A stretch of DNA of 64,000 nucleotides, taken from the NCBI GenBank assembly GCA_030833845.1, contig JAURGK010000011.1, forward strand, positions 1-64,000, read 5' to 3'. Every line of letters starts with the position of its first letter. The first letter of the stretch is position 1. Shown piece after piece: positions 1 to 64,000 of the stretch. Source of the DNA: Crocinitomicaceae bacterium. Lineage in GTDB: Bacteria; Bacteroidota; Bacteroidia; Flavobacteriales_D; Crocinitomicaceae. A program made the translations under genes and the position numbers. The notes under the pieces were generated by a model. The model made no database searches, was not told where the DNA came from, and worked only from the letters and a program-made list of their open reading frames with translations.

Positions 1-341
1 AGGCTAGGAGTTTGCTCATTTATTGTGGGTCCTTCAGAGTTTTGTGCTGTCATTGAGGGAGCTGCATCTTCAACTGAATTTTCTGGGGCGCTTGCACTGC
101 CATCCGTAGACAAAATCGCAATCACATCGCCTACCTGGGCAACTTGGTCTTTCTCGAATAAAATTTGAATTAGAGTGCCAGCAGCTTCTGAGGGCAATTC
201 GTTGTCCACTTTATCTGTAGCAACCTCAACAAGAGGTTCGTCCATTGCTACTGTATCGCCCACTTGTTTGAGCCAATTGGTAATGGTTGCTTCGGTTACG
301 CTTTCTCCCATTTTAGGAAGTCGTATTTCTATTTGAGCCAT
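1..341 (-). CDS. 2-oxo acid dehydrogenase E2 (dihydrolipoamide acyltransferase), N-terminal part
   Basis: Only the first 113 codons are in the window; the gene runs off the left edge. It starts at the ATG at 341 (MAQIEIRLPKMGES). Residues 1-80 are a lipoyl domain with the lipoylation motif ATDKVDNE, where Lys44 carries the lipoyl group. A linker rich in Ala, Ser, Pro and Glu follows, as between the domains of E2 proteins. In this family E2 takes the acyl group from the ThDP-dependent E1 and passes it to CoA. The DKVDNE form is usual in branched-chain and 2-oxoglutarate E2s, so substrate cannot be settled from this piece. The fused E1 at 30280-32274 is a possible partner although about 30 kb away. 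Confidence 0.9.
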   Translation of the reverse strand, partial: MAQIEIRLPKMGESVTEATITNWLKQVGDTVAMDEPLVEVATDKVDNELPSEAAGTLIQILFEKDQVAQVGDVIAILSTDGSASAPENSVEDAAPSMTAQNSEGPTINEQTPS

Positions 342-392
342 GTATTGTTAATTGATGTCTTTGCTTGCAAAATTAAGGAAATTCGGTAAATA

Positions 393-2315
393 TCAGTGTG
401 TGTCATTATCGAGCATATGTAGCTGATTCCAAACAGAAAGTAAATCGTAGCTAAGCCGATAAGACTTCATATAAATAAATGCTTGTAAGTCAAAAGCTTG
501 GTCCTGATTGAATTGAGGGCGAAGAATAAAACCCTTGACTTTTTTAGATGAAGGAGAGGGTGTGCCGATACCTACGAAAGAAAGCTGCCCCAGAGCGATT
601 TGCACCAGATTTCTCATGAATCTTTGCGGATTTTTGTATTTCCAAATCAATAGTGGGCTCAAGCATAAAAAAATCAGAGACATGAGCACATCAAAAAGTC
701 TTTTGAGTCTTTTGTTGGCGGGCAGTTGCAGCGCATCAAAATGCAAGTTATAATAGGCGCCTGCTTGGTCTATCGATGAACTTCCAATCAAGTAGCTAGT
801 GTCTGGTTGTGCAATCTTGTATTCTAAACTGAGGTTCGCAGTATCGGCCATCAATTGAATGGTATTGGAAGCACCGAAGTCTTTTGCTGAAAAAATAAGT
901 TCATTGATCTGATGCACCCGAATGATGTCTTGAAGCTCAGTGGTGTTTAAGGAATCCGTGCTAGGATTGATTTGTTGGATATGATCAATTTCGGGATAGG
1001 TAAGACCCAGAAGCTCTTCAATACGGTTAAATTCTTCGGCATTGGCAATAATGCCAAAGCGCTTTTTAGGAAGTTTGCCAAAGTTTATATTACCATAACG
1101 GATAAGGTCTTGGATCACTCTTCCAGCGTAAAAGACTCCGGTGAATCCCATGGCGCCCAATAAGATAAACAATCTTGAAAATTGCCATTCTTTAGGGAAT
1201 AGGGCATAAGCTACTAAAATTACCACCGTGGCAATAAAGGTACTTTTCCAAATTTGATGAATACGGCTTCCTTTGTCGTAGAGACCAAAAAGCCAGGTGC
1301 AAAATATCCAAATCAATATATAGGTCGGACTCAGATAGGTGTAGGCCATATCGGGAAACTCAATTTCATTTTTTTGCCATTGGCTGCCCAGTAAGCGCAG
1401 TATCATGTAAGTTCCGAAGGCATCATACAAGGGCCAGCTGACTTTTTGTAAAACTCTCTTTGCTATAGAAAGGCTTGCCCTTAAATAAATCGCCGTATGA
1501 ATTGCAATTGAAAAGAACTTGGCATAGCGCTCCGAAAAATGCTTTTTTGCAAAAATGATCATTGCATTGTAGAATACAAAAACATAGTTCAGGGAACCTT
1601 TTTTGGTGCTTTCTCCTTTGTAGTGAATGATTTTAGTTTCAGGAAAATAAACATTGGTAAAACCACCCAATTGAATGCGATATGATAAGTCAATATCCTC
1701 TCCATACATGAAGAAAGCTTCATCTAATAAGCCTACCTTGAGAAGGGCATCTGAACGCAACATCATAAAGGCACCACTCAATACATCCACCTCGTTGATC
1801 TCAAATTCATCAAGGTAACCCAAGTGGTAAGTGCCAAAGCGCTTGCTCTTAGGGAAAAGCGTAGCTAAGCCAAAAATTTTATAAAACGAAACAGCTGGAG
1901 TGGGTAGTCCTCGTTTGGATTCAGGTAAAAATTTTCCTTTACCGTCCAGCATGCGTACCCCAAGGCCACCCACCTTTGTATGCTTATCCATGTAGGCAAC
2001 ACATTTAAAAAATGTGTCTTGCTCAACAACTGTATCAGGGTTTAGCAACAATACATAACGCCCCTTACATTGCATGATGGCCTGATTGTTGGCCTTAGAA
2101 AAACCGAGATTTTCTGTATTGGCATAAAGATGCACATTTGGAAATTTTTTACCAACCATTTCCACAGATCCGTCTACACTGTTGTTGTCTACAACAAAAA
2201 CTTCCACATTTAGTTGCTGGCTTGCGGCTTCAACACTATTAAGACATTGCTCTAAAAAATTGGCAACATTATAATTGACAATAACAACACTAAGATCAAT
2301 TGGCTGGTCTCTCAT
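393..2315 (-). CDS. Family 2 glycosyltransferase fused to membrane and degenerate sugar-transferase-like region
   Basis: This 640-residue protein begins with a GT2 domain of GT-A fold (about 6-265). It shows VVIVNYN, the nucleotide-binding VVDNNSVDGS, NLGFSKANN, the metal-binding LLLNPDT, and GEDIDLSYR near 205-213, as in rhamnosyltransferase-like enzymes. Hydrophobic segments follow (about 325-400), then a Rossmann-like stretch. The C-terminal 100 residues begin KRLFDVLMSLIFL, which resembles the entry helix of bacterial sugar transferases (PF02397), but the usual catalytic motifs of that family are not visible. The likely role is adding a sugar to a cell-surface polysaccharide at the inner membrane; donor and acceptor are unknown. 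Its ATG overlaps the ridA stop (ATGA), so the two are probably cotranscribed. Confidence 0.82.
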   Translation of the reverse strand: MRDQPIDLSVVIVNYNVANFLEQCLNSVEAASQQLNVEVFVVDNNSVDGSVEMVGKKFPNVHLYANTENLGFSKANNQAIMQCKGRYVLLLNPDTVVEQDTFFKCVAYMDKHTKVGGLGVRMLDGKGKFLPESKRGLPTPAVSFYKIFGLATLFPKSKRFGTYHLGYLDEFEINEVDVLSGAFMMLRSDALLKVGLLDEAFFMYGEDIDLSYRIQLGGFTNVYFPETKIIHYKGESTKKGSLNYVFVFYNAMIIFAKKHFSERYAKFFSIAIHTAIYLRASLSIAKRVLQKVSWPLYDAFGTYMILRLLGSQWQKNEIEFPDMAYTYLSPTYILIWIFCTWLFGLYDKGSRIHQIWKSTFIATVVILVAYALFPKEWQFSRLFILLGAMGFTGVFYAGRVIQDLIRYGNINFGKLPKKRFGIIANAEEFNRIEELLGLTYPEIDHIQQINPSTDSLNTTELQDIIRVHQINELIFSAKDFGASNTIQLMADTANLSLEYKIAQPDTSYLIGSSSIDQAGAYYNLHFDALQLPANKRLKRLFDVLMSLIFLCLSPLLIWKYKNPQRFMRNLVQIALGQLSFVGIGTPSPSSKKVKGFILRPQFNQDQAFDLQAFIYMKSYRLSYDLLSVWNQLHMLDNDTH

Positions 2316-2698
2316 TTTTGGGCTATACAGGAGATTTCAATCGGAACATCGAGTGGAAGTCTAGCCACTTCAACAGTTTGTCTTGCAGGTGCTACACCAC
2401 TAAAAAATGCTGCATAAGTTTCATTCACTACCTGAAAATCATTGAGATCTTTTAAAAAGATACTCACCATCACCACATCGTCTTTATCGAACCCGGCTTC
2501 GGTTAGGAGGTTTTCAATATTCTCTAAAACACGCTGGGTAGCTACGGCTATGGTCGTTATTTCAAGTGAGCCTGTTTGAGGGTTCAAAGGGATTTGCCCA
2601 CTTATATAAAGTGTATGGCCTTTGAGTATTGCTTGACTGTAGGGGCCAACAGGAGCCGGTGCGTTTGGAATTTGAATAGCTTTTTTTGTTGAGGTCAT
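2312..2698 (-). CDS. ridA: RidA family enamine/imine deaminase
   Basis: At 128 residues this is the normal length for the YjgF/YER057c/UK114 family. It carries the N-terminal NAPAPVGPYSQA signature, the YISGQIPLNP strand, and PARQTVEVARLP, which holds the arginine that binds the substrate carboxylate. VPIEISCIA near the C-terminus holds the conserved glutamate. RidA hydrolyses reactive 2-aminoacrylate and related enamines released by PLP enzymes, in the cytoplasm and usually as a trimer. It is the first gene of a pair with the downstream glycosyltransferase (4-nt overlap) and is divergent from the amidotransferase gene at 2749. A near-consensus minus-strand -7 element (TTACTTTG, 2726-2733) lies upstream. 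Confidence 0.93.
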   Translation of the reverse strand: MTSTKKAIQIPNAPAPVGPYSQAILKGHTLYISGQIPLNPQTGSLEITTIAVATQRVLENIENLLTEAGFDKDDVVMVSIFLKDLNDFQVVNETYAAFFSGVAPARQTVEVARLPLDVPIEISCIAQK

Positions 2699-2717
2699 GC
2701 CAAATGCTTGAATTTAC

Positions 2718-2725
2718 TACTTTTG
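2718..2725 (+). promoter_or_regulatory. Bacteroidota -7 element upstream of the pabA/trpG-like gene
   Basis: TACTTTTG fits TAnnTTTG and lies 23 nt before the GTG start at 2749. It abuts a minus-strand near-match (TTACTTTG, 2726-2733) that would serve ridA, so the two promoters are nearly back to back. No TTG is seen at the usual distance for the -33 element. Confidence 0.5.
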
Positions 2726-2748
2726 CAAAGTAACAAAAAACAAGCTAC

Positions 2749-3312
2749 GTGAGGGTTCTTTTGATCGATTTTTATGATTCCTTTACGTACAATCTTGTGC
2801 ATTACCTAGAAGGATTTGATTTGGCTCTCGATGTCATACGCTTCGATGAAATTGATCATTCTTTGTTGCCCGATTACGACGCCTTTGTGTTGTCACCCGG
2901 GCCAGGTTTGCCCAAAGATAAAGAAGGTTTATTTTCTTTTTTGGAACAAATGGTGGGGCGCAAACCCATCCTAGGAGTTTGCCTTGGGATGCAAGCACTG
3001 ACAGAGTACTTAGGGGGTTCGCTTGAGAATCAAGCGCTTGTAAAACATGGTTGTCAGGAAGTGATTGATATTCATGCAAAAAGTGGTTTGTTTAAAAATT
3101 TACCCGATGCGCTCGAAGTGGGTTTATATCATTCTTGGAAAGTAAAGTGTCCTAAGCAATGGATCACTGCAAGCTCCAAAACAAAGGTTCCAATGGCTAT
3201 AGAGGTGCCCCAAAAAAAGGTTTACGGTGTACAGTTTCATCCTGAATCTATTATGACTCCACATGGTATAGAAATTTTGCACAACTTTATACAAATTGTT
3301 CACAGTGTCTAA
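2749..3312 (+). CDS. pabA: Aminodeoxychorismate/anthranilate synthase, glutamine amidotransferase subunit
   Basis: This 187-residue class I glutamine amidotransferase has the DFYDSFTYNL start typical of PabA/TrpG, the LSPGPGLP oxyanion loop, the nucleophile in GVCLGMQAL, and the His-Glu pair in VQFHPESI. It would release ammonia from glutamine for the chorismate-using partner, giving aminodeoxychorismate (folate) or anthranilate (tryptophan). No PabB or TrpE lies next to it, which favours a stand-alone or dual-use subunit; pabA versus trpG cannot be decided here. The start is GTG at 2749, because the family motif begins immediately after it. Its stop overlaps the start region of the next gene. 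Confidence 0.88.
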   Translation: MRVLLIDFYDSFTYNLVHYLEGFDLALDVIRFDEIDHSLLPDYDAFVLSPGPGLPKDKEGLFSFLEQMVGRKPILGVCLGMQALTEYLGGSLENQALVKHGCQEVIDIHAKSGLFKNLPDALEVGLYHSWKVKCPKQWITASSKTKVPMAIEVPQKKVYGVQFHPESIMTPHGIEILHNFIQIVHSV

Positions 3313-3751
3313 ATTCTTAATTTTTTCTTTTTTCGTTCTTTTAAATGGGCTGGTTCGCTCGCAATCTTGCACCGGATACTGGATTACCATAGACGATGCT
3401 ACAGGGTTAAAAAAATCGGTCGTTGAACTATATAAAAAAGAGGGAAAGCTCTACGGGAAGGTAGTCTACATATACAAGCGTGGAAAGGATGGCCCCAACT
3501 CAAAATGCACGGAGTGCAGCGGAAAACTATTCAATCAGCCTATTATGGGAATGCTCGTTTTGAGAAATATGAGTTGGGATGGTTCGAGGTGGGAAGGAGG
3601 CACTATTTTAGACCCTGACAATGGCAAAACCTATGATTGTACCATTTGGCTCAATGCCAATAACCACGATAGATTGAACGTGAGAGGATACATTGGTCCA
3701 TTTTTTCGAACCCAAGAATGGATCAGGATAGAGAGTATTCCAAAAGATTAA
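3305..3751 (+). CDS. DUF2147 secreted protein
   Basis: This is a 148-residue protein with a signal peptide (MSKFLIFSFFVLLNGLVRSQ) and a compact domain of DUF2147 type. It shows GYWITIDDATGLKKSVVELY near the N-terminus, GKVVYIYKRG, the Cys pair in SKCTECSG, WEGGTILDPDNGKTYDC, and LNVRGYIGPFFRTQEW near the end. Members are small beta-rich periplasmic or surface proteins of unknown function. The start chosen is GTG at 3305, overlapping the previous stop; TTG at 3296 is in frame but would add three residues before the signal peptide. The overlap suggests cotranscription with the amidotransferase gene, probably without functional linkage. Confidence 0.85.
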   Translation: MSKFLIFSFFVLLNGLVRSQSCTGYWITIDDATGLKKSVVELYKKEGKLYGKVVYIYKRGKDGPNSKCTECSGKLFNQPIMGMLVLRNMSWDGSRWEGGTILDPDNGKTYDCTIWLNANNHDRLNVRGYIGPFFRTQEWIRIESIPKD

Positions 3752-3797
3752 ACTTTTTGAAGGTTTAATTGTTTGAAACGTAACAATCTCCCATATC

Positions 3798-6218
3798 ATG
3801 AATCGAATTTTTCAAACTGCCTTATTTTCTTTCATCTGCACGTCTTTTTTTTCACAAACGGGTTATTTGTCTGGCAAGATTACCAATTTAGCGAACGGCA
3901 CTTCGGTATCTCCAGCCAAGGTTAATATCATAGAATTGCAAGAATTGCGGGCCGTAGATCTCGATGGAAAATTTGCTTTTGAAGGACTTGCCCCAGGTAT
4001 TTATACAGTTAAATTTACCGCTCCTGGTTTCCAAGAAAAAATTCAGTCCGAGGTACTCATTACCAATGCAAGACCAACGGAGTTGAACGTAGAACTCGAA
4101 GAACGCGTTCAAACTTCCAAGGACATCAAAGTCACTGCCGCCCCTTTTGTGCGTAAATTGGAATCGCCAAATTCACTCAAAACTTTGAGTGCAACAGAAG
4201 TCGAGCGCCTACCAGGTGCCAACCGCGATGTAAGTAAGGTAATTGCAGCGCTTCCGGGCGTTGCGGCAAGGGCCACTTTTCGCAACGATATCATTATCAG
4301 AGGAGGTTCTCCTGGCGAAAATAAATTTTATCTAGATGGTATCGAGGTGCCCAATATCAATCATTTTGCCACACAAGGAAGTAGTGGGGGCCCAGTTGGC
4401 CTGCTCAATGTAAATTTTATCCGCGAAGTGGAGTTTTACTCAGGTGCATTTCCTGCAAATCGAGCCAACGGGCTCTCTTCTGTACTTTCTTTCAAACAAA
4501 AAGACGGCAACAAGGATGCCTTGATAACCAATTTTGCTCTAGGTTCCTCTGATGCAGCCCTGACCTTAGATGGTCCAATAGGGCAAAAGGGTGATTTTAT
4601 TTTTTCACTTCGTAGGTCTTATTTACAGTTTTTATTTGCCGCACTCAAATTACCCATTCTGCCTACCTACAATGACTATCAATTTAAATTTAATTTTCAG
4701 CTCACCCCAAAAGATAAATTGTCTGTCATTGGTTTGGGTGCGCTTGATCAATTTGGGCTCAATGATCAGGTCAATAACGGCCTAACTGATACCAATCAAA
4801 TCAAGTACAATAATTTCATTTTAGGAAATCTTCCTATGCAAGGGCAGTGGAATTATACAATGGGTGCAGTGTGGCAACATGCATCTAAGTCCTCTATTCA
4901 GACGGTGGTAGCGAGTAGGAATATGCTCAATAACCGCGCATATCGCTACAAGGACCGCATTGAAGAACCACAATATCTTTTGCAAGACTACAGTTCTTTT
5001 GAAGCAGAAAATAAATTGCGTGTTGAACATACCTATTTAAAGAATGGTTGGCGATGGAATATAGGGTTGGGTTATGAATTTGCCAAATATTTTAACGACA
5101 CTTATCAGCAACTGACCATTTTTGGACAACCCGCCGTTATTGATTTTCAGTCTGAATTGAACTTGCATAAATATGCTGCATTCAGTCAACTCGGCAAAGC
5201 TTTTATGAATGAAAGATTGCGTTTGTCATTAGGAGTGCGTGCCGATGGTACTACTTATAGCACACAAATGCGCAACCCATTTAAGCAGTTTTCTCCAATG
5301 TTTTCAGCATCATACAGACTCACTGAAAATTTAGCTATCAATGCCAACATCGCGCGTTACCATCAATTGCCTGCCTATACCATCCTTGGGTATAGAGACG
5401 CCACAGGAAATTTAGTCAATGCGCAAAACGGTTTGCGCTACATTCAAGCAGATCATTTTGTTTTTGGGACAGAATACCTCTTCAAATGGAATGCCAGGGT
5501 TACACTTGAGGGTTTTTACAAGAAGTATAACTATTACCCATTCTCCACAAAAGATTCCATTTCATTGGCCAATATTGGTTCTGATTTTGGCGTGGTAGGC
5601 AATGAGGCGGTAAGCTCGAGTTCATCGGGTAGGAGCTATGGTTCTGAATTTTTATATCAGCAAAAGCTCTACAAAGGATTTTATGCAGTACTGGCCTACA
5701 CTTGGGTGCGTTCGGAATTCCGGGATAAAAATAATGTGTATGTTCCAACTTCTTGGGACAGCCGCCATATTGTTTCATTAACAGGTGGCAAACGCTTCAA
5801 TAATGGCTGGGAGTTTGGTATGCGCTGGCTATATTCAGGTGGCGCACCCTATACGCCATATAATGTAGCGACCTCTTCCTTAACCGCTAATTGGGATGTC
5901 AATGGAGTAGGTTTATTAGATTACTCGCAACTCAACAGCGCTAGAGAGTCAAGTTTTCATCAATTAAATGTGCGCGTTGATAAAAAGCTATACCTTAAGA
6001 AGTTCAATATGAATTTCTATTTGGATATTCAAAATGTCTATGGATACAAGGCAAAATTGGCACCAATCTTGCTTGTCGAGACCGATGCCAACAACCAACC
6101 CGTGCTTGATGCCAACGACCCAACGCGCTACCAAACCAAACTCATCGAAAACGCCTCGGGTATTGTGCAGCCGACTATAGGTATCATTATCGAGTTCGTT
6201 ACCAAAAAAGCGAAATAA
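3798..6218 (+). CDS. TonB-dependent outer membrane receptor with carboxypeptidase-like N-terminal domain
   Basis: This 806-residue protein has a signal peptide (to about residue 19), a carboxypeptidase-regulatory-like beta-sandwich (about 20-105, GYLSGKITNLANGTS to TELNVELEE), a plug domain (about 110-230, with LPGANRDVSKVIAALPGVAAR and IIIRGGSPGENKFYLDGIEVPN), then a long beta-barrel rich in aromatic residues. The architecture is that of Bacteroidota TonB-dependent receptors that import large or scarce ligands across the outer membrane using TonB energy. No SusD-like lipoprotein follows, so it is not a SusCD pair and the ligand cannot be inferred. It stands alone between the DUF2147 gene and ndk. 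Confidence 0.9.
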   Translation: MNRIFQTALFSFICTSFFSQTGYLSGKITNLANGTSVSPAKVNIIELQELRAVDLDGKFAFEGLAPGIYTVKFTAPGFQEKIQSEVLITNARPTELNVELEERVQTSKDIKVTAAPFVRKLESPNSLKTLSATEVERLPGANRDVSKVIAALPGVAARATFRNDIIIRGGSPGENKFYLDGIEVPNINHFATQGSSGGPVGLLNVNFIREVEFYSGAFPANRANGLSSVLSFKQKDGNKDALITNFALGSSDAALTLDGPIGQKGDFIFSLRRSYLQFLFAALKLPILPTYNDYQFKFNFQLTPKDKLSVIGLGALDQFGLNDQVNNGLTDTNQIKYNNFILGNLPMQGQWNYTMGAVWQHASKSSIQTVVASRNMLNNRAYRYKDRIEEPQYLLQDYSSFEAENKLRVEHTYLKNGWRWNIGLGYEFAKYFNDTYQQLTIFGQPAVIDFQSELNLHKYAAFSQLGKAFMNERLRLSLGVRADGTTYSTQMRNPFKQFSPMFSASYRLTENLAINANIARYHQLPAYTILGYRDATGNLVNAQNGLRYIQADHFVFGTEYLFKWNARVTLEGFYKKYNYYPFSTKDSISLANIGSDFGVVGNEAVSSSSSGRSYGSEFLYQQKLYKGFYAVLAYTWVRSEFRDKNNVYVPTSWDSRHIVSLTGGKRFNNGWEFGMRWLYSGGAPYTPYNVATSSLTANWDVNGVGLLDYSQLNSARESSFHQLNVRVDKKLYLKKFNMNFYLDIQNVYGYKAKLAPILLVETDANNQPVLDANDPTRYQTKLIENASGIVQPTIGIIIEFVTKKAK

Positions 6219-6247
6219 ATGTTACACATCTTTTTTTAAAAAAGTGG

Positions 6248-6255
6248 TATCTTTG
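6248..6255 (+). promoter_or_regulatory. Bacteroidota -7 promoter element of ndk
   Basis: TATCTTTG matches TAnnTTTG exactly and is followed by CACCC. It ends 20 nt before the ndk ATG. No convincing TTG -33 element is present at the usual spacing; an A/T-rich tract lies there instead. Confidence 0.65.
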
Positions 6256-6275
6256 CACCCAAATTAATTATACAC

Positions 6276-6695
6276 ATGGCAACCAACAGAACATTTACTA
6301 TGCTCAAGCCCGATGCGATTGAAAACGGTCATATGGGCAAAATTATCGATATGATCATCGGCGCAGGCTTTCAGATCAAGGCAATGAAATATACTCAATT
6401 GACTGAGGCGCAGGCTAAGGCTTTTTACGAGGTTCATGCTGAGCGTCCGTTTTACGGAGAACTTGTTGAGTATATGACAAGCGGCCCAATTGTGGCAGCA
6501 ATTCTTGAAAAAGAAAATGCAGTTGCAGATTTTCGTACCCTTATCGGTGCTACCGACCCAGCAGAAGCTGCAGACGGAACCATTCGCAAGGCTTATGCTG
6601 AAAGCAAAGGTCGCAACGCCGTACACGGTTCTGATTCAGATGAAAATGCAGAAATAGAAGGTAAATTTCATTTCGCAGCGAACGAAATTTTTTAA
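6276..6695 (+). CDS. ndk: Nucleoside-diphosphate kinase
   Basis: The protein has 139 residues, normal for bacterial Ndk. It transfers the gamma phosphate from ATP to nucleoside diphosphates through a phosphohistidine intermediate. The start is [15 protein letters not shown], the active-site motif is [10 protein letters not shown] with His117, and the family pattern runs throughout ([25 protein letters not shown]). It acts in the cytoplasm to balance NTP and dNTP pools. It has its own promoter at 6248 and a strong terminator directly downstream, so it is most likely monocistronic. Confidence 0.98.
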
Positions 6696-6716
6696 TTTCA
6701 CGCTATCAATAGATTT

Positions 6717-6742
6717 AAAGACCGCTCAAGCGGTCTTTTTTT
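6717..6742 (+). terminator. Rho-independent terminator after ndk
   Basis: A perfect 10-bp stem (AAAGACCGCT paired with AGCGGTCTTT) with a 2-nt apparent loop, which would open to 4 nt or more, is followed by a T-run. It lies 22 nt after the ndk stop and 12 nt before the prfC start. Confidence 0.9.
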
Positions 6743-6754
6743 ATGCAATAGACA

Positions 6755-8347
6755 ATGAAATTCTCAGAAGCCATAGAAACCCGTCGTACTTTCGGTATCA
6801 TCTCGCATCCGGATGCTGGAAAAACAACACTCACTGAAAAACTTCTGCTCTTTGGAGGAGCTATCCAAACTGCAGGTGCTGTAAAGAATAATAAAATAAA
6901 GAAAACGGCTACTTCCGATTTCATGGAAATCGAAAAACAACGTGGTATTTCTGTAGCGACTTCCGTCATGGCTTTTGGCTACAATGGCAAACAAATAAAT
7001 ATCCTTGACACACCTGGTCACAAAGATTTTGCTGAAGACACCTTCAGAACCCTTACTGCAGTTGATAGCGTAATACTCGTCATTGACTGTGCCAATGGTG
7101 TGGAGGCTCAGACAGAGCGCCTTATGGAAGTATGCCGGATGCGCAATACGCCGGTGATCATTTTTATCAATAAAATGGACCGGGACGGAAAGGAGGCTTT
7201 TGACCTACTCGATGAATTAGAGGCTAAACTGAATATTAAAGTGTGTCCACTTACATGGCCAATTGGAATGGGCGATCGCTTTTTGGGAGTCTATAATATT
7301 TATCAGAAAGGGCTCAATTTATTTTCAGCCAATAAAACCAAAATTTCTGAAGATGTGATTTCCATTGCGGATCTTTCAGATTCGAGTTTGGATCAAATCA
7401 TCGGAGAGGCTCCCGCAGTAGAACTTCGCGAGGAAATTGATATGATTGAAGGAGTTTATGACTCTTTTGATAGAAATACTTATTTAGCAGGTGAGGTGGC
7501 ACCCGTATTCTTTGGTTCAGCAGTCAACAACTTTGGCGTAAAAGAGCTCCTCGATACATTTTGCGAGATTTCTCCATCGCCACGGGGCCGACAGACTGAC
7601 TTGCGCGAGATTTATCCTACCGATGAGCGTTTTTCAGGATTTGTATTTAAAATTCATGCCAACCTAGATCCAAAACACCGTGACCGCATTGCCTTTTTGC
7701 GCATCGTTTCGGGAAAATTTGAACGCAATAAGTTTTATCATCACGTCAGATTGAATAAAGACATGAAGTTTCCAAACCCAACTTCATTTATGGCCCAGGA
7801 TAAAAGTGTCATTGACGATGCTTATCCTGGAGATGTGATTGGTCTTTATGATACAGGGTCTTTTAAGATTGGTGATACACTCACCACCGGAGAGAAGATG
7901 ATGTTCAAAGGCATTCCGTCGTTTTCACCGGAAATTTTTCAAGAACTTGAAAATTTAGATCCGCTCAAATCTAAGCAACTTGATAAAGGCATACGCCAGT
8001 TGATAGATGAAGGGGTAGCGCAGCTTTTCATTCAACAGCCTGGTAATCGAAAAATTGTTGGTACCGTAGGGCAATTGCAATTCGAAGTTATTTCATATCG
8101 CTTGATCCATGAATATGGCGCCAATTGCCGATTTGTACCTCGAAATTATTATAAAGCATGCTGGATTACTTCCTCTAATGCCGAACAACTCGCTTCATTT
8201 GAGCGCGCCAAGAGCAATTATATTGCGCTCGACAAGGATGAAAATCTGGTGTTTTTAGCAGAAACACCATTTTTATTACAAATGGCAGAACAAGATTATC
8301 CAGACCTTACTTTTCATCAAACTTCGGCCTTTAAATTAGAAGGTTAA
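6755..8347 (+). CDS. prfC: Peptide chain release factor 3
   Basis: This 530-residue translational GTPase matches RF3 in length and layout. Its G-domain shows the P-loop [13 protein letters not shown] (17-29), the switch sequence [23 protein letters not shown] and NKMDRDG. Domains II and III follow, with [13 protein letters not shown] near the C-terminus. RF3 uses GTP to remove RF1 or RF2 from the ribosome after peptide release. RF3 keeps the short QRGIS switch that distinguishes it from EF-G (QRGIT). The ATG at 6755 follows the ndk terminator closely, leaving little room for a promoter, so it may partly depend on read-through. Confidence 0.96.
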
Positions 8348-8354
8348 AAAATTC

Positions 8355-8368
8355 TTGATTTAAATCAA
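8355..8368. promoter_or_regulatory. Perfect FNR-type box upstream of the pirin gene
   Basis: TTGAT-TTAA-ATCAA matches the classical FNR consensus TTGAT-N4-ATCAA exactly and extends to an 18-bp perfect palindrome (8353-8370). It lies between prfC and the pirin gene. Its centre (8361.5) is about 41.5 bp upstream of the start predicted from the -7-like TATTTTAG at 8392-8399, the position of a class II Crp/Fnr activator. No T-run follows, so it is not a terminator. Confidence 0.6.
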
Positions 8369-8391
8369 GAGGCCCTTTTGAGTAAATCAAT

Positions 8392-8399
8392 TATTTTAG
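8392..8399 (+). promoter_or_regulatory. Near-consensus -7 element of the pirin gene
   Basis: TATTTTAG differs from TAnnTTTG at one position. It ends 15 nt before the ATG at 8415, and the FNR-type box is placed where an activator would replace the -33 contact. Confidence 0.4.
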
Positions 8400-8414
8400 T
8401 ATCAAATAATTGCT

Positions 8415-9545
8415 ATGTCGAATTCATTAGAACGTCGTTCGTTTTTATCCCGCATGGGTTTGGGCCTAGGGGCTTTGCTCGTGCAGCCTTTTTCAGTGTT
8501 TTCCAAAAATTCTCAAGCTACTATGCAAGCTCAACTCATTTTAAAAATGCGTCCGCTGGGCTTCCAGTGGGAAACCCTAGACCCTTTTCTCTTCTGCGTT
8601 CATCATGAAGATTTTTTCCCAAAAGGCAATGCTCAATTGGGGCCGGATCCTAAAAATTTTGAAGGCCGACATATGGGGCAAGACTTCATTGTAAAAGATG
8701 GTTTTCGCATGTATCATGGCTCAACTGTTCCGGGTTTTCCTGGGCACCCGCACCGAGGTTTTGAAACCATCACAGTGGTGCGTACTGGTTTAGTGGATCA
8801 TGCCGATAGCATGGGGGCTGCGGGCAGATACGGCAATGGAGATGTGCAATGGATGACAGCCGGCAAGGGCGTTCAACATGCAGAAATGTTTCCACTTCTC
8901 AATCAAGACAAAGACAACCCCTTAGAGCTTTTTCAAATTTGGCTTAATCTGCCTAAAAAAAGCAAAATGGTGGCGCCGCATTTTAAGATGCTGTGGGCTG
9001 AATCGGTTCCAAAATTTAGTGTAGGTAACATTGGTTCTCAAACGCATTTTGAGGTCTTGGTCGGAAAATTCAATCAATATCAGTCTATCAACACCCCGCC
9101 CAACTCATGGGCAGCCGACCCTAGTAACCAAGTTGCCATCTATAATATACATTTAGAAGCTGGTGCTGATTTTGAATTGCCTGCTGCAGGCCCCGGTATC
9201 AACAGGAGTATTTATTATTACGAAGGAAACGGTTTACTGATAGGGGGGCAACAAATAGCACACTATCATGCGGCAGATGTCGATGCTGCACAAAATTGTA
9301 TGCTAAAAAATGGTGCGGAAGTTTCAAAAGTGCTCGTTTTGCAAGGGCGCCCTATTAACGAACCTGTAGTGCAACATGGCCCTTTTGTGATGAATTCCAA
9401 AGAAGAAATTTATCAGGCTTTTCAAGATTACCAAAGTACACAATTCGGCGGTTGGCCTTGGCCTCGCTATGACCAAGTGCACGATGCTAAACTCGGGCGC
9501 TTCGCCAAACACGCCGATGGGCGCCTAGAGGAGCCGAAGGGGTAA
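8415..9545 (+). CDS. Pirin family protein with twin-arginine-like signal
   Basis: This 376-residue protein has two cupin domains. The first carries GHPHRGFETITVV and GKGVQHAEMFP, which supply the three His and one Glu that bind iron in pirins; the second is around 235-340. Pirins vary in function; some are quercetin 2,3-dioxygenases and some bind regulatory partners. Unusually, the N-terminus has a Tat-like signal: RRSFLSRMGLGLGALL followed by a Ser/Gln-rich stretch, suggesting export of the folded metalloprotein. Most pirins are cytoplasmic, so the location is worth checking. It is probably monocistronic, with an FNR-type box upstream and a terminator downstream. Substrate is not predictable from the sequence. 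Confidence 0.85.
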   Translation: MSNSLERRSFLSRMGLGLGALLVQPFSVFSKNSQATMQAQLILKMRPLGFQWETLDPFLFCVHHEDFFPKGNAQLGPDPKNFEGRHMGQDFIVKDGFRMYHGSTVPGFPGHPHRGFETITVVRTGLVDHADSMGAAGRYGNGDVQWMTAGKGVQHAEMFPLLNQDKDNPLELFQIWLNLPKKSKMVAPHFKMLWAESVPKFSVGNIGSQTHFEVLVGKFNQYQSINTPPNSWAADPSNQVAIYNIHLEAGADFELPAAGPGINRSIYYYEGNGLLIGGQQIAHYHAADVDAAQNCMLKNGAEVSKVLVLQGRPINEPVVQHGPFVMNSKEEIYQAFQDYQSTQFGGWPWPRYDQVHDAKLGRFAKHADGRLEEPKG

Positions 9546-9551
9546 GGGTAT

Positions 9552-9587
9552 AAAAAAAGTCCACTTTGAAAGAAGTGGACTTTTTTT
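9552..9587. terminator. Bidirectional terminator between the pirin gene and tRNA-Lys
   Basis: A 15-bp stem (AAAAAAAGTCCACTT with its complement) and 6-nt loop, flanked by an A-run on the left and a T-run on the right, works on both strands. On the minus strand it starts 1 nt beyond the 3' end of the tRNA gene; on the plus strand it follows the pirin stop. Confidence 0.9.
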
Positions 9588-9588
9588 G

Positions 9589-9661
9589 TGATTCCGCTGG
9601 GATTCGAACCCAGGGCCCATACATTAAAAGTGTATTGCTCTACCAGCTGAGCTACGGAATC
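9589..9661 (-). tRNA. tRNA-Lys (anticodon TTT)
   Basis: A full cloverleaf folds on the minus strand: acceptor GATTCCG/CGGAATC, D-stem GCTC/GAGC, anticodon stem ATACA/TGTAT with loop CTTTTAA (anticodon TTT), variable loop GGGCC, and T-arm CTGGG-TTCGAAT-CCCAG. The discriminator base is A and CCA is not encoded, so it must be added after transcription. The 3' end is followed after one base by the bidirectional terminator. Confidence 0.97.
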
Positions 9662-9784
9662 GGCCGTTTTGAGGGTGCAAATATACATTAAATCTTTAGA
9701 TTCATCAAAGAAATTGTTGGTATTTTTGATAAAAAAATAAAAGGCATTTGCAAAGTGCTGATTGCCAAAAGCCTAGTCTAACGA

Positions 9785-10285
9785 ATGAATTATATTTTTC
9801 TCATAGGAATGATGGGGGCAGGAAAGTCAACTGTTGGCAGCGCACTAGCCAAAGAATTGACTATACCTTTTATCGATACGGATGAACAAATAGTGCATTT
9901 GGAAGGCGCCTCAGTTAGTGAAATTTTTAGATTAAAAGGGGAGGCGTATTTTCGCGGAATAGAAAAAAAAATCATTGCCAATCTTTCTGAAAAACCTTGC
10001 ATAGTAGCTTGCGGTGGAGGCTTGCCCTGCTATGGCAAGCAAATGGAGGTGCTCAAAGAAAAGGGCACTGTGGTTTATCTTGAAGGCACACCAGAATTGC
10101 TTTACAAGCGCATTGAAAAGGATTTACAAAGGCCATTGCTCACGGATTTTAAAACTTATCAAGCCCTGTTCGAGAAGCGCCAAACTATTTACAAGCAAGC
10201 GCATCTTAGATTTTCGGTCGATGGCCAAGCGTCAGACCGCACGGAGGCATTAAAGATGCAATTAATTGCTCTAGGACTAGTATAA
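9785..10285 (+). CDS. aroK: Shikimate kinase
   Basis: This 166-residue kinase has the P-loop GMMGAGKST (8-16), DTDEQI for metal and shikimate binding, YFRGIE for substrate binding, ACGGGLP as the shikimate-binding glycine loop, and LQRPLL in the lid region. It phosphorylates shikimate at the 3-OH using ATP in the pathway to chorismate. The length is slightly under the typical 170-175. It is monocistronic on the plus strand, and its 3' end overlaps the end of the convergent gene at 10277 by 9 nt. Confidence 0.96.
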   Translation: MNYIFLIGMMGAGKSTVGSALAKELTIPFIDTDEQIVHLEGASVSEIFRLKGEAYFRGIEKKIIANLSEKPCIVACGGGLPCYGKQMEVLKEKGTVVYLEGTPELLYKRIEKDLQRPLLTDFKTYQALFEKRQTIYKQAHLRFSVDGQASDRTEALKMQLIALGLV

Positions 10286-10978
10286 GTCTTTCTTAAATCC
10301 AACGGTGAAGTTGAAAAATAATGGAGAAAGATACTCCGTAGAGAGGGCAGTGTTGTTATTGCCATTGGCCAAAAGTAGGTAGTTGAGCGTTACATCAGAA
10401 TATACCGTGCCAACTGCCGGAATGGTATATTTGAGACCACCTTGCAAATAACCACCGAGAGCAAACACTTTTCCTTCGCTAATTTCACTGGGATCTATTT
10501 GGTGTGTATTTTGCCATAGGTATTCTCCACTGATATCAGTATTGGAGTATACTTTTCTAACTTTTCCTAAAGCTAAAATTAATCCTGATCCGCCGTAGCC
10601 TGAAAAACCGTTGTCATAATCGTTACCGATGTAGTAACGATTGCCCCCTTCAATGGTGAAATAGCTGGTTTTGAATTGATTATTGACGGCTAAAATGTAA
10701 GGGTTGGTCGTTGGATTGATTGCAGTAACGTAACTCGTTAGGGTGTCGTAATTTGCCTTAGGGAACAGATAAGCAACCCTTCCGTACAGCGTTACATCTC
10801 CACTTCTTGGTATTTCAATATGGGCATGTAGGCCCGGCATAATTAATTTTTGATTCTGAACCCCCTGTGTATTAAAGAATTGAGTGGTACTCAATCCACC
10901 ACCAAAACTAAATTGAGCAAAAGTGGGGTTTGAAAGAAGTATTCCGAAGAAGAAGAGACCTAAATATTTCATATTCAT
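10277..10978 (-). CDS. Outer membrane beta-barrel-like protein, unknown function
   Basis: This 233-residue protein is not one I recognise. It has a signal peptide (MNMKYLGLFFFGILLSNPTFAQ) and then alternating, Gly- and aromatic-rich strands such as FSFGGGLSTTQFF, GDVTLYGRVAYLF and YFTIEGGNRYYIGND, ending in LFFNFTVGFKKDLY with a polar-aromatic C-terminus, as in small outer-membrane barrels (OmpX/OmpW-like folds). A later ATG (10972) would drop only two residues. A -7 element (TATTTTTG, 11002-11009) lies upstream on the minus strand. It has no operon partner. Confidence 0.72.
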   Translation of the reverse strand: MNMKYLGLFFFGILLSNPTFAQFSFGGGLSTTQFFNTQGVQNQKLIMPGLHAHIEIPRSGDVTLYGRVAYLFPKANYDTLTSYVTAINPTTNPYILAVNNQFKTSYFTIEGGNRYYIGNDYDNGFSGYGGSGLILALGKVRKVYSNTDISGEYLWQNTHQIDPSEISEGKVFALGGYLQGGLKYTIPAVGTVYSDVTLNYLLLANGNNNTALSTEYLSPLFFNFTVGFKKDLY

Positions 10979-11001
10979 TGAGCTAACAATAATCGTTCCA
11001 A

Positions 11002-11009
11002 CAAAAATA
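11002..11009 (-). promoter_or_regulatory. -7 element of the beta-barrel gene (minus strand)
   Basis: On the minus strand the sequence is TATTTTTG, an exact TAnnTTTG match ending 23 nt before the ATG at 10978. No TTG -33 element is visible at normal spacing. Confidence 0.45.
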
Positions 11010-11030
11010 GGTCCTTTTTCTTGTTAATTA

Positions 11031-11063
11031 TTGGTGTAGTTAATTGTTTTTCATATAAATTTG
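11031..11063 (+). promoter_or_regulatory. -33/-7 promoter with almost no leader, gene at 11073
   Basis: TTG at 11031-11033, a 22-nt spacer and TAAATTTG at 11056-11063 match the Bacteroidota sigma-A promoter. The -7 element ends 9 nt before the ATG at 11073, so the predicted mRNA has a leader of only about 6 nt. This placement argues against the upstream in-frame TTG at 11061, which lies inside the promoter. Confidence 0.55.
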
Positions 11064-11072
11064 TTTCAAATC

Positions 11073-11942
11073 ATGACTTCAAAACAATATTTGTTCTCCT
11101 TTGCCTTGGCTACGTTGTCTTTCATTGCAGCCAAATCCATTCAAAAAGAAGGGGTACAGGACTATTTTGACAAAATTGCTGATGCATTTCAAGAAGAAAT
11201 TGGTGCTATTGACTTTGAGCGCGCATCTAAAGTAGCATACTTACCAATGGGGCTTCAGCCTCTTACTGCCTTAGTACAAATAGATTCAACGAGAAATATG
11301 GCGCTCAGTCAAGATTCTCTTCAAGTCATAGAACTAGATAGCCAACTTCAGCGCTTTGCCCCTGTGTTGCAATTGCCCCAGGAGCTGAAGATGCAGCAAC
11401 TGGCCTCATTTGATTCAACCTTGGTATTACTTGATACCGAGCAGCGACTGCATTTTCTAACTGCACCCTATGCATTTTCAACTGAACGCCTTTTTACCTT
11501 GCCTACAGAAGAAGATGTCAAGCACTTGATAACTTACCATCCTAACTTAAAACGTTTAGTTGTTTTCAATAGCTTGCTTCTCGAAAATGGAAAGAGGAGA
11601 TTTACTTGTAAATTGCTACACACCAGTCGTTTGCAACTAAGTCAAATGCCTTTGTATTCTTTCGATACCGAGGAAATACTTTTTGAGCCTATTTCGATTG
11701 CCGTTCAGCCACAATCTAATGAATTTTATCTACTTTCTGAAAGCGGAGAAGTCGTTGTTCTAGGGCAAAATGGTGAAATAATCAAAAGAGCGCAATTACC
11801 CTCTGGACTCAGCCAACCTAAAATCATTAGCTTTTCTTATCATGGTGATTTAATCGTTACTGATGCCGATAACCTTCACCCAGCTGTGATGCGCCTAGAG
11901 TGGCAAAAAATGCTTTCTAAGCAAGGGGCCTTCATTCATTAG
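11073..11942 (+). CDS. Unknown exported protein, possible beta-propeller
   Basis: I do not recognise this 289-residue protein. It begins with a hydrophobic segment (YLFSFALATLSFIAAKS) that could be a signal peptide or anchor. The rest has repeated blade-like units such as LVQIDSTRNMALSQDSLQVIELDSQLQRF, FDSTLVLLDTEQRLHFL and IAVQPQSNEFYLLSESGEVVVLGQNGEII; the last resembles SdiA-regulated or NHL-type propellers. A propeller of four or five blades is plausible but unproven. The start is ATG at 11073, next to the promoter. Its 3' end overlaps the convergent WbqC-like gene by 48 nt. Confidence 0.65.
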   Translation: MTSKQYLFSFALATLSFIAAKSIQKEGVQDYFDKIADAFQEEIGAIDFERASKVAYLPMGLQPLTALVQIDSTRNMALSQDSLQVIELDSQLQRFAPVLQLPQELKMQQLASFDSTLVLLDTEQRLHFLTAPYAFSTERLFTLPTEEDVKHLITYHPNLKRLVVFNSLLLENGKRRFTCKLLHTSRLQLSQMPLYSFDTEEILFEPISIAVQPQSNEFYLLSESGEVVVLGQNGEIIKRAQLPSGLSQPKIISFSYHGDLIVTDADNLHPAVMRLEWQKMLSKQGAFIH

Positions 11943-12479
11943 TCCATCAATTACCGATAAATTACTCACAAAGTCAAAGGGTTCAGAAAACACTTGTGTG
12001 TAAGGTACTGTGATTTTTGCTTCCCTTCCAAGCCAAATTTTCTTGTCAAGTGGTGTTTGTGCGCTATATACGGAGGTGAAATTTATTTCAAGATTCAAAC
12101 CCAAAGACTGATTGATCCATTTGAGAATTTCTAAGTTCAATTGTTGTAAATACTTTGGTTTGAGTGCAAATAAGGCCAAAATATCGTGCATGTAGTACTC
12201 GAAATGAGGTGCGTTGGCATAAGCGCTCTCTATGGCTTTAAGGTGCTCAGCGATCCAATTTTTTGAATAATCAATGCATACATTTTCCAAAACTTGTTTA
12301 CCTTGATGCACTATGGGGACATTGAGTTGTAAGGGCCCATTTGCACTCAAAATTTCGCATCGAGACCGTATGCTTTGCTTGATAAAATTCTCCTTGCAAT
12401 CTAGGTGTACAACAGGCTCAAAGTAGAGTTCGCGTACGTAGGCCAGCGACGGAAAATAGGCACTTGGCAGTACATGCAT
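11895..12479 (-). CDS. WbqC-like family protein
   Basis: This 194-residue protein starts MHVLPSAYFPSLAYVREL and has the WbqC-like family pattern, including SIRSRCEILSANGPLQLNVPI and IDYSKNWIAEHLKAIESAYANAPHFEYY. The family is found with polysaccharide genes and has no firmly established reaction. In Flavobacteriales it commonly follows lepB, as here, with one nucleotide between the genes. It is the last gene of the minus-strand parA-parB-DUF5683-dapB-lepB-wbqC run. Its 3' end overlaps the convergent gene. Confidence 0.88.
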   Translation of the reverse strand: MHVLPSAYFPSLAYVRELYFEPVVHLDCKENFIKQSIRSRCEILSANGPLQLNVPIVHQGKQVLENVCIDYSKNWIAEHLKAIESAYANAPHFEYYMHDILALFALKPKYLQQLNLEILKWINQSLGLNLEINFTSVYSAQTPLDKKIWLGREAKITVPYTQVFSEPFDFVSNLSVIDGLMNEGPLLRKHFLPL

Positions 12480-12480
12480 C

Positions 12481-14337
12481 TTAGTCTACAAAGCGGAATA
12501 TGCGATCAAAACGAATTCCCAAGAAACTATCAACAAAAGGTGATTTTGAGAACCATAAGAAAGAAGCCCTGCCAACGATGTGGTCTTCGGGAACAAATCC
12601 CCAGACCCTGGAATCAGCAGAATGGTAGCGGTTGTCTCCCATCATCCAGTAATAGTTCATCGCAAAACGATAAGTTGAGGCTTTTTTACCATCGATATAA
12701 ATATTTTTTCCTTTGATGGACAACTGATGCCCTTCATAAGCAGTGATGATTCTTTTATACCAAGCAATGTTATTGATGTTGATGTTAATGCGCTGCCCTT
12801 TTTTTGGGATTCGAAATTTTTGAAAATCGGTCATCGAATTGGCAACATTCAGGTCTTTGGGGAATTGATCTAAATTTTGGATCTTTTGCAAAGCCGTTAG
12901 TGGTTTGTTGAGGTTATCTTGAATAATGAACGGTTCTCGTATTTTGGTGAGTTTAATTTTAAAGTCTGCTTCTATGCGCATTCTTTCTTTGCGAGTTAAA
13001 TTCAAGATATAAGAAGCAGTATCTGAATAATCGTCGAAGTCTGTACGCGCTCCGTCAGCAGAATTTTCCAAGCCATATCTAGAAAGCATTTCTGTCGTAG
13101 ATGGGAAAACCACCTTATTCTTTAAGACACTGTACTTGAGTGCTTGCCCAGGAGCGGTATAAGCCTTTTTGCCATTCACATAAAGTGTCGCATTGATGAT
13201 TTCTATTAGATCTCCAGGAACACCAACACAACGCTTGATATAATTCTCACGCTTGTCTACGGGCCTATAGATAAGACCGCCGTGGGTCATGCCATTGGCA
13301 AATTCTTGAGAATTGATTGGAAATAATCCGGCAGCAAAGTGAGCCCTGGCTTGATTTTTCCAGTTTTCAAAACCACTGATGTATTCTTCATAGAGCTGGA
13401 TTTGCCCTAGGGAATCTAAGTTTCTAAGGTCTGTGCCGCGCTTACTGTAAAGGAACTGACTAAAGGCTTCTTGGTTTAAGAGTCCATGGTAGTCGTGGCC
13501 CATGAGACCACTTGGTGTTCTTGGGTCTAAGATGGCAGTATCACCAGATGGAAAATTGAAGACAACAATATCATTGCGCTCCACTTTACTCCAACCTGGA
13601 AGGCGCGTATAGGTTCCTTTTTCCCAATCTAAATAGGATTTGATATTTAAGATCGGAACAATATTATGTACCAAAGGGTAGGAGAGTGGAGTGATGGGTA
13701 CTTTGGGGCCATAAGCAAGCTTATTTACAAATAGAAAGTCTCCTACGACCATTGTTTTTTCCATGGATCCTGTTGGGATTTGAAAAGGTTCAAAAGAATA
13801 GGTCCGTATAACGGCCGCAGCCACGAGTGCCCATACAAATGAATCGCCATATTCTTTGACGCGCGGTTTGCTTCCCGGCTTGTCTCGAGAAACTTTATCG
13901 AGCACAATGGCAAGTACATGCCCAATTACAGGAAGGGCCATAAATAATATGAGGTGATCTCCCCATTTGCGTTGTTCAAGTTCTTTGGAATTGGCCCAAT
14001 TGGTTGGGGCGCCATATTGTAGTTGTGAATCTTTAACCACCTTGGCAAAAAGCAGGTATGGGAAGAACAGGCCTTGTAGGGTATCTTTTAAACTAAAAAA
14101 GCCAAAACGACGCAATGTACTTACATTGATAGTCATCCACATGACGATATGTACTCCTGGAAAAGCGAGTAATAAAGACCACCATGGTTTATTTAATACC
14201 TCTTTGTAAAGAATGAAATAATTGTAGCCCGGAACCAAGGCTTCCCATGGCTTGCGCCCTAATTTAACAAACAAACGATGCCACTGTGCCAAATAGGGGT
14301 GAGCGAGTAGGAACAAATAGTAATAAAGAAAACTCAT
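12481..14337 (-). CDS. lepB: Signal peptidase I, long form with extra membrane domain
   Basis: Signal peptidase I removes signal peptides outside the inner membrane. The catalytic Ser191 sits in QIPTGSMEKT and the general-base Lys368 in YIKRCVGVPGD; the later box GDNRYHSADSR is near 576-586. At 618 residues it is nearly twice the usual bacterial length. The extra sequence is an N-terminal domain with several membrane segments (about 1-150, starting MSFLYYYLFLLAHPYLAQ) and a long insert between the Ser and Lys boxes (about 230-355). The long form is known in Bacteroidota; the roles of the additions are unknown. It overlaps dapB by 4 nt and is followed after 1 nt by the WbqC-like gene. Confidence 0.95.
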   Translation of the reverse strand: MSFLYYYLFLLAHPYLAQWHRLFVKLGRKPWEALVPGYNYFILYKEVLNKPWWSLLLAFPGVHIVMWMTINVSTLRRFGFFSLKDTLQGLFFPYLLFAKVVKDSQLQYGAPTNWANSKELEQRKWGDHLILFMALPVIGHVLAIVLDKVSRDKPGSKPRVKEYGDSFVWALVAAAVIRTYSFEPFQIPTGSMEKTMVVGDFLFVNKLAYGPKVPITPLSYPLVHNIVPILNIKSYLDWEKGTYTRLPGWSKVERNDIVVFNFPSGDTAILDPRTPSGLMGHDYHGLLNQEAFSQFLYSKRGTDLRNLDSLGQIQLYEEYISGFENWKNQARAHFAAGLFPINSQEFANGMTHGGLIYRPVDKRENYIKRCVGVPGDLIEIINATLYVNGKKAYTAPGQALKYSVLKNKVVFPSTTEMLSRYGLENSADGARTDFDDYSDTASYILNLTRKERMRIEADFKIKLTKIREPFIIQDNLNKPLTALQKIQNLDQFPKDLNVANSMTDFQKFRIPKKGQRINININNIAWYKRIITAYEGHQLSIKGKNIYIDGKKASTYRFAMNYYWMMGDNRYHSADSRVWGFVPEDHIVGRASFLWFSKSPFVDSFLGIRFDRIFRFVD

Positions 14338-15047
14338 AGCGTTGTTTTTAATACATCAGACATGGTGTAAATGCCTTTGCGTTGGTATAAAAATTCTGCT
14401 GCAATAACTGCACCGAGGGCAAAACCTTTGCGGTTGTGTGCGATATGTTCAATTTTGATGCTATCAATTGCAGAATCGTAAGAAATTTGGTGTGTGCCCG
14501 GAACATTGGGCTCTCTGTGGGCCTTTACGGCGATCTGTTGCTCCTTGATGGGTTCGAGTGACCATCCGTCGTATTGCTCATTGATTTGTAGAATATCTTC
14601 AAGCAAACTCACAGCAGTGCCACTTGGGGCATCTAGTTTTTGAATATGGTGTGTTTCTTCAACTGAAATCTGGTAATCAGTTTGTGTTTTCATTAGCTTG
14701 GCTAGTTGTCGGTTGAGTTCAAAGAATAAATTAACCCCAACGCTAAAATTACTAGCATAAAGCAATGCACCGTTATTGGTCGATACGTATTGCTTCACCA
14801 TTGAAAGTTCTTTTTGCCAAGCAGTGGTGCCAACAACGATAGGTACTTGCTTGTCTGTGCAATAAGTAATATGTTTGATAGCAAGTTCTGGGCGCGTAAA
14901 TTCTATACAGACATCAATCAAAGACCAATCAATGCTATTGAGCTCAGTTGTTGAATCAATTTTTGCTGAAATTTCATGCCCCCTTTCGAGTGCGATCTCT
15001 TCGATGGCCTTTCCCATCTTGCCGTATCCAAGCAAAGCTATTTTCAT
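14334..15047 (-). CDS. dapB: 4-hydroxy-tetrahydrodipicolinate reductase
   Basis: The 237-residue protein has the dinucleotide-binding start LLGYGKMGKAIEE, GTTAW, the Asn-containing YASNFSVGVNLF, and the active-site EETHHIQKLDAPSGTA with His133/His134 and Lys137. It reduces HTPA to tetrahydrodipicolinate with NAD(P)H in lysine and meso-diaminopimelate synthesis, so it feeds peptidoglycan. It is shorter than the roughly 270-residue proteobacterial form, as in other Bacteroidota. The end overlaps the lepB start (ATGA). Linkage to parAB and lepB looks like conserved gene order rather than pathway grouping. Confidence 0.95.
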   Translation of the reverse strand: MKIALLGYGKMGKAIEEIALERGHEISAKIDSTTELNSIDWSLIDVCIEFTRPELAIKHITYCTDKQVPIVVGTTAWQKELSMVKQYVSTNNGALLYASNFSVGVNLFFELNRQLAKLMKTQTDYQISVEETHHIQKLDAPSGTAVSLLEDILQINEQYDGWSLEPIKEQQIAVKAHREPNVPGTHQISYDSAIDSIKIEHIAHNRKGFALGAVIAAEFLYQRKGIYTMSDVLKTTL

Positions 15048-15066
15048 GGCCTAAAGTTAAGGTTTA

Positions 15067-15606
15067 TCAATGAAAACTAAGTTGGAGTTTGGCACCAAAA
15101 GTTTGGTTTGAATAAAATACGGGGTCAATGGACCAGCTTAAGTCTGGGCTGGTATCAAAGTGTACAAAGTGAGCTTCGGCACCAGCTTCGGCAATTTGAA
15201 ATAAGTATACGGCCGCCAATCCTAAAATAGAAAGATCTCGCCAATCTAAATATTGACGATAGAGCTGCAAGACGGCTGGGCTATCGTAGGCAGCCCACTG
15301 CGGATTGAGAGTGCCCCCTTGCAGTCGATTGGTATATTCTTCTTTGAGACTGCGTTGGGTTTGTTGGTTGCTCACTAAAAAATAACCCGCTGCTCCTAGC
15401 CCTGTATAGATGATAGGCACCTTCCAATAGGCATGGTTGTGCAATGGGGAGGCAATGCTATTGAATACTTGCCCGGCACCAGGAAGCAACGCAGAATACA
15501 ACATGCTCTTTTGATGAAAAGCTAACACAAGGCTGTCTTTTTTTTGTAAAATTGGCTGAGCACTAAGTATCTGACTCATTAGCACAAAACAAAATAGCAG
15601 CTTCAT
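15067..15606 (-). CDS. DUF5683 membrane protein
   Basis: The 179-residue protein has a signal-like N-terminus (MKLLFCFVLMSQILSAQ), a glycine-rich membrane segment SALLPGAGQVFNS typical of DUF5683, and further hydrophobic segments near 65-80 (IIYTGLGAAGYFLVSN) and 130-145 (LGLAAVYLFQIAEA). Its function is unknown. It lies between parB (4-nt overlap) and dapB (19-nt gap), the position it holds in many Flavobacteriales genomes. Probably an envelope protein. Confidence 0.85.
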   Translation of the reverse strand: MKLLFCFVLMSQILSAQPILQKKDSLVLAFHQKSMLYSALLPGAGQVFNSIASPLHNHAYWKVPIIYTGLGAAGYFLVSNQQTQRSLKEEYTNRLQGGTLNPQWAAYDSPAVLQLYRQYLDWRDLSILGLAAVYLFQIAEAGAEAHFVHFDTSPDLSWSIDPVFYSNQTFGAKLQLSFH

Positions 15607-16505
15607 TCCGACTTTTTGAGCAATTCGATAAGACGTTGTAAATCAGATTCGTTGGTAAAGTGCACAATGAGTTTGCCTTTGCCATCTTGAGACTTGTCTA
15701 TACTCACTTTGGTGGCCAATTGTGCGGTGAGATAGGAAAGATATAGTTTTTCGGTCGTGCTGAGGTTTATTTTTGCTTTGTTATTAGCTGTTTTAGCTCC
15801 GGTATTACTCTTGTGGATAGGTTTGCTAAGTGCTTCTACATCTCTCACAGAGAGCTCTTCATCTAAAATACGTCGCAAGGCTGCACTTTGCTCTTCTTGG
15901 GAGTTGAGGGCCAATAAAGCCCGTGCATGCCCCATGGTGATTTGTTTGTCGCGTACGGCTGCCTGAATGGCGTCTGGTAACTTTAACAAACGCAAGTGAT
16001 TGGCGATGTGAGAGCGTGATTTGGCTACTTTCTCTGAGAGTTGTTCTTGGGTCAATTGGCACTCTTCTAATAGCCGTTGATAGGATAGTGCGACTTCTAT
16101 GGCATTGAGATCTTCTCGTTGAATGTTTTCTACCAAGGCCATTTCAAGCATGGTTTGGTCGTTGGCTATTCGTACATAGGCCGGCACTTCAGTAAGGCCC
16201 GCAAGTTGTGCGGCCCTGAACCTGCGCTCACCAGAAATCAATTGGTAGCGATCGCGACCCATTTTTCTGACCGTCAGTGGTTGGATGATCCCATGGGATC
16301 GAATCGAGCTTTCTAATTCTTGTAAGGCAGTGATTTCAAAATGAGTTCTGGGATTGAAAGGATTGGCTTCAATGGCCTCAATAGCAATCAATGCAACAGC
16401 GCCAGCAGGCACAGCACTTGCTGAAGTAATATCAGTATCAGAATTATGCAGCAATGCACTCAGGCCTCGGCCCAAAGCGGGTTGTTTCTTTGCGTTAGAG
16501 CTCAT
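15603..16505 (-). CDS. parB: Chromosome partitioning protein ParB
   Basis: The 300-residue protein has the GRGLSALL start typical of chromosomal ParB, the N-terminal CTPase/nuclease-fold domain with NPFNPRTHFE and the CTP-binding GERRFRAAQLAG, then a helix-turn-helix region (LTQEQLSEKVAKSRSHIANH) that reads parS, and a C-terminal dimerisation segment. ParB loads at parS, spreads along DNA as a CTP-dependent clamp and acts with ParA in origin segregation. The ATG at 16505 is chosen; a TTG at 16517 would add four atypical residues. It overlaps the parA end by 11 nt. No parS matching TGTTTCACGTGAAACA was found in the window. Confidence 0.95.
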   Translation of the reverse strand: MSSNAKKQPALGRGLSALLHNSDTDITSASAVPAGAVALIAIEAIEANPFNPRTHFEITALQELESSIRSHGIIQPLTVRKMGRDRYQLISGERRFRAAQLAGLTEVPAYVRIANDQTMLEMALVENIQREDLNAIEVALSYQRLLEECQLTQEQLSEKVAKSRSHIANHLRLLKLPDAIQAAVRDKQITMGHARALLALNSQEEQSAALRRILDEELSVRDVEALSKPIHKSNTGAKTANNKAKINLSTTEKLYLSYLTAQLATKVSIDKSQDGKGKLIVHFTNESDLQRLIELLKKSE

Positions 16506-17307
16506 GGTTGATATCAATAATTTTATCGTCGTTTCCTATTTTCGTGAGGTCGTTTTTTTGGAGTAATTCGCGTGCAAAATTGAGGTAATTGATAGCGCCC
16601 TTCGAAGAAGCATCGTGCATGATCACTGTATTGCCGTGGCTTGAAGCCTCACTAAGAGTGGTATTTCTGTGAATCACCGTATCAAATACCAATTCTTGGA
16701 AGTGCGTCTTGACTTCATCTACAACCTGATTTGCCAAACGCAAACGGGTATCGTACATGGTCAGTACCATTCCTTCGATTTCCAATTCCGGATTGAGCCT
16801 GCCCTGGACTATTTTAATGGTATTCAATAATTTACTTAAACCTTCAAGGGCGAAATATTCGCATTGTACTGGTATCATGATGGCATTGGCGGCAACAAGT
16901 GCATTGACGGTAATTAGACCAAGGGAAGGAGAGCAGTCGATGAGAATGAAGTCGTAGTCATCTTTGATGGGTTCGAGCGCTTTTCGCAACAAAAATTCTC
17001 TGTCAGGCATGTTGATCATTTCAAGTTCGGCCCCAACTAAATCTACGTGTGAAGGCAGAATAAATAAATTGGGGTTAGACGTTTCGAGTATTGCTTCTGA
17101 GGCAGGCCTGTCATTGACCAAACAATCGTAGATATTTTTGACCAATTTTGGATCAAAACCTGTACCAGAGGTGGTGTTGGCCTGCGGATCTGCGTCAATA
17201 ATTAGTGTTTTATATTCTAATACGCCAAGGCATCCACCTAAATTAATGGCTGTAGTGGTCTTTCCCACTCCTCCTTTTTGATTGGCAATGGCAATAATCT
17301 TACCCAT
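16495..17307 (-). CDS. parA: Chromosome partitioning ATPase ParA
   Basis: This 270-residue deviant Walker A ATPase has KGGVGKTTT (10-18) in its first segment, DADPQANTT as Walker A', and DFILIDCSPSLG as Walker B. It binds DNA non-specifically as an ATP dimer and moves ParB-parS complexes during segregation. The length and lack of an N-terminal helix-turn-helix extension place it with chromosomal Soj-type ParAs rather than plasmid type Ia. It is first in the minus-strand operon; a TAACTTTA near-match to the -7 element lies upstream. Confidence 0.96.
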   Translation of the reverse strand: MGKIIAIANQKGGVGKTTTAINLGGCLGVLEYKTLIIDADPQANTTSGTGFDPKLVKNIYDCLVNDRPASEAILETSNPNLFILPSHVDLVGAELEMINMPDREFLLRKALEPIKDDYDFILIDCSPSLGLITVNALVAANAIMIPVQCEYFALEGLSKLLNTIKIVQGRLNPELEIEGMVLTMYDTRLRLANQVVDEVKTHFQELVFDTVIHRNTTLSEASSHGNTVIMHDASSKGAINYLNFARELLQKNDLTKIGNDDKIIDINHEL

Positions 17308-17431
17308 AAATGATCTATTGAAGAGCTAAAGTTACGAGTTGTTGTGCATACTTTGGAAGGCCTGACCTTGGAACTTATCAACCATTTGGGTAGCCATCCT
17401 GTCAATATCCTTCATATACAGGTGGTTAGAA

Positions 17432-17464
17432 TTGTAGCTAACGGCATTATTTTGCATAAATTTG
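17432..17464 (+). promoter_or_regulatory. -33/-7 promoter with virtually no leader, FHA-like gene
   Basis: TTG (17432-17434), a 22-nt spacer and TAAATTTG (17457-17464) form a good Bacteroidota promoter. The ATG at 17470 is 5 nt after the -7 element, so transcription should start within 2-3 nt of the start codon, giving a leaderless or near-leaderless mRNA. Confidence 0.55.
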
Positions 17465-17469
17465 TTTTT

Positions 17470-17856
17470 ATGAATAACAAAAGTTACTTCAGTGTAGGTT
17501 CGGCTCCTCAAAATGACCTTCATTTGACGGCAGATGGGGTGCAACCTTTTCATTTGATTTTGCTTTTGGACGAACATAGCGAGGTATTTGTATCCACCGT
17601 GAACGCAGCGGCCAGCTTTACGGTTGATCAAAAAAGTCATTCAACGCTTCTACAACTTGAACCAATGAATGAATTGTCAGTAGGGGGGCAAATCATTGAT
17701 TGGCGCAGGCTTTTTAATTTACCTACAATGAGCGAAGTCCCTCAAAATGAACCAAGTCCAACACCACCAATTAAAAAAAAGGCACTAAATATCCAATTGC
17801 TGCTCATCTATTCACTTGTCATTGCCCTGTTGCTCTTATTGGCATTTTATATCTAA
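17470..17856 (+). CDS. FHA-like domain protein with C-terminal membrane anchor
   Basis: The 128-residue protein has an N-terminal region resembling an FHA domain: SYFSVGSAPQNDLHLTADGV, then PFHLILLLDEHSEVFVSTV and LSVGGQIIDW, the layout of FHA strands from the first glycine loop to the final turn. The usual Gly-Arg pair is replaced by Gly-Ser, so phosphothreonine binding is uncertain. A Pro-rich linker (about 85-98) leads to a single membrane helix (about 105-127), giving a tail-anchored topology. The start is ATG at 17470 because the promoter sits directly before it. It is divergent from parA. Function unknown. Confidence 0.68.
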   Translation: MNNKSYFSVGSAPQNDLHLTADGVQPFHLILLLDEHSEVFVSTVNAAASFTVDQKSHSTLLQLEPMNELSVGGQIIDWRRLFNLPTMSEVPQNEPSPTPPIKKKALNIQLLLIYSLVIALLLLLAFYI

Positions 17857-17902
17857 TGCTAAAAAAAATAGATTAGCTGTTCATCGAATCAGAAATATTT
17901 CG

Positions 17903-17910
17903 TAATATTG
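17903..17910 (+). promoter_or_regulatory. Possible -7 element of rplS
   Basis: TAATATTG differs from TAnnTTTG at one position and is followed by CACCC, as at the ndk promoter. It lies 38 nt before the rplS ATG. Confidence 0.4.
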
Positions 17911-17948
17911 CACCCCCGTTCAGTTGAATTGGGAATAAATTATCAGAG

Positions 17949-18305
17949 ATGAACGTCATTAAACAAATCGAACAAGAGCTAATCGCCAAAAACGAATTGC
18001 CGTCTTTTGGAGCTGGTGATACAATCATTGTATCATATCGCATCGTAGAAGGAAGTAAAGAGCGTATCCAAAAATTCCAGGGAGTTGTATTACAACGCCG
18101 TGGTGCTGGTGCTACCGAAACTTTTACTATTCGTAAAATGTCTGGAAATATCGGAGTTGAACGTATTTTCCCTGTGAACTCACCTTTCATTGAAAGCATT
18201 TCAATTGTGAAAAAAGGTGCTGTGCGTAGAGCTCGTATATTCTATTTCCGTGAGCGCACAGGTAAGTCTGCTCGTATCCGTGAAAAAAAGAATTTCGCTA
18301 AATAA
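17949..18305 (+). CDS. rplS: 50S ribosomal protein L19
   Basis: The 118-residue protein matches bL19: MNVIKQIEQELI start, PSFGAGDTIIVSYRIVEGSKERIQ with the FQGVVLQRRG strand, then TFTIRKMSGNIGVERIFPVNSP and RRARIFYFRERTGKSARIRE. It is part of the large ribosomal subunit at the subunit interface. The usual bacterial neighbours rpsP, rimM and trmD are absent here, so it is a separate unit with its own terminator. Confidence 0.98.
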   Translation: MNVIKQIEQELIAKNELPSFGAGDTIIVSYRIVEGSKERIQKFQGVVLQRRGAGATETFTIRKMSGNIGVERIFPVNSPFIESISIVKKGAVRRARIFYFRERTGKSARIREKKNFAK

Positions 18306-18324
18306 GCAATTCCTTAATATATTG

Positions 18325-18354
18325 AAAAGGAGCCCCCAAGGGCTCCTTTTTTTT
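18325..18354 (+). terminator. Rho-independent terminator after rplS
   Basis: An 11-bp stem (AAAAGGAGCCC paired with GGGCTCCTTTT) with a 4-nt loop and an 8-nt T-run ends 49 nt after the rplS stop. Confidence 0.92.
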
Positions 18355-18422
18355 GTGCTATATTTTCACTTTGGATGGCGCGCTGAACTGTGATTCTTCA
18401 GCCGTAAAAAAAATCAAATTAT

Positions 18423-20459
18423 CTAATCAATAGAAATGATTTGAAATTCAGTACGTCTGTTCAAGGCCCTATTTTCTGCAGAATTGTTTGGAACACGAGG
18501 CTTGTTTTTACCAAATCCTTCGTATTGGATCCGGGCTTCATTGATGCCCGCACTTACGATGTAGTCCATGACTTCCAAGGCACGTTGTTCAGAAAGTTGC
18601 TGGTTGTGCTGTGCATCTCCTATGTCGTCTGTATGACCATTAATTTTAATCGCCAGATGGGTTCTTTTTCTCAAATAAGCAACAAAGCCATCTAGTATCA
18701 GTCGTGCATCTGCACTCAGTTCAGATTTATCGGTATCAAAGTAAATAGCTTCTAGGGTATAGGCTGACCCTTCTTTAAGGCTGTCAATCTGTAGCGTTGG
18801 TGTTTCTATTTTATTGGAAGGGGTATGTAGGGTATTGGTATCTATGATTTGTGCCTGAAAACTGTATCCTTCCTTACTGGCTTCAATGAGCACTTTTTGA
18901 TCCACTTGAATAGCCAATGCGTAGGTGCCATCTGCGTTGCTTTGTGTGCTTTGAATGGCTTTGTCTGAATTTGCGTAACGTAGGGAAATTTCTGCTTGGC
19001 CAATACCATTCCCTGTCGCATCTTCTAACCTCCCGGTAAGGATACGAGTTTCTTTAGGTCTAGCGGCAGCATATAAGTCAAAGCTATAAATATCCCAATT
19101 TTGATCTTTGGCACTCGAGAAATATGCTCTTTTACCATCAGTAGATACAAAAATCCCTAATTCGTCGGCAGGGGTGTTGATTGGAAATCCAATATTTTGA
19201 ACGGGCCCCCAACCGTTTCCCTCCTTACGCATCATGAATATGTCAAGCCCACCCATGCCCGGCCTTTCTCTGCTACTTTGAGAAACAAAATAAAAGGTTT
19301 CGCCATCTTGATGAAAAAATGGACTCTTGTCTTTTCCAGCGGTATTGATCAATGTGAAAGGCTCTGCAGGGCCCCAGGTGCCATCGGGAAGTTTATTACT
19401 AAAGTAAATGTCGTTGTCTTGACTCCCTTTTCTGAGCGAGGTAAAATAAAGCGTTTTGCCATCAGCTGCCAAAGAGGGCTGAGCTTCCCAACCATCTTTG
19501 GTATTGATATTTGGGCCAAGATTAACTAGCGGGCTCCACAAAAAGGCGCCTGGTTTATTTGGGTCTGGTTCTGAGTGTGTACTATATAAATCGCAATTGA
19601 GGTAGTCCTTGTTATAGACACGTTCTGCTTTGCAAGCACAAAGAATAAGTTCGCGATTGTCGGCAGACAAACTAGCCGAGCCGTAATTGTGAAAAGTGCC
19701 GTCGTTAAAGGGGTAGGGTAGCGGCATACCTTGGTCAAATGAGAATTGCTCTTGCCAACTAGATACCGTAAATTCTTCTTGCACATAGCCCGCAATATCC
19801 CCTAGATTCGTTTTATCTGCTTTTCTCGTATAGAAAAGCAAGGAATTATCTGGGCTGAGCATTGGAAAATACTCGTCTTCTTTAGTACTTGCTCCCTCCA
19901 CCTTGATTACATTGAACGGAACGGGGTTTTTCTTAGCCTCCGGCGCAAAACGTAATTCGCGGTATACGGGTTCTATTTCCGATTTCATTTTTGCGTACAG
20001 CGGAGAAAGTTCGCCAGGATAAAGTGAATCAAAAGACATGAATTGAGCTAAGTATGAATAAGCAGCCTCCATTTCGCTGAAACTATACAAGATGCGGGCA
20101 CAGTAGTAGTAGGTATCTGGCTGATAGCTCGGGCATTTTTGTAGACTTCCTTGATAAAATACCAAGGCGTTTCGCAATAATTTTTCTGCTTCTTTTGAAT
20201 TGCCACTTTGGTTGCCTAAGCGCATTCCTTGTTGGTAATGCAATCTCCCTAACTGATAATAGGCCTGTACATTTTCCGGATACTTTTGAACCACTTGGGC
20301 TAAACCCATGACTTGTGCTTCAAATCCAACTTGTGCTAAGGCCTCGTTTAAGGCCTTATTTATTTTCTTATCCGTGGTAGTGCATTGGCTAAGCTGTGCC
20401 TTAGCGCTAAAGGCAAAACAAATGGTAGCTATAAACAAAAAATGAGTAACAAAATTCAT
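18423..20459 (-). CDS. OmpA family protein with TPR and propeller domains, PorE-like
   Basis: The 678-residue protein has a signal peptide (ending CFAFSAKAQ), TPR-like helices (about 25-165, LGRLHYQQGM, YYCARILYSFSEMEAAYSYLAQF), PD40/WD40-like propeller blades (about 190-470, with LSPDNSLLFYTRK, LAADGKTLYFTSLRKG, VSTDGKRAYFSSA), a carboxypeptidase-regulatory-like domain (about 475-560), and a C-terminal OmpA domain with INGHTDDIGDAQHNQQLSEQ that binds peptidoglycan. This order is that of PorE of the type IX secretion system and relatives, and T9SS substrates occur elsewhere in the window. Several paralogues usually exist, so a T9SS role is inference. It appears monocistronic. Confidence 0.85.
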   Translation of the reverse strand: MNFVTHFLFIATICFAFSAKAQLSQCTTTDKKINKALNEALAQVGFEAQVMGLAQVVQKYPENVQAYYQLGRLHYQQGMRLGNQSGNSKEAEKLLRNALVFYQGSLQKCPSYQPDTYYYCARILYSFSEMEAAYSYLAQFMSFDSLYPGELSPLYAKMKSEIEPVYRELRFAPEAKKNPVPFNVIKVEGASTKEDEYFPMLSPDNSLLFYTRKADKTNLGDIAGYVQEEFTVSSWQEQFSFDQGMPLPYPFNDGTFHNYGSASLSADNRELILCACKAERVYNKDYLNCDLYSTHSEPDPNKPGAFLWSPLVNLGPNINTKDGWEAQPSLAADGKTLYFTSLRKGSQDNDIYFSNKLPDGTWGPAEPFTLINTAGKDKSPFFHQDGETFYFVSQSSRERPGMGGLDIFMMRKEGNGWGPVQNIGFPINTPADELGIFVSTDGKRAYFSSAKDQNWDIYSFDLYAAARPKETRILTGRLEDATGNGIGQAEISLRYANSDKAIQSTQSNADGTYALAIQVDQKVLIEASKEGYSFQAQIIDTNTLHTPSNKIETPTLQIDSLKEGSAYTLEAIYFDTDKSELSADARLILDGFVAYLRKRTHLAIKINGHTDDIGDAQHNQQLSEQRALEVMDYIVSAGINEARIQYEGFGKNKPRVPNNSAENRALNRRTEFQIISID

Positions 20460-20490
20460 GTATTTCGTTTAACGGAAATTTTGCAAAAGG

Positions 20491-21507
20491 TTACAAGCTT
20501 TCAATAGTTTTACAGCAAAATTCGATCTGTTCAGCTGTGATATCTAAATGGGTGACCATACGAATCATCCCAGGGCCAAAAGGCATGCAAGCGATGCCCT
20601 TGAGCATTAATTTTTTGATCAATTCGTCGCGTAGGCTTTCATTCATAAGGTTAGCTACTACGATATTTGTATGAACGGGAAGTACGGTTTGGATATAGGA
20701 GCAGCCCTCCAAGGCCCTAGCAAGTTGGCTGGCGTGGACATGGTCCTCTATGAGGCGATCTATATGGTTTTCAAGTGCATACAAACCTCCGGCCGCAATG
20801 ATTCCTGCTTGACGCATTCCACCACCAAAAACCTTGCGTACACGACGCGCTTTTTCAATAAAAGCTTCCGTGCCCAAAAGCAATGAACCCACCGGAGCGC
20901 CCAGGCCTTTTGATAAACAAATTGAAATACTGTCATAATGGGCACCATAGGATTTCGGACTCTGATTGTTTACGGCCAAGGCATTAAATACACGCGCTCC
21001 GTCCAAGTGCAAGGGCAATTGTAATGATTTACAAAGGGTGCTAATTTTACTCAATTCTTCGATCTCATATACTGCTCCACCGCCCCTATTGGCGGTGTCT
21101 TCCAGAGAAACGAGTTGAGTGAGCGGGAAATGCACATCGCTTTGAGGATTGATCCATTTTTTTATTTCTTCAGCCTTGATGCGTCCTCGATCTCCGGGAA
21201 GCAGCCTCACAGAGGCTCCTGAATTTTTGGCAATTCCACCACCTTCATACTTGTAAATGTGGCTTTCTTCATGGCAAATTACCTCTCCACCTGGCTGCAC
21301 ATGCACATTGATTGCAATTTGATTGGTTTGTGTTCCCGAACTGCAAAATAGCGCTGCCTCTTTGCCAAAAAGCGCTGCGCCATGCTTTTCTAGCGCAATC
21401 ACTGTTGGATCTTCTTTAAAAACATCGTCGCCTACAATGGCGTTGGCCATGGCCATGCGCATGGCTTTGCTCGGTTGTGTAACTGTATCGCTGCGGAGGT
21501 CTATCAT
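20491..21507 (-). CDS. ltaE: Low-specificity L-threonine aldolase
   Basis: The 338-residue PLP enzyme of fold type I shows DLRSDTVTQPS at the start, SGTQTNQIA, the His of CHEESHIYKYEGGG, LHLDGARVFNA with the PLP-pyridine Asp, and Lys200 in ICLSKGLGAPVGS, which forms the Schiff base. It cleaves L-threonine or allo-threonine to glycine and acetaldehyde. Length and motifs match the family fully. It is divergent from the TauE-like gene and has a -7 element at 21522-21529. Confidence 0.95.
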   Translation of the reverse strand: MIDLRSDTVTQPSKAMRMAMANAIVGDDVFKEDPTVIALEKHGAALFGKEAALFCSSGTQTNQIAINVHVQPGGEVICHEESHIYKYEGGGIAKNSGASVRLLPGDRGRIKAEEIKKWINPQSDVHFPLTQLVSLEDTANRGGGAVYEIEELSKISTLCKSLQLPLHLDGARVFNALAVNNQSPKSYGAHYDSISICLSKGLGAPVGSLLLGTEAFIEKARRVRKVFGGGMRQAGIIAAGGLYALENHIDRLIEDHVHASQLARALEGCSYIQTVLPVHTNIVVANLMNESLRDELIKKLMLKGIACMPFGPGMIRMVTHLDITAEQIEFCCKTIESL

Positions 21508-21521
21508 TTTTGTACTTTTAA

Positions 21522-21529
21522 CAAAAATA
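21522..21529 (-). promoter_or_regulatory. -7 element of ltaE (minus strand)
   Basis: TATTTTTG on the minus strand fits TAnnTTTG exactly and ends 14 nt before the ltaE ATG. No matching TTG was seen upstream. Confidence 0.45.
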
Positions 21530-21538
21530 CAAGTACCT

Positions 21539-22309
21539 GTGGATTTAGGAATATTAATTTACGAATCAAACATTTCTTTGGCCCTATGGGTCTGTTTTAT
21601 TGTTGCTCCTTTTGTGGGTGCACTAGCCACCTTTTATACAGGTTTTGGCTTAAATACGATTTTGGTTCCGGTTTTCATGATCTATTGGGATGCACCAATG
21701 GCTGTACTCATGGCGGGCCTTGTGCATCTGAGCAATAATATTTTGAAAGTTGCCCTCACGGCAAGATCTATTGATTGGCATTTATTTAGAAATTTTGGTG
21801 CTTTAGCAATACTTTTTGCCTTTCTCGGTGCCTTTCTCTTAAATCAAATAAGTGCCGCTACTTCAATTTATTTAAAACCAATTTTTGGTGCCATTTTTAT
21901 TTGTTTTGCACTTCTTGAATTATTCAATTGGCAGTTATCATTGAGAGGTGCATGGTCTATGCGCTTTGGTGGCATGTTGAGCGGGTTCTTTGGCGGTTTT
22001 TCTGGGCATCAAGGCGCACTGAGGGCCATGTTCTTGTCTAAACTTAAATTAGAACCTTTAGTTTTTGTCGCAACTACCGCACTGATTTCCTTACTAATTG
22101 ATATCACAAGGATTGGGGTCTATCTATCGGATCAAAATATGATGCACTACGATGCAACGTATTTGATGTTTTTGGTGATTCCTTCGGCACTTGCTGGTAC
22201 CTTGATTGGCCGTAAGTACATTAAAAAGATCAAACATGAAAAGCTGTCTATGCTCGTAGGTGCAGCTTTGCTTTTCATGGGCTTTGCTATGTTACTTGGT
22301 TGGATCTAA
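21539..22309 (+). CDS. TauE/SafE-like membrane transporter
   Basis: The 256-residue protein is almost entirely membrane segments. It has the TauE/SafE duplicated layout: VGALATFYTGFGLNTILVPV near the start and GMLSGFFGGFSGHQGALR in the middle, where the second half repeats the glycine-rich motif. Members are proposed to export sulfite, sulfoacetate or other organosulfur anions. I place the start at GTG 21539, because the longer reading frame runs into the divergent ltaE gene. A second family member is encoded at 52976. The substrate here is unknown and no sulfur gene is adjacent. Confidence 0.82.
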   Translation: MDLGILIYESNISLALWVCFIVAPFVGALATFYTGFGLNTILVPVFMIYWDAPMAVLMAGLVHLSNNILKVALTARSIDWHLFRNFGALAILFAFLGAFLLNQISAATSIYLKPIFGAIFICFALLELFNWQLSLRGAWSMRFGGMLSGFFGGFSGHQGALRAMFLSKLKLEPLVFVATTALISLLIDITRIGVYLSDQNMMHYDATYLMFLVIPSALAGTLIGRKYIKKIKHEKLSMLVGAALLFMGFAMLLGWI

Positions 22310-22311
22310 GA

Positions 22312-23220
22312 CTAATCAACTTTCGGAAAAAGTTGTTTTTTGACACCAAACTGGTCAATGACGAATTCTTCGATTTTTTCACCTTTATTTGAGTACAAAC
22401 AATTGTATTTGAGTTTGCCATCAGCATAAAATGTTTGATGCAATCCAATTGGCATATCCAAATTATAATTTTCAGTTTGCATGATTTGGCCAAGCTCGTT
22501 GTAGGTAATAAATGTGCCATTTTTTTTACCATCCTTCCAAGTTTCTGTTCCAGCTAGTTTACCGCTTTCAAAATAAAAGGACCAGGTGCCGTGCTTTTTA
22601 CCTTTTTTAAATTCCATTGTATATTCTTTTTGCCCTGTTGGGCCAAAGGAGGTTTCGGAGCCTTCGAGCAATCCGTTTTGATAGAAATTAGTTTTTCTCA
22701 GTTTGCCGTCCGGATAATAGAAGCGTTGCGGACCATCTATGATGCCATTTTTGTACTGTCTGTATAATAAGGTGTCGCCATTGGGGCTGAATCTTACCGA
22801 TGCCCCGTGATATTTACCTGCTTGATAACCAATCTCAAATTGGATGACATTCAAAGAATCATAGTAGATGAGGGTCGGGCCTTGCTCTAGGCCTAAGGCG
22901 TAGGTTTGTATGGATTGAATACAGCCTGTTTTGAAGTAAGAGGTATCGGTTCCATCGCGTTTACCATCTTTGAAGTTGAGTTTTTCCTCAATTGTAAAAC
23001 TCGGATAGCAACTCACACATGTTCCGGAGTAGGGTGTTGCAAAATCTTTGCGCAATAAATAGATGTTTTTGTATTCATCGTATGCTAGGTTCTCATGACA
23101 GAATTTTGCGTTATCCAGAGGGCAGGCCTGTCGGGTTGCCTGGCAAGGTTCGGGCACTTGAGCTGAACATAAAAAAGTCAAAAAATAAGCAGAAAAAGTT
23201 GAGACGATGAGCTTGAACAT
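22312..23220 (-). CDS. Secreted MORN/YwqK-repeat protein
   Basis: The 302-residue protein has a signal peptide (to about AQVPEP), a Cys-rich N-terminal segment (Cys in EPCQATRQACPLDNAKFCHE and GTCVSCYP), then about seven YwqK-type MORN-like repeats of the form G-hydrophobic-aromatic, such as DGKRDGTDTSYFKTG, NGIIDGPQRFYYPDGKL and KKGKKHGTWSFYFESGKL. Database names often call this family an antitoxin, but an exported repeat protein without a toxin partner does not support that. The role is unknown; ligand or cell-surface binding is possible. A longer relative is at 57944. Confidence 0.82.
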   Translation of the reverse strand: MFKLIVSTFSAYFLTFLCSAQVPEPCQATRQACPLDNAKFCHENLAYDEYKNIYLLRKDFATPYSGTCVSCYPSFTIEEKLNFKDGKRDGTDTSYFKTGCIQSIQTYALGLEQGPTLIYYDSLNVIQFEIGYQAGKYHGASVRFSPNGDTLLYRQYKNGIIDGPQRFYYPDGKLRKTNFYQNGLLEGSETSFGPTGQKEYTMEFKKGKKHGTWSFYFESGKLAGTETWKDGKKNGTFITYNELGQIMQTENYNLDMPIGLHQTFYADGKLKYNCLYSNKGEKIEEFVIDQFGVKKQLFPKVD

Positions 23221-23228
23221 CTTTAAAA

Positions 23229-23627
23229 CTACGCTTTATTCGGCAATTTTAAAAGAGCCTCGCGCATCTCTTTGGGTATTTCTATACTTTGTTGGATTTT
23301 AGAATTAAAGCCCACAAGGGTACTTTTACCAGTGGTCTTGAGTTCGTCCTTGACCAACACCTCATAGCTCAGTGTAAAGCTTTTATTTCCAATGTGTTCT
23401 AAATAAATAAATATTTGTGGTGCATCGTATAGAAATATCGGCAAATGATAAGATACTTCGTTGTGTACCAACACCACGCCCTTTTCAATCCAATCCCAAT
23501 CTGGACCAACCAAGTGATTGAAATAATGGATACGCGCCATTTCGAAATAACTCAAATACATGGCATTATTAACGTGTCCAAGGATATCGATGTCGGTGAG
23601 TCTGACCTGAATGTGAGCAGGGGTCAT
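23229..23627 (-). CDS. Hotdog-fold acyl-CoA thioesterase
   Basis: This 132-residue protein of the 4HBT/YbgC-like family has VRLTDIDILGHVNNAMYLSYFEMAR at its start; the Asp and the Asn/His of this motif line the active site. A central strand EVSYHLPIFLYDAPQIFIYLEHIGNKSFTLSYEV follows. It would hydrolyse acyl-CoA thioesters in the cytoplasm; chain-length preference is not evident. It overlaps the end of the sugar dehydratase gene at 23624 by 4 nt and is probably translated with it. Confidence 0.9.
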   Translation of the reverse strand: MTPAHIQVRLTDIDILGHVNNAMYLSYFEMARIHYFNHLVGPDWDWIEKGVVLVHNEVSYHLPIFLYDAPQIFIYLEHIGNKSFTLSYEVLVKDELKTTGKSTLVGFNSKIQQSIEIPKEMREALLKLPNKA

Positions 23628-25519
23628 TGTTGATCTAATTTTTGATAAGTGGAATTGTTTGAAATATATTCTGGAACAAGTTGTTTCATGATTTTGACAC
23701 TGGCCTCATTTTCTTGATCATTGGCTTTTTTGAGTAGAGCGCCTATCAAGTCTTCTTGCCCTTGGATAGCCTCTCGAGTCCTGGCTATGAGAATTTGTGG
23801 ATGATACGTTGGCACCGTGTTTTCAGCATTGGAGAGCACCTCCTCATAAAGTTTTTCTCCGGGCCGTAATCCCGTGAGTTGAATGTCAATGTCCGTATAT
23901 GGCTTGAGGCCCGACAACTGAATCATTTTTTTAGCTAGGTCAATGATTTTAACAGGTTCGCCCATTTCAAAAACAAAAATTTCGCCTCCACTGCCCATGG
24001 TTGCTGCCTCTAAAACCAATTGACAAGCTTCGGGGATGGTCATGAAAAATCGCGTAATGCGCTCGTCGGTCACTGTAATTGGCCCACCTTTGGCAATTTG
24101 TTTGGCAAACAAAGGAATCACCGAGCCATTTGACCCCAAAACGTTGCCAAAACGCGTCGTGATAAATGCCGTAGGATGGTGTTCGTTGAGCTGAGTGACT
24201 AACATTTCGGCAATGCGTTTGGAAGCACCCATTACATTGGTTGGGTTCACTGCTTTATCGGTCGAAATCATGATGAATTGTGCGACCTGATTTTCGGCCG
24301 CTAATTGTGCAAGAATCTGCGTACCTCCTATATTATTACGTATGGCCTCAGCTGGATTGGCTTCCATCAAAGGCACGTGTTTGTATGCTGCGGCATGAAA
24401 TACAATTTGTGGCTGAAAGGTTTTAAAAAGCTTTTGCATGCGACCTTGATCACAGATATCTCCAATGACGTAATCTACGACTGTATTCGGATATATTTCA
24501 TTGAGTTCGTTTTCAAGTTCATAGAGTGCTGATTCTGCTTGGTCGAGTAGAATCAATTTTTGACAACTTTGTTGCAATAGGGCCCTTGCAATCCCACTGC
24601 CAATGCTTCCTGCAGCTCCTGTTACCAAAACTATCTTTTGTTCGAAATGAGCGGATAATTTGGGGTTTTGTACTTCAATGACAGGTCTTCCCAAGAGGCT
24701 ATTGATGTCTATAGGCTTGAGTTGCTTGACTTGAAAACTTCCATTCACCCAAGTGCGGGCCTCAGGGACGCGTTTGATTTGCAGACCTAATGACAATGCA
24801 ATTTCTGCCAATTCTTGGAGTTTTTTTGTTTGTAGTTCTTGTACAGCGATAACTAAAGTTTGCACTTGCTTCTTAGTCAAGAGCTCTTGCAGATTTTCGA
24901 GTAAATAAACCCTGATACCATCGATGCGCTTTCCTCTTAGTGCTTTGTTATCATCCACAAATCCAACCACAAATTGATTATTCGCACTGTCTTGTTCAAT
25001 TAATCTTTTGGTGAGTTGCCCTGCAGTTCCTGCTCCAAAAATCAGGATTCCCTCCTGGGGGCCTTTGTCACGAGTATGCTCAAGGTAGAGCAACTTGACA
25101 GCAAATCTGCCTGAAATGATCAGTGCTGTGCTCAAAATGAATTCCATCACCAGAACGGAATTGGGGTAAAGATAGTAGCCGTCTAACTGATAGAAACGCA
25201 CCAGACCTCCAATGATAAAAATCATAGTGGCAACAGTTTCGGCTAAAAGAATACGCTTAAAGTCAGCCGTAGAACTAAAACGCACTAGGCCTTGATGTAT
25301 CTGAAAAATTCCAAATACAATCAATTTTGTTGTAATAAAAAACCATAGTGACTTAGATAAGATCTCCCATTCGCTTTGGATCAAAGAAAAATCCGCCTTG
25401 AGATCAAAGCGGATTAAATAAGCAATTGACAGGGCAAACAAATGAATGAGTAAGTCAATGATGACTATGACCCATCTAGGCGTATTTTTCTTCAGATTGA
25501 GCACGTACAAAGATAGCAA
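23624..25519 (-). CDS. Membrane-bound nucleotide-sugar 4,6-dehydratase (CapD/PglF-like)
   Basis: The 631-residue protein has four N-terminal membrane helices (about 15-130), a Rossmann-like domain with ILIFGAGTAGQLTKRL (about 152-270), and a C-terminal extended SDR domain beginning VLVTGAAGSIGSG (about 298). The catalytic region reads MISTDKAVNPTNVMGASKR, where Met replaces the Tyr of most SDRs, as in WbpM, PglF and FlaA1-type UDP-GlcNAc 4,6-dehydratases. VFHAAAYKHVPLMEANP and GLRPGEKLYEEVL are also typical. It forms UDP-4-keto-6-deoxy-sugars for surface glycans. Its start partly overlaps the thioesterase in one operon. Confidence 0.93.
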   Translation of the reverse strand: MLSLYVLNLKKNTPRWVIVIIDLLIHLFALSIAYLIRFDLKADFSLIQSEWEILSKSLWFFITTKLIVFGIFQIHQGLVRFSSTADFKRILLAETVATMIFIIGGLVRFYQLDGYYLYPNSVLVMEFILSTALIISGRFAVKLLYLEHTRDKGPQEGILIFGAGTAGQLTKRLIEQDSANNQFVVGFVDDNKALRGKRIDGIRVYLLENLQELLTKKQVQTLVIAVQELQTKKLQELAEIALSLGLQIKRVPEARTWVNGSFQVKQLKPIDINSLLGRPVIEVQNPKLSAHFEQKIVLVTGAAGSIGSGIARALLQQSCQKLILLDQAESALYELENELNEIYPNTVVDYVIGDICDQGRMQKLFKTFQPQIVFHAAAYKHVPLMEANPAEAIRNNIGGTQILAQLAAENQVAQFIMISTDKAVNPTNVMGASKRIAEMLVTQLNEHHPTAFITTRFGNVLGSNGSVIPLFAKQIAKGGPITVTDERITRFFMTIPEACQLVLEAATMGSGGEIFVFEMGEPVKIIDLAKKMIQLSGLKPYTDIDIQLTGLRPGEKLYEEVLSNAENTVPTYHPQILIARTREAIQGQEDLIGALLKKANDQENEASVKIMKQLVPEYISNNSTYQKLDQQ

Positions 25520-25523
25520 AAAG

Positions 25524-27770
25524 CTAGTCTCTAACGAGGTGCACTAATCCTTGTTTTTCAATTTTGTCGCCAGCATTGGTAATGGTGCGCGCCACGTAAA
25601 AATAAACCCCTTCTTCCATAGGATTTCCTTTTTCGTCGGTGCCATCCCATTGGAAAGCTGGATTGTCGTAGACCCGTATGGTATTTCCCCAACGGTTAAC
25701 GATGATGCACTCAAAGGTACTGAGGCCTCCGTAGAACAGCATTTGAAAGTAATCGTTGTTGCCATCACCGTTTGGTGTAAATACATTTGGTAATTCAATA
25801 TCGCAAAAGTAGAACTCCACACTTGCCGTATCAAAAGAAGTTCCACACATATTTGTTGTCGAAACGATGTAATCACCGGGTTGGGTTACTTGAATGGTGG
25901 GTTCTGTTGCACCGGTGCTCCAGAGATAGGTAGCGTTTTGAGGTTGTTGAATAGCCGCCAATGTTGCCGTTTCGCCAATACAAAGAGTAGTGTCTATGAC
26001 TGCCGTGTAAGGGTGTGCAACAAATGTCAGGCTAAATGTTTGGTTGAAATTACAAACGGTATCTTGAAGATTGATCAGATAAATACCCGAGGTATCTGCC
26101 GTGATCAATGGATTTTGCGCGTTGGCATTACTAAAGGTGATGTTTGGATTATTGGCAGACCATGAGCTACCGGTATAAGACACAACTCCAAATACCTGAA
26201 GGCCTAAATTACAAAGAACAGTGTCTACCATTGGAGAAACAGGCGCAGGGATGCTATCAACAACCATCAGTGTACTGTCTGCACAGCCAATTTGGTCTAT
26301 AACTGTTACCCAATAAGTCCCAGAATTCAAATTATTGAATTGGCCAGCAGGATCTGTGCCCACCAGCGTTATCCCTTGGTGCAATACAAATACATACGGT
26401 CCAACGCCTTGGGTAGCACTTGTGGTGATACTTCCATCTTGCAAACTACAAAATTCGAGCGTTGAGGTCGTTTGTCCAAGAGTAGGGTTGGTTGAAGGGT
26501 AAATTACCGCACTTGCTGTATCGTTACATCCGTTGTCATCTTGTACATAGACCTGATAGTTTCCAGGTACAAGGTTATTGATGTAAGCGCTTGCCGAGAA
26601 AGTAGAACCTCCATTCACACTGTATTGGTAGGGTGGTGTACCTCCTGTGACCGTCAAATCTATAACGCCATTATCTAAACCACAAGTCGTGGTAGTCACC
26701 ACCATATTGGCTATATCAACAGAGTCTACTCCGATAAGTGTGGCATCAAGTGTATCCGAACAGTTGTTTTGATCCACGAGAATTACCGTGTAATCATTGA
26801 TGCCCAATCCAGAAAAAGTTCCGGAGTTTTGAAAATTCTGCCCATTGTCTATACTGTAGGTATAGCCCCCGGCACCGCCACTAGAGGTGGCCACCAAACT
26901 ACCATTGCTGCTACCACAGGTAGGGTTGTTTTCAAGTATGTTATCAATTTGAGGGTATGAAATAAAAAGTGTGATGGTGTCATAGCAAATATTGGTGCTA
27001 TCAGTCATCATGACAATGTAGCTAGTAGTACCTGTAGGAGAAACTGGCGTAGGGTTATCACCTACATAGACTCCCATTGGATATGAATAATTGTCGTGGA
27101 GCCAGGTAATGGTGTAATTAGGAATAGCAGCATCAATTTCAATGTTGTCTAGGCCCCAGTGATCATAGGGTGCGCCAGATACGGCCAATTGGGTCCAGCG
27201 AAATTTGGTGGTGGCTGTTTGTGCTGCTAGAGGTATAGTTTCGCAATAGGTATTCCAAGAGGTCATGTAAGAGTCATATCCGCCATTGGGGCTCCAGTAA
27301 TTCATCGTTACCCACGTAGCGCCGTTGTCGATGGAATATTGCAAGTATACACCTTCACTTGCCAAATCGGGGCCTTCACAAGGCGATGCTTGTGCTTGAA
27401 TGGCATAGCGCATTTCAAAGCATACACTTCCGCCAGAAGCAACGTCTAAGGGTAGGGTTGTCATCACGCGGGGCGCCACAGATTGGTCACCCATCCACAT
27501 GAAATCTGAACCGTCTAGTGAAGGCACTCCACAGGTGTTGTTGGATATCGTAACCACCTGAGAGAAATCCCAACCAACGGGTTGGCCATTGTTAAAATTT
27601 TCGCCAAAAGCCAACACACTTGTGCCTGTTCCGTTGACACTCAAAATCGTTGAGCCATTACAGGGCACGATGGTGTCTTGGGCAATAGCCTGCACCGTAC
27701 ATTGTCCAAAAGCGGCTTGATTAAAGCCAAAAAGTAGACTTAAACCAACTAAGTATGATTGAATTTTCAT
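25524..27770 (-). CDS. T9SS type B secreted protein with SprB-like repeats
   Basis: The 748-residue protein has a signal peptide (to AAFGQ), an N-terminal domain (about 45-215) with CGVPSLDGSDFMWMGD, DVASGGSVCFEMRYA and GVYLQYSIDNGATWVTMNY, resembling reelin-type sub-repeats, then about three SprB-like repeats (about 283-510, for example NGSLVATSSGGAGGYTYSID and GVIDLTVTGGTPPYQYSV), and a C-terminal T9SS type B sorting domain starting NVFTPNGDGNNDYF. The protein should be exported by the type IX system and attached or released at the surface. SprB is an adhesin of gliding motility; whether this one moves or binds is not known. The start is the ATG at 27770. Confidence 0.92.
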   Translation of the reverse strand: MKIQSYLVGLSLLFGFNQAAFGQCTVQAIAQDTIVPCNGSTILSVNGTGTSVLAFGENFNNGQPVGWDFSQVVTISNNTCGVPSLDGSDFMWMGDQSVAPRVMTTLPLDVASGGSVCFEMRYAIQAQASPCEGPDLASEGVYLQYSIDNGATWVTMNYWSPNGGYDSYMTSWNTYCETIPLAAQTATTKFRWTQLAVSGAPYDHWGLDNIEIDAAIPNYTITWLHDNYSYPMGVYVGDNPTPVSPTGTTSYIVMMTDSTNICYDTITLFISYPQIDNILENNPTCGSSNGSLVATSSGGAGGYTYSIDNGQNFQNSGTFSGLGINDYTVILVDQNNCSDTLDATLIGVDSVDIANMVVTTTTCGLDNGVIDLTVTGGTPPYQYSVNGGSTFSASAYINNLVPGNYQVYVQDDNGCNDTASAVIYPSTNPTLGQTTSTLEFCSLQDGSITTSATQGVGPYVFVLHQGITLVGTDPAGQFNNLNSGTYWVTVIDQIGCADSTLMVVDSIPAPVSPMVDTVLCNLGLQVFGVVSYTGSSWSANNPNITFSNANAQNPLITADTSGIYLINLQDTVCNFNQTFSLTFVAHPYTAVIDTTLCIGETATLAAIQQPQNATYLWSTGATEPTIQVTQPGDYIVSTTNMCGTSFDTASVEFYFCDIELPNVFTPNGDGNNDYFQMLFYGGLSTFECIIVNRWGNTIRVYDNPAFQWDGTDEKGNPMEEGVYFYVARTITNAGDKIEKQGLVHLVRD

Positions 27771-27790
27771 TGGATTGATTTAGTTAGCTG

Positions 27791-28192
27791 TTAATGAACT
27801 GAAACATTTTGAATGTTGAAGTCCGTAAGCTGTGTTTTGGTTAAATGCGCGGGCATGTGATCAAAAATTGTGAGGCCCATATGATTGCGATCCAAACACA
27901 CTCCAGTAAGTGTCTGTTTGGGTTTGAGGGTTTGAGTGTAGAAATATTCATCGTGACCACAAGTAGCGCAATTTCCATCATAATGCAATTCAAAACTGTA
28001 TTGCACAATCTTGACCTGATCGGTCGTATTTACTATGGTGAGTGCGATTAAATCTGCTTGATATCCTTCAGATGGCACATCACAATGCAATGGGGCGGTA
28101 GTAATTTCTATGCCTCCTTGATTAACAGTTTTTTGAGCGAATGCGCCGCCGCTTCCAAGCAGCAAACAAAATAATGTAGTACGTAGTTTCAT
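27791..28192 (-). CDS. Small secreted protein of unknown function
   Basis: The 133-residue protein has a clear signal peptide (KLRTTLFCLLLGSGGAFAQ) and a beta-rich body with NCATCGHDEYF and a third cysteine in LTGVCLDRNH. I do not recognise a family. It lies 20 nt upstream of the T9SS type B gene on the same strand and may be cotranscribed. The Cys pair is compatible with a disulfide in the periplasm. Confidence 0.75.
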   Translation of the reverse strand: MKLRTTLFCLLLGSGGAFAQKTVNQGGIEITTAPLHCDVPSEGYQADLIALTIVNTTDQVKIVQYSFELHYDGNCATCGHDEYFYTQTLKPKQTLTGVCLDRNHMGLTIFDHMPAHLTKTQLTDFNIQNVSVH

Positions 28193-28272
28193 ATAGAAAG
28201 ATTAGTTTTGTCAAGACGCAACAGGTCATTCTAAAGTTGCATCTGTTGTAAAAATAATTCAAAATACCGAAT

Positions 28273-28731
28273 TTGAAAGAAATTGAACGCAAGTTTTTAG
28301 TTGCCAATGACGCTTGGAAAAATGCAAAATGCATCGGGCAAAAAGAACTCATGCAAGCCTATATCTTGCGCGGTGACGACCGTTCTATAAGGATCCGTAT
28401 CGCTGACAACAGCGCCTATTTGACCATCAAACTTGGAAAAGGCCTCACAAGAAGTGAATTTGAATATGAAATTCCTAAGTCTGAGGCGCAAGACATCATA
28501 CATGAGGCAGGCTTGGTATGCTTGCACAAAACACGTTATTACATCCAAAACGGACCAAACACTTGGGAACTGGATGTCTTTCACGGCAATTTAGAAGGAT
28601 TATTGCTTGCCGAGCTTGAACTTGATGACGAGACTCAAATTTTTGAACGCCCGGTGTGGCTGGGTCAGGAGGTAACTCATGACCCTAATTATTTAAACTC
28701 AAATCTTGTAGAAAGGGTAGGTTTGAGTTAA
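28273..28731 (+). CDS. CYTH domain phosphatase/cyclase-like protein
   Basis: The 152-residue protein opens with MKEIERKFLV, the EXEXK motif of the CYTH superfamily, and then alternates basic and acidic strands: SIRIRIADNSAYLTIKLG, RSEFEYEIP, KTRYYI, WELDVFHG and LAELELDDE, which build the tunnel fold with its metal and phosphate ligands. Bacterial members are often inorganic triphosphatases. TTG at 28273 is the start because EIERKF must lie at the N-terminus. Its end overlaps the convergent gene by 4 nt. Confidence 0.92.
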   Translation: MKEIERKFLVANDAWKNAKCIGQKELMQAYILRGDDRSIRIRIADNSAYLTIKLGKGLTRSEFEYEIPKSEAQDIIHEAGLVCLHKTRYYIQNGPNTWELDVFHGNLEGLLLAELELDDETQIFERPVWLGQEVTHDPNYLNSNLVERVGLS

Positions 28732-29060
28732 TTAAAGGACTCTTTTTGAATTGGTGCTGCAAGTAGGTCTATACACGTGCAGCCCAAATCACAATCAAAC
28801 CACTGCTCAAAATTCTCGATATCAAAGTTACTAGGCCAATGGGCCTCATCGCAACCATATTCGGCAAATGTTGAGGTCGCAATTTTTTTCGCGTATGTTT
28901 TTAAAATGAGGGCGTCATCCCAGAATTCTTCTTCGATGAGATAAACAGTGGCCTCGGCATCCTCGGCCGTTATAAGTACAGTTGAGTCATACGACTTTAA
29001 CCATTCAATAAAAAGGCTAGAGGGCTTAACACTTATAAATCCGCGATTAATCAATTGCAT
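28728..29060 (-). CDS. Small protein of unknown function, acidic and Cys-containing
   Basis: The 110-residue protein has no signal peptide. It is acidic, begins MQLINRGFISVKPSSLFIEW and has FDCDLGCTCIDLL near the end, three closely spaced cysteines that could bind a metal. No family is recognised. It shares a 14-nt overlap with the preceding lipoprotein gene on the same strand and overlaps the convergent CYTH gene by 4 nt, which supports a real, tightly packed gene. Confidence 0.68.
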   Translation of the reverse strand: MQLINRGFISVKPSSLFIEWLKSYDSTVLITAEDAEATVYLIEEEFWDDALILKTYAKKIATSTFAEYGCDEAHWPSNFDIENFEQWFDCDLGCTCIDLLAAPIQKESFN

Positions 29061-29691
29061 AGTCAGTTATTTTTCCATGACTGTATTGAAGCCATTTGGT
29101 TTTTTTTCTTGGTTCTTTAAGAGCAATAAAATGTAAGAGCGCTGCGTTTTGATTGGCACTATACCATTTAATCCATTTATCTTTTTGAATTTTTTGATCG
29201 CTTAATACAAACAAGATTTGATTGTTGGCAATGAGAATCAGACTGTTTTTTTGAAGTTTTAAATCAATGCTGCTAATTCCCGCGCCGCTTTTCGAATGCG
29301 TAGTTTCATCAAGCCAGTTGTAAAAAGCCTCATAGCATTGTGTAGAATCTTTGAAATCCCAGCTTTGAAATTCAAAATGTCTCGCACTAGAATCTGTCAA
29401 AAAATAGCGTTGGTGTTGCTGGCTAAAACGGTCAAGAAAATGAATGGTGAGGAGTGTGTCGGGTAGAATTTGCGCAATTTGCATCTTTGCCGAATCGTTG
29501 GCATAAATCTTGTACAGATAGGCTAGGGTGTCTTGTTGGGGTTTTTGTTTTTCGATTGCCTTGTTTTGGCCCGCCTTTGGCCGGATATCGTTGAGGTTAA
29601 TTGTGGGTTTATCTTGGTCAGTGGAGCAACTATAAAGCAAGGCGCTACAAACCGTAAATAAATAGGTAAAATGAATAGCCTTGGCACACAT
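29047..29691 (-). CDS. Putative lipoprotein of unknown function
   Basis: The 214-residue protein starts at ATG 29691 (MCAKAIHFTYLFTVCSALLYSC), with a lipobox LLYSC. An earlier in-frame start at 29742 would lie beyond the -7 element and inside the divergent gene, so it is rejected. The body has no known motif; short stretches such as HFEFQSWDFKDSTQCYEAFYNWLDET are mixed alpha/beta. It is followed with 14-nt overlap by the small acidic protein gene. Transcription should come from the minus-strand promoter at 29713-29742. Confidence 0.7.
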   Translation of the reverse strand: MCAKAIHFTYLFTVCSALLYSCSTDQDKPTINLNDIRPKAGQNKAIEKQKPQQDTLAYLYKIYANDSAKMQIAQILPDTLLTIHFLDRFSQQHQRYFLTDSSARHFEFQSWDFKDSTQCYEAFYNWLDETTHSKSGAGISSIDLKLQKNSLILIANNQILFVLSDQKIQKDKWIKWYSANQNAALLHFIALKEPRKKTKWLQYSHGKITDYAID

Positions 29692-29710
29692 TATTTTTTG
29701 CTTAATTTTG
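29681..29710 (+). promoter_or_regulatory. Plus-strand promoter of the lipoprotein at 29727
   Basis: TTG (29681-29683), a 19-nt spacer and TAATTTTG (29703-29710) match the Bacteroidota promoter. The leader would be about 13 nt. It faces and overlaps the minus-strand promoter at 29713-29742. Confidence 0.6.
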
Positions 29711-29712
29711 AA

Positions 29713-29742
29713 CAAATTTAACAAACATGAAACAACTTGCAA
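29713..29742 (-). promoter_or_regulatory. Minus-strand promoter of the lipoprotein at 29691
   Basis: On the minus strand, TTG (29742-29740), a 19-nt spacer and TAAATTTG (29720-29713) match the Bacteroidota promoter, ending 21 nt before the ATG at 29691. Its -7 element sits 2 bp from that of the opposing promoter. Confidence 0.6.
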
Positions 29743-30275
29743 CTTTTCTCATGCTGGCTTTGGTTTTGGCGTCTTGCGGAACCAAAATACCATACACTAC
29801 AGCCATTCGCGACGAATTTACCCTTGACTCTGAAGAAAAGCTGCGTCAGGTACAATTTTATACTTCGCATACCATCATTCTCAATCAAATAAGCCAGCAA
29901 TCTAGTGAATTGACTACTCAAAATGGGGCCTTGGTTTCGAGTACTAATTCACAATCAGAATCAGTTGTGATCCCGGCGGGTACACGCTGTATTTTTGAGA
30001 GTTTTGGCGATGCCGGACAATTGAATGTGCGTTTTGAAACCGGAGACCAGCGGTATATTCCTTTTGCCACGAAATCTGATGGGGCAAGTATTCGACGTTT
30101 TTACTTAGATGCAGATTGGTCTGCACAAGGTGGGGCGCGAATCAACTACGGAGGAAATCAATATAAGGTGGATTTATCCCGAGGTGCACCGCGGGCAGCA
30201 CATTTGCTGATTGTAAAGAAGAAACTTGAACGAACGAAGCGTAAAGAGCGCGTTGTCAGAGGACTCAAAGTATAA
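29727..30275 (+). CDS. Putative lipoprotein of unknown function
   Basis: The 182-residue protein has a lipoprotein signal with lipobox VLASC (Cys17). The rest is a beta-rich domain with VVIPAGTRCIFESFGDAG and NVRFETGDQRYIPF, followed by a basic C-terminal tail (KKKLERTKRKERVVRGLKV). No family recognised. The gene ends 4 nt before the E1 start, suggesting cotranscription, though a functional link is not implied. Confidence 0.75.
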   Translation: MKQLATFLMLALVLASCGTKIPYTTAIRDEFTLDSEEKLRQVQFYTSHTIILNQISQQSSELTTQNGALVSSTNSQSESVVIPAGTRCIFESFGDAGQLNVRFETGDQRYIPFATKSDGASIRRFYLDADWSAQGGARINYGGNQYKVDLSRGAPRAAHLLIVKKKLERTKRKERVVRGLKV

Positions 30276-30279
30276 TTAC

Positions 30280-32274
30280 ATGCCAGAATCGCACCTTGCA
30301 AGATTTAAAAATTTCACTTTTACACCAAGTGAATGTCGAGATATATACAAACACCTCATTTTACCTCGCCTCATAGAGGAAAAAATGTTGGTTTTATTGA
30401 GACAAGGCAAAATCAGTAAATGGTTTTCCGGCTGGGGGCAAGAAGCCGTTTCGGTGGGCTGCGCTTACGCCATGGACGATCAGGAATACATCTTGCCCAT
30501 GCACCGCAATTTAGGTGTTTTTACTACAAGAAAAATTCCTTTAGAAAGATTGTTTGCTCAATTTCAAGGAAAAGCCAATGGTTTTACTAATGGCCGAGAC
30601 CGTAGTTTTCATTTCGGTTCCCAAGCCCATAAATTGGTTGGAATGATTTCACATTTAGGCCCCCAGCTTGGCATAGCTGACGGTATTGCCTTGAGTGCAA
30701 AAATTAAGCAAACCAAACATACAACCTTGGTATTTAGCGGTGATGGAGGCGCCTCTGAAGGTGATTTTCATGAGGCACTCAATGTCGCTGCTGTTTGGGA
30801 TTTGCCCGTTATTTTTGCCATAGAAAACAATTGTTGGGGCTTAAGTACACCTTCACGAGAGCAATTTAGATGCAAACAATTCATAGATAAGGGCATCGGA
30901 TATGGCATGGAAGCCATTCAAGTAGATGGAAATAACATCTTAGAAGTAATCGACGCAGTCCGCAAAATCAAAGACCAAATTACCCAAAACGCACGGCCAT
31001 TTATTTTGGAGTTAATGACTTTTCGCATGCGCGGTCATGAAGAAGCCTCAGGCACCAAATATTACCCCGAAGGGTTGCAAGCACAATGGGAGCCTCAAGA
31101 TCCAGTAACAACTTTTGAATCCTACCTCTTGGCTGAAAAGATCATGGATCAAAAAACAATGGATCAGATCAAAAAAGATTACAAGCAAGAAATTCAAGCT
31201 GCCTTTGATGCTGCTAATAGTGCTCCAAAGATTCAAGTTGATTTACAAAAAGAACTTCAAGACGTCTATGCACCGCATCAATTTACCCCTGTTCAACCCA
31301 CAGATCAAGGAGAGGAACTACGATTTATTGACGCGATTCAAGATGGCTTAAAAATGGCCATGCAGAGACATCCAGAGCTTGTGCTTATGGGGCAAGATAT
31401 CGCAGAATACGGAGGAGCATTTAAAGTTACCGAAGGTTTTGTTGCTGAATTTGGCAAAGATCGCGTGCGCAATACACCATTGTGTGAATCAGCAATTATT
31501 GGTGCAGGTTTAGGGCTGAGTATTGCAGGTATGAAGGCCATGGTAGAGATGCAATTTGCAGATTTTGTGAGCGTTGGCTTTAATCAGATTGTGAATAATC
31601 TGGCCAAAATACATTGGCGTTGGGGGCAAAATGCCGATGTAGTGGTGCGTATGCCTACCGGTGCTGGTACAGCTGCTGGTCCGTTTCATTCTCAAAGTAA
31701 TGAAGCATGGTTTGTGCACACACCCGGATTGAAGGTGGTTTACCCTTCAAATCCTTATGATGCCAAAGGATTATTATTGGCAGCTTTTGAAGATCCAAAT
31801 CCAGTACTGTTCTTTGAGCATAAGTATTTGTACAGAAGTTTAAAAGGTTTGGTTCCGGCATCTTATTACAATGTGCCCATTGGCAAAGCAGTAACTGTAC
31901 AAGAGGGTGAAGATCTTACGATCATTACATATGGTCTTGGCGTGCATTGGGCCTTGGAGGCTGCTGCTCAGCGCACAGCGCACAGTTTTGAGATTATAGA
32001 CCTGCGTACACTGTTGCCTTTAGATACCGCTACACTTGTGAATGCGGTAAGTAAAACCGGACGCGCACTCGTATTGCATGAAGATACGCTCACTGCAGGT
32101 ATTGGTGGTGAAATCACGGCCCTCATCAACGAACATTGTTTTTCACAACTAGACGCCCCCGTCTTAAGGGTGGCATCTTTAGATACACCAGTGCCCTTTG
32201 CTGCCGATCTTGAAAAACAATTTTTGGCACAGCATAGGTTACTCGAAAAAATAGATCAACTTTTAGCCTTCTAA
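30280..32274 (+). CDS. 2-oxo acid dehydrogenase E1, fused alpha and beta subunits
   Basis: The 664-residue protein joins an E1-alpha domain (about 1-320) and a transketolase-like E1-beta domain (about 350-660). The alpha half has the ThDP motif FSGDGGASEGDFHEALN to AIENNCWG and the phosphorylation-loop-like RDRSFHFGSQ; the beta half has VLMGQDIAEYGGAFKVTEGF, NTPLCESAIIG and HEDTLTAGIGGE. E1 decarboxylates a 2-oxo acid and reductively acylates the lipoyl group of E2. Fused E1 proteins are common in Bacteroidota, usually for branched-chain oxo acids. The ATG at 30280 is chosen; a TTG at 30226 lies inside the upstream gene. Substrate remains open. Confidence 0.92.
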   Translation: MPESHLARFKNFTFTPSECRDIYKHLILPRLIEEKMLVLLRQGKISKWFSGWGQEAVSVGCAYAMDDQEYILPMHRNLGVFTTRKIPLERLFAQFQGKANGFTNGRDRSFHFGSQAHKLVGMISHLGPQLGIADGIALSAKIKQTKHTTLVFSGDGGASEGDFHEALNVAAVWDLPVIFAIENNCWGLSTPSREQFRCKQFIDKGIGYGMEAIQVDGNNILEVIDAVRKIKDQITQNARPFILELMTFRMRGHEEASGTKYYPEGLQAQWEPQDPVTTFESYLLAEKIMDQKTMDQIKKDYKQEIQAAFDAANSAPKIQVDLQKELQDVYAPHQFTPVQPTDQGEELRFIDAIQDGLKMAMQRHPELVLMGQDIAEYGGAFKVTEGFVAEFGKDRVRNTPLCESAIIGAGLGLSIAGMKAMVEMQFADFVSVGFNQIVNNLAKIHWRWGQNADVVVRMPTGAGTAAGPFHSQSNEAWFVHTPGLKVVYPSNPYDAKGLLLAAFEDPNPVLFFEHKYLYRSLKGLVPASYYNVPIGKAVTVQEGEDLTIITYGLGVHWALEAAAQRTAHSFEIIDLRTLLPLDTATLVNAVSKTGRALVLHEDTLTAGIGGEITALINEHCFSQLDAPVLRVASLDTPVPFAADLEKQFLAQHRLLEKIDQLLAF

Positions 32275-34092
32275 GTGAGCTACAAATCACTGCTTGGATA
32301 TCTTTTGGGGCTTTTGTTGGCCATGAGCATACTACGGTTTGCTTTCGTGCTTGAGAACGCTAATTTTTTCAAACAAATTCCAACAGGGCTCTATCTGTCA
32401 GGGCTCTATTTTGATGCCATTACCCTTGCACTTTTGTGTTTGCCACTATTGATTTTCATTGTGCCGCTAGGACTGAAAATCAATGCATCGTTTCGAAAAA
32501 ATATTTACCGAGCACAACAGTGGTATTTGGCATGCATCTCCATGTTTGTCTTGTTGTTGAATTCTTGGGATATTGCTTATTTTGCCTATACTCAGAAAAG
32601 ATCCAGCGCTCCTGTACTCTGGCATTTACTGACCGGATCAGAAACCCGCGCTTTGGCGGGGCCATTTATTTTAGAATTCTGGTGGTTGCTACCTTTGTTG
32701 GTTGTGCTTGGTTTACGTTTGTGGCACCTGTTGAGGTACGCCAAACCGATGACTGACTCACTGTCCAAAATGAAGTTTTGGAGCTATTTAACAATGAGTA
32801 TTGTCATCACGATTATGGTAGCTAGAGGTGGATTACAATTGCGCCCAATAGGAGTCATTGATGCTACAGCTTGGAGCAGTCTAGAACAAGCCCCCATTGT
32901 GCTCAATACTCCTTTTACGGTACTAAAAACCGCCGATGAAGATCAAATCAAACACAAGACTTTTTTTGACCCTACACAATTGGTAAAATTACTGCCCGAG
33001 CCAAAGGTTCAGTTGCCCCAAGCTTTGCCTCACAAAACCAATGTTGTCTTTATTATATTGGAGAGCTTTGGTTCGAATTACGCCGGCCTTACTAGCCCTA
33101 AGTCTTACACCCCCTTCTTAGATTCATTGCTTGATAAGAGCTTGTATTTTCCGATGGCTATTGCCAATGGCCGTACATCTATGGATGCGGTGCCGGCAAT
33201 TTTAGCTGGCATGCCTTCGTGGCTTCCAAATTCGTATATTCTTTCACCGTATTGTAGTAATAAATTAAGCAGCATACCTCAAGTTCTTAAAGATGAAGGT
33301 TATAGCACTTCTTTTTATCATGGAGCTAAAGAGGGGTCAATGGGTTTTAAAAGTTTTACCAAAGCCATTGGTGTAAGTGAATATCAAGGATTGGATTCCT
33401 ATCCCAATAAAAATCATTCGGATGGTCATTGGGGTATTTGGGACCATCAGATGTTTAAATATTTTGGCCAGCAACTTGCCAAAGAACAACAACCATTTAT
33501 GAGCGCTATTTTTTCGCTCACTTCGCACCATCCTTATGCCATACCAGACAATTTCAAACATAAAGTTCAAAAAGGTCCTGAGCCTTTATGCAAAACTATC
33601 TCATATACGGATCTAGCTTTGAGGCAATTTTTTGAAAGGTTTGCCAAAACATCTTGGTTTGAAAATACTTTATTTGTAATTACTGCTGATCATGTCGGGC
33701 CTTCAAGAGCGCAAAAATTTCAAACCTTGGATTGGCGTTACCGCATCCCAATTGCATTCTATCACCCTAAAATTAAATTACCATTACCTCGCAGAGGGGT
33801 TGTGTTTCAACAAATAGATATCATGCCAACTTTATTTGATCTGTTGGGTATTCCACACAAAGGTTTTCAATTAGGTAACTCCTGTTATGATCAAACACAA
33901 CGCGCCAAAATGGTTTATGACAATGGCAATTTAATTTCTTTCATCTACGACGGCACCAACTTGGTGCCTATTGCTTGGTCTCCGGAAATCAATAGAAATT
34001 ATACCGCAGCACAAAGGCAAGTGAGTCAGCAAATTAAGGCGTTGTATCAGTATTATACCAACGGGTTGGTCAATAATCAATGTATGAACTGA
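32275..34092 (+). CDS. LTA synthase-like sulfatase-family membrane protein
   Basis: The 605-residue protein has about five N-terminal membrane helices (to residue 200) and an extracytoplasmic alkaline-phosphatase-superfamily domain. It shows NVVFIILESFGSNY (first metal site), NGRTSMDAVPAILAG with the likely nucleophilic Thr, HSDGHWGIWDHQMF, LTSHHPYAIP and FVITADHVGPS (metal site). Relatives transfer phosphoglycerol or phosphoethanolamine groups to glycolipids or glycans. The substrate here is unknown. The GTG start lies directly after the E1 stop with no gap, so translation is probably coupled. Confidence 0.88.
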   Translation: MSYKSLLGYLLGLLLAMSILRFAFVLENANFFKQIPTGLYLSGLYFDAITLALLCLPLLIFIVPLGLKINASFRKNIYRAQQWYLACISMFVLLLNSWDIAYFAYTQKRSSAPVLWHLLTGSETRALAGPFILEFWWLLPLLVVLGLRLWHLLRYAKPMTDSLSKMKFWSYLTMSIVITIMVARGGLQLRPIGVIDATAWSSLEQAPIVLNTPFTVLKTADEDQIKHKTFFDPTQLVKLLPEPKVQLPQALPHKTNVVFIILESFGSNYAGLTSPKSYTPFLDSLLDKSLYFPMAIANGRTSMDAVPAILAGMPSWLPNSYILSPYCSNKLSSIPQVLKDEGYSTSFYHGAKEGSMGFKSFTKAIGVSEYQGLDSYPNKNHSDGHWGIWDHQMFKYFGQQLAKEQQPFMSAIFSLTSHHPYAIPDNFKHKVQKGPEPLCKTISYTDLALRQFFERFAKTSWFENTLFVITADHVGPSRAQKFQTLDWRYRIPIAFYHPKIKLPLPRRGVVFQQIDIMPTLFDLLGIPHKGFQLGNSCYDQTQRAKMVYDNGNLISFIYDGTNLVPIAWSPEINRNYTAAQRQVSQQIKALYQYYTNGLVNNQCMN

Positions 34093-34103
34093 TTGTTGCA
34101 TCA

Positions 34104-34131
34104 TTGGATAGCACAGAATTCCTTATCTTTG
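34104..34131 (+). promoter_or_regulatory. Promoter of proS
   Basis: TTG (34104-34106), a 17-nt spacer and TATCTTTG (34124-34131) match the Bacteroidota promoter well. The -7 element ends 20 nt before the ATG. Confidence 0.7.
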
Positions 34132-34151
34132 CGCTTTAGTAAAAAGCAGTA

Positions 34152-35624
34152 ATGGCCGAAAAAAGAGTTACCCGTCAAGAAGACTACGCAACCTGGTACA
34201 ACGATCTAGTATACAACGCAGATCTTGCCGAGCACTCCGATGTGCGAGGCTGTATGGTGATTAAACCCTACGGTTATGCCATTTGGGAAAACATGCGCGA
34301 TGTGCTTGATTTAAAATTCAAACAAACAGGCCATTCCAATGCCTATTTTCCTTTATTCATACCTAAGAGCTACCTGAGTAAGGAAGCAGCTCATGTGGAT
34401 GGTTTTGCCAAGGAATGTGCGGTGGTAACGCATTACAGACTTAAAAATGCCGAAGATGGCAGCGGTGTAATTGTTGATCCCGAAGCAAAGCTTCAAGAAG
34501 AGTTAATTGTACGACCAACCTCTGAAACGATCATTTGGAATTCTTACAAGAATTGGATTCAGTCCTATCGTGATTTACCTATCTTGATCAACCAATGGGC
34601 AAATGTGGTGCGTTGGGAAATGCGTACGCGCTTATTTTTAAGAACTGCTGAATTTTTATGGCAAGAAGGGCACACGGCCCATGCGACTAAAAATGAAGCC
34701 ATCGCTGAAGCAGAGCAAATGTTAGATGTCTATGCTGATTTTGCAGAAAATTACATGGCGATGCCTGTACTCAAAGGACGAAAAACAGTCAGCGAGCGTT
34801 TTGCTGGGGCGGAAGACACACTTTGTATTGAAGCCTTGATGCAAGACGGCAAAGCCCTACAAGCGGGTACGAGTCACTTTTTAGGCCAGAATTTCGCCAA
34901 AGCTTTTGATGTCAAGTTTGCAGACAAAGAAGGAAAACTAGACCATGTTTGGGCTACCTCATGGGGTGTTTCAACACGTTTAATGGGTGCACTCATCATG
35001 ACCCACTCCGATGATCAAGGGTTGGTATTGCCTCCAGCATTGGCACCAATTCAAGTGGTTGCCGTACCAATCTATCGCACTGAAGAGGAGCGCACAGAAA
35101 TTGGCGCAAAATTCAATGAACTCGACGCAGCACTCAAAGCCCTAGGAATCCGATTCAAATACGACGATGATGACAATCGCAGACCGGGCTGGAAATTTGC
35201 TGAATATGAAAACAAAGGGGTGCCTATTCGTCTGGCCATGGGGCCACGTGATCTTCAAAATGGTAAAATTGAAATAGCTCGCCGTGATACCAAAACCAAA
35301 GAGACAATTGATTTTTTGAATTTACCTGAGGTAATCAAAGCCTTGTTAGATGATATCCAAAGCAGTCTTTTGCAGCGTGCCAAAGACTTTAGATCGGCTC
35401 ATACCCATACCATTGACTCCTACGATGAATTCAAGGTGGCTATAGAAAAAGGTGGATTTTTCTTAGCACATTGGGATGGCACACCCGAAACTGAAGAATT
35501 GATTAAGCAGCAAACCAAGGCAACCATTCGCTGCATTCCTTTTGACATGCCTTCAGAACCAGGAAAATGCATGGTAACTGGCAAGCCTTCCCAATGTAGG
35601 GTGGTCTTCGCCAAAGCTTATTAA
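34152..35624 (+). CDS. proS: Prolyl-tRNA synthetase, archaeal/eukaryotic type
   Basis: The 490-residue class II synthetase has motif 1 around [16 protein letters not shown], motif 2 in [26 protein letters not shown] and the motif 3 Arg region in [19 protein letters not shown]. It ends with an extra zinc-binding-like domain and a terminal Ala-Tyr, which marks the archaeal-type ProRS (short form without the INS editing domain of bacterial ProRS). It attaches proline to tRNA-Pro. This type is normal in Bacteroidota. It has its own promoter and is followed with a 1-nt overlap (TAATG) by the tRNA methyltransferase gene. Confidence 0.97.
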
Positions 35625-36331
35625 TGTCTGAATTTCGATTTAAAAATTTTACGGTCCAGCAGCAGCGCAGCCCACTTAAAGTCAACACTGATTCCATTCT
35701 TCTTGGTGCAGTGGTGCAAATTGATGCTACAAAGCGCAAGGTACTTGACGTTGGTACCGGCAATGGGGTGATAGCCCTTTTGTTGGCCAGTCGCTTTCAA
35801 CATATTGAATTGACCGCCATTGATCCTGATGAAGGTGCATATCTAGATGCGCTTGAGAATTTCTTAAATTCTAATTTTGCTGCTAGGCTTAGGGCTATAC
35901 ATACCACAATGGAAGCCCTTGATACGGTCCAAAAATATGATGTACTTGTATCTAATCCGCCCTATTTTATCGATGCTCAAAAGAGCGACAAACAAAATCT
36001 AAATAGAGCCAAACACCTCGATAAAGGGGCTTTTGTATTGCTTATCAATAGCATGGTGCAAGTACTTTCTGATACTGGTCAGATTTGGCTCATTCTGCCT
36101 TTAGAAATTGCCCAAGCAACCATTCAACAAATGAAAAATTTAGGTTTAAGTTGTAATGTGCTGCTTAGATTTCATGCCCATCCGAATAAATTGAATAAAC
36201 GTTGGGTACTTTGTTTTGAGCATAAGCAGCATACCCTTCAAACCAATGAATTTTATATCCGCAATGTAGATGGGAGTTATCATCAAGACTACAAAGATCT
36301 TGCGGCGATTTATCACCACAACGCACTTTAA
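35624..36331 (+). CDS. trmN6: tRNA1(Val) adenine-N6 methyltransferase (YfiC/TrmN6-like)
   Basis: The 235-residue protein is a Rossmann methyltransferase with KVLDVGTGNGVIALLLA for SAM binding and the catalytic VSNPPYF of N6-adenine enzymes. The start FRFKNFTVQQQRSPLKVNTDSILLGA is the TrmN6 signature. The enzyme methylates A37 of tRNA-Val. It directly follows proS (TAATG overlap), both acting on tRNA. The 3' end overlaps the convergent porQ by 4 nt. Confidence 0.93.
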   Translation: MSEFRFKNFTVQQQRSPLKVNTDSILLGAVVQIDATKRKVLDVGTGNGVIALLLASRFQHIELTAIDPDEGAYLDALENFLNSNFAARLRAIHTTMEALDTVQKYDVLVSNPPYFIDAQKSDKQNLNRAKHLDKGAFVLLINSMVQVLSDTGQIWLILPLEIAQATIQQMKNLGLSCNVLLRFHAHPNKLNKRWVLCFEHKQHTLQTNEFYIRNVDGSYHQDYKDLAAIYHHNAL

Positions 36332-37368
36332 ATTTTCTTTTGCAGTCTTTTAAGATCGGTACTGATGCCGATGGTTTGAATACTTCCTGCCTTTGAATAT
36401 AATTGAATGGCATAATCCAAGTCAAAGCGTTTTACACGCAGCCTTGTTCCCATAGAAAAACCGGCCAGACCCGGAAAGTCATTGAGCTTGAGCTGCTGCC
36501 GACGGTTGTAATCGAAGCCCAGCCTCATTTGAACAGCTCCTTTACTTACCAATTCAAGTTGGAAATGCAAATGGTTGGCAATTTTCTCACCCCAATTGGG
36601 GCTATACACAGCAATAGTATCGCCGGTAAGTGGATCTATAGTTGGTAAGGCAAAGGGGTCAAGATAGATGTTGTTGGGGGTATTGAGCGAATGCCCTACA
36701 ATTGAAAATCTAAAGGGTGCATGAGCCAATTTGTAACTGAGTGCTGCATGGATGTCTAAGGGTAGAGTTGATGCTGATTGCGGTGTGTAGTCTTTGAGAA
36801 CTAAGCCACCGTTGCGCAATCCAACACTAAAAATAAAAAGTTCGTTGGGGTGCACGAGCATCGCTGATAATTGAAATGTCAACGCAAAGGCGCTATATCT
36901 TTCCAATTGCGAGCCAAGTAAATTCAATTGACCACCGAGTCTAAAATAGGGATTGGGCGTATAGGCGTAGGATGCACCTATATTGTAATCAAGTGCCGAA
37001 AAAGTACCAGTGCTTGTGCCGTTTACATCGGTTTGATTAAAATTGCCATAATTCATATAGCGAATGTGTGGTGCAAAAACACCCCACTTAGTTTTAAACG
37101 CACTCATACACATCCCATATCGAACACCTGTAGGTAAAAGTCCAAATCCGGTGTAAAATTGTTTTGCATTACTCAATTTTAGACTCGCCGGTTGATCCAA
37201 GGCCAAGCAAAGATCATTGTCATTGATTGCGTATAATCTGCCGCCAACAGCTGCTGAGCGTGCATTGTTTAGATTGTTTAGATAAGCAAATGCCTTTGTT
37301 CCTGGGCCGTATTGTGCATTAAGTTTCCAAAAAGAAAGCAACAATATGGTTAGAAGTAGGTATTTCAT
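36328..37368 (-). CDS. porQ: Type IX secretion protein PorQ-like
   Basis: The 346-residue protein has a signal peptide (ending WKLNAQ) and a beta-barrel body resembling PorQ of the T9SS: ARSAAVGGRLYAINDND near the N-terminus, then Gly- and aromatic-rich strands (RLGGQLNLLGSQLERYSAF), and a C-terminal DFPGLAGFSMGTRLRVKRFDLDYAIQLY. PorQ is an outer-membrane protein that helps process and attach T9SS substrates. The T9SS substrates in this window fit. The ATG at 37368 is chosen over TTG at 37377. It appears monocistronic. Confidence 0.8.
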   Translation of the reverse strand: MKYLLLTILLLSFWKLNAQYGPGTKAFAYLNNLNNARSAAVGGRLYAINDNDLCLALDQPASLKLSNAKQFYTGFGLLPTGVRYGMCMSAFKTKWGVFAPHIRYMNYGNFNQTDVNGTSTGTFSALDYNIGASYAYTPNPYFRLGGQLNLLGSQLERYSAFALTFQLSAMLVHPNELFIFSVGLRNGGLVLKDYTPQSASTLPLDIHAALSYKLAHAPFRFSIVGHSLNTPNNIYLDPFALPTIDPLTGDTIAVYSPNWGEKIANHLHFQLELVSKGAVQMRLGFDYNRRQQLKLNDFPGLAGFSMGTRLRVKRFDLDYAIQLYSKAGSIQTIGISTDLKRLQKKI

Positions 37369-37470
37369 AATACTCAAGAGAAATGTAAAAGTGAAGTTAC
37401 AATAAATTTAGTTGCGAGGTTTGGAACAATAATTGTAAGTATGAAAAATATCTAACAAAATGAACGCCTT

Positions 37471-37977
37471 ATGCTGAGATTTGAATTTGTACTTTCCAAT
37501 CATCAACGATTCTTTGAGAGAATTATTGCGCAGTATTTTAGAGGGGAGCAAAAGCAAGATGTTTTTCAAGAGTTCAGTTTGCATCTTTATGGATTGTATC
37601 AACAGAAATTCCCCAATGATGCGCACCTTTTTGATTCCAGGGCCTGGTTACGTACCATACTAGTCAATTTTTGTATTTCACAAATACGTAAGGAGCAGGC
37701 ACAAAAAAATAGTGTTTGGACCAAAACTAGTTCACTCGTTATTTTGAAAAGTGACGAGCTTGTACAATTTAGCGAAGATGATATTCAGAATTTATATACC
37801 GCTGCCTTAGGTTGCGTTAGTAAAAAGGAGGCCCTTATTTTAAAAATGAAATTTGAATACAAATGCACCGCAAAAGAAATAGAACGCCGACTTGGGGTGC
37901 AGCATGCAGATGTGTTGATAGCTAGAATCAAAGAAAAAGTTAGAAAAAAAATGGGCCGAATTGACCTTGAATTTTAA
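37471..37977 (+). CDS. Sigma-70 family (ECF-like) sigma factor
   Basis: The 168-residue protein has a region 2-like segment (QDVFQEFSLHLYGLYQQKFPNDAHLFDSR then WLRTILVNFCISQIRKEQ) and a region 4 helix-turn-helix (KKEALILKMKFEYKCTAKEIERRLGVQ). It lacks regions 1 and 3, as in ECF factors. The helix-turn-helix spacing suggests DNA binding at the -33-type element. No anti-sigma factor is adjacent, unlike Bacteroidota SusCD-linked ECFs. Its target is unknown. Its 3' end overlaps the convergent glsB by 4 nt. Confidence 0.82.
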   Translation: MLRFEFVLSNHQRFFERIIAQYFRGEQKQDVFQEFSLHLYGLYQQKFPNDAHLFDSRAWLRTILVNFCISQIRKEQAQKNSVWTKTSSLVILKSDELVQFSEDDIQNLYTAALGCVSKKEALILKMKFEYKCTAKEIERRLGVQHADVLIARIKEKVRKKMGRIDLEF

Positions 37978-38888
37978 AATTCGAGGTGTCTTTCTTTTTT
38001 CTCTTGATAAATGTCGTCGATCGTAACTAAAATCGCGGTTTCTTCTACAGCTCCGAATTCTTCATTGATTGCTGTATCAAATGCACGCATTGTTGGCGAT
38101 AAATTCATGTAAATACTCATGAGCGGCGGAATAAAAGTGCCGCGATCTCTTACAAACTGATTGAGCACTTTATATCCATCTTTGAAATCCATTCCTTCAA
38201 TTAGGCCGATATATTTAGATTTTTCTTCAAGATAGGCCAGGGGCTGATGGGCTTTTAAGAGTTGGTCAGCATCTTTGAAATAATGTTGTAAAAAATTCAA
38301 TAGAAAATCTCTGCTTGGCCGATCGTAGTCTGGATACATCGTAACTTTTCCAAAAAAATACTTGATTTGTGGATAAAAGCGAATGAGGGCCCCAAGACCA
38401 TCCCAAATATTATCCAAGGCAAAAAGACCTTTCTTTGGGTTTATATTGGGTTGGAAATTGGGTTGGACCCAACTTCTACCTAGTTCAATGGTGTATGGCA
38501 AAAATTGCTGTTTAAAGGTGGAGCTAAATTCAAAATAATGCACCGTAGAAAGATGAAATCCACCCTGATTGTCTTGTGCGTCTGCGCAAACCTTATAGCG
38601 GTAGCCACCAATGATTTCTTGATCTTCTACAGACCAAACGATCAGTTGCTCATAAGCATACGGTCCAAAATCATAGTCGTCAAGATCAAGTTCTTGACCC
38701 GTGCCGCCACCTGCAGCCCTAAAGGTAAGTTCTCGTAGCCGCCCGATTTCTTTAAGTACATGAGGAGCATTTAGTGCATTGACTCGGTAAATCTCATTGC
38801 CCCCTTTTCTTGTGGATCTCAAAAAAGTATTGGCATTTAACTCTTGTTTTAGAAGGTCTTTATCTATGGGTTCAATGATTGCTTTCAT
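37974..38888 (-). CDS. glsB: N-acyltransferase of glycine-lipid synthesis (GlsB-like)
   Basis: The 304-residue GNAT-superfamily protein has VLKEIGRLRELTFRAAGGGTGQELDLDDYD, the pattern of the hemolysin/OlsB-like acyltransferases, with acceptor and pantetheine-binding strands around IIGGYRYKVC and ELGRSWVQPNFQP. In Bacteroides the glsB-glsA pair makes N-acyl-3-acyloxy-glycine lipids: GlsB acylates glycine and GlsA adds the O-acyl group. The two genes are overlapping here (17 nt) in the same order. It is probably membrane-associated and uses acyl-ACP or acyl-CoA. Confidence 0.86.
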   Translation of the reverse strand: MKAIIEPIDKDLLKQELNANTFLRSTRKGGNEIYRVNALNAPHVLKEIGRLRELTFRAAGGGTGQELDLDDYDFGPYAYEQLIVWSVEDQEIIGGYRYKVCADAQDNQGGFHLSTVHYFEFSSTFKQQFLPYTIELGRSWVQPNFQPNINPKKGLFALDNIWDGLGALIRFYPQIKYFFGKVTMYPDYDRPSRDFLLNFLQHYFKDADQLLKAHQPLAYLEEKSKYIGLIEGMDFKDGYKVLNQFVRDRGTFIPPLMSIYMNLSPTMRAFDTAINEEFGAVEETAILVTIDDIYQEKKERHLEF

Positions 38889-39705
38889 GGGTTTGTTTTA
38901 GGTTGTAAACGTGGTCTTTTACCCAATTTGCTGTGGCGAAATCGTCGAGTTCTTGGGGTAAGTCCTCGGGGAATAAGGCCTTGCCAATAATAAAAGAAAT
39001 TTTGCCGTTTTGTTGTTTAAACATCTCATCAGCCAAAAGGAACATTTCTAGATTGGCTTTTATTTTAAGTAATGTGCGCCAGCGATTGATGCGGTAAAAG
39101 GCTTTGGAAAGGGCGCCTTCTATGTATATGGGTACGATAGGACGCTTTAATTCTCTGGCATAGGTTACAAAAGTTTTCTTCCATTCTGGTTCAATGATTT
39201 TACCACGATGTACGCGTGTAACCATGCCTGCTGGAAAAATAATCAGAGCCTGTTCTTTTTCAAAAGCCCCGCGAATCGTTTGCCGTACGCTACCTTTATT
39301 GCGTCCAAATTTATTGACACCTACAAACAACCCTGCTAGCTGTTTGATATTGAGCAAGAGGTCGTTAACAATAAGTGCAACGTCTGGCCTTGTTGGTTTG
39401 ATTGCATCGATGAGTGCTACTCCGTCCATGCCACCGAGGGGGTGATTCAAGGCCAAAATTACGCCTCCATTTTTTGGTATATTTTCCAAGCCGCTCACAG
39501 CAACTTCAATATTGAAAAATGAAATAACGGCCTGACAAAATTCATGATCTCTCAAATGACCATTTGCTGCTAAGAATTCATTGATTTGATCTTGATGTAA
39601 CTTTTTTTTGAGGTAACGCAAAACGAAACCAGGAAGCCATTTGAGTAAACGTGGGTTTTTGCTTCCAATCAGTGCTTCAATATCTATTTTGGTCACCTCA
39701 GACAT
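38872..39705 (-). CDS. glsA: O-acyltransferase of glycine-lipid synthesis (GlsA-like, PlsC family)
   Basis: The 277-residue PlsC-family protein has the catalytic NHPLGGMDG (His-x5-Asp in this group), IIFPAGMVTRV, and RPIVPIYIEG. It would add an O-linked fatty acid to the N-acylated intermediate made by GlsB. Linkage to glsB by a 17-nt overlap supports this over a general 1-acyl-glycerol-3-phosphate acyltransferase, which is the alternative. Acts at the inner membrane. Confidence 0.85.
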   Translation of the reverse strand: MSEVTKIDIEALIGSKNPRLLKWLPGFVLRYLKKKLHQDQINEFLAANGHLRDHEFCQAVISFFNIEVAVSGLENIPKNGGVILALNHPLGGMDGVALIDAIKPTRPDVALIVNDLLLNIKQLAGLFVGVNKFGRNKGSVRQTIRGAFEKEQALIIFPAGMVTRVHRGKIIEPEWKKTFVTYARELKRPIVPIYIEGALSKAFYRINRWRTLLKIKANLEMFLLADEMFKQQNGKISFIIGKALFPEDLPQELDDFATANWVKDHVYNLKQTHESNH

Positions 39706-39714
39706 GGCCTAAAA

Positions 39715-40506
39715 TTAACACGAATATTCGAATGAGAGTTCCAATCCATCAAAAGCGACAAAAACGTTTGAGGGGAGTCTTGAGCCTATTTCTTGATGTT
39801 GGCCAAAGAGGTGAGAAATATGGGTTAGGTAAGCCTTGCGTGGCTGTAATTCTTCAATGAGCTCAAGGGCTTCTTCACGATTCAAATGAGAAGAATGCTT
39901 GTATTCATGTAAGGCATTGATTACAAGTATGTCTAATCCATGTAATTTTGCTTTTTGGTCGTCGTCGATGGTTTTGGCATCCGTAATATATGCCAAATCT
40001 CCAATTCTAAATCCCAGTACGGGCATTCGGTGATGCCAGACCTCAATGGCTTCAATAGGGTTGTCATTGACATTAAACAAACCTTTTTCTATGTGCTGAA
40101 TGGAAAATCTAGGTACGCCCGATATAGGTTTTGGTTCAAAGGCGTAGTAAAATTCACGTTGCAAGGCTGTTTCTACCGCTGGGGTGCAATAGATTGGAAA
40201 ATCAGCATTTCGCTGATAATTAAAAGCGCGCACGTCGTCGAGTCCTGCAATGTGGTCTTTGTGCTGATGGGTAAGCAAGATGGCATCTAACTGTTTGACC
40301 TCTGCTCGCAGCATTTGTTGTCTGAAATCTGGACCGGCATCTATGCCAATGATGGTGTTATGTAATTGGATCAATACACTTGAGCGTAAGCGCTTGTCTT
40401 TAGTGTCTGTAGATTTACATACCCTGCATTCACAAGTAATTACCGGGACACCTTGAGAGGTTCCGGTGCCAAGAAAAGTCAATTTACCAGTGTGTTTTGT
40501 GCTCAT
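39715..40506 (-). CDS. MBL-fold metallo-hydrolase, PhnP-like
   Basis: The 263-residue protein has the metallo-beta-lactamase signature LLTHQHKDHIAGLDD and later histidines (VWHHRMPVLGF, LTHISHLFG). A zinc-knuckle-like Cys pair CECRVC follows the GTGTSQGVP start, matching PhnP-type phosphodiesterases. The substrate is unknown; a cyclic phosphate is possible. It overlaps the end of the exonuclease gene by 4 nt (ATGA), so it is the second gene of a pair. Cytoplasmic. Confidence 0.88.
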   Translation of the reverse strand: MSTKHTGKLTFLGTGTSQGVPVITCECRVCKSTDTKDKRLRSSVLIQLHNTIIGIDAGPDFRQQMLRAEVKQLDAILLTHQHKDHIAGLDDVRAFNYQRNADFPIYCTPAVETALQREFYYAFEPKPISGVPRFSIQHIEKGLFNVNDNPIEAIEVWHHRMPVLGFRIGDLAYITDAKTIDDDQKAKLHGLDILVINALHEYKHSSHLNREEALELIEELQPRKAYLTHISHLFGQHQEIGSRLPSNVFVAFDGLELSFEYSC

Positions 40507-41888
40507 TGATACCGTGCATTTAAATCAACACGTCTTTGGCTTGTAGGCTTGCGCATGAACTGATGAATAATTGTTTTATTGTCCTTGTTTTCCTTCTCAA
40601 CCTGGATATATCTGCTCCAATGCAGTGGGTCTTTACCATGAAAGTGATAAGGCGCATAACCGTAGCCTCGGTAAATACCGTTTTCTATCCAGATTAAGCT
40701 TTTTTCTCCTTTATTCCGACCCTTGTCAACCAAGAAAAAAGTATCGCCGTTGAATTGTAATTGATCAATGTAGGCTTGTACCCGTTGATTGTACGCCGAT
40801 GGATCCTCTTCTTGAATGCATGCCCCTTTGCATTGGTGAATCGTATACTGAAAACAAGCACTTTGGGTAGGGTATAGGTAACAGAGTTTTTGACAGAGTT
40901 CTTTTTTTTCAGCAATATAGGTCAAGTATTGTTGGGCATCCTTTTTTGAACTGAATTGCATAAGAGGCTCCTCGTTTTTTTTTGCTGTACTTTCAATTTT
41001 AAGTCGAATGTATCCGTCGATGTCAAGTTGGTCATACAATCCAAAGGGGAACAAGCTTTTTCGAAGTTTACGATTGTAGATGGGCTTGTGTTCTTTAATG
41101 AGGGCCGATTCCAAAAGCATCGCAATCAGCTCAGAGCCAGTCAATTCGTATTCCACCCTACAAATTTCCTGAATCATTTGTTGGCCTTTGGCAGTCTTAG
41201 TATTGCGCAAATGTTGTTCAATCCGTTTTTTAATATGAATACTTTTGCCGATGTAAATGAGCTGATTGAATTCATTGTATAACTTATAGACTCCCGTCTT
41301 GTTAGGTAATTCTTCAATACTTTCTAAACTAAGGTTGGGGTTAACGGCTTTTTGATTTAAGACGTCCTGAATGAAAGTACGAAGTTCATTTTTATCTCGC
41401 TCATATAAAATGCTAAAGAGCTCTGCGGTTGCCCGAGCATCACCATCCGCCCGATGGCGGGCTGCGTTTGGAATCCCGAGATCTGAACAAATTTTTCCAA
41501 GGCTGTAGGAGGCGTGGCCGGGCATTACTATCCGCGAAGCACGGACGGTACATAATTGGGGCATTCTGAATTCATAACCCAAGCGCTTGAATTCGCTGCG
41601 AAACATACCGTAGTCAAATGCCACATTGTGTGCAACAAAGACACAGCCTTCACAAAAAGCCAATACTTCCTTGGCAATTTCATAGAACTTAGGCGCATCT
41701 GCAACCATTTGATCAGTTATTCCCGTTAAGCGCACAATAAACTCTGGGATGCTTTGTTCTGGATTGATCAAACTATGAAACCTATCTAAGATTTTTTTTC
41801 CATCGTGTTTGTAGATGGCAAGCTCTGTGATTTTTGCATCTTTGGTATGTCCGCCGGTGGTTTCTACATCTATAACGACAAAGTTCAT
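40503..41888 (-). CDS. DnaQ-like 3'-5' exonuclease fused to UvrC/Cho-type GIY-YIG nuclease
   Basis: The 461-residue protein begins with a DEDD exonuclease (about 1-165): FVVIDVETTGG with the first Asp-Glu pair, FVAHNVAFDYGMF, and HRADGDARATAEL. It then has a GIY-YIG domain (about 190-285): TGVYKLYNEFNQLIYIGKSIHIKKR and the catalytic RxxxH region. A C-terminal domain with CQYTIHQCKGACI-like cysteines follows, as in UvrC/Cho proteins. This exonuclease-GIY-YIG fusion is widespread in bacteria and is thought to act in DNA repair. The ATG at 41888 is chosen because the exonuclease motif begins there. Confidence 0.92.
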   Translation of the reverse strand: MNFVVIDVETTGGHTKDAKITELAIYKHDGKKILDRFHSLINPEQSIPEFIVRLTGITDQMVADAPKFYEIAKEVLAFCEGCVFVAHNVAFDYGMFRSEFKRLGYEFRMPQLCTVRASRIVMPGHASYSLGKICSDLGIPNAARHRADGDARATAELFSILYERDKNELRTFIQDVLNQKAVNPNLSLESIEELPNKTGVYKLYNEFNQLIYIGKSIHIKKRIEQHLRNTKTAKGQQMIQEICRVEYELTGSELIAMLLESALIKEHKPIYNRKLRKSLFPFGLYDQLDIDGYIRLKIESTAKKNEEPLMQFSSKKDAQQYLTYIAEKKELCQKLCYLYPTQSACFQYTIHQCKGACIQEEDPSAYNQRVQAYIDQLQFNGDTFFLVDKGRNKGEKSLIWIENGIYRGYGYAPYHFHGKDPLHWSRYIQVEKENKDNKTIIHQFMRKPTSQRRVDLNARYQ

Positions 41889-41923
41889 GACTACGAAATT
41901 AGAAAAAAGCGTGGGTCTATGAT

Positions 41924-41954
41924 TTTGTCTGCTCTTGATTTTTTGTTTTCTTTG
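41924..41954 (+). promoter_or_regulatory. Possible promoter of the DUF4476 gene
   Basis: TTTG (41924-41927), a 19-nt spacer and TTTCTTTG (41947-41954) approach the Bacteroidota promoter with one mismatch in the -7 element, which ends 10 nt before the ATG at 41965. Confidence 0.35.
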
Positions 41955-41964
41955 AAAAAAAAAC

Positions 41965-42897
41965 ATGAAAAGTATCTTAGTCCTTTTAGTCTGTTTTGGT
42001 GCAAGCACTGCTTGGTCACAAAGCAACCTGAGTATTTTTAACAACAACGGTCAGCAATTCTACGTTGTGCTCAATGGAATACGTCAAAATTCCATCCCTC
42101 AAACCAATGTGCAGGTCGCACAGATTAAAAATGGCAACTATGCCGTGAAGGTGATTTTTGCCGACGGCAAAACTGCAGATATAGATAAAAATTTTATGAT
42201 TGATGCTCCCTATGATATTACAGCGCGCATCATTTTTAAGAAGGGTAAAGGAAAATTGCAACTTATGGGCATGGAGCCAACCAATGGCGTTCTGACCGAG
42301 GCAGTTGTTTATCGCCCTAGTGAAGCAGCAATCTTTTCAGATGCGGTTGTGAACAATTTGAATGTCAATGAAGCGCCCAACACTACAACGCTAAATACAA
42401 CATTTCAAAACTCCAATACCACAATAAATTCAATAACGTCAACACCCGATGAAGAAAATGTAAATTTAAACCTAAACGTTTCTATTGAAGGAGTTAACGT
42501 CAATTTAAATGCATCGGCGAGCGGTACCAGTACACAAATTCAAAACCAACAAAATTTCCAGAACAATCAAAGTGCGCCGACACAACAATCCACAACATTT
42601 TCTCGAGTCAATTGCACTCAAACACTAGATCGGATAGAAGCGTTCAAAACTGAGTTGCAAGATCAAACATTTGAAGATGACCGTTTGGAAGCTTTGAAAT
42701 TGGCGCTGAAAAAAACTTGCCTTTCCAGTACGCAAGCAGAGCTATTGATGGAGTTATTTACCTTTGATGAGAACCGTTTGGAGGTTGCAAAATATTTAGC
42801 TGAACGCTTAACCGACCGTGAAAATGCTGGGGTACTTGCCAAAAAAATGACTTTTGAAAGTAATAAAATGGAATACCGCCGCTACATCAGTGAGTAA
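41965..42897 (+). CDS. DUF4476 secreted protein
   Basis: The 310-residue protein has a signal peptide (ending STAWSQ), a beta domain (about 20-110, SNLSIFNNNGQQFYVVLNGIRQN), a low-complexity Asn/Thr/Gln-rich linker (about 125-215) and a helical C-terminal DUF4476 domain (about 215-310, FEDDRLEALKLALKKTCLSSTQAELLMEL, FDENRLEVAKYLAERL) formed of repeated short helices. DUF4476 occurs in Bacteroidota exported proteins of unknown function. It is monocistronic and convergent with the MuiA-like gene. Confidence 0.85.
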   Translation: MKSILVLLVCFGASTAWSQSNLSIFNNNGQQFYVVLNGIRQNSIPQTNVQVAQIKNGNYAVKVIFADGKTADIDKNFMIDAPYDITARIIFKKGKGKLQLMGMEPTNGVLTEAVVYRPSEAAIFSDAVVNNLNVNEAPNTTTLNTTFQNSNTTINSITSTPDEENVNLNLNVSIEGVNVNLNASASGTSTQIQNQQNFQNNQSAPTQQSTTFSRVNCTQTLDRIEAFKTELQDQTFEDDRLEALKLALKKTCLSSTQAELLMELFTFDENRLEVAKYLAERLTDRENAGVLAKKMTFESNKMEYRRYISE

Positions 42898-42907
42898 GGG
42901 CGGTATT
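42872..42907. terminator. Possible bidirectional hairpin between convergent genes
   Basis: A 9-bp stem (AATACCGCC paired with GGCGGTATT) with an 18-nt loop includes the DUF4476 stop codon. The T-run after it is short, so termination is uncertain. Confidence 0.35.
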
Positions 42908-42927
42908 TCTCCTGCATATTTATTTAC

Positions 42928-44631
42928 TTAGAGTTGTACATCCTTGTCTTTAGGGTGCTTTACTTTGAATTCATAATTAAAAGTTTCGGTTTCCTTTGGT
43001 TTTAATTTGAATTCCCATTCGATGAGCCCTGTCATGTCGTCAATTTTACCTTTGCCCAATGAGGTCCTTTCGATCGAAATTTCAGGATTGGTTGTTATTG
43101 GGATTTGATCTTGGATAGTGAGTAATACCTCAGAAGATTTCAAATTTTTGACCTCCATATTATAAACAAAAGTGCGCTCGTGCTTGTCTTGAATGGTGCG
43201 GTCTTTGCATTGATTTTTGAGCATGGTTCTTTTGACCATGATATTGGGGTCTCTTCCTAAGGAAAGATTGAGCGTATCGTTCATGGTGGTAGGGTCAATG
43301 TAGGTTTCGCCGATGTAGGTGCCATCAAAGAAGATGTTTGCTTTTGCTGGCACGAGTTGCAATTCATCGAGTTTGGTCATTTGTGCCACCAAATAAACGC
43401 CTGGATCTATTTTAGGCACCGCGTAATACCTGAAGCTTGTATTGAGGTCTGTTTGTTTGATCAATACCATTCTAGTTTGATTGTCGGAGGCAATGCTGTA
43501 GTTCAAATCAATTTTAAATTCTGCAGCGATGAGTTGCTGAACAACGGTAGTAAAATCCCCAGCGGTAAGCGCTGGTTGGTCCTCGCTTACTGCGGTATTT
43601 CCATAAGCAAAACCACTGTTGAACATATAGCTATTTACTTGCGGGGCTGCATTATAGTTCATTTCTTTGAGTTTGGCTTTATCGTCGAGTTGTTTGCGGT
43701 AAACTTGGTAATCGATATACCACGGGCTAAGTTCGGGCTTGGTTTTGTTGGCATAGGGGTTATTGGTAGAGATGCTAAGTTTGATGTCATCCCAGTCTAA
43801 TCCAGTTCGCTGTTTCACCTGGGCTTTATAGGTAAGGCTAATTTTGCCACTGCTCGCCTCGCTACGGATATCATAGATTGGTGTCCAGCCTGCATTGGAG
43901 GCAAAGTAACTCAACTCAACCTTGCCAGAAGTAAGGTCTTTTGCCATAAGCGTAACAATAATGCGCGGAATATGCTTTGTGCCTTGAGGTTTGTTTTGAT
44001 TAAAATAATTCTTCAAATCATTGAGTCTCACTTCCATGGCCTGAATCTGATCCGCTTTCTTTAATTTTTGTCTATCTAAAGCCGAAATACGTTTGTTGAG
44101 CTCAGATACCTTTGTGGTGTAATAATCAACTGCTTGTTTAAGTAGTTGTATGCTGTCATTGACTTTGCCTTGCCCCTTGATAGCTCCGTTAGACATGATG
44201 ATTTTTCTTGCAGCCTGCAGCACATCAATTTCATCATTGATGTCGCGCAACTCAAAACTAACAGTTCGCAGCGAGTCTTCTAGTTGGCGAATGGCTGTTT
44301 TTACCTTTGGGGGGAATTCTTGTACTTGAACGCTCAAGCCAGCAGGTTGAGGGTAATAATTTTCATATTTCGAATCCAAGATCACCACATTACCCGTTGC
44401 TTTTACTTGAATTGTATTGGCCGCAATAGAGGGCGAAATGCCTTCAATGATCAATTGGCTTACACCTGTTTTTTTAATGGTATAGTTGCACCGGTGTTGC
44501 AACTGCGCTCCTTGCGTGTAGACTGTAACGCCGTATAAGGTACTCTTCACAGTGAGGCTGTCATTGGCCATGAGTGAAGAACCAATAAATAACAAAGCAA
44601 GGAGAAGGTGCATTCTTTTAATCGTGTTCAT
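42928..44631 (-). CDS. MuiA family protein (DUF4140/DUF4139)
   Basis: The 567-residue protein has a signal peptide (ending GSSLMA), an N-terminal DUF4140 domain (about 25-125, with VTVYTQGAQLQHR), a coiled-coil (about 110-205, rich in heptads such as DDEIDVLQAARK-type segments and LNKRISALDRQKLKKADQIQAM) and a C-terminal DUF4139 domain (about 225-560, VELSYFASNAGWTPIYDIRSE). The family is named after an inhibitor of mucoidy; its molecular role is unknown. It is a likely periplasmic protein with no operon partner. Confidence 0.85.
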   Translation of the reverse strand: MNTIKRMHLLLALLFIGSSLMANDSLTVKSTLYGVTVYTQGAQLQHRCNYTIKKTGVSQLIIEGISPSIAANTIQVKATGNVVILDSKYENYYPQPAGLSVQVQEFPPKVKTAIRQLEDSLRTVSFELRDINDEIDVLQAARKIIMSNGAIKGQGKVNDSIQLLKQAVDYYTTKVSELNKRISALDRQKLKKADQIQAMEVRLNDLKNYFNQNKPQGTKHIPRIIVTLMAKDLTSGKVELSYFASNAGWTPIYDIRSEASSGKISLTYKAQVKQRTGLDWDDIKLSISTNNPYANKTKPELSPWYIDYQVYRKQLDDKAKLKEMNYNAAPQVNSYMFNSGFAYGNTAVSEDQPALTAGDFTTVVQQLIAAEFKIDLNYSIASDNQTRMVLIKQTDLNTSFRYYAVPKIDPGVYLVAQMTKLDELQLVPAKANIFFDGTYIGETYIDPTTMNDTLNLSLGRDPNIMVKRTMLKNQCKDRTIQDKHERTFVYNMEVKNLKSSEVLLTIQDQIPITTNPEISIERTSLGKGKIDDMTGLIEWEFKLKPKETETFNYEFKVKHPKDKDVQL

Positions 44632-44714
44632 AAGGAAAGAATTAAATGTTCATGTATTAATTTATTGTTCGAATTTGAATGTATTGTAAATCTAAGGTCT
44701 TTATGATTAAGTCG

Positions 44715-44722
44715 TATCTTTG
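44715..44722 (+). promoter_or_regulatory. -7 element of the DEAD-box gene, near-leaderless
   Basis: TATCTTTG (44715-44722) matches TAnnTTTG exactly, but only 5 nt separate it from the ATG at 44728, so the mRNA would start about 2 nt before the start codon. No TTG lies at normal spacing upstream. Confidence 0.55.
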
Positions 44723-44727
44723 CTCAT

Positions 44728-45951
44728 ATGAAATTCGAACACTATCCAATTGATCAAAAGATAAAAGACCAACTCAAAGTGCTCGGTTTCAATCGTCCTA
44801 CGGATATCCAATATCGTGCCATAAATCATATTTTGGACGGAGAGGATGTCATGGCAGTGGCTCAGACAGGGACCGGAAAAACTGCCGCTTTTGTAATACC
44901 GGTTTTGCATCGCTTGCTGCACAGCAAAAAAAAACTTGGAAAGAAACAGCAAATTCACTGCATAGTTTTGGTGCCTACCCGTGAGCTTGCCCAACAGATT
45001 ACCGGTGTTTTTGAACAAATTGGTGCTCAAACTCCGATTAAGGTGGTAGGTCTGTTTGGAGGGGTAGAACAGGATAGTCAAATCAATCAACTTAAAAAAG
45101 GAGCTGAGGTATTGATCGCCACACCAGGCAGGATGTTTGACTTAATTGCCCAAGGGCACCTCGATGTATCTGGTGTACAAACGCTAGTATTGGATGAAGC
45201 AGATCTGATGTTGGATCTTGGATTTAATAAGGATATTCATGATATCATTAACAAAATTCCAAAAAAACACCAGACACTTTTTTTTACAGCAACCATCAAT
45301 AAAAAGATCAAATCATTAGCCTATGACGTGGTGCGATCAGCAATTCGTATCCAATTATCGCCCCAAAACCCGGTGTCCAAAAATGTGCACCATGCTGTGG
45401 CCTTTATTGCCATGGATGACAAACGCTTTTTTCTTGAAAATATGATCAAGGAATACGAAGAGGCGCGGTTTTTGGTTTTTGCGCGAACCAAAGTTCGTGT
45501 AGAACGCATTGTAAAAGCCATGGAAAGGGTAGGCTTGCATGCTGAGGCTTTGCACGGCGGAATTGTCCAAGAGAACCGTTTTGCTATCTTAGATCGGTTT
45601 CGAAAGGGAGAAAATAAAGTACTCATTACTACCGACGTCGCTGCAAGAGGTATAGATATTCCAAATATGGAGTATGTCATCAATTATGATTTACCAGATT
45701 TGGCTGAAAATTATGTGCATCGCTGTGGAAGAACTGGTAGGGCCGCTGCACTTGGGCAAGCATTATCTTTTTGTAGTCCGGACGAAAGGGAATTGCTCGA
45801 TGCAATAGAAGCCTATACCGGTGAAGAAATCATGCAATACGAGATTACAGAAGGTGAATACAAGGCGATCTTGTTTGATGCCGATGACCCTTCTTACAAT
45901 TGGCAAAAGTTAATCGATGAAAATGAAGATCCTCAATATTGGCAAGATTGA
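44728..45951 (+). CDS. DEAD-box RNA helicase
   Basis: The 407-residue protein has the helicase core: Q motif near residues 20-28, AQTGTGKTAA (I), PTRELAQQ (Ia), TPGR (Ib), VLDEADLM (II), TAT (III), then ARTKVRVERI (IV), TTDVAARGIDIP (V) and HRCGRTGRAA (VI). It unwinds RNA with ATP; RhlE-like proteins act in ribosome assembly and RNA decay. The C-terminal tail is short, without an RGG region. It has its own near-leaderless promoter and no partner. Confidence 0.95.
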   Translation: MKFEHYPIDQKIKDQLKVLGFNRPTDIQYRAINHILDGEDVMAVAQTGTGKTAAFVIPVLHRLLHSKKKLGKKQQIHCIVLVPTRELAQQITGVFEQIGAQTPIKVVGLFGGVEQDSQINQLKKGAEVLIATPGRMFDLIAQGHLDVSGVQTLVLDEADLMLDLGFNKDIHDIINKIPKKHQTLFFTATINKKIKSLAYDVVRSAIRIQLSPQNPVSKNVHHAVAFIAMDDKRFFLENMIKEYEEARFLVFARTKVRVERIVKAMERVGLHAEALHGGIVQENRFAILDRFRKGENKVLITTDVAARGIDIPNMEYVINYDLPDLAENYVHRCGRTGRAAALGQALSFCSPDERELLDAIEAYTGEEIMQYEITEGEYKAILFDADDPSYNWQKLIDENEDPQYWQD

Positions 45952-45997
45952 ATAAGTATTTGTATTTTCACAATATATTATTTCTAAAACTTTAGCT

Positions 45998-46561
45998 ATG
46001 AAAAAAATTATTTTCCTAATGTCAATCATACTTGGTATAGGTTCAAGCGTGATGGCGCAAACCAAGAAATACCACGGGGTAAGTTTCAATACTGAGCTCA
46101 AACTAGATGGTGAAAACCTTCAAATAAATGGTGCAGGATTGCGCGAGAAGTATTTTCTTGATTTATATGTTTCGGCCTTGTATTTACCTTCAAAAACAAC
46201 GGACTCCAAAAAAGTAATCTACGATGATACTGAAATGGCCATTCATATCAAAATTATTTCAAATAGTGTAACGCGTGAGCGTTTTATTGAGTCTGTCAAT
46301 GAAGGCTTTGCCATTTCAAAGCATGGTTCAGCCAGTAAAGAGGAAATCAAAAAATTCGTAGGTTTCTTTAGTGATCCTATCCAAAATGGTGATAAAATCT
46401 ATCTGGATTACATCCCTGGCAAAGGCGTTCGCGTAACTAAAAATGGTGTTGTCAAAGGAACCATTCCGGGCCTTGAATTTAAAAAAGCGCTTTTTGGTAT
46501 TTGGTTTGGAACCCCTCCTGTACAAGAAAGTTTGAAAAAAGAAATGCTCGGAAAAGAGTAA
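45998..46561 (+). CDS. Chalcone isomerase-like secreted protein
   Basis: The 187-residue protein has a signal peptide (ending SSVMAQ) followed by a chalcone-isomerase-like fold: YHGVSFNTELKLDGENLQINGAGLREKYFLDLYVSALYLP, then VTRERFIESVNEGFA and GLEFKKALFGIWFGTPPVQESLKKEMLG. Bacterial members lack proven isomerase activity and may bind fatty acids. It is monocistronic, closed by a strong terminator. Confidence 0.92.
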   Translation: MKKIIFLMSIILGIGSSVMAQTKKYHGVSFNTELKLDGENLQINGAGLREKYFLDLYVSALYLPSKTTDSKKVIYDDTEMAIHIKIISNSVTRERFIESVNEGFAISKHGSASKEEIKKFVGFFSDPIQNGDKIYLDYIPGKGVRVTKNGVVKGTIPGLEFKKALFGIWFGTPPVQESLKKEMLGKE

Positions 46562-46580
46562 CAAGAACTGCAACTAAATG

Positions 46581-46606
46581 AAAAAGCCACGATTGTGGCT
46601 TTTTTT
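46581..46606 (+). terminator. Rho-independent terminator after the chalcone-isomerase-like gene
   Basis: A 10-bp stem (AAAAAGCCAC paired with GTGGCTTTTT) with a GATT loop and T-run. It ends directly before the first sulfur operator at 46608, isolating the sulfur genes from upstream transcription. Confidence 0.92.
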
Positions 46607-46607
46607 G

Positions 46608-46623
46608 TGTAACGCTTGTTACA
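46608..46623. promoter_or_regulatory. Crp/Fnr-type operator upstream of the rhodanese gene
   Basis: TGTAAC-GCTT-GTTACA is a perfect 6-bp inverted repeat with a 4-nt centre. A TTG begins 5 nt after it and a weak -7-like CACCTTTA begins 21 nt after it (46645-46652), placing the palindrome centre near -40.5. The ATG is at 46669. The same 16-bp pattern and spacing recur at 48026. Confidence 0.7.
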
Positions 46624-46668
46624 AATAGTTGTCATTTAAAACTTCACCTTTACAAAAAAATATCAATT

Positions 46669-47055
46669 ATGAAATGGATACCACTTTTTGCATTGCTCAT
46701 TATTAATTTAGTGTCTTGCCAATCTACAGCACAAATGGGTTATAAAAATGCCCCAATTGCACAGCTCTCTAAAATTCAAAAGGAAAATAAGGCCATCGTC
46801 ATTGATGTGCGCACACCGGCCGAATGGCAAGAGGGTGTGATTGAAGGCGCTACCGTATTTATTGACTACAAAGGAGGAAACTTCGAGCAGCAAATCGCTA
46901 AATTGGATAAATCAAAAACCTACGTTGTTTATTGTAGAAGTGGTGGTAGAAGTGCTGGTGCAAGCGACGTGATGGCAAAAAATGGTTTCAAACATGTGAT
47001 CAACATGGAAGGTGGTATCATGGCTTGGACGGGTAAAATAGTTAAAAAACCTTGA
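46669..47055 (+). CDS. Rhodanese-domain lipoprotein
   Basis: The 128-residue protein has a signal with lipobox NLVSC (Cys17) and one rhodanese domain (about 35-125) with the active-site VYCRSGGRSA, in which Cys89 would carry sulfane sulfur. It probably moves persulfide sulfur at the envelope. It is the first gene after the first operator and lies 12 nt before YeiH, consistent with one operon. Exact donor and acceptor are unknown. Confidence 0.9.
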   Translation: MKWIPLFALLIINLVSCQSTAQMGYKNAPIAQLSKIQKENKAIVIDVRTPAEWQEGVIEGATVFIDYKGGNFEQQIAKLDKSKTYVVYCRSGGRSAGASDVMAKNGFKHVINMEGGIMAWTGKIVKKP

Positions 47056-47067
47056 TTCAAACAGACA

Positions 47068-48030
47068 ATGAAGGTCCAAATTCCTGGCATACTATTGGCT
47101 GCATTTTTAGGATTTGCAGCCTTTTTTTTATCTGGATTCACACCATCTTTTTTGAATTCGTATTTACTGGCCTTGCTCCTTGGTATGTTCTTGGTACCAT
47201 TGACCAACAAAGTTTCAATTTTTGACCCAGGTATTGATTTAAGCGCGGCCAAATTACTAGAATTGTCGGTGATTGTTATGGCTTTCGGTATGGACTACAA
47301 AGCCATTGGTGCCATTGGTGCAAAAGATTTTGTTGTCATTGTTATGGTCCTTGGGCTGGTGCTCTTGGCTACTTATTACTTATCTAAGGTGCTTTCTTGT
47401 CCAGGCAAAACCGGATGGTTAGTTGGATTTGGGACGGCAATTTGTGGATCTTCGGCAATTGCTGCTTTAGCTCCTAGGATCAAAGCGCAAAAAGAAGATG
47501 TGGCTATTTCATTGGCGGCGGTCAATTTATTGGGTTCAATTGGCATGCTTCTGATGCCTTTGATTTTTCAAATATTTCCCATTCTAGAGAAGGAGATGGC
47601 GTTTTTCATTGGTGCTTCCTTGCACTCGGTTGGGAATGTTGCTGGTGCAGGATTCTCGGTGTCTGAAGATGTAGGGCAAATGGCACTAGTTTATAAAATG
47701 GCACGTGTTGCTTTGCTCTCCCCTGCGCTACTACTGATGGTTTGGCTCGATGCTCGTAAAACTCCAAACCAAGCATTTAGCTTTTCTATGCCTTGGTATT
47801 TAATTGCTTTTATTGTAATCTCTGTAATGGTCACTTTTTTTCCACTCCCAACAAATGTCATCGGGTATACCGAAACATTAGGTAAAATCATTCTTACGGT
47901 TGCCATGGCGGCAATAGGCTTAAAGGTGCATTTGTGGCGCTTGATTCAAGCAGGGCAGAGGGGCTTGGTGTTTGCACTACTCGTTTTTGTATTGCAAATA
48001 AGCTTATTGTGGATCTATTTGTCTTTGTAA
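47068..48030 (+). CDS. YeiH family putative sulfate exporter
   Basis: The 320-residue membrane protein has about ten helices and motifs of the UPF0324/YeiH group: ILLAAFLGFAAFFLSGF, KLLELSVIVMAFGMDY, and the glycine-rich VGFGTAICGSSAIAALAP with GASLHSVGNVAGAGF in the second half. YeiH-type proteins are proposed to export sulfate or small sulfonates. Its place in a sulfur oxidation cluster supports export of an end product. Its stop codon overlaps the second operator. Confidence 0.85.
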   Translation: MKVQIPGILLAAFLGFAAFFLSGFTPSFLNSYLLALLLGMFLVPLTNKVSIFDPGIDLSAAKLLELSVIVMAFGMDYKAIGAIGAKDFVVIVMVLGLVLLATYYLSKVLSCPGKTGWLVGFGTAICGSSAIAALAPRIKAQKEDVAISLAAVNLLGSIGMLLMPLIFQIFPILEKEMAFFIGASLHSVGNVAGAGFSVSEDVGQMALVYKMARVALLSPALLLMVWLDARKTPNQAFSFSMPWYLIAFIVISVMVTFFPLPTNVIGYTETLGKIILTVAMAAIGLKVHLWRLIQAGQRGLVFALLVFVLQISLLWIYLSL

Positions 48031-48041
48031 CACTAGTTACA
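48026..48041. promoter_or_regulatory. Crp/Fnr-type operator upstream of the CstB-like gene
   Basis: TGTAAC-ACTA-GTTACA is identical in both arms to the operator at 46608, differing only in the 4-nt centre. It covers the YeiH stop codon. TTG begins 5 nt after it and TACATTTG (48063-48070) begins 21 nt after it, the same geometry as the first site, with the centre near -40.5. Confidence 0.72.
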
Positions 48042-48062
48042 TTCACTTGAAGAATGATTTGA

Positions 48063-48070
48063 TACATTTG
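48063..48070 (+). promoter_or_regulatory. -7 element before the CstB-like gene
   Basis: TACATTTG matches TAnnTTTG exactly, 55 nt before the ATG at 48126. The nearest TTG (48047-48049) is only 13 nt upstream, too close for a normal -33 element, which suits an activator-dependent promoter. Confidence 0.55.
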
Positions 48071-48125
48071 AAATTCTGAAATGAATGAAACGAAAACTAA
48101 GGAATTAATTTAATAAAAACATAAA

Positions 48126-49541
48126 ATGAAAGTAGAACAAATTTATACGGGTTGCTTGGCACAAGGTGCCTATTATGTAGTGAGTAAAAATGAGGCATTT
48201 ATTATTGATCCATTGCGCGAAATTCAGCCTTATTTAGATCGAATTGAAGCCGACGGCGTGACATTGAAATATATTTTTGAAACCCATTTCCATGCAGATT
48301 TTGTTTCAGGCCATCTTGATTTAAGTAAGCAAACAGGTGCGCCTATCGTTTATGGCCCAACGGCAAACCCTGCGTTTGAAGCAATTATTGCAACCGATGG
48401 ACAGGTGTTTGAAATAGGAGATATCAAAATCAAGGTTTTGCATACCCCGGGCCACACTATGGAGAGTTCAACTTTCTTACTCATCAATGCCGATGGAAAA
48501 GAAGAGGCCATTTTCTCGGGTGACACCCTGTTTTTAGGGGATGTTGGCCGTCCTGATTTAGCTCAAAAAGCCGCTGACATGACCCAAGAGCAATTGGCAG
48601 GTATGCTTTATGAGTCATTAATGACCAAAATCATGCCTTTATCTGATGAACTCACCGTTTATCCGGCACATGGTGCTGGTTCAGCATGTGGAAAAAACAT
48701 GATGAAAGAAACAGTAGATACGCTAGGCAATCAGAAAAAAATGATCTACGCCCTCAATCAACCGAGCAAAGAGGCCTTTATTGCAGCGGTAACCGATGGT
48801 TTGTTGCCTCCACCAGCTTATTTTGGGCATAATGTGGCTATGAATAAAAAAGGCTATGACAGCTTTGAAGAAGTAAAGCAAAAAGCTTTGTCTCCCTTAA
48901 GTCCTGCGGCATTTGAAACTTTGGTAGAAGCAACAGGAGCGCTCATTTTGGATACGCGACCAGCTGCAGAATTTCATAAAGGATTTGTTCCACAGTCAGT
49001 AAATATTGGTATTCGCGGTGATTTTGCACCATGGGTTGGTGCCCTGGTTGGTGATGTCAAACAAGAGATCGTGCTTATTACCGAACCAGGTATGGAAGAA
49101 GAGGTAGTTACGCGTTTGAGCCGTGTTGGCTTTGACAAGGTATTGGGCTATCTTGAAGGAGGCTTTGAAGCATGGTTAGGCGCTAACAAAGAAATTGATC
49201 AAGTGAACAGAATTAGCGCTGAAACCTTTGCCAATGAATTTAAACTTGGTGAATCTATGGTAATCGATGTGCGCAAAGAAAGCGAATATGAGGCTGAGCA
49301 CGTTGAAGATGCCTACAGCAAACCCTTGGCTTACATCAACGAATGGACCAAAGACATTGACCCAGAACAACATTTCTTTATGCATTGTGCTGGGGGTTAT
49401 AGAAGCATGATCGCCGCTTCTATCTTGCAAGCGCGTGGCTATAGAAATTTCACAGAAGTGGATGGAGGTTTTGGTGCCATTTCTAAAACACAGGTGCCTA
49501 AAACTGATTTTGTATGTCAAAGTAAAGTAATGAAACAATAA
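48126..49541 (+). CDS. CstB-like persulfide dioxygenase-rhodanese
   Basis: The 471-residue protein has an N-terminal MBL/ETHE1-like domain (about 1-245) with THFHADFVSGH (His54, His56, Asp58), HTPGHT (His110), SGDTLF and PAHGAGSACG. Two rhodanese domains follow: the first (about 262-355) lacks the active Cys (the loop reads LITEPGMEEE), and the second (about 362-460) has it in HCAGGYRS (Cys421). This is the architecture of CstB, which oxidises glutathione- or CoA-bound persulfide and produces sulfite or thiosulfate. It heads a new transcript after the second operator. Cytoplasmic. Confidence 0.9.
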   Translation: MKVEQIYTGCLAQGAYYVVSKNEAFIIDPLREIQPYLDRIEADGVTLKYIFETHFHADFVSGHLDLSKQTGAPIVYGPTANPAFEAIIATDGQVFEIGDIKIKVLHTPGHTMESSTFLLINADGKEEAIFSGDTLFLGDVGRPDLAQKAADMTQEQLAGMLYESLMTKIMPLSDELTVYPAHGAGSACGKNMMKETVDTLGNQKKMIYALNQPSKEAFIAAVTDGLLPPPAYFGHNVAMNKKGYDSFEEVKQKALSPLSPAAFETLVEATGALILDTRPAAEFHKGFVPQSVNIGIRGDFAPWVGALVGDVKQEIVLITEPGMEEEVVTRLSRVGFDKVLGYLEGGFEAWLGANKEIDQVNRISAETFANEFKLGESMVIDVRKESEYEAEHVEDAYSKPLAYINEWTKDIDPEQHFFMHCAGGYRSMIAASILQARGYRNFTEVDGGFGAISKTQVPKTDFVCQSKVMKQ

Positions 49542-49567
49542 TATTTTAATCACTTAAACCCAAACCC

Positions 49568-50125
49568 ATGCTCGATTTTATTTTGAAACCATGGCCTTGG
49601 TGGTTCTCGGGAATCATTATTGCCACTGTTATGTTTTTAATGCTCTTTTTTGGAAAGAGTTTTGGATTCTCTTCTAATTTACGCACCATATGCACCATAG
49701 TTGGCGCTGGAAAACGCGTTAAATTCTTTGATTTTGATTGGAAAACTCAATCGTGGAACTTGATTTTCTTAGTAGGTGCTATCATAGGTGGCTACATTGC
49801 CAATACTTACCTTAATGATGGTTCAGACTTTCAATTAGCTCAAAGTACTGCTCAGGATTTGGCCGCACTAGGATTTGAAAAAGCCCAAGATATCCAGCCT
49901 ATGGAATTGTTCAGTTGGGAGGCCTTATTTACATGGAAAGGATTTGCCTTTTTATCCATTGGTGGCTTTCTTGTAGGATTTGGTTCTAGATATGCAGGTG
50001 GGTGCACCTCTGGGCATGCCATTTCAGGCATATCTAATCTTCAAATTCCATCCATCATTGCGGTGGTTGGATTTTTCATTGGAGGTCTCATCATGACCCA
50101 TATTGTTTTCCCGTTAATCTTTTAG
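49568..50125 (+). CDS. YeeE/YedE transporter, first half
   Basis: The 185-residue membrane protein contains the first YeeE/YedE half: GKSFGFSSNLRTICTI, and GFGSRYAGGCTSGHAISG with the conserved Cys146. YeeE of enterobacteria and relatives takes up thiosulfate along a relay of cysteines. Here the transporter is split into two genes two bases apart. It lies 26 nt after the CstB-like gene, so the imported or recycled sulfur compound should be linked to it. Confidence 0.9.
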   Translation: MLDFILKPWPWWFSGIIIATVMFLMLFFGKSFGFSSNLRTICTIVGAGKRVKFFDFDWKTQSWNLIFLVGAIIGGYIANTYLNDGSDFQLAQSTAQDLAALGFEKAQDIQPMELFSWEALFTWKGFAFLSIGGFLVGFGSRYAGGCTSGHAISGISNLQIPSIIAVVGFFIGGLIMTHIVFPLIF

Positions 50126-50127
50126 TT

Positions 50128-50541
50128 ATGAAGTTCATTAAATTTTTATTCGTAGGGATACTTTTTGGCATTGTGATGGCCAAGTCTCAAGCCCTAAGTT
50201 GGTATAGAATTCAGGAAATGTTCCGATTTCAGAGTTTTCATATGTACGGAATCATCGGCACCGCAGTTGTGATTGGCGTCATTGGTACAGCGCTGATCAA
50301 ACGCTTTGGTTGGAAAGATTATCAAGGCAATGAAATTCCATTTGCTCCAAAAGAGAAGTCTTTTTGGCGTTACTTACTTGGCGGAAGTATTTTTGGCCTG
50401 GGTTGGGCCCTAAGTGGCGCTTGCCCAGGGCCAATGGTTGTAAACATTGGTTATGGTTTTGTCAGCTTTATTGCCGTGGTATTTTTTGCGGTTGTGGGAA
50501 CCTACGTTTATGGGTTGATACAAGATAAATTACCCCACTAA
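50128..50541 (+). CDS. YeeE/YedE transporter, second half (DUF6691-like)
   Basis: The 137-residue membrane protein is the partner half: LFGIVMAKSQALSWYRIQEMF, then GGSIFGLGWALSGACPGPMV with Cys99 in the second conserved motif. Together with the preceding gene it completes the pseudo-twofold channel. Two bases separate them. Start ATG 50128 follows the previous stop. Confidence 0.88.
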   Translation: MKFIKFLFVGILFGIVMAKSQALSWYRIQEMFRFQSFHMYGIIGTAVVIGVIGTALIKRFGWKDYQGNEIPFAPKEKSFWRYLLGGSIFGLGWALSGACPGPMVVNIGYGFVSFIAVVFFAVVGTYVYGLIQDKLPH

Positions 50542-50552
50542 CTGCTGGCAAT

Positions 50553-51515
50553 ATGAAATACATATTGATTTTTTCTGTCTTCATTTTTACTTTGAGTGCT
50601 TGTGAAAACAATGACACTTCGAAGCTAATTATTTCAGAAGAGGAAAACTTCGTAGCCGCACCGGCGAGTGAGTTTTGGCAAGCCCCTGACGTGTTTGCGA
50701 TCAAGGATGCGAAGAAGTCAAATGAGCTAATGTATGGGCGTGATTTGATCGTGCGTACGGCTTATTATTTAGGGCCAAAGGGGCGAGTCGCACAACAATC
50801 CAATGGGCTCAATTGCCAAAATTGCCATTTAAATGCCGGCACCAAGGTATTTGGCAATAACTATGGCTCTGTGGCTTCTATGTATCCAAAGTTGAGAGCT
50901 AGGAGTGGCAAAATTGAGAGCATTGAAAAACGCATCAATGACTGTTTTGAGAGGAGTTTGAATGGCAAGGCCTTAAAAGAGGATAGCCGTGAGATGCGTG
51001 CCATGGTAGCCTACATGAAGTTCCTTGGTCAAAATGTCAAAAAGAATGAAAAGGCTGCGGGTTCTGGTTTTAAAGATTTGACCTTATTAGACCGGGCAGC
51101 AAGCCCAGAGAAAGGTAAAGTTGTCTATGAATTGCGCTGCGCAAGTTGCCATCAGTCGAATGGTCAGGGTATCATTGATGGTATTGGCCAATCTTATGTT
51201 TACCCGCCGCTTTGGGGTGAGCATAGTTTCAATGATGCAGCAGGCCTAAGTAGAATTTCAAATATGGCCAAATACGTCAAATACAATATGCCTTTTGGGG
51301 TGAATTATGATACGCCCGAACTTTCAGATGAAGATGCTTGGGATGTAGCAGCCTATGTGGTGAGCCAAGCTCGACCACATAAACCTACTCCAAAAGACTG
51401 GCCGGATATTACCAAAAAACCAATGGACCATCCTTTTGGCCCCTATGCTGATCAATTTTCTGAATTGCAACATAAGTACGGACCATTTACAGCGATGAAA
51501 AAGGCTAAAAAGTAG
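50553..51515 (+). CDS. TsdA-like dihaem c-type cytochrome
   Basis: The 320-residue protein has a lipoprotein-type signal (lipobox LSAC, Cys17) and two haem motifs, CQNCH (88-92) and CASCH (196-200), in two c-type domains. Between them, INDCFERSLNG (Cys131) matches the conserved region of thiosulfate dehydrogenase TsdA where a Cys ligates the active-site haem. TsdA couples two thiosulfates to tetrathionate. The haem-2 ligand would be Lys or Met near 240-246 (AKYVKYNMP). Its place beside YeeE supports a thiosulfate role. A SoxA-like or other cytochrome is a weaker alternative. Confidence 0.82.
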   Translation: MKYILIFSVFIFTLSACENNDTSKLIISEEENFVAAPASEFWQAPDVFAIKDAKKSNELMYGRDLIVRTAYYLGPKGRVAQQSNGLNCQNCHLNAGTKVFGNNYGSVASMYPKLRARSGKIESIEKRINDCFERSLNGKALKEDSREMRAMVAYMKFLGQNVKKNEKAAGSGFKDLTLLDRAASPEKGKVVYELRCASCHQSNGQGIIDGIGQSYVYPPLWGEHSFNDAAGLSRISNMAKYVKYNMPFGVNYDTPELSDEDAWDVAAYVVSQARPHKPTPKDWPDITKKPMDHPFGPYADQFSELQHKYGPFTAMKKAKK

Positions 51516-51525
51516 ATTGAAAGAG

Positions 51526-52962
51526 ATGAGTTTTCTAAAAGTTACATTTTTTACAGCTGCCTTTGTATCTATATTATTTACGGATAATTTGTATGCCCAA
51601 CATCATGAACTTGGTGAGCAGCCTATCATGTGGAGAGGGAAACCTCAAGATGTGTTGGACTCAACATCCATTTTATATGCATTTAAAACAGGAACGACCA
51701 ATGGTCATTTTCGATATTTCCTAAGTCAAACCACTAATCAAGGTGTCTTATCTGATTATTATGGCAATGCCATAGGTGGAGGATTGCGTTTTGAAACCAA
51801 TTCCTTTCATCATTTTCAATTTGCGGTAAGTGGCTTTTATTTTTTCAATATCGGTTCGTCCATTATGCATGAGCCAGATTCGATAACGGGCACATTGAGT
51901 CGATATGAATTAGGCTTGTTCGATATTGAAAACCCAGACAACCATAGAGATATGGATCGATTGGAGGAATTGTATTTGAAATACAATACGAGCGGTGGCC
52001 GCATCATTATAGGGCGCCAACTGATCAACACACCACTGATCAATATTCAAGACGGACGCATGCGGGGCACCGGTGTTGAAGGCTTGTGGATAGATCAGCA
52101 TTTTGCAAAAAAATGGCGTTTTCAAGGTGGCTTGCTCACTGCATTTTCCCCGAGGAGTACCACCAAATGGTTCAAAGGAGCTGAGTCTGTAGGTTTGTAT
52201 AGTCAAGGGGTGAATTTGGATGGGAGTCCGTCAAATTATAAAGATCATCTACACTTGCCTTATGTGGGGGTAGCTTCCATCACCTGGAAGCCCAATAGTT
52301 GGATAGAATACCAAGGCTGGGATTACCATATGCCTCGAATACTCAATAGTACATTTCATCAGGTCTTAGTTACTAAGTCCCTTCCAAAAATAAAATGGAT
52401 CCATGGATTGCAGCTCATCAGGCAATGGGCTTTAGCAGATGGTGGCAATGCAGACCTAAACAAGACTTATGTGACACCAGGAGCCAAATCAATGACTTTT
52501 GGCTTGCGTTCTTCTGTATTGATCAAGGATTGGCAATATTCAATTAACTATAATCGCATCACGGCCCAGGGACGTTATTTATTTCCTAGGGAATGGGGCA
52601 GAGATCCCTTCTTCACATTTCTGCCGAGAGAACGCAATGAAGGACTGAGCAACACCCGTGCAGTGGTGTTTAAAATTGAAAATCAGAGCAACCTTTCGAT
52701 TTTGAAGAAATCGAGTATGGCACTAGGCTATTATCAACTACCTGATGTATTGGATTTTGCTTCTAATAAATATGGCATGCCAAGCTACCTTCAAGCCAAT
52801 TTTGATCTAAGAGTTAAACTCAATAAGCTCATGGAAGGCCTAGAGGGGCAACTGCTTTTAGTATATAAATATGGGGTGGGTGCAACGCACAATAACCCAA
52901 AATACCAAATCAATAAGGTCGATATGTTTTTGACCAACATCGTTTTAAATTATCACTTCTAA
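51526..52962 (+). CDS. OprD-like outer membrane porin
   Basis: The 478-residue protein has a signal peptide (to LYAQ) and a beta-barrel body with alternating strands, including FRYFLSQTTNQG, GGRIIIGRQLINTPLINIQDGRM and a C-terminal FLTNIVLNYHF ending in Phe, typical of outer-membrane barrels. The GRQ-P-D-R pattern resembles OprD/OprF-family channels. It is 10 nt after the cytochrome gene, suggesting it carries the sulfur substrate or product across the outer membrane. The ATG at 51526 is chosen over the TTG at 51517. Confidence 0.75.
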   Translation: MSFLKVTFFTAAFVSILFTDNLYAQHHELGEQPIMWRGKPQDVLDSTSILYAFKTGTTNGHFRYFLSQTTNQGVLSDYYGNAIGGGLRFETNSFHHFQFAVSGFYFFNIGSSIMHEPDSITGTLSRYELGLFDIENPDNHRDMDRLEELYLKYNTSGGRIIIGRQLINTPLINIQDGRMRGTGVEGLWIDQHFAKKWRFQGGLLTAFSPRSTTKWFKGAESVGLYSQGVNLDGSPSNYKDHLHLPYVGVASITWKPNSWIEYQGWDYHMPRILNSTFHQVLVTKSLPKIKWIHGLQLIRQWALADGGNADLNKTYVTPGAKSMTFGLRSSVLIKDWQYSINYNRITAQGRYLFPREWGRDPFFTFLPRERNEGLSNTRAVVFKIENQSNLSILKKSSMALGYYQLPDVLDFASNKYGMPSYLQANFDLRVKLNKLMEGLEGQLLLVYKYGVGATHNNPKYQINKVDMFLTNIVLNYHF

Positions 52963-52975
52963 ACCAACAAACACA

Positions 52976-53809
52976 ATGACTTTTGACCTACTTACTATTT
53001 TTGGCTTCTTTGCGAGTACCCTCATAGGGATATCTCTAGGTCTTATCGGAGGAGGAGGATCTATTTTGACGGTTCCGGTATTGGTTTATCTTTTTGGTGT
53101 AGACCCCGTTATGGCAACAGCTTATTCGCTTTTCATCGTTGGACTCAGCAGTCTATTTGGTGCTTTTCCAAAGTATAAACAAGGTTTAATTGATTTGAAA
53201 ACAGCTGTTGTTTTTGGCATACCTTCCATTTTGGCTGTCTTTTTCACTAGAAAAGTATTGGTGCCTGCTATCCCAAATACCCTATTTGAAATATTTGGCC
53301 TTACCGTGACAAAAGCCTTGGCAATGATGATCCTCTTTGCTATTCTCATGGTGGCTGCCTCTATTTCAATGATACGAGACAAAAAACAAGAATCTATAGA
53401 AACTAAAGAACCACGTATTTTTAATTACCCAATGATTTTACTTGAAGGTATGGTGGTTGGTGTTCTGACCGGTTTGGTTGGTGCAGGTGGAGGGTTTTTA
53501 ATCATACCGGCACTAGTCATGCTAAGTAAACTACCTATGAAACAAGCCGTTGGCACAAGTCTTCTAATCATTGCTGCTAAATCATTAATAGGTTTTACAG
53601 GTGATGTGCTTACCCAAGCTGACAGTATGGATTGGACTCTATTGACTGTAGTTACCCTTTTGGCTGTGGTAGGTATTTTTGTTGGAAATCAATTATCTAA
53701 AAAGATTGATGGTGGAGCACTGAAAAAAGGCTTTGGCTGGTTTGTGCTCATTATGGGAATGTATATTATCATCAAAGAATTGGCGTTTTCAGGAGCTGCA
53801 AGTCATTAA
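52976..53809 (+). CDS. TauE/SafE sulfite-type exporter
   Basis: The 277-residue protein has eight or so membrane helices and the duplicated TauE/SafE motif: [24 protein letters not shown] near the start and [22 protein letters not shown] in the middle. Family members export sulfite or related anions. In this cluster it would remove sulfite formed by the CstB- or SoxB-linked reactions. It lies 13 nt after the porin gene and 42 nt before the SoxB-like gene. Confidence 0.9.
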
Positions 53810-53851
53810 ATCTATACCTTAAGGAAAATCTGAACCGATATACCAAATACT

Positions 53852-55558
53852 ATGAAACAGGAAAGAAGAAAATTTCTCAAAACACTAGGCTCAGCAGGTT
53901 TAGGAAGTTTGTTAGCACCAAGTTTGTTAGCCCAAAATAATGAGTCAGGGCAGTCATTTGATGCAAAGCACTTACAAAGTGATTCAGTGGCAAAAAAAAA
54001 TGGAAAAATGACCTTGCAACTTTTGCAAACCACCGATGTGCACTGTCAGATACACCCTCATGATGAGCTTTTTTGGGAAAATGAGCAGGCTGTTTTTCGC
54101 AAAACAGGTGGCTATGCCCAAATGCGGAGTTTTTTAAAACAACTCAAGAAAAAAAATCCTCATACCTTTCTAGTGGACACCGGTGACATGTTTCAGGGAT
54201 CTCAACTGAGTGTTGAAACTACGGGTCAGGCCTTTGTTCCTATTTTAAATGCCATGGATTACCAATTGTATTTACCAGGAAACTGGGAGGTGATTTATGG
54301 AAAACAAAAAATGCAGCAGCTGATGGGTGCACTCCATGCGCCAAAAGTTTGTACCAATATGTATCATGATTTGGGCAATGGACAGCGTGGTGAACTCATT
54401 TTTCAGCCTTATCATATTTGGGAAAATGCAGGTGTAAAAATTGGTTTTTTAGGTTATACAGATCCATTAGTGCCATTGAGACAAAGTCCGAATTACAGTA
54501 AAGGCATAGTCTACACCAAGCCTGAAGAAAACCTAGCTCATTATGTGGATGTGCTTCGCAATCAAGAACAGTGTGCGATGGTTATTATTTTGGCTCATTT
54601 GGGTCTATCCCAGCAGATTGCTTTGGCCAATGATCCCTCTTGCAAGGGCGTAGACTATATTTTTGGCGGTGATACCCACGAACGTGTGCGCCAACCAATA
54701 CAATGCACTTATACCAAGGTGGTTGAGCCTGGAGCTTTTGGGTCTTTTGTTGGTTCCTTAGAACTAGATTTTGAAAATGGGAAATTAGTTGCAGAACGAT
54801 ATGAGTTACTAGAGGTGCAAGCTGAAAATTTGAAAGCAGATGCTCAAATGCAATCTCTTTTAGAGGCCAATGAAGCAAGTTTTGCAAAAGAAATCAATAA
54901 AGTTGTAGGATACAGTACCATTCCTTTGTACCGTTATTTTGTGGTAGAAAATCCAATAGATACCATGATTTTGAATGCCTTGGATTGGAAATTTCCTCAA
55001 ATTGATATTGTATTGTCTAATGGATTTAGATTTTGTCCACCGCGAACGACTCCAGACCATACGGGAAATATTCCTATCACCAAGGGCTTTATCTTTGATA
55101 TGCTACCTGTGGATGCAACCGTTCGGACTGCAGAAGTGACAGGCAAACAAGTGTTGGCTTGGCTAGAAAAAGAACTCAATAACGTCTTTGCGAAGGATGC
55201 ATCGAAGCGCTTTGGTGGATGGGTAATCAAATTCAAGGGTATGGAAGTTGAATTTATGGCCTATGCAGAGCAAGGTAAACGCGTACAAAAGGTTTTGGTT
55301 GGTGAGCAGCCCATTGAGGAAGATAAAACTTATTCGATTTTAGCTTGTGAGCGCGATGGTGATCCGCTCGATATGCTTTGCCGTATGAAAGGCGTAAAAA
55401 ATGCACAAAATACACCTTTTACGCTCCATGAAGTCATGGAAAGTTATTTAACTACCCACAAAATTGTAACTCCAACACCGCAAGGCAATGCAAAAGTTTT
55501 GGATGCGCCGCAAAATTTACTTACCCAAGTGACTGGTGTACCTTATCAATTCTATTGA
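53852..55558 (+). CDS. soxB: SoxB-like thiosulfohydrolase (metallophosphatase family)
   Basis: The 568-residue protein has a Tat-like signal (RRKFLKTLGSAGLGSLL), a dimetal domain with TTDVHCQIHPHDELFW (Asp62, His64), VDTGDMFQGSQ (Asp109), LPGNWEVIYG (Asn144), ILAHLGLSQQ and GGDTHE, and a C-terminal domain (about 345-560). The GNWE-x-x-YG form rather than GNHE, and CERDGDPLDMLCRMKGV near 510, favour SoxB over 5'-nucleotidase. SoxB hydrolyses sulfate from SoxY-bound sulfur; no SoxYZ, SoxAX or SoxCD lies here, so its carrier is unclear. It ends the sulfur run. Confidence 0.82.
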   Translation: MKQERRKFLKTLGSAGLGSLLAPSLLAQNNESGQSFDAKHLQSDSVAKKNGKMTLQLLQTTDVHCQIHPHDELFWENEQAVFRKTGGYAQMRSFLKQLKKKNPHTFLVDTGDMFQGSQLSVETTGQAFVPILNAMDYQLYLPGNWEVIYGKQKMQQLMGALHAPKVCTNMYHDLGNGQRGELIFQPYHIWENAGVKIGFLGYTDPLVPLRQSPNYSKGIVYTKPEENLAHYVDVLRNQEQCAMVIILAHLGLSQQIALANDPSCKGVDYIFGGDTHERVRQPIQCTYTKVVEPGAFGSFVGSLELDFENGKLVAERYELLEVQAENLKADAQMQSLLEANEASFAKEINKVVGYSTIPLYRYFVVENPIDTMILNALDWKFPQIDIVLSNGFRFCPPRTTPDHTGNIPITKGFIFDMLPVDATVRTAEVTGKQVLAWLEKELNNVFAKDASKRFGGWVIKFKGMEVEFMAYAEQGKRVQKVLVGEQPIEEDKTYSILACERDGDPLDMLCRMKGVKNAQNTPFTLHEVMESYLTTHKIVTPTPQGNAKVLDAPQNLLTQVTGVPYQFY

Positions 55559-55668
55559 GATATCATAGATTTAAAAATAGTGATGCAATATTTTAATTTA
55601 AGGTTTAGATAATATAATTTATATTATTGATAATCAATTTATTAAATTTATCAATAAGAAAAAAAATA

Positions 55669-57267
55669 ATGCGATCAATTTTTATATTAGTTTTCTTTTT
55701 CTTGCATCTACAAGCTATTGCTCAAGCCACAACATTTCCTTTTGAAATACAACTTAAGGCTGATTCCATAATTGGTTTCAATGGTTTGCATTCTTTTGCA
55801 TTTGGTCAACTCAATGATAGGGTCGTTTTGATTGGCGGTAGACAAGATGGAATTCATGCAAGGCAACCCTTCAATGCATTTGCATCTAGTCAGAACAATA
55901 CATCACTTCAGCTACTAGACTTAGCCACGAATCAATTTTGGTCTGCGCCAATCAACTCACTTTCTTCATCCTTGCAAGAGCAATTGCAAAGTACCAATAT
56001 GAATTTCTTTCAGGACGGCAATGAGTTGATTATAGCAGGTGGTTATGCATTTAGTAATGCGGCCAATGATCACATTACGTTCCCTAATCTGACGCGTATT
56101 GATTTAAATGGTTTGATGCATGCAATCATTGACGACCAACCAATTTCGCCTTATTTTGAACAAATTACAGACCAAAGATTTGCTGTGACCGGTGGCAACC
56201 TAACTAAAATTGGTGGCCAATATTACTTGGTTGGAGGCCATAGATTTGACGGAAGGTATAATCCAATGAACAACCCCACTTTTGTTCAAAGTTATGTCGA
56301 TGGTCTGAAAATCTTTGAATTAAGTCCTGTGGGTCAGTCACTTGAGGTGCTCAATTACCAACTCATTACCGATCAAGTAAATTTACACCGCCGAGATTAT
56401 AATTTGTTGCCGCATATTTATCCTAATGGAGAAATTGGGGCATTGATATCATCAGGTGTATTTCAAATCAATGCAGATTTACCTTTTTTATATCCAGTGG
56501 AAGTCAAAAGTAGTGGGCATGAGCCTGTAGTAGGTTTTAGCCAATATTTGAGTAATTACCATTCGAGTAAATTCAGTGCCTACGATTCGATGAGTGGTTC
56601 AATGCACCATATATTTCTTGGTGGGCTCAGTGAGTACTATTACCAAAATGGTACATTGATCAATGATGAAAACGTCCCCTTTGTGAGTACGATAAGTAGG
56701 TTGTCTCAAGGTCCAGATGGGAGCTACCAAGAATATGTCATGCAGGGACAAATGCCTGGGCTGTTGGGCTCAAGTGCTGAATTTATTCACAACCAACAAA
56801 TTGCTCATTATGCGCATGACATTATAGATATTGCTACTATCAATAGCGATTCAATTTTAATAGGGCATATTATTGGCGGATTAAAAAGTACGCAATTAAA
56901 CCCTTTTACAAATAATAATACCAATTCAACTTCGGCTAATGCCGTAATTTATGAGGTTTGGTTAAAGCCTTCAAATACAGGCCAAATTCGCGTAGAGGCC
57001 CCCTTGAATGCTACTAAGGTGCAGCTTTTTCCCAATCCTGCTCGTGACATCGTGAATTTAGACTTTGACTTGGATCAAAAAATGAATGTAGAATGCTTTG
57101 TTTTGGACCCTAATGGTAAGATAGTGCATGAAGTGTACTACCAAAAAGTGAAAAAGACAAGCAAACACATTGATACAAAAGCACTTGGCATAAAACCGGG
57201 ATTGTATTCAATTCATCTAATATTCAACGATCAATATCTTCAAACCAAACAAATCCTAATCCAATGA
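55669..57267 (+). CDS. T9SS type A secreted protein with Kelch-like motifs
   Basis: The 532-residue protein has a signal peptide (ending LQAIAQ), repeated GG motifs of Kelch type (VVLIGGRQDG, LIIAGGYAFS, YYLVGGHRFDG, IFLGGLSEYY, IIGGLKS) that imply a beta-propeller, and a C-terminal type A sorting domain starting KVQLFPNPARDIVNLDF. It should be secreted through the type IX system. The ATG at 55669 is chosen over an in-frame ATT/TTG region upstream. The 110-nt region before it is very A/T-rich. It overlaps the methyltransferase gene by 4 nt. Confidence 0.88.
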   Translation: MRSIFILVFFFLHLQAIAQATTFPFEIQLKADSIIGFNGLHSFAFGQLNDRVVLIGGRQDGIHARQPFNAFASSQNNTSLQLLDLATNQFWSAPINSLSSSLQEQLQSTNMNFFQDGNELIIAGGYAFSNAANDHITFPNLTRIDLNGLMHAIIDDQPISPYFEQITDQRFAVTGGNLTKIGGQYYLVGGHRFDGRYNPMNNPTFVQSYVDGLKIFELSPVGQSLEVLNYQLITDQVNLHRRDYNLLPHIYPNGEIGALISSGVFQINADLPFLYPVEVKSSGHEPVVGFSQYLSNYHSSKFSAYDSMSGSMHHIFLGGLSEYYYQNGTLINDENVPFVSTISRLSQGPDGSYQEYVMQGQMPGLLGSSAEFIHNQQIAHYAHDIIDIATINSDSILIGHIIGGLKSTQLNPFTNNNTNSTSANAVIYEVWLKPSNTGQIRVEAPLNATKVQLFPNPARDIVNLDFDLDQKMNVECFVLDPNGKIVHEVYYQKVKKTSKHIDTKALGIKPGLYSIHLIFNDQYLQTKQILIQ

Positions 57268-57857
57268 AAGAGTTTTGGAACGAGCGATACGCACACAAAG
57301 ATTTTGCCTACGGCAAAGAAGCCAATGATTTTTTAAAGGCACAGCCCATCGGTTCGGATTTAAAGGCACTGTGCTTGGCCGAAGGAGAGGGAAGAAATGG
57401 TGTCTATTTGGCAAAACTTGGAAATGAGGTGACGTGTATGGATTATTCCGAGTCTGGGTTGCAAAAGGCCAGAGAACTTGCCTTAGAAAACAGCGTGGGC
57501 ATTTCTTGTGTTTGTGCCGATCTTGGTGAGGTGGAATTAGAATCCGGCCAATGGGACTTGATTGTTGCGATTTTTGCACATTTTCCCAAATCGATAAAGC
57601 AGCATATTTGGCCTCAGATTTACACCTCGTTGAAGCCAGGGGGCAAACTTCTTATGGAAGTATATGACCAAGAACAATTGCGTTTTGGCACCGGAGGCCC
57701 TCAGCATGCAGATTTGCTCTACAGTAAAGATGAATTAATAGATACGTTCAGCGGGGATTTTACAAGTCTACAAATCGAGAAAGTCTACCGCGAGGTTCAA
57801 GAAGGCAACTATCATAATGGAGCTTCAGCTACTTTGCAGGTAATTGCTATTAAATAG
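57264..57857 (+). CDS. Class I SAM-dependent methyltransferase
   Basis: The 197-residue protein has the Rossmann signature CLAEGEGRNGVYLAKLG for SAM binding, the acidic turn CMDYSESGL, CADLGEVEL and WDLIVAIFAHF. Its beginning FWNERYAHKDFAYGKEANDFL resembles TehB/thiopurine-type methyltransferases, which often detoxify metalloids or thiols. The substrate is unknown. Start ATG 57264 overlaps the previous stop (ATGA). Confidence 0.9.
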   Translation: MKEFWNERYAHKDFAYGKEANDFLKAQPIGSDLKALCLAEGEGRNGVYLAKLGNEVTCMDYSESGLQKARELALENSVGISCVCADLGEVELESGQWDLIVAIFAHFPKSIKQHIWPQIYTSLKPGGKLLMEVYDQEQLRFGTGGPQHADLLYSKDELIDTFSGDFTSLQIEKVYREVQEGNYHNGASATLQVIAIK

Positions 57858-57943
57858 TCAATTTAATTTAGTGCGATTTTATTTTATAAAAGTGTGCTTT
57901 ACTCGATAGATTTTAGAACTTTATGCGTTCTTAGATCATAGGT

Positions 57944-59863
57944 ATGTTCTTCAAGTATTTTTTACCTTTTTTTATCTACTTATTTTTTTGCTTTGAAAGC
58001 TTAGCGCAAGAAAATTGTGATTTTAAGCCGACCAATAAAAAAGGGGGGCACTACCTTTTTTCCACCTATTTTGAAGATGATTTTCAAACCCCAAAAGAGG
58101 GTGTTTGTCAAGTCACCCACCTCGATCAGCTCTATGAACGCCGCGTGTTTGTAAAGGGGCGTTTGATTGAAGAAACACTAAATACTTTTGAGGGTAAGCC
58201 CCGAGTACGAAGTAAATTTTCAATGTGGGATGAAGATTCTCTTTTAATTGATCAAAAGGTATATTATGAAAATGGACAGCTGCAGACGCATAATATCTTT
58301 TATCTAGATGCTTCACAAAGACGCTGTTTAAAGACTATTGAGTTTGGTCTGAGGGGAGAAAAGCGATTTGAACGCTCTTATGCCTGGATTCGATTTGACG
58401 AGCTCTCAGCATCTGATCGCAGCATGCATCCGCCCCATACTGTTGACGAGGATGGTTATACCTATTTGATGGTGCCGATTGGCGCTGAAAGACTCTACAA
58501 TGAAGCGGGTGTGCTCTCTGAGCTAAGATTCCATCAATTCATCAAAGATGGACAATATGAGCATCGTTCATTGCATGGCCCCGTGACTTCTTATTATGAA
58601 AATGGGAAAATAAAATCCAAAGGAACCTACAAGGATGGCAGTTTGAACGGTGTCTTTAAAAGTTTTTTTCCAAACGGTCAATTACAATCAGAGCGCTACT
58701 ACCAAAATGATGTCCCGATAGGCGAGTGGAAGGGGTGGCATTCAAATGGAAAACAGGCCTTTTGGTACCTCTATGATCTTGAAACGGCCCATCCTTTTGA
58801 ACCCAACAAAAAGGAATGGGCCGAAAATGGCCAACTCACCTTAGAACAAGTTTTAGATTTGGGAGCAAATGGTTACCTCAAAGAGTGGGCTGAAAATGGC
58901 CAGCTTATTCACCAAGTGGATATCCAACTCTTGGATCGTAGCAAAGGAGTGGAAACATGGTGGTATAAAGACGGGCAATTGCATTGGAGAAGAGACTACC
59001 GTAAAGGGCAAGACACCTCATTGGTCGAATTTTATCCCAACGGTTCGTGGCAACGACTTGAAGTGTTTGTCGAAAAAGGATCTGATAGCTACAAAGAAAT
59101 AAAGCGTTGGTACCCTCAAATGAAATTAGAACAGCTCTTTGTTTCTGAAACTCGGGCTGACGGATATTTCATGCAAAAAGAAGAATTGTATTACCCCAAC
59201 GGCAACTTAAAAAGCAGTGTGTTGTACAAAAATAAGGAATGTTTTAAGGAGTTTTATGCCACCAATGGAATCAAAACCCGCACTTTACACACCGTATTAG
59301 ATAGTTTGCAAGGATCTTATCAAGTCTTGGATACGTTGGGTTTGCTGCTACTTGACTACAATTACCGCTCGGGTATGCGTCATGGTTGGTGTCGTGCCTA
59401 TGACTCTGTAGGGAAGAAGGTTTTTGAAAAATATTACCATAATGGGCTGCCTCAATTGGATTCTATTTCGATTGATCAAAGAAGAGATCTTCCGAACCTA
59501 AATAAAGAAACAATTCAAGGACTTAAATATCTCATGGCAATGCAGCGCATTGATACAGTGCTATTTACTCCAAAGGAAATTGAAAAACTTTTTACCTTGG
59601 CCTATGGGCATTTCTCGGAGCTATTTGAGCCCTTGCCCAAATCTGAATCCATAGGATTTCGGGATTTTCCACGAGTGACACGAATAAACCTAAGAAAAAA
59701 GGATATGCTCATCTGGATGGACATCAATGCACATTCTTTAGGTTCTATTTCATTGCTTATCTATCCTGATAATGAAATAGAAATCTTTAATCAGCGATTG
59801 ACCAAAGAAGAACTCCATCATTCTTTGTATGTTTTACCAAAATATCACATGTGGCCAGAATAG
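57944..59863 (+). CDS. Long secreted MORN/YwqK-repeat protein
   Basis: The 639-residue protein has a signal peptide (ending ESLAQ) and many YwqK-type repeats of the form ENGQL-x-aromatic: YYENGQLQTHNIFY, YYENGKIKSKGTYKDG, FFPNGQLQSERYYQND, and a duplicated KEWAENGQL pair near 293-320. The C-terminal 120 residues (from about 520) are a non-repeat helical region. Its function is unknown; the repeats may form a ladder-like surface. It shares a 13-nt overlap with the next gene, so the pair may act together. It resembles the shorter protein at 22312. Confidence 0.8.
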   Translation: MFFKYFLPFFIYLFFCFESLAQENCDFKPTNKKGGHYLFSTYFEDDFQTPKEGVCQVTHLDQLYERRVFVKGRLIEETLNTFEGKPRVRSKFSMWDEDSLLIDQKVYYENGQLQTHNIFYLDASQRRCLKTIEFGLRGEKRFERSYAWIRFDELSASDRSMHPPHTVDEDGYTYLMVPIGAERLYNEAGVLSELRFHQFIKDGQYEHRSLHGPVTSYYENGKIKSKGTYKDGSLNGVFKSFFPNGQLQSERYYQNDVPIGEWKGWHSNGKQAFWYLYDLETAHPFEPNKKEWAENGQLTLEQVLDLGANGYLKEWAENGQLIHQVDIQLLDRSKGVETWWYKDGQLHWRRDYRKGQDTSLVEFYPNGSWQRLEVFVEKGSDSYKEIKRWYPQMKLEQLFVSETRADGYFMQKEELYYPNGNLKSSVLYKNKECFKEFYATNGIKTRTLHTVLDSLQGSYQVLDTLGLLLLDYNYRSGMRHGWCRAYDSVGKKVFEKYYHNGLPQLDSISIDQRRDLPNLNKETIQGLKYLMAMQRIDTVLFTPKEIEKLFTLAYGHFSELFEPLPKSESIGFRDFPRVTRINLRKKDMLIWMDINAHSLGSISLLIYPDNEIEIFNQRLTKEELHHSLYVLPKYHMWPE

Positions 59864-60759
59864 TTTTCGTCATATTTTTGGGTTTATCGCTGCGCGCTTT
59901 TGCTGATTTGTTGCCGTTAGAGTTGAGTTTGAATCTCCGGCAATTGCCTTGCTTATCAAATTCGTTTACCTTGTTGGAATTAGAGATTAAAAATCAAAGC
60001 AACTTGAATAGCAGCATCTTGGTTCCTGGCCATCCACAATTAGGGTTGGGCCTCTTTGAAGTGCAGGTCTATGAAAGGAGGCAAACCATGAAGTGGACCA
60101 ATGTAAGTAATGTAGAATTAATCATCTCAGATTCAATAATCGTAGATAAAAACTACATGCAATTTTGGTCTTTACGACCCGGTGAGAGTTTTCGCCAGTT
60201 GTTTGTCTTAAACATAGCACCTACGCCAAATTTGGCTTTTCAAGTCAAGTATCAACCGCATGTTTGTACGGACTACTTTTCGTATGCATTTCGCTGGTAT
60301 GATCAAGAGGGGAGTCCAGAAGAGGAGGCCATTGAGGGTGATCAGCGCTTCAAATACCAGGGGCCCATGTTTAGCAATTTATGTGAGGTGGGCAATGCAA
60401 TTGTATATGAAATGGATCAACAAGCCAAACATTTTTACAATGGACGTTGGCTGATTATTAAACATCAATTAAAGCACAAGCGAAAATACCCACAAAGATG
60501 GCCAGTTTTGAGTAAGCAGTTATATAGCCAAGTGGTACTATCTTCTTTGCCAACATACGCGAATCAATGGCTTGTGGTTGAAACAAAAAAGGGCATAAAA
60601 ATTATCTTATTGGATTATCGAATTGGAAAAATATATCGGCTACGAGCGTTTTTTGCAAAAATTGCCCATTTGTGTGGAGCAAGAAAAGTATTTTGGCGCA
60701 CCTCTTCGTTTAAATCCTTGAAATTAATTCACTTCCAAGTCATGGATTTTAATCTATGA
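59851..60759 (+). CDS. Unknown exported protein next to the MORN-repeat gene
   Basis: The 302-residue protein has a possible signal peptide (VFVIFLGLSLRAFAD), a beta-rich N-terminal domain (about 20-160, with LLELEIKNQSNLNSSILVPGHP and SLRPGESFRQLFVLNI) and a basic C-terminal half. No family is recognised. The GTG start at 59851 is inside the previous gene (13-nt overlap), which suggests coupled translation. Its end overlaps the convergent SGNH-like gene by 11 nt. Confidence 0.72.
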   Translation: MARIVFVIFLGLSLRAFADLLPLELSLNLRQLPCLSNSFTLLELEIKNQSNLNSSILVPGHPQLGLGLFEVQVYERRQTMKWTNVSNVELIISDSIIVDKNYMQFWSLRPGESFRQLFVLNIAPTPNLAFQVKYQPHVCTDYFSYAFRWYDQEGSPEEEAIEGDQRFKYQGPMFSNLCEVGNAIVYEMDQQAKHFYNGRWLIIKHQLKHKRKYPQRWPVLSKQLYSQVVLSSLPTYANQWLVVETKKGIKIILLDYRIGKIYRLRAFFAKIAHLCGARKVFWRTSSFKSLKLIHFQVMDFNL

Positions 60760-61981
60760 GATACGGTACGCGAATGTTCGTTAGGCCTTTTGCCGAGATA
60801 ATTTGAATTATTGAAGTGTTTTTGGTAAAGCTGATTAAGGTTTGATTGCCCTTTTTTTCAAATGTAATTGGATGTTCTTTTGCTGTCAAATCAAAGCCTC
60901 TTACCATAAAAATATCTGTAGCTTCTACCGCAATTTGCTGTGGCCCTGTTAATTTCCAATTTAAATTGAAATGTTCTGCGATCCCTGCATTTGGATTGGT
61001 GATAGTGATAGTTGTGGTATCATTTGAACAGGGTCCATTAGCCGCTAATATGACTTGATAGCTCGATAAATCCAAGTCATAACTGACATTGGCACCAAAG
61101 AGGATAGTTCCGTCAGGAAAAAACCATGTAAACAAAGCCTCCTGATTTGCATTTGCCGAAAAATTCATCAAATTCGATCCCAAAGAGCCTTCAACAGTTG
61201 TTGTTAATTGCAAGGTACTATCGGGATGTATGAGTTGCCAAGTAAATAAACTATCCAGTACAATAGAGCTTGCTACATTTTGTATTAATTCTGCTGTGTT
61301 AGGATCTATTCCAGGGTTGTAGGTGCTCCCCATAGAAACTTTGTGAAAAAAAGAAGAATAAAAAACACAAGCCGCTAAATAGGATCCTTCCATGCTAGGA
61401 TGGGAGCCGTCTTGTTGGTATAAATTGATGTTGGGGTGGTGGTCTCTGAGGTATTTCCATGCTATACCAACCGGAGATACTGCCGCATTGGCAGAATCGG
61501 CAATACGTAAATAGGCATTGCGCAAACGGAGGTTCATTTTATCAAAGGTATTGATCGAATCCCATTGTGGGTCTCCATTTTGACGGCCCCAAGTCATGAA
61601 GAAATTCACCTGGGCACAAGGTTGTATGGATTTTGCGCTGTCGGCAAGCAATAGGGCATAAGGAAGCGTTTGTGAGTTTACTTGAGCCGTAGGAAAACTC
61701 GGCTCCTGACTTTGGCCTTGCAAAACGATATAGTCCCAACTTTGTGCTGCCATCTTTTGATAGTTAACCATATTGGCGGCATGATTTTGAAATGTTTGTC
61801 CGCCGGGCGTATTGCTGTCGTAAATCAAAACATCTCCTAAAGAAGTACTCAATTGGCTCAACATTTCGGGTAAATTATTCACCGCTGTGTAACTATTGCC
61901 TATGAAAAGGGCTCGTAAGGTATCTTGGGCCCTAAAGTTGGCTACAAACAGGATGAAAATTAAAAGTATGTTTATACGCAT
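60749..61981 (-). CDS. Secreted SGNH/GDSL-like hydrolase
   Basis: The 410-residue protein has a signal peptide (ending NFRAQ), an SGNH-like domain (about 20-245) with FIGNSYTAVNNLP (block I; Ser in the GNSYT context), VLQGQSQEP and DGSHPSMEGSYLAA (His with preceding Asp, block V), then a beta-rich C-terminal region (about 265-410) with a PKD-like ANQEALFTWFFPDGT. Such hydrolases deacetylate or de-esterify glycans. The neighbour on the same strand is a GH3 enzyme 2 nt upstream, which suggests polysaccharide breakdown as a shared task. Confidence 0.85.
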   Translation of the reverse strand: MRINILLIFILFVANFRAQDTLRALFIGNSYTAVNNLPEMLSQLSTSLGDVLIYDSNTPGGQTFQNHAANMVNYQKMAAQSWDYIVLQGQSQEPSFPTAQVNSQTLPYALLLADSAKSIQPCAQVNFFMTWGRQNGDPQWDSINTFDKMNLRLRNAYLRIADSANAAVSPVGIAWKYLRDHHPNINLYQQDGSHPSMEGSYLAACVFYSSFFHKVSMGSTYNPGIDPNTAELIQNVASSIVLDSLFTWQLIHPDSTLQLTTTVEGSLGSNLMNFSANANQEALFTWFFPDGTILFGANVSYDLDLSSYQVILAANGPCSNDTTTITITNPNAGIAEHFNLNWKLTGPQQIAVEATDIFMVRGFDLTAKEHPITFEKKGNQTLISFTKNTSIIQIISAKGLTNIRVPYLID

Positions 61982-61983
61982 TG

Positions 61984-64000
61984 TTATTTGATTTGTAAGA
62001 TAGGTGTTTGAAGTTTTATTTCCTTGGAGGAACTGCCAATTTGAATTCGAAATTCAGTCGGGTAGGCAATAGAGTTTGGCCCTGTGGGGATGCCTAATTT
62101 AGCAATGGGTATTTTATAAGCAATCCAGCCCATGGTTTCGCCTTTTTTTATCGTGACCTTTTGGGCATCGATGAGGTATTGGACAGGAAGAGTTTCATTG
62201 GAGTAAAGGTTTTTAACATAAAATTGTAATACTTCCTTGCCATCATATGCACCTGTATTTTGAATCAAAAAAGAAAGTTCAATCGTGTCAGTAACTTGAT
62301 ATTGATAAGGATTGGCATTAGCTTGTTTTTTAACTAATAGATTGTCGTATTGAAAAGAAGTGTAACTCAGGCCATAGCCAAAAGGGTAGAGCGGTTCGCC
62401 GCTTGAATTTGTATAATCATCACCGCGACCCGTGGGTTGGTGCCAATAATTCAATGGCAATTGGCCTTCATTTTGAGGAAGGGTAATGGGCAATTTTCCC
62501 GATGGGGTCACCTCCCCGCATAAGATACGAGCTAAGGCAATACCACCTGCCTCGCCGCTGTACCAATTGTAGAGTATTGCATCAGCATCATCTTGCCAAT
62601 CTGACATAGAAACAGCACTGCCTCCGACAACTACAACGATAAGGGGTATTCCGCATGCTTTGAGCTCTTTGATCAGGTTAATTTGTGCTGGAGCTAATGC
62701 CAACGACGAACGGTCCAAAAATTCTCCTTCCGGATAGTCTACCACCACAATGGCAACGTCGTTATCGAGCACCTTTTCTAATTGTAAATAAGAATGTGAA
62801 TCTTCCTCTGCCTGTTCTTTGATAAACAATTTAATGCGACCATTGCCCTGAGGTTCTTTAAATTCAAGACAAAGTTGATAAATTTGTTTTTCACTGACTG
62901 AAATACTTTTTAATCGCTCATGAAAACCTTGTTTTTCCCATTGATCGATGAATAAGGTATCATTGATATAAAGCCTGTAGCCATCATTGCCCGACAGGCC
63001 AATTTCTATTTCTCCTTCCTGTTTGCCAACAAGTGTTGCTTCCCACTTTGCTGAGTAATAGTAATTTTCTAATGATTCTGCTGGACCATAAAGTGTCCAA
63101 TGGTGATCTATCTTTTCTTCGTTTCGAATAATAATTGGCTTGCCAACCAAATCTGGATTATCATAGTAAGAGGCTCGGAATCCGTTTTGGATGTCAAACC
63201 AACTATTGTTGGCATCTAAAATATATTGATCATCAGCCCATGGTTGGAATGGTAGATTTAAATATTGAATATTTTTTGGGCCATAGATGGCTTCCAAGCC
63301 TGTTTTGATATTTGACTTCCGAAAACCTGCGCCGCTGTAGCCACCCAATTTGACCTCGGTTGCGGCATCTCCAATTAATAAGATACGTGATTTTTTAGCC
63401 AAAGGAAGTATCGGACTCGAGCCATTCACAGACTTATTCTCAAGTAACACAACAGACTCTTCTGCACATTTTTGAGCGAGCTCATGGCCCTGGTACAAAA
63501 GCTTTTCAATCTCCTTTTGGTTTGGGATCGCTAAATATGGATGCTCAAATAATCCTAATTGGAATTTCACGCGCAACACACGTGCTACGGCTGAATCAAT
63601 TTCATTTTGTTTTGAATTATCCAATAAGGCTGGTTCAAAAAGCCCAAAATGTGCACAATCTGTTTGAAATATAACATCGAGCCCCGCACTTAAGGCATGG
63701 CTCCCAGATTCTTGGTAATTACGTGCGGTGTGGTGCAAAACCACTTCTGCGCCTACAGCGTTGGCATCTGAAATCACGAATCCTTCAAAACCCCAATCTT
63801 TTTTAAGTGTTTGCTTGATTAATTGTTCTGAACTAGAACAAGCCCGGCCATTTAAAGAATTGTAAGCACTCATCACTGATCTTGCCTTTCCTTGCTGAAT
63901 GGCAGTAAGAAAAGGGCGGTAATGACTCATGTAAAGCGCCCGGTCACCGAGACTAATCGGGTATGAATCTCGGCCACCGTCGCCTACATTAACTACAAAA
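61984..64000 (-). CDS. GH3 beta-glucosidase with PA14 insert, partial
   Basis: The gene runs off the right edge. The visible part begins upstream of residue YMSHYRPFL in an open frame (VVNVGDGGRDSYP before it), so the 63930 ATG is not the true start. It has the GH3 nucleophile region GFVISDANAV (Asp), a PA14 domain (about 225-370, NGFRASYYDNPDLVG), the second GH3 domain with DVAIVVVDYPEGEFLDRS and VVVVGGSAVSM, and a C-terminal fibronectin-III-like domain starting QYDNLLVKK. It cleaves terminal beta-glucose or similar. The SGNH-like gene lies 2 nt downstream. Confidence 0.9.
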   Translation of the reverse strand, partial: FVVNVGDGGRDSYPISLGDRALYMSHYRPFLTAIQQGKARSVMSAYNSLNGRACSSSEQLIKQTLKKDWGFEGFVISDANAVGAEVVLHHTARNYQESGSHALSAGLDVIFQTDCAHFGLFEPALLDNSKQNEIDSAVARVLRVKFQLGLFEHPYLAIPNQKEIEKLLYQGHELAQKCAEESVVLLENKSVNGSSPILPLAKKSRILLIGDAATEVKLGGYSGAGFRKSNIKTGLEAIYGPKNIQYLNLPFQPWADDQYILDANNSWFDIQNGFRASYYDNPDLVGKPIIIRNEEKIDHHWTLYGPAESLENYYYSAKWEATLVGKQEGEIEIGLSGNDGYRLYINDTLFIDQWEKQGFHERLKSISVSEKQIYQLCLEFKEPQGNGRIKLFIKEQAEEDSHSYLQLEKVLDNDVAIVVVDYPEGEFLDRSSLALAPAQINLIKELKACGIPLIVVVVGGSAVSMSDWQDDADAILYNWYSGEAGGIALARILCGEVTPSGKLPITLPQNEGQLPLNYWHQPTGRGDDYTNSSGEPLYPFGYGLSYTSFQYDNLLVKKQANANPYQYQVTDTIELSFLIQNTGAYDGKEVLQFYVKNLYSNETLPVQYLIDAQKVTIKKGETMGWIAYKIPIAKLGIPTGPNSIAYPTEFRIQIGSSSKEIKLQTPILQIK

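Follow-up and report, generated by a model that had tools for sequence, protein, structure and literature searches.

Two palindromes of the form TGTAAC-N4-GTTACA stand before sulfur genes in the window (the whole 64,000-nucleotide stretch of Crocinitomicaceae DNA analysed here), and the question that they raise is whether one regulator reads both and, if so, which protein it is and what it senses. Operator 1 (TGTAACGCTTGTTACA, 46608-46623, + strand) sits 5' of a rhodanese-yeiH gene pair and operator 2 (TGTAACACTAGTTACA, 48026-48041, + strand) 5' of a gene for a persulfide dioxygenase (PDO), where it overlaps the 3' end and stop codon of yeiH. Both lie exactly where a first-pass annotation of the sequence had placed them, with identical arms and an N4 centre that differs between the two. 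They are followed by these features:

46645-46652, + strand: weak -7-like element CACCTTTA, 21 nt 3' of operator 1, two mismatches to TAnnTTTG
46669-47055, + strand: rhodanese-domain protein, 128 aa (PF00581 over the cut-off)
47068-48030, + strand: YeiH-family putative sulfate exporter, 320 aa (PF03601 over the cut-off; TIGR00698 below its cut-off)
48063-48070, + strand: -7 box TACATTTG, 21 nt 3' of operator 2, no mismatches
48126-49541, + strand: predicted persulfide dioxygenase-sulfurtransferase, 471 aa (3tp9, 9e-61; 3r2u, 2e-53)
49568-50125, + strand: YeeE/YedE-type sulfur transporter half (PF04143 over the cut-off; TsuA model below its cut-off)
50128-50541, + strand: YeeE/YedE-type sulfur transporter half, DUF6691 (Pfam match)
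50553-51515, + strand: SoxA/TsdA-like cytochrome c (PF21342, PF00034)
51526-52962, + strand: predicted exported porin-like protein (open reading frame labelled by eye only)
52976-53809, + strand: TauE/SafE transporter (PF01925)
53852-55558, + strand: SoxB-like/5'-nucleotidase-family protein (TIGR04486 at 252 bits, below the cut-off of 550; SoxB 2wdc as best match)
55627-57267, + strand: exported kelch-like protein (labelled by eye), after the SoxB-like gene

The PDO joins a metallo-beta-lactamase domain to two rhodanese stretches and presumably resembles CstB. The porin-like frame, which had no NCBIfam match, is probably on the same transcript as its neighbours, and the kelch-like gene possibly still lies within the PDO transcript. 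A similar kelch-like protein is encoded in one relative (G003, L150), there with an operator of its own.

Class II activators of the Crp/Fnr family act from a position centred at -41.5. In a transcription start map of F. psychrophilum (PMC9723704), the -7 box spans -12 to -5. If the box marks the start in the same way here, a spacing of 21 nt would put the palindrome centre at -41.5, the class II position that had been proposed for both window sites; for operator 1, the +1 so predicted falls near 46657. The -7-like element described 21 nt downstream of each palindrome is a perfect TAnnTTTG before the PDO gene, but two of its six defined bases are off before the rhodanese gene. A TTG located 5 nt after each palindrome had also been noted, with a spacing of 13 nt in place of the normal -33 spacing. 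It is there at both window sites but missing from the same place in the other four sites of the genome; the 13-nt spacing is therefore unsupported, and we rejected the TTG, which looks incidental, as a promoter element.

The palindrome pair is real, yet by itself it is not striking. At up to two mismatches the window holds two palindromes, both exact, against 2.23 expected from shuffles. The exact TGTAAC-N4-GTTACA occurred in none of 60 Markov-simulated 64-kb sequences, and some 6-N4-6 palindrome with repeated arms arose in 17 of them. Nor is the genome-wide count raised: at up to one mismatch the palindrome occupies six places in the assembly (G000; 2,138,359 bases in 44 contigs, 94.7% complete, with the window on contig C22), against 20 for a reversed control pattern. 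We therefore rejected the window pair alone as strong evidence.

What goes beyond chance is the gene context of the sites and their fixed promoter spacing, not the number of palindromes. The 2.14-Mb assembly holds three exact copies, two of them inside the window, and all precede sulfide or persulfide genes, so the palindrome is not a common element unlinked to sulfur metabolism. These genes are rhodanese-yeiH, PDO and, outside the window, a sulfide:quinone oxidoreductase (SQR) gene, which starts 65 nt after the end of the third copy (C40:19351) and whose product has mitochondrial SQR as its best solved match (2e-112). Three one-mismatch sites stand 5' of a gene for a 98-aa thioredoxin-like protein (labelled by eye), one for a 120-aa thioredoxin (PF00085) and speDE. 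On the gene side, 21 nt past the palindrome, an exact TAnnTTTG follows four of the six sites; the rhodanese and SQR boxes are weak, each two mismatches from this consensus. TAnnTTTG has a background rate of ~0.0006 per base across the window, which gives p ~2e-12 for its presence at a single fixed offset after four of the six sites, a count that includes the sites from which the offset was defined; sites new to the original finding carry the exact box in three of four cases (~1e-9, by arithmetic from the window rate). Searching the genome for the combined 45-base unit of operator and box, at up to three mismatches, yields 14 hits, and the reversed pattern yields 5. Among individual units, one with two mismatches (L016, G000:C2:149975-150019) lies 5' of a multicopper-oxidase-like gene (labelled by eye). 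The speDE unit (L004, G000:C4:61485-61529), before a fused AdoMet decarboxylase-spermidine synthase gene, recurs in six other genomes of the genus, and a two-mismatch unit precedes yidD, for a membrane insertion factor, in three genomes (L018, G000:C26:22226-22270; L133, G027; L154, G019). Neither speDE nor yidD has an evident sulfur link.

The regulator gene lies outside the window, as the first-pass annotation had it: no Crp/Fnr domain was found on contig C22 (E<=0.001), and domains of this type occur in the genome on contigs C3, C25, C11 and C8. Our candidate is the 216-aa C8 protein (G000:C8:18580-19227), a member of the CRP/FNR superfamily by PF00027 (cNMP_binding) and PF13545 (Crp-type HTH), both over the cut-off; only Crp-type domains matched, and none of the ArsR, CsoR or MarR families. 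An AF2 model built on a 90%-identical homologue (L197; pLDDT 85, pTM 0.61, with residues 81-90 at pLDDT 63) returned Crp/Fnr-type entries throughout the Foldseek top 50, with CRP, NtcA and DNR among the matches. The best solved relative, by sequence as well as Foldseek, is a putative Crp/Fnr regulator of Eubacterium rectale (PDB 3dv8). The recognition helix SSRVVISRLL aligns with STRVTVTRLL of NtcA and CSRETVGRIL of CRP; it keeps the equivalents of CRP Arg180 and Arg185 and has Val in place of Glu181, as NtcA does. An earlier study (PMC1274295) ties the box GTAACnnnnGTTAC to a substitution at CRP position 181 and, because this position is Val in the C8 protein, a reading of TGTAAC instead of TGTGA is plausible from its sequence.

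The sensor domain of the C8 protein contains the motif GDTCAMSLQCC with three cysteines, Cys83, Cys89 and Cys90. Among the best 80 of 188 homologues, Cys83 and Cys89 are kept in all 80 and Cys90 in 79, a conservation that is partly selected for, as one of the two peptide patterns used to pick homologues contains these residues. In CRP, Glu72, Arg82 and Ser83 make up the cassette that holds the cAMP phosphate. The cysteine segment falls on this cassette in alignment and does not have its residues: in the profile alignment with 4bh9 the Glu lies in an insertion, Arg faces Ser and Ser faces Lys, unlike a cAMP-type CRP. The first cysteine of the protein is residue 83, so that the N-terminal cysteine cluster that holds [4Fe-4S] in FNR types is absent, and the NtcA equivalog model (TIGR03697) scores 41 bits against a cut-off of 245. 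The regulator gene is overlapped at its start by a DUF983 gene (by eye; L029:3211-3600), which is its neighbour in 59 of the 80 named loci. Operator sites stand before this operon within the genus, the one in our genome (CGTAACTTTGGTTACG) being two bases off and spaced at 20, and, given the overlap, autoregulation of this operon is probable.

The spacing recurs when loci are chosen by the regulator protein alone. Scanning 80 such loci for the 16-mer at up to one mismatch, with no spacing imposed, revealed 110 oriented sites, 32 of them with an exact TAnnTTTG at offset 21; these are mostly orthologues of a few promoters and hence not independent. Across offsets 5-44, 32 of the 37 exact boxes fall at 21, with two at 20, one at 18 and two at 39; five control palindromes (92 sites) yielded one box. 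In Christiangramia, a site lies between the regulator gene and tauE and a second precedes a sterol-desaturase-like gene (labelled by eye); a second operator before cydAB was not found at up to one mismatch. Cultured carriers of the regulator include Christiangramia echinicola DSM 19838 and Bizionia arctica.

One Crp/Fnr-type activator for both transcripts, working from the class II position, is the best-supported reading of the sites, spacing and co-occurrence in the genome and its relatives, and we consider it quite likely that the C8 regulator, these sites and a sulfur regulon belong together. A dimer of the C8 protein would bind TGTAAC-N4-GTTACA at both palindromes, replace the -33 contact and recruit RNA polymerase to the TAnnTTTG -7 box fixed 21 nt downstream. 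The predicted regulon of this genome would comprise rhodanese-yeiH, PDO-yeeE-yeeE-cytochrome c-tauE-soxB-like and SQR, as well as two thioredoxin-like genes, speDE and the DUF983-regulator operon, the last through its weaker site at spacing 20. Sulfane sulfur or persulfide would be sensed at Cys83/Cys89/Cys90, where CRP has its cAMP-phosphate cassette, and the regulator would then turn on genes for the detoxification of hydrogen sulfide and persulfide. Binding by the C8 protein, activation and sulfane-sulfur sensing are the steps that we infer.

The identity of the signal is the weakest step, because targets such as thioredoxin, thioredoxin reductase and peroxiredoxin would also be expected of a thiol-redox sensor. 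The first genes behind units in our genome and its relatives include those for PDO, rhodanese, SQR, TauE, SoxB-like proteins, thioredoxins, a thioredoxin-reductase-like protein and a 1-Cys peroxiredoxin, in addition to DsrE-like, YgaP-like transmembrane, SpeDE, YidD and DUF983 proteins and one that we take to be of DUF6132 type (no Pfam match); the names come partly from BLAST to own-genome proteins, partly from Pfam and partly by eye. Among the 128 unique sites that are followed by a gene, from loci picked with the spacing of 21 imposed, the largest named group (33/128) consists of PDO matches (23, including short rhodanese proteins) and rhodaneses (10). The remaining named sites precede genes for the 98-aa thioredoxin (16), SpeDE (7), TauE (5), the 120-aa thioredoxin (3), SQR (2) and the regulator (1); the genes behind the other 61, DUF983 and TrxB included, match no reference in this set. 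The earlier suggestion of sulfur-gene control is supported by the exact sites, which precede sulfide and persulfide genes; thioredoxin-like and other genes carry sites too. With the same regulator and sites, the protein could instead respond to oxygen stress or general thiol/disulfide stress, or the signal could be a metal or Fe-S cofactor bound at the three cysteines, the sulfide genes being one part of a thiol-redox regulon. The cysteines could indeed be oxidised or hold such a cofactor, and the thioredoxin, thioredoxin-reductase-like and peroxiredoxin genes carry sites in relatives. However, all three exact sites of our genome precede sulfide or persulfide genes, and the PDO/rhodanese group outnumbers every other named one. 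Thioredoxin also handles persulfides. We regard this nested alternative as unlikely, if far from negligible, and give sulfane sulfur or persulfide an even chance of being the signal of the C8 protein.

The C8 regulator and the sites tend to occur together. It is present in 43 of 60 genomes (our own included) and in 23 of the 37 genomes of the same genus. These 23 hold 108 operator-box units at up to two mismatches (mean 4.7, 2-9 per genome; reversed control 14), against 8 units (mean 0.57; reversed control 2) in the 14 regulator-negative genomes of the genus (Mann-Whitney p=3.6e-7, uncorrected for kinship). At least five of those eight units precede thioredoxin, rhodanese-linked or speDE genes (G009, G022 twice, G031 and G033), four of them in assemblies 66-84% complete and one in G009, which is 99% complete; three hits that have no open reading frame behind them and look functionless came from regulator-negative genomes. 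Conversely, G043 is regulator-positive and 100% complete, yet has no unit at up to two mismatches. Orthologues of the Crp-like C11 protein show a nearly identical pattern of presence with regard to the regulator-negative genomes, which may form one clade, so the co-occurrence is confounded by descent. Presence and absence as proof alone is weakened because kinship within the genus is uncontrolled.

PDO relatives occur in 59 of the 60 surrounding genomes, including ones that lack the regulator. Within the genus, the region upstream of PDO contains a unit in 14 of 19 regulator-positive genomes versus none of 11 negative ones (Fisher 8.7e-5; up to 1 kb scanned at up to 3 of 18 mismatches and spacings of 20-22, with shuffles reaching 3 in two genomes). 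Five of these units lie near -880 to -906, which in the two inspected (G001, G007) is before tauE. Three further regulator-positive genomes (G002, G014 and G035; L297, L298 and L299) carry at their PDO promoters a TGTGAC-N4-ATCAC variant at spacing 21, a possible drift of the operator towards the CRP half-site. No PDO site was found in the sequence seen of two regulator-positive genus genomes (G013, G029). At the order level, 8 of 12 regulator-positive genomes have a PDO unit (none in G044, G046, G055 and G056) and neither of the two regulator-negative genomes examined has one. A second PDO paralogue stands beside the main PDO in G008 (L097) and G011 (L108), with its own site, AGTAACTCGAGTCACA or AGTAACTCGGGTCACA. 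Operators, spacing, gene content, co-occurrence and the conserved helix and cysteines are all computed observations.

Binding by another Crp/Fnr protein of the genome, the Fnr-like one (C3/C25) or C11, is improbable. Both are Crp-like and present, and C11 orthologues track the site-bearing genomes within the genus. Yet the Fnr-like protein has no match in the site-bearing G001, G003, G023 and G049 and a weak one (3e-4) in G019; C11 has none in the site-bearing G010, G015, G023 and G049, the first three of which are incomplete and the last 97% complete with six units, and its helix region PESLSRMKKK does not fit. We set both aside as less consistent with the site-bearing genomes. The Fnr-like gene, whose product has several cysteines near its N-terminus, is apparently split by contig ends (G000:C3:1-436 and C25:1-242), and on C3 it stands beside hemN-like and copper P-type ATPase-like genes (labelled by eye).

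The association is also seen in a sample of the phylum. Across 247 Bacteroidota genomes at least 90% complete, the regulator (E<=1e-20) occurs in 95, the unit (up to one mismatch) in 30 and both in 26 (Fisher 9e-9), and the reversed control pattern in none. No unit was seen at that threshold in 69 of the 95 regulator-positive genomes, and 4 of the 30 unit-positive ones lack a regulator match. Of 29 sites read, 16 precede relatives of the regulon genes gathered before; part of that reference set was itself drawn from such sites. One genome without a regulator match (G295) has an exact operator and -7 box 5' of hcp (Prismane; L314, G295:C3:771959-772003). This bears on HcpR2, a Crp/Fnr regulator described for Bacteroides among others, whose box GTAACnnnnGTTAC is identical to the core palindrome of our operators (Rodionov et al., 2005; PMC1274295), and raises the possibility that the sites are an HcpR2-type regulon for nitrosative stress. 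In that study, Pro occupies CRP position 181 of HcpR2, and hcp is its only predicted target in most Bacteroides, whereas here the residue is Val in 79 of 80 homologues (one gap) and the regulon is one of sulfide/persulfide and thioredoxin genes. Moreover, hcp (PF03063) was found in none of the 60 genomes, our own and the 43 with the regulator included, while 5 of 14 control genomes were positive, and the solved HcpR (9day) matches the regulator sequence more weakly than 3dv8 or NtcA does. We judge it very unlikely that HcpR2 explains the sites. The hcp promoter of G295 probably belongs to an HcpR2-type regulon with the same box, so two or more regulators probably use this box.

That the palindromes serve a repressor or have no function, as the ordinary frequency of the 16-mer might suggest, is the most improbable of the alternatives, given the fixed 21-nt spacing over six genes of this genome and in loci chosen without it, and a site that ends at -34 and leaves the -7 box free, as suits an activator.

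The C8 regulator and its predicted sites can be compared with several known systems. NtcA of cyanobacteria is a class II activator with the box GTA-N8-TAC. That box is contained in TGTAAC-N4-GTTACA, and the two recognition helices are alike, but NtcA is a nitrogen/2-oxoglutarate regulator. Class II promoters of E. coli CRP have a site at -41.5, as is predicted here, and share the Crp fold, but differ in the half-site; the cAMP-phosphate contacts are not conserved here in the alignment and the -7 box is of the Bacteroidota type. BigR/SqrR/YgaV, MarR-type and YrkD regulators resemble our proposal in their response to sulfane sulfur, to judge from the accessible parts of the reports on them. CstR and FisR are further sulfane-sulfur regulators, and several of these proteins control sqr, pdo or rhodanese-type genes. 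The known persulfide regulators are of ArsR, CsoR, MarR or sigma54 type and mostly repressors; to our knowledge, none is of the Crp/Fnr type. Nor was any Crp/Fnr protein described as regulating sulfide or persulfide genes among the matches listed for open-licence papers, at the level of titles and abstract openings. What is new is the assignment of regulator to regulon, the core box being already known from HcpR2, and the whole is a proposed Crp/Fnr class II regulon with a probable new sensor chemistry.

Sediments, fresh water and guts all harbour abundant Bacteroidota. We tentatively propose, with slightly less than even confidence, that in a widespread Crp/Fnr branch of this phylum the cyclic-nucleotide pocket has become a sensor of sulfane sulfur with three cysteines, and that this branch directly activates, from the class II position, the thioredoxin system and the genes that oxidise sulfide and dispose of persulfide. 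If true, this would be the first Crp/Fnr-type switch for sulfide or persulfide, and Crp/Fnr activators could join the known folds of sulfane-sulfur sensors. With an operator, a promoter geometry, a candidate regulator and a regulon defined, sulfide sensing in Bacteroidota becomes directly testable.
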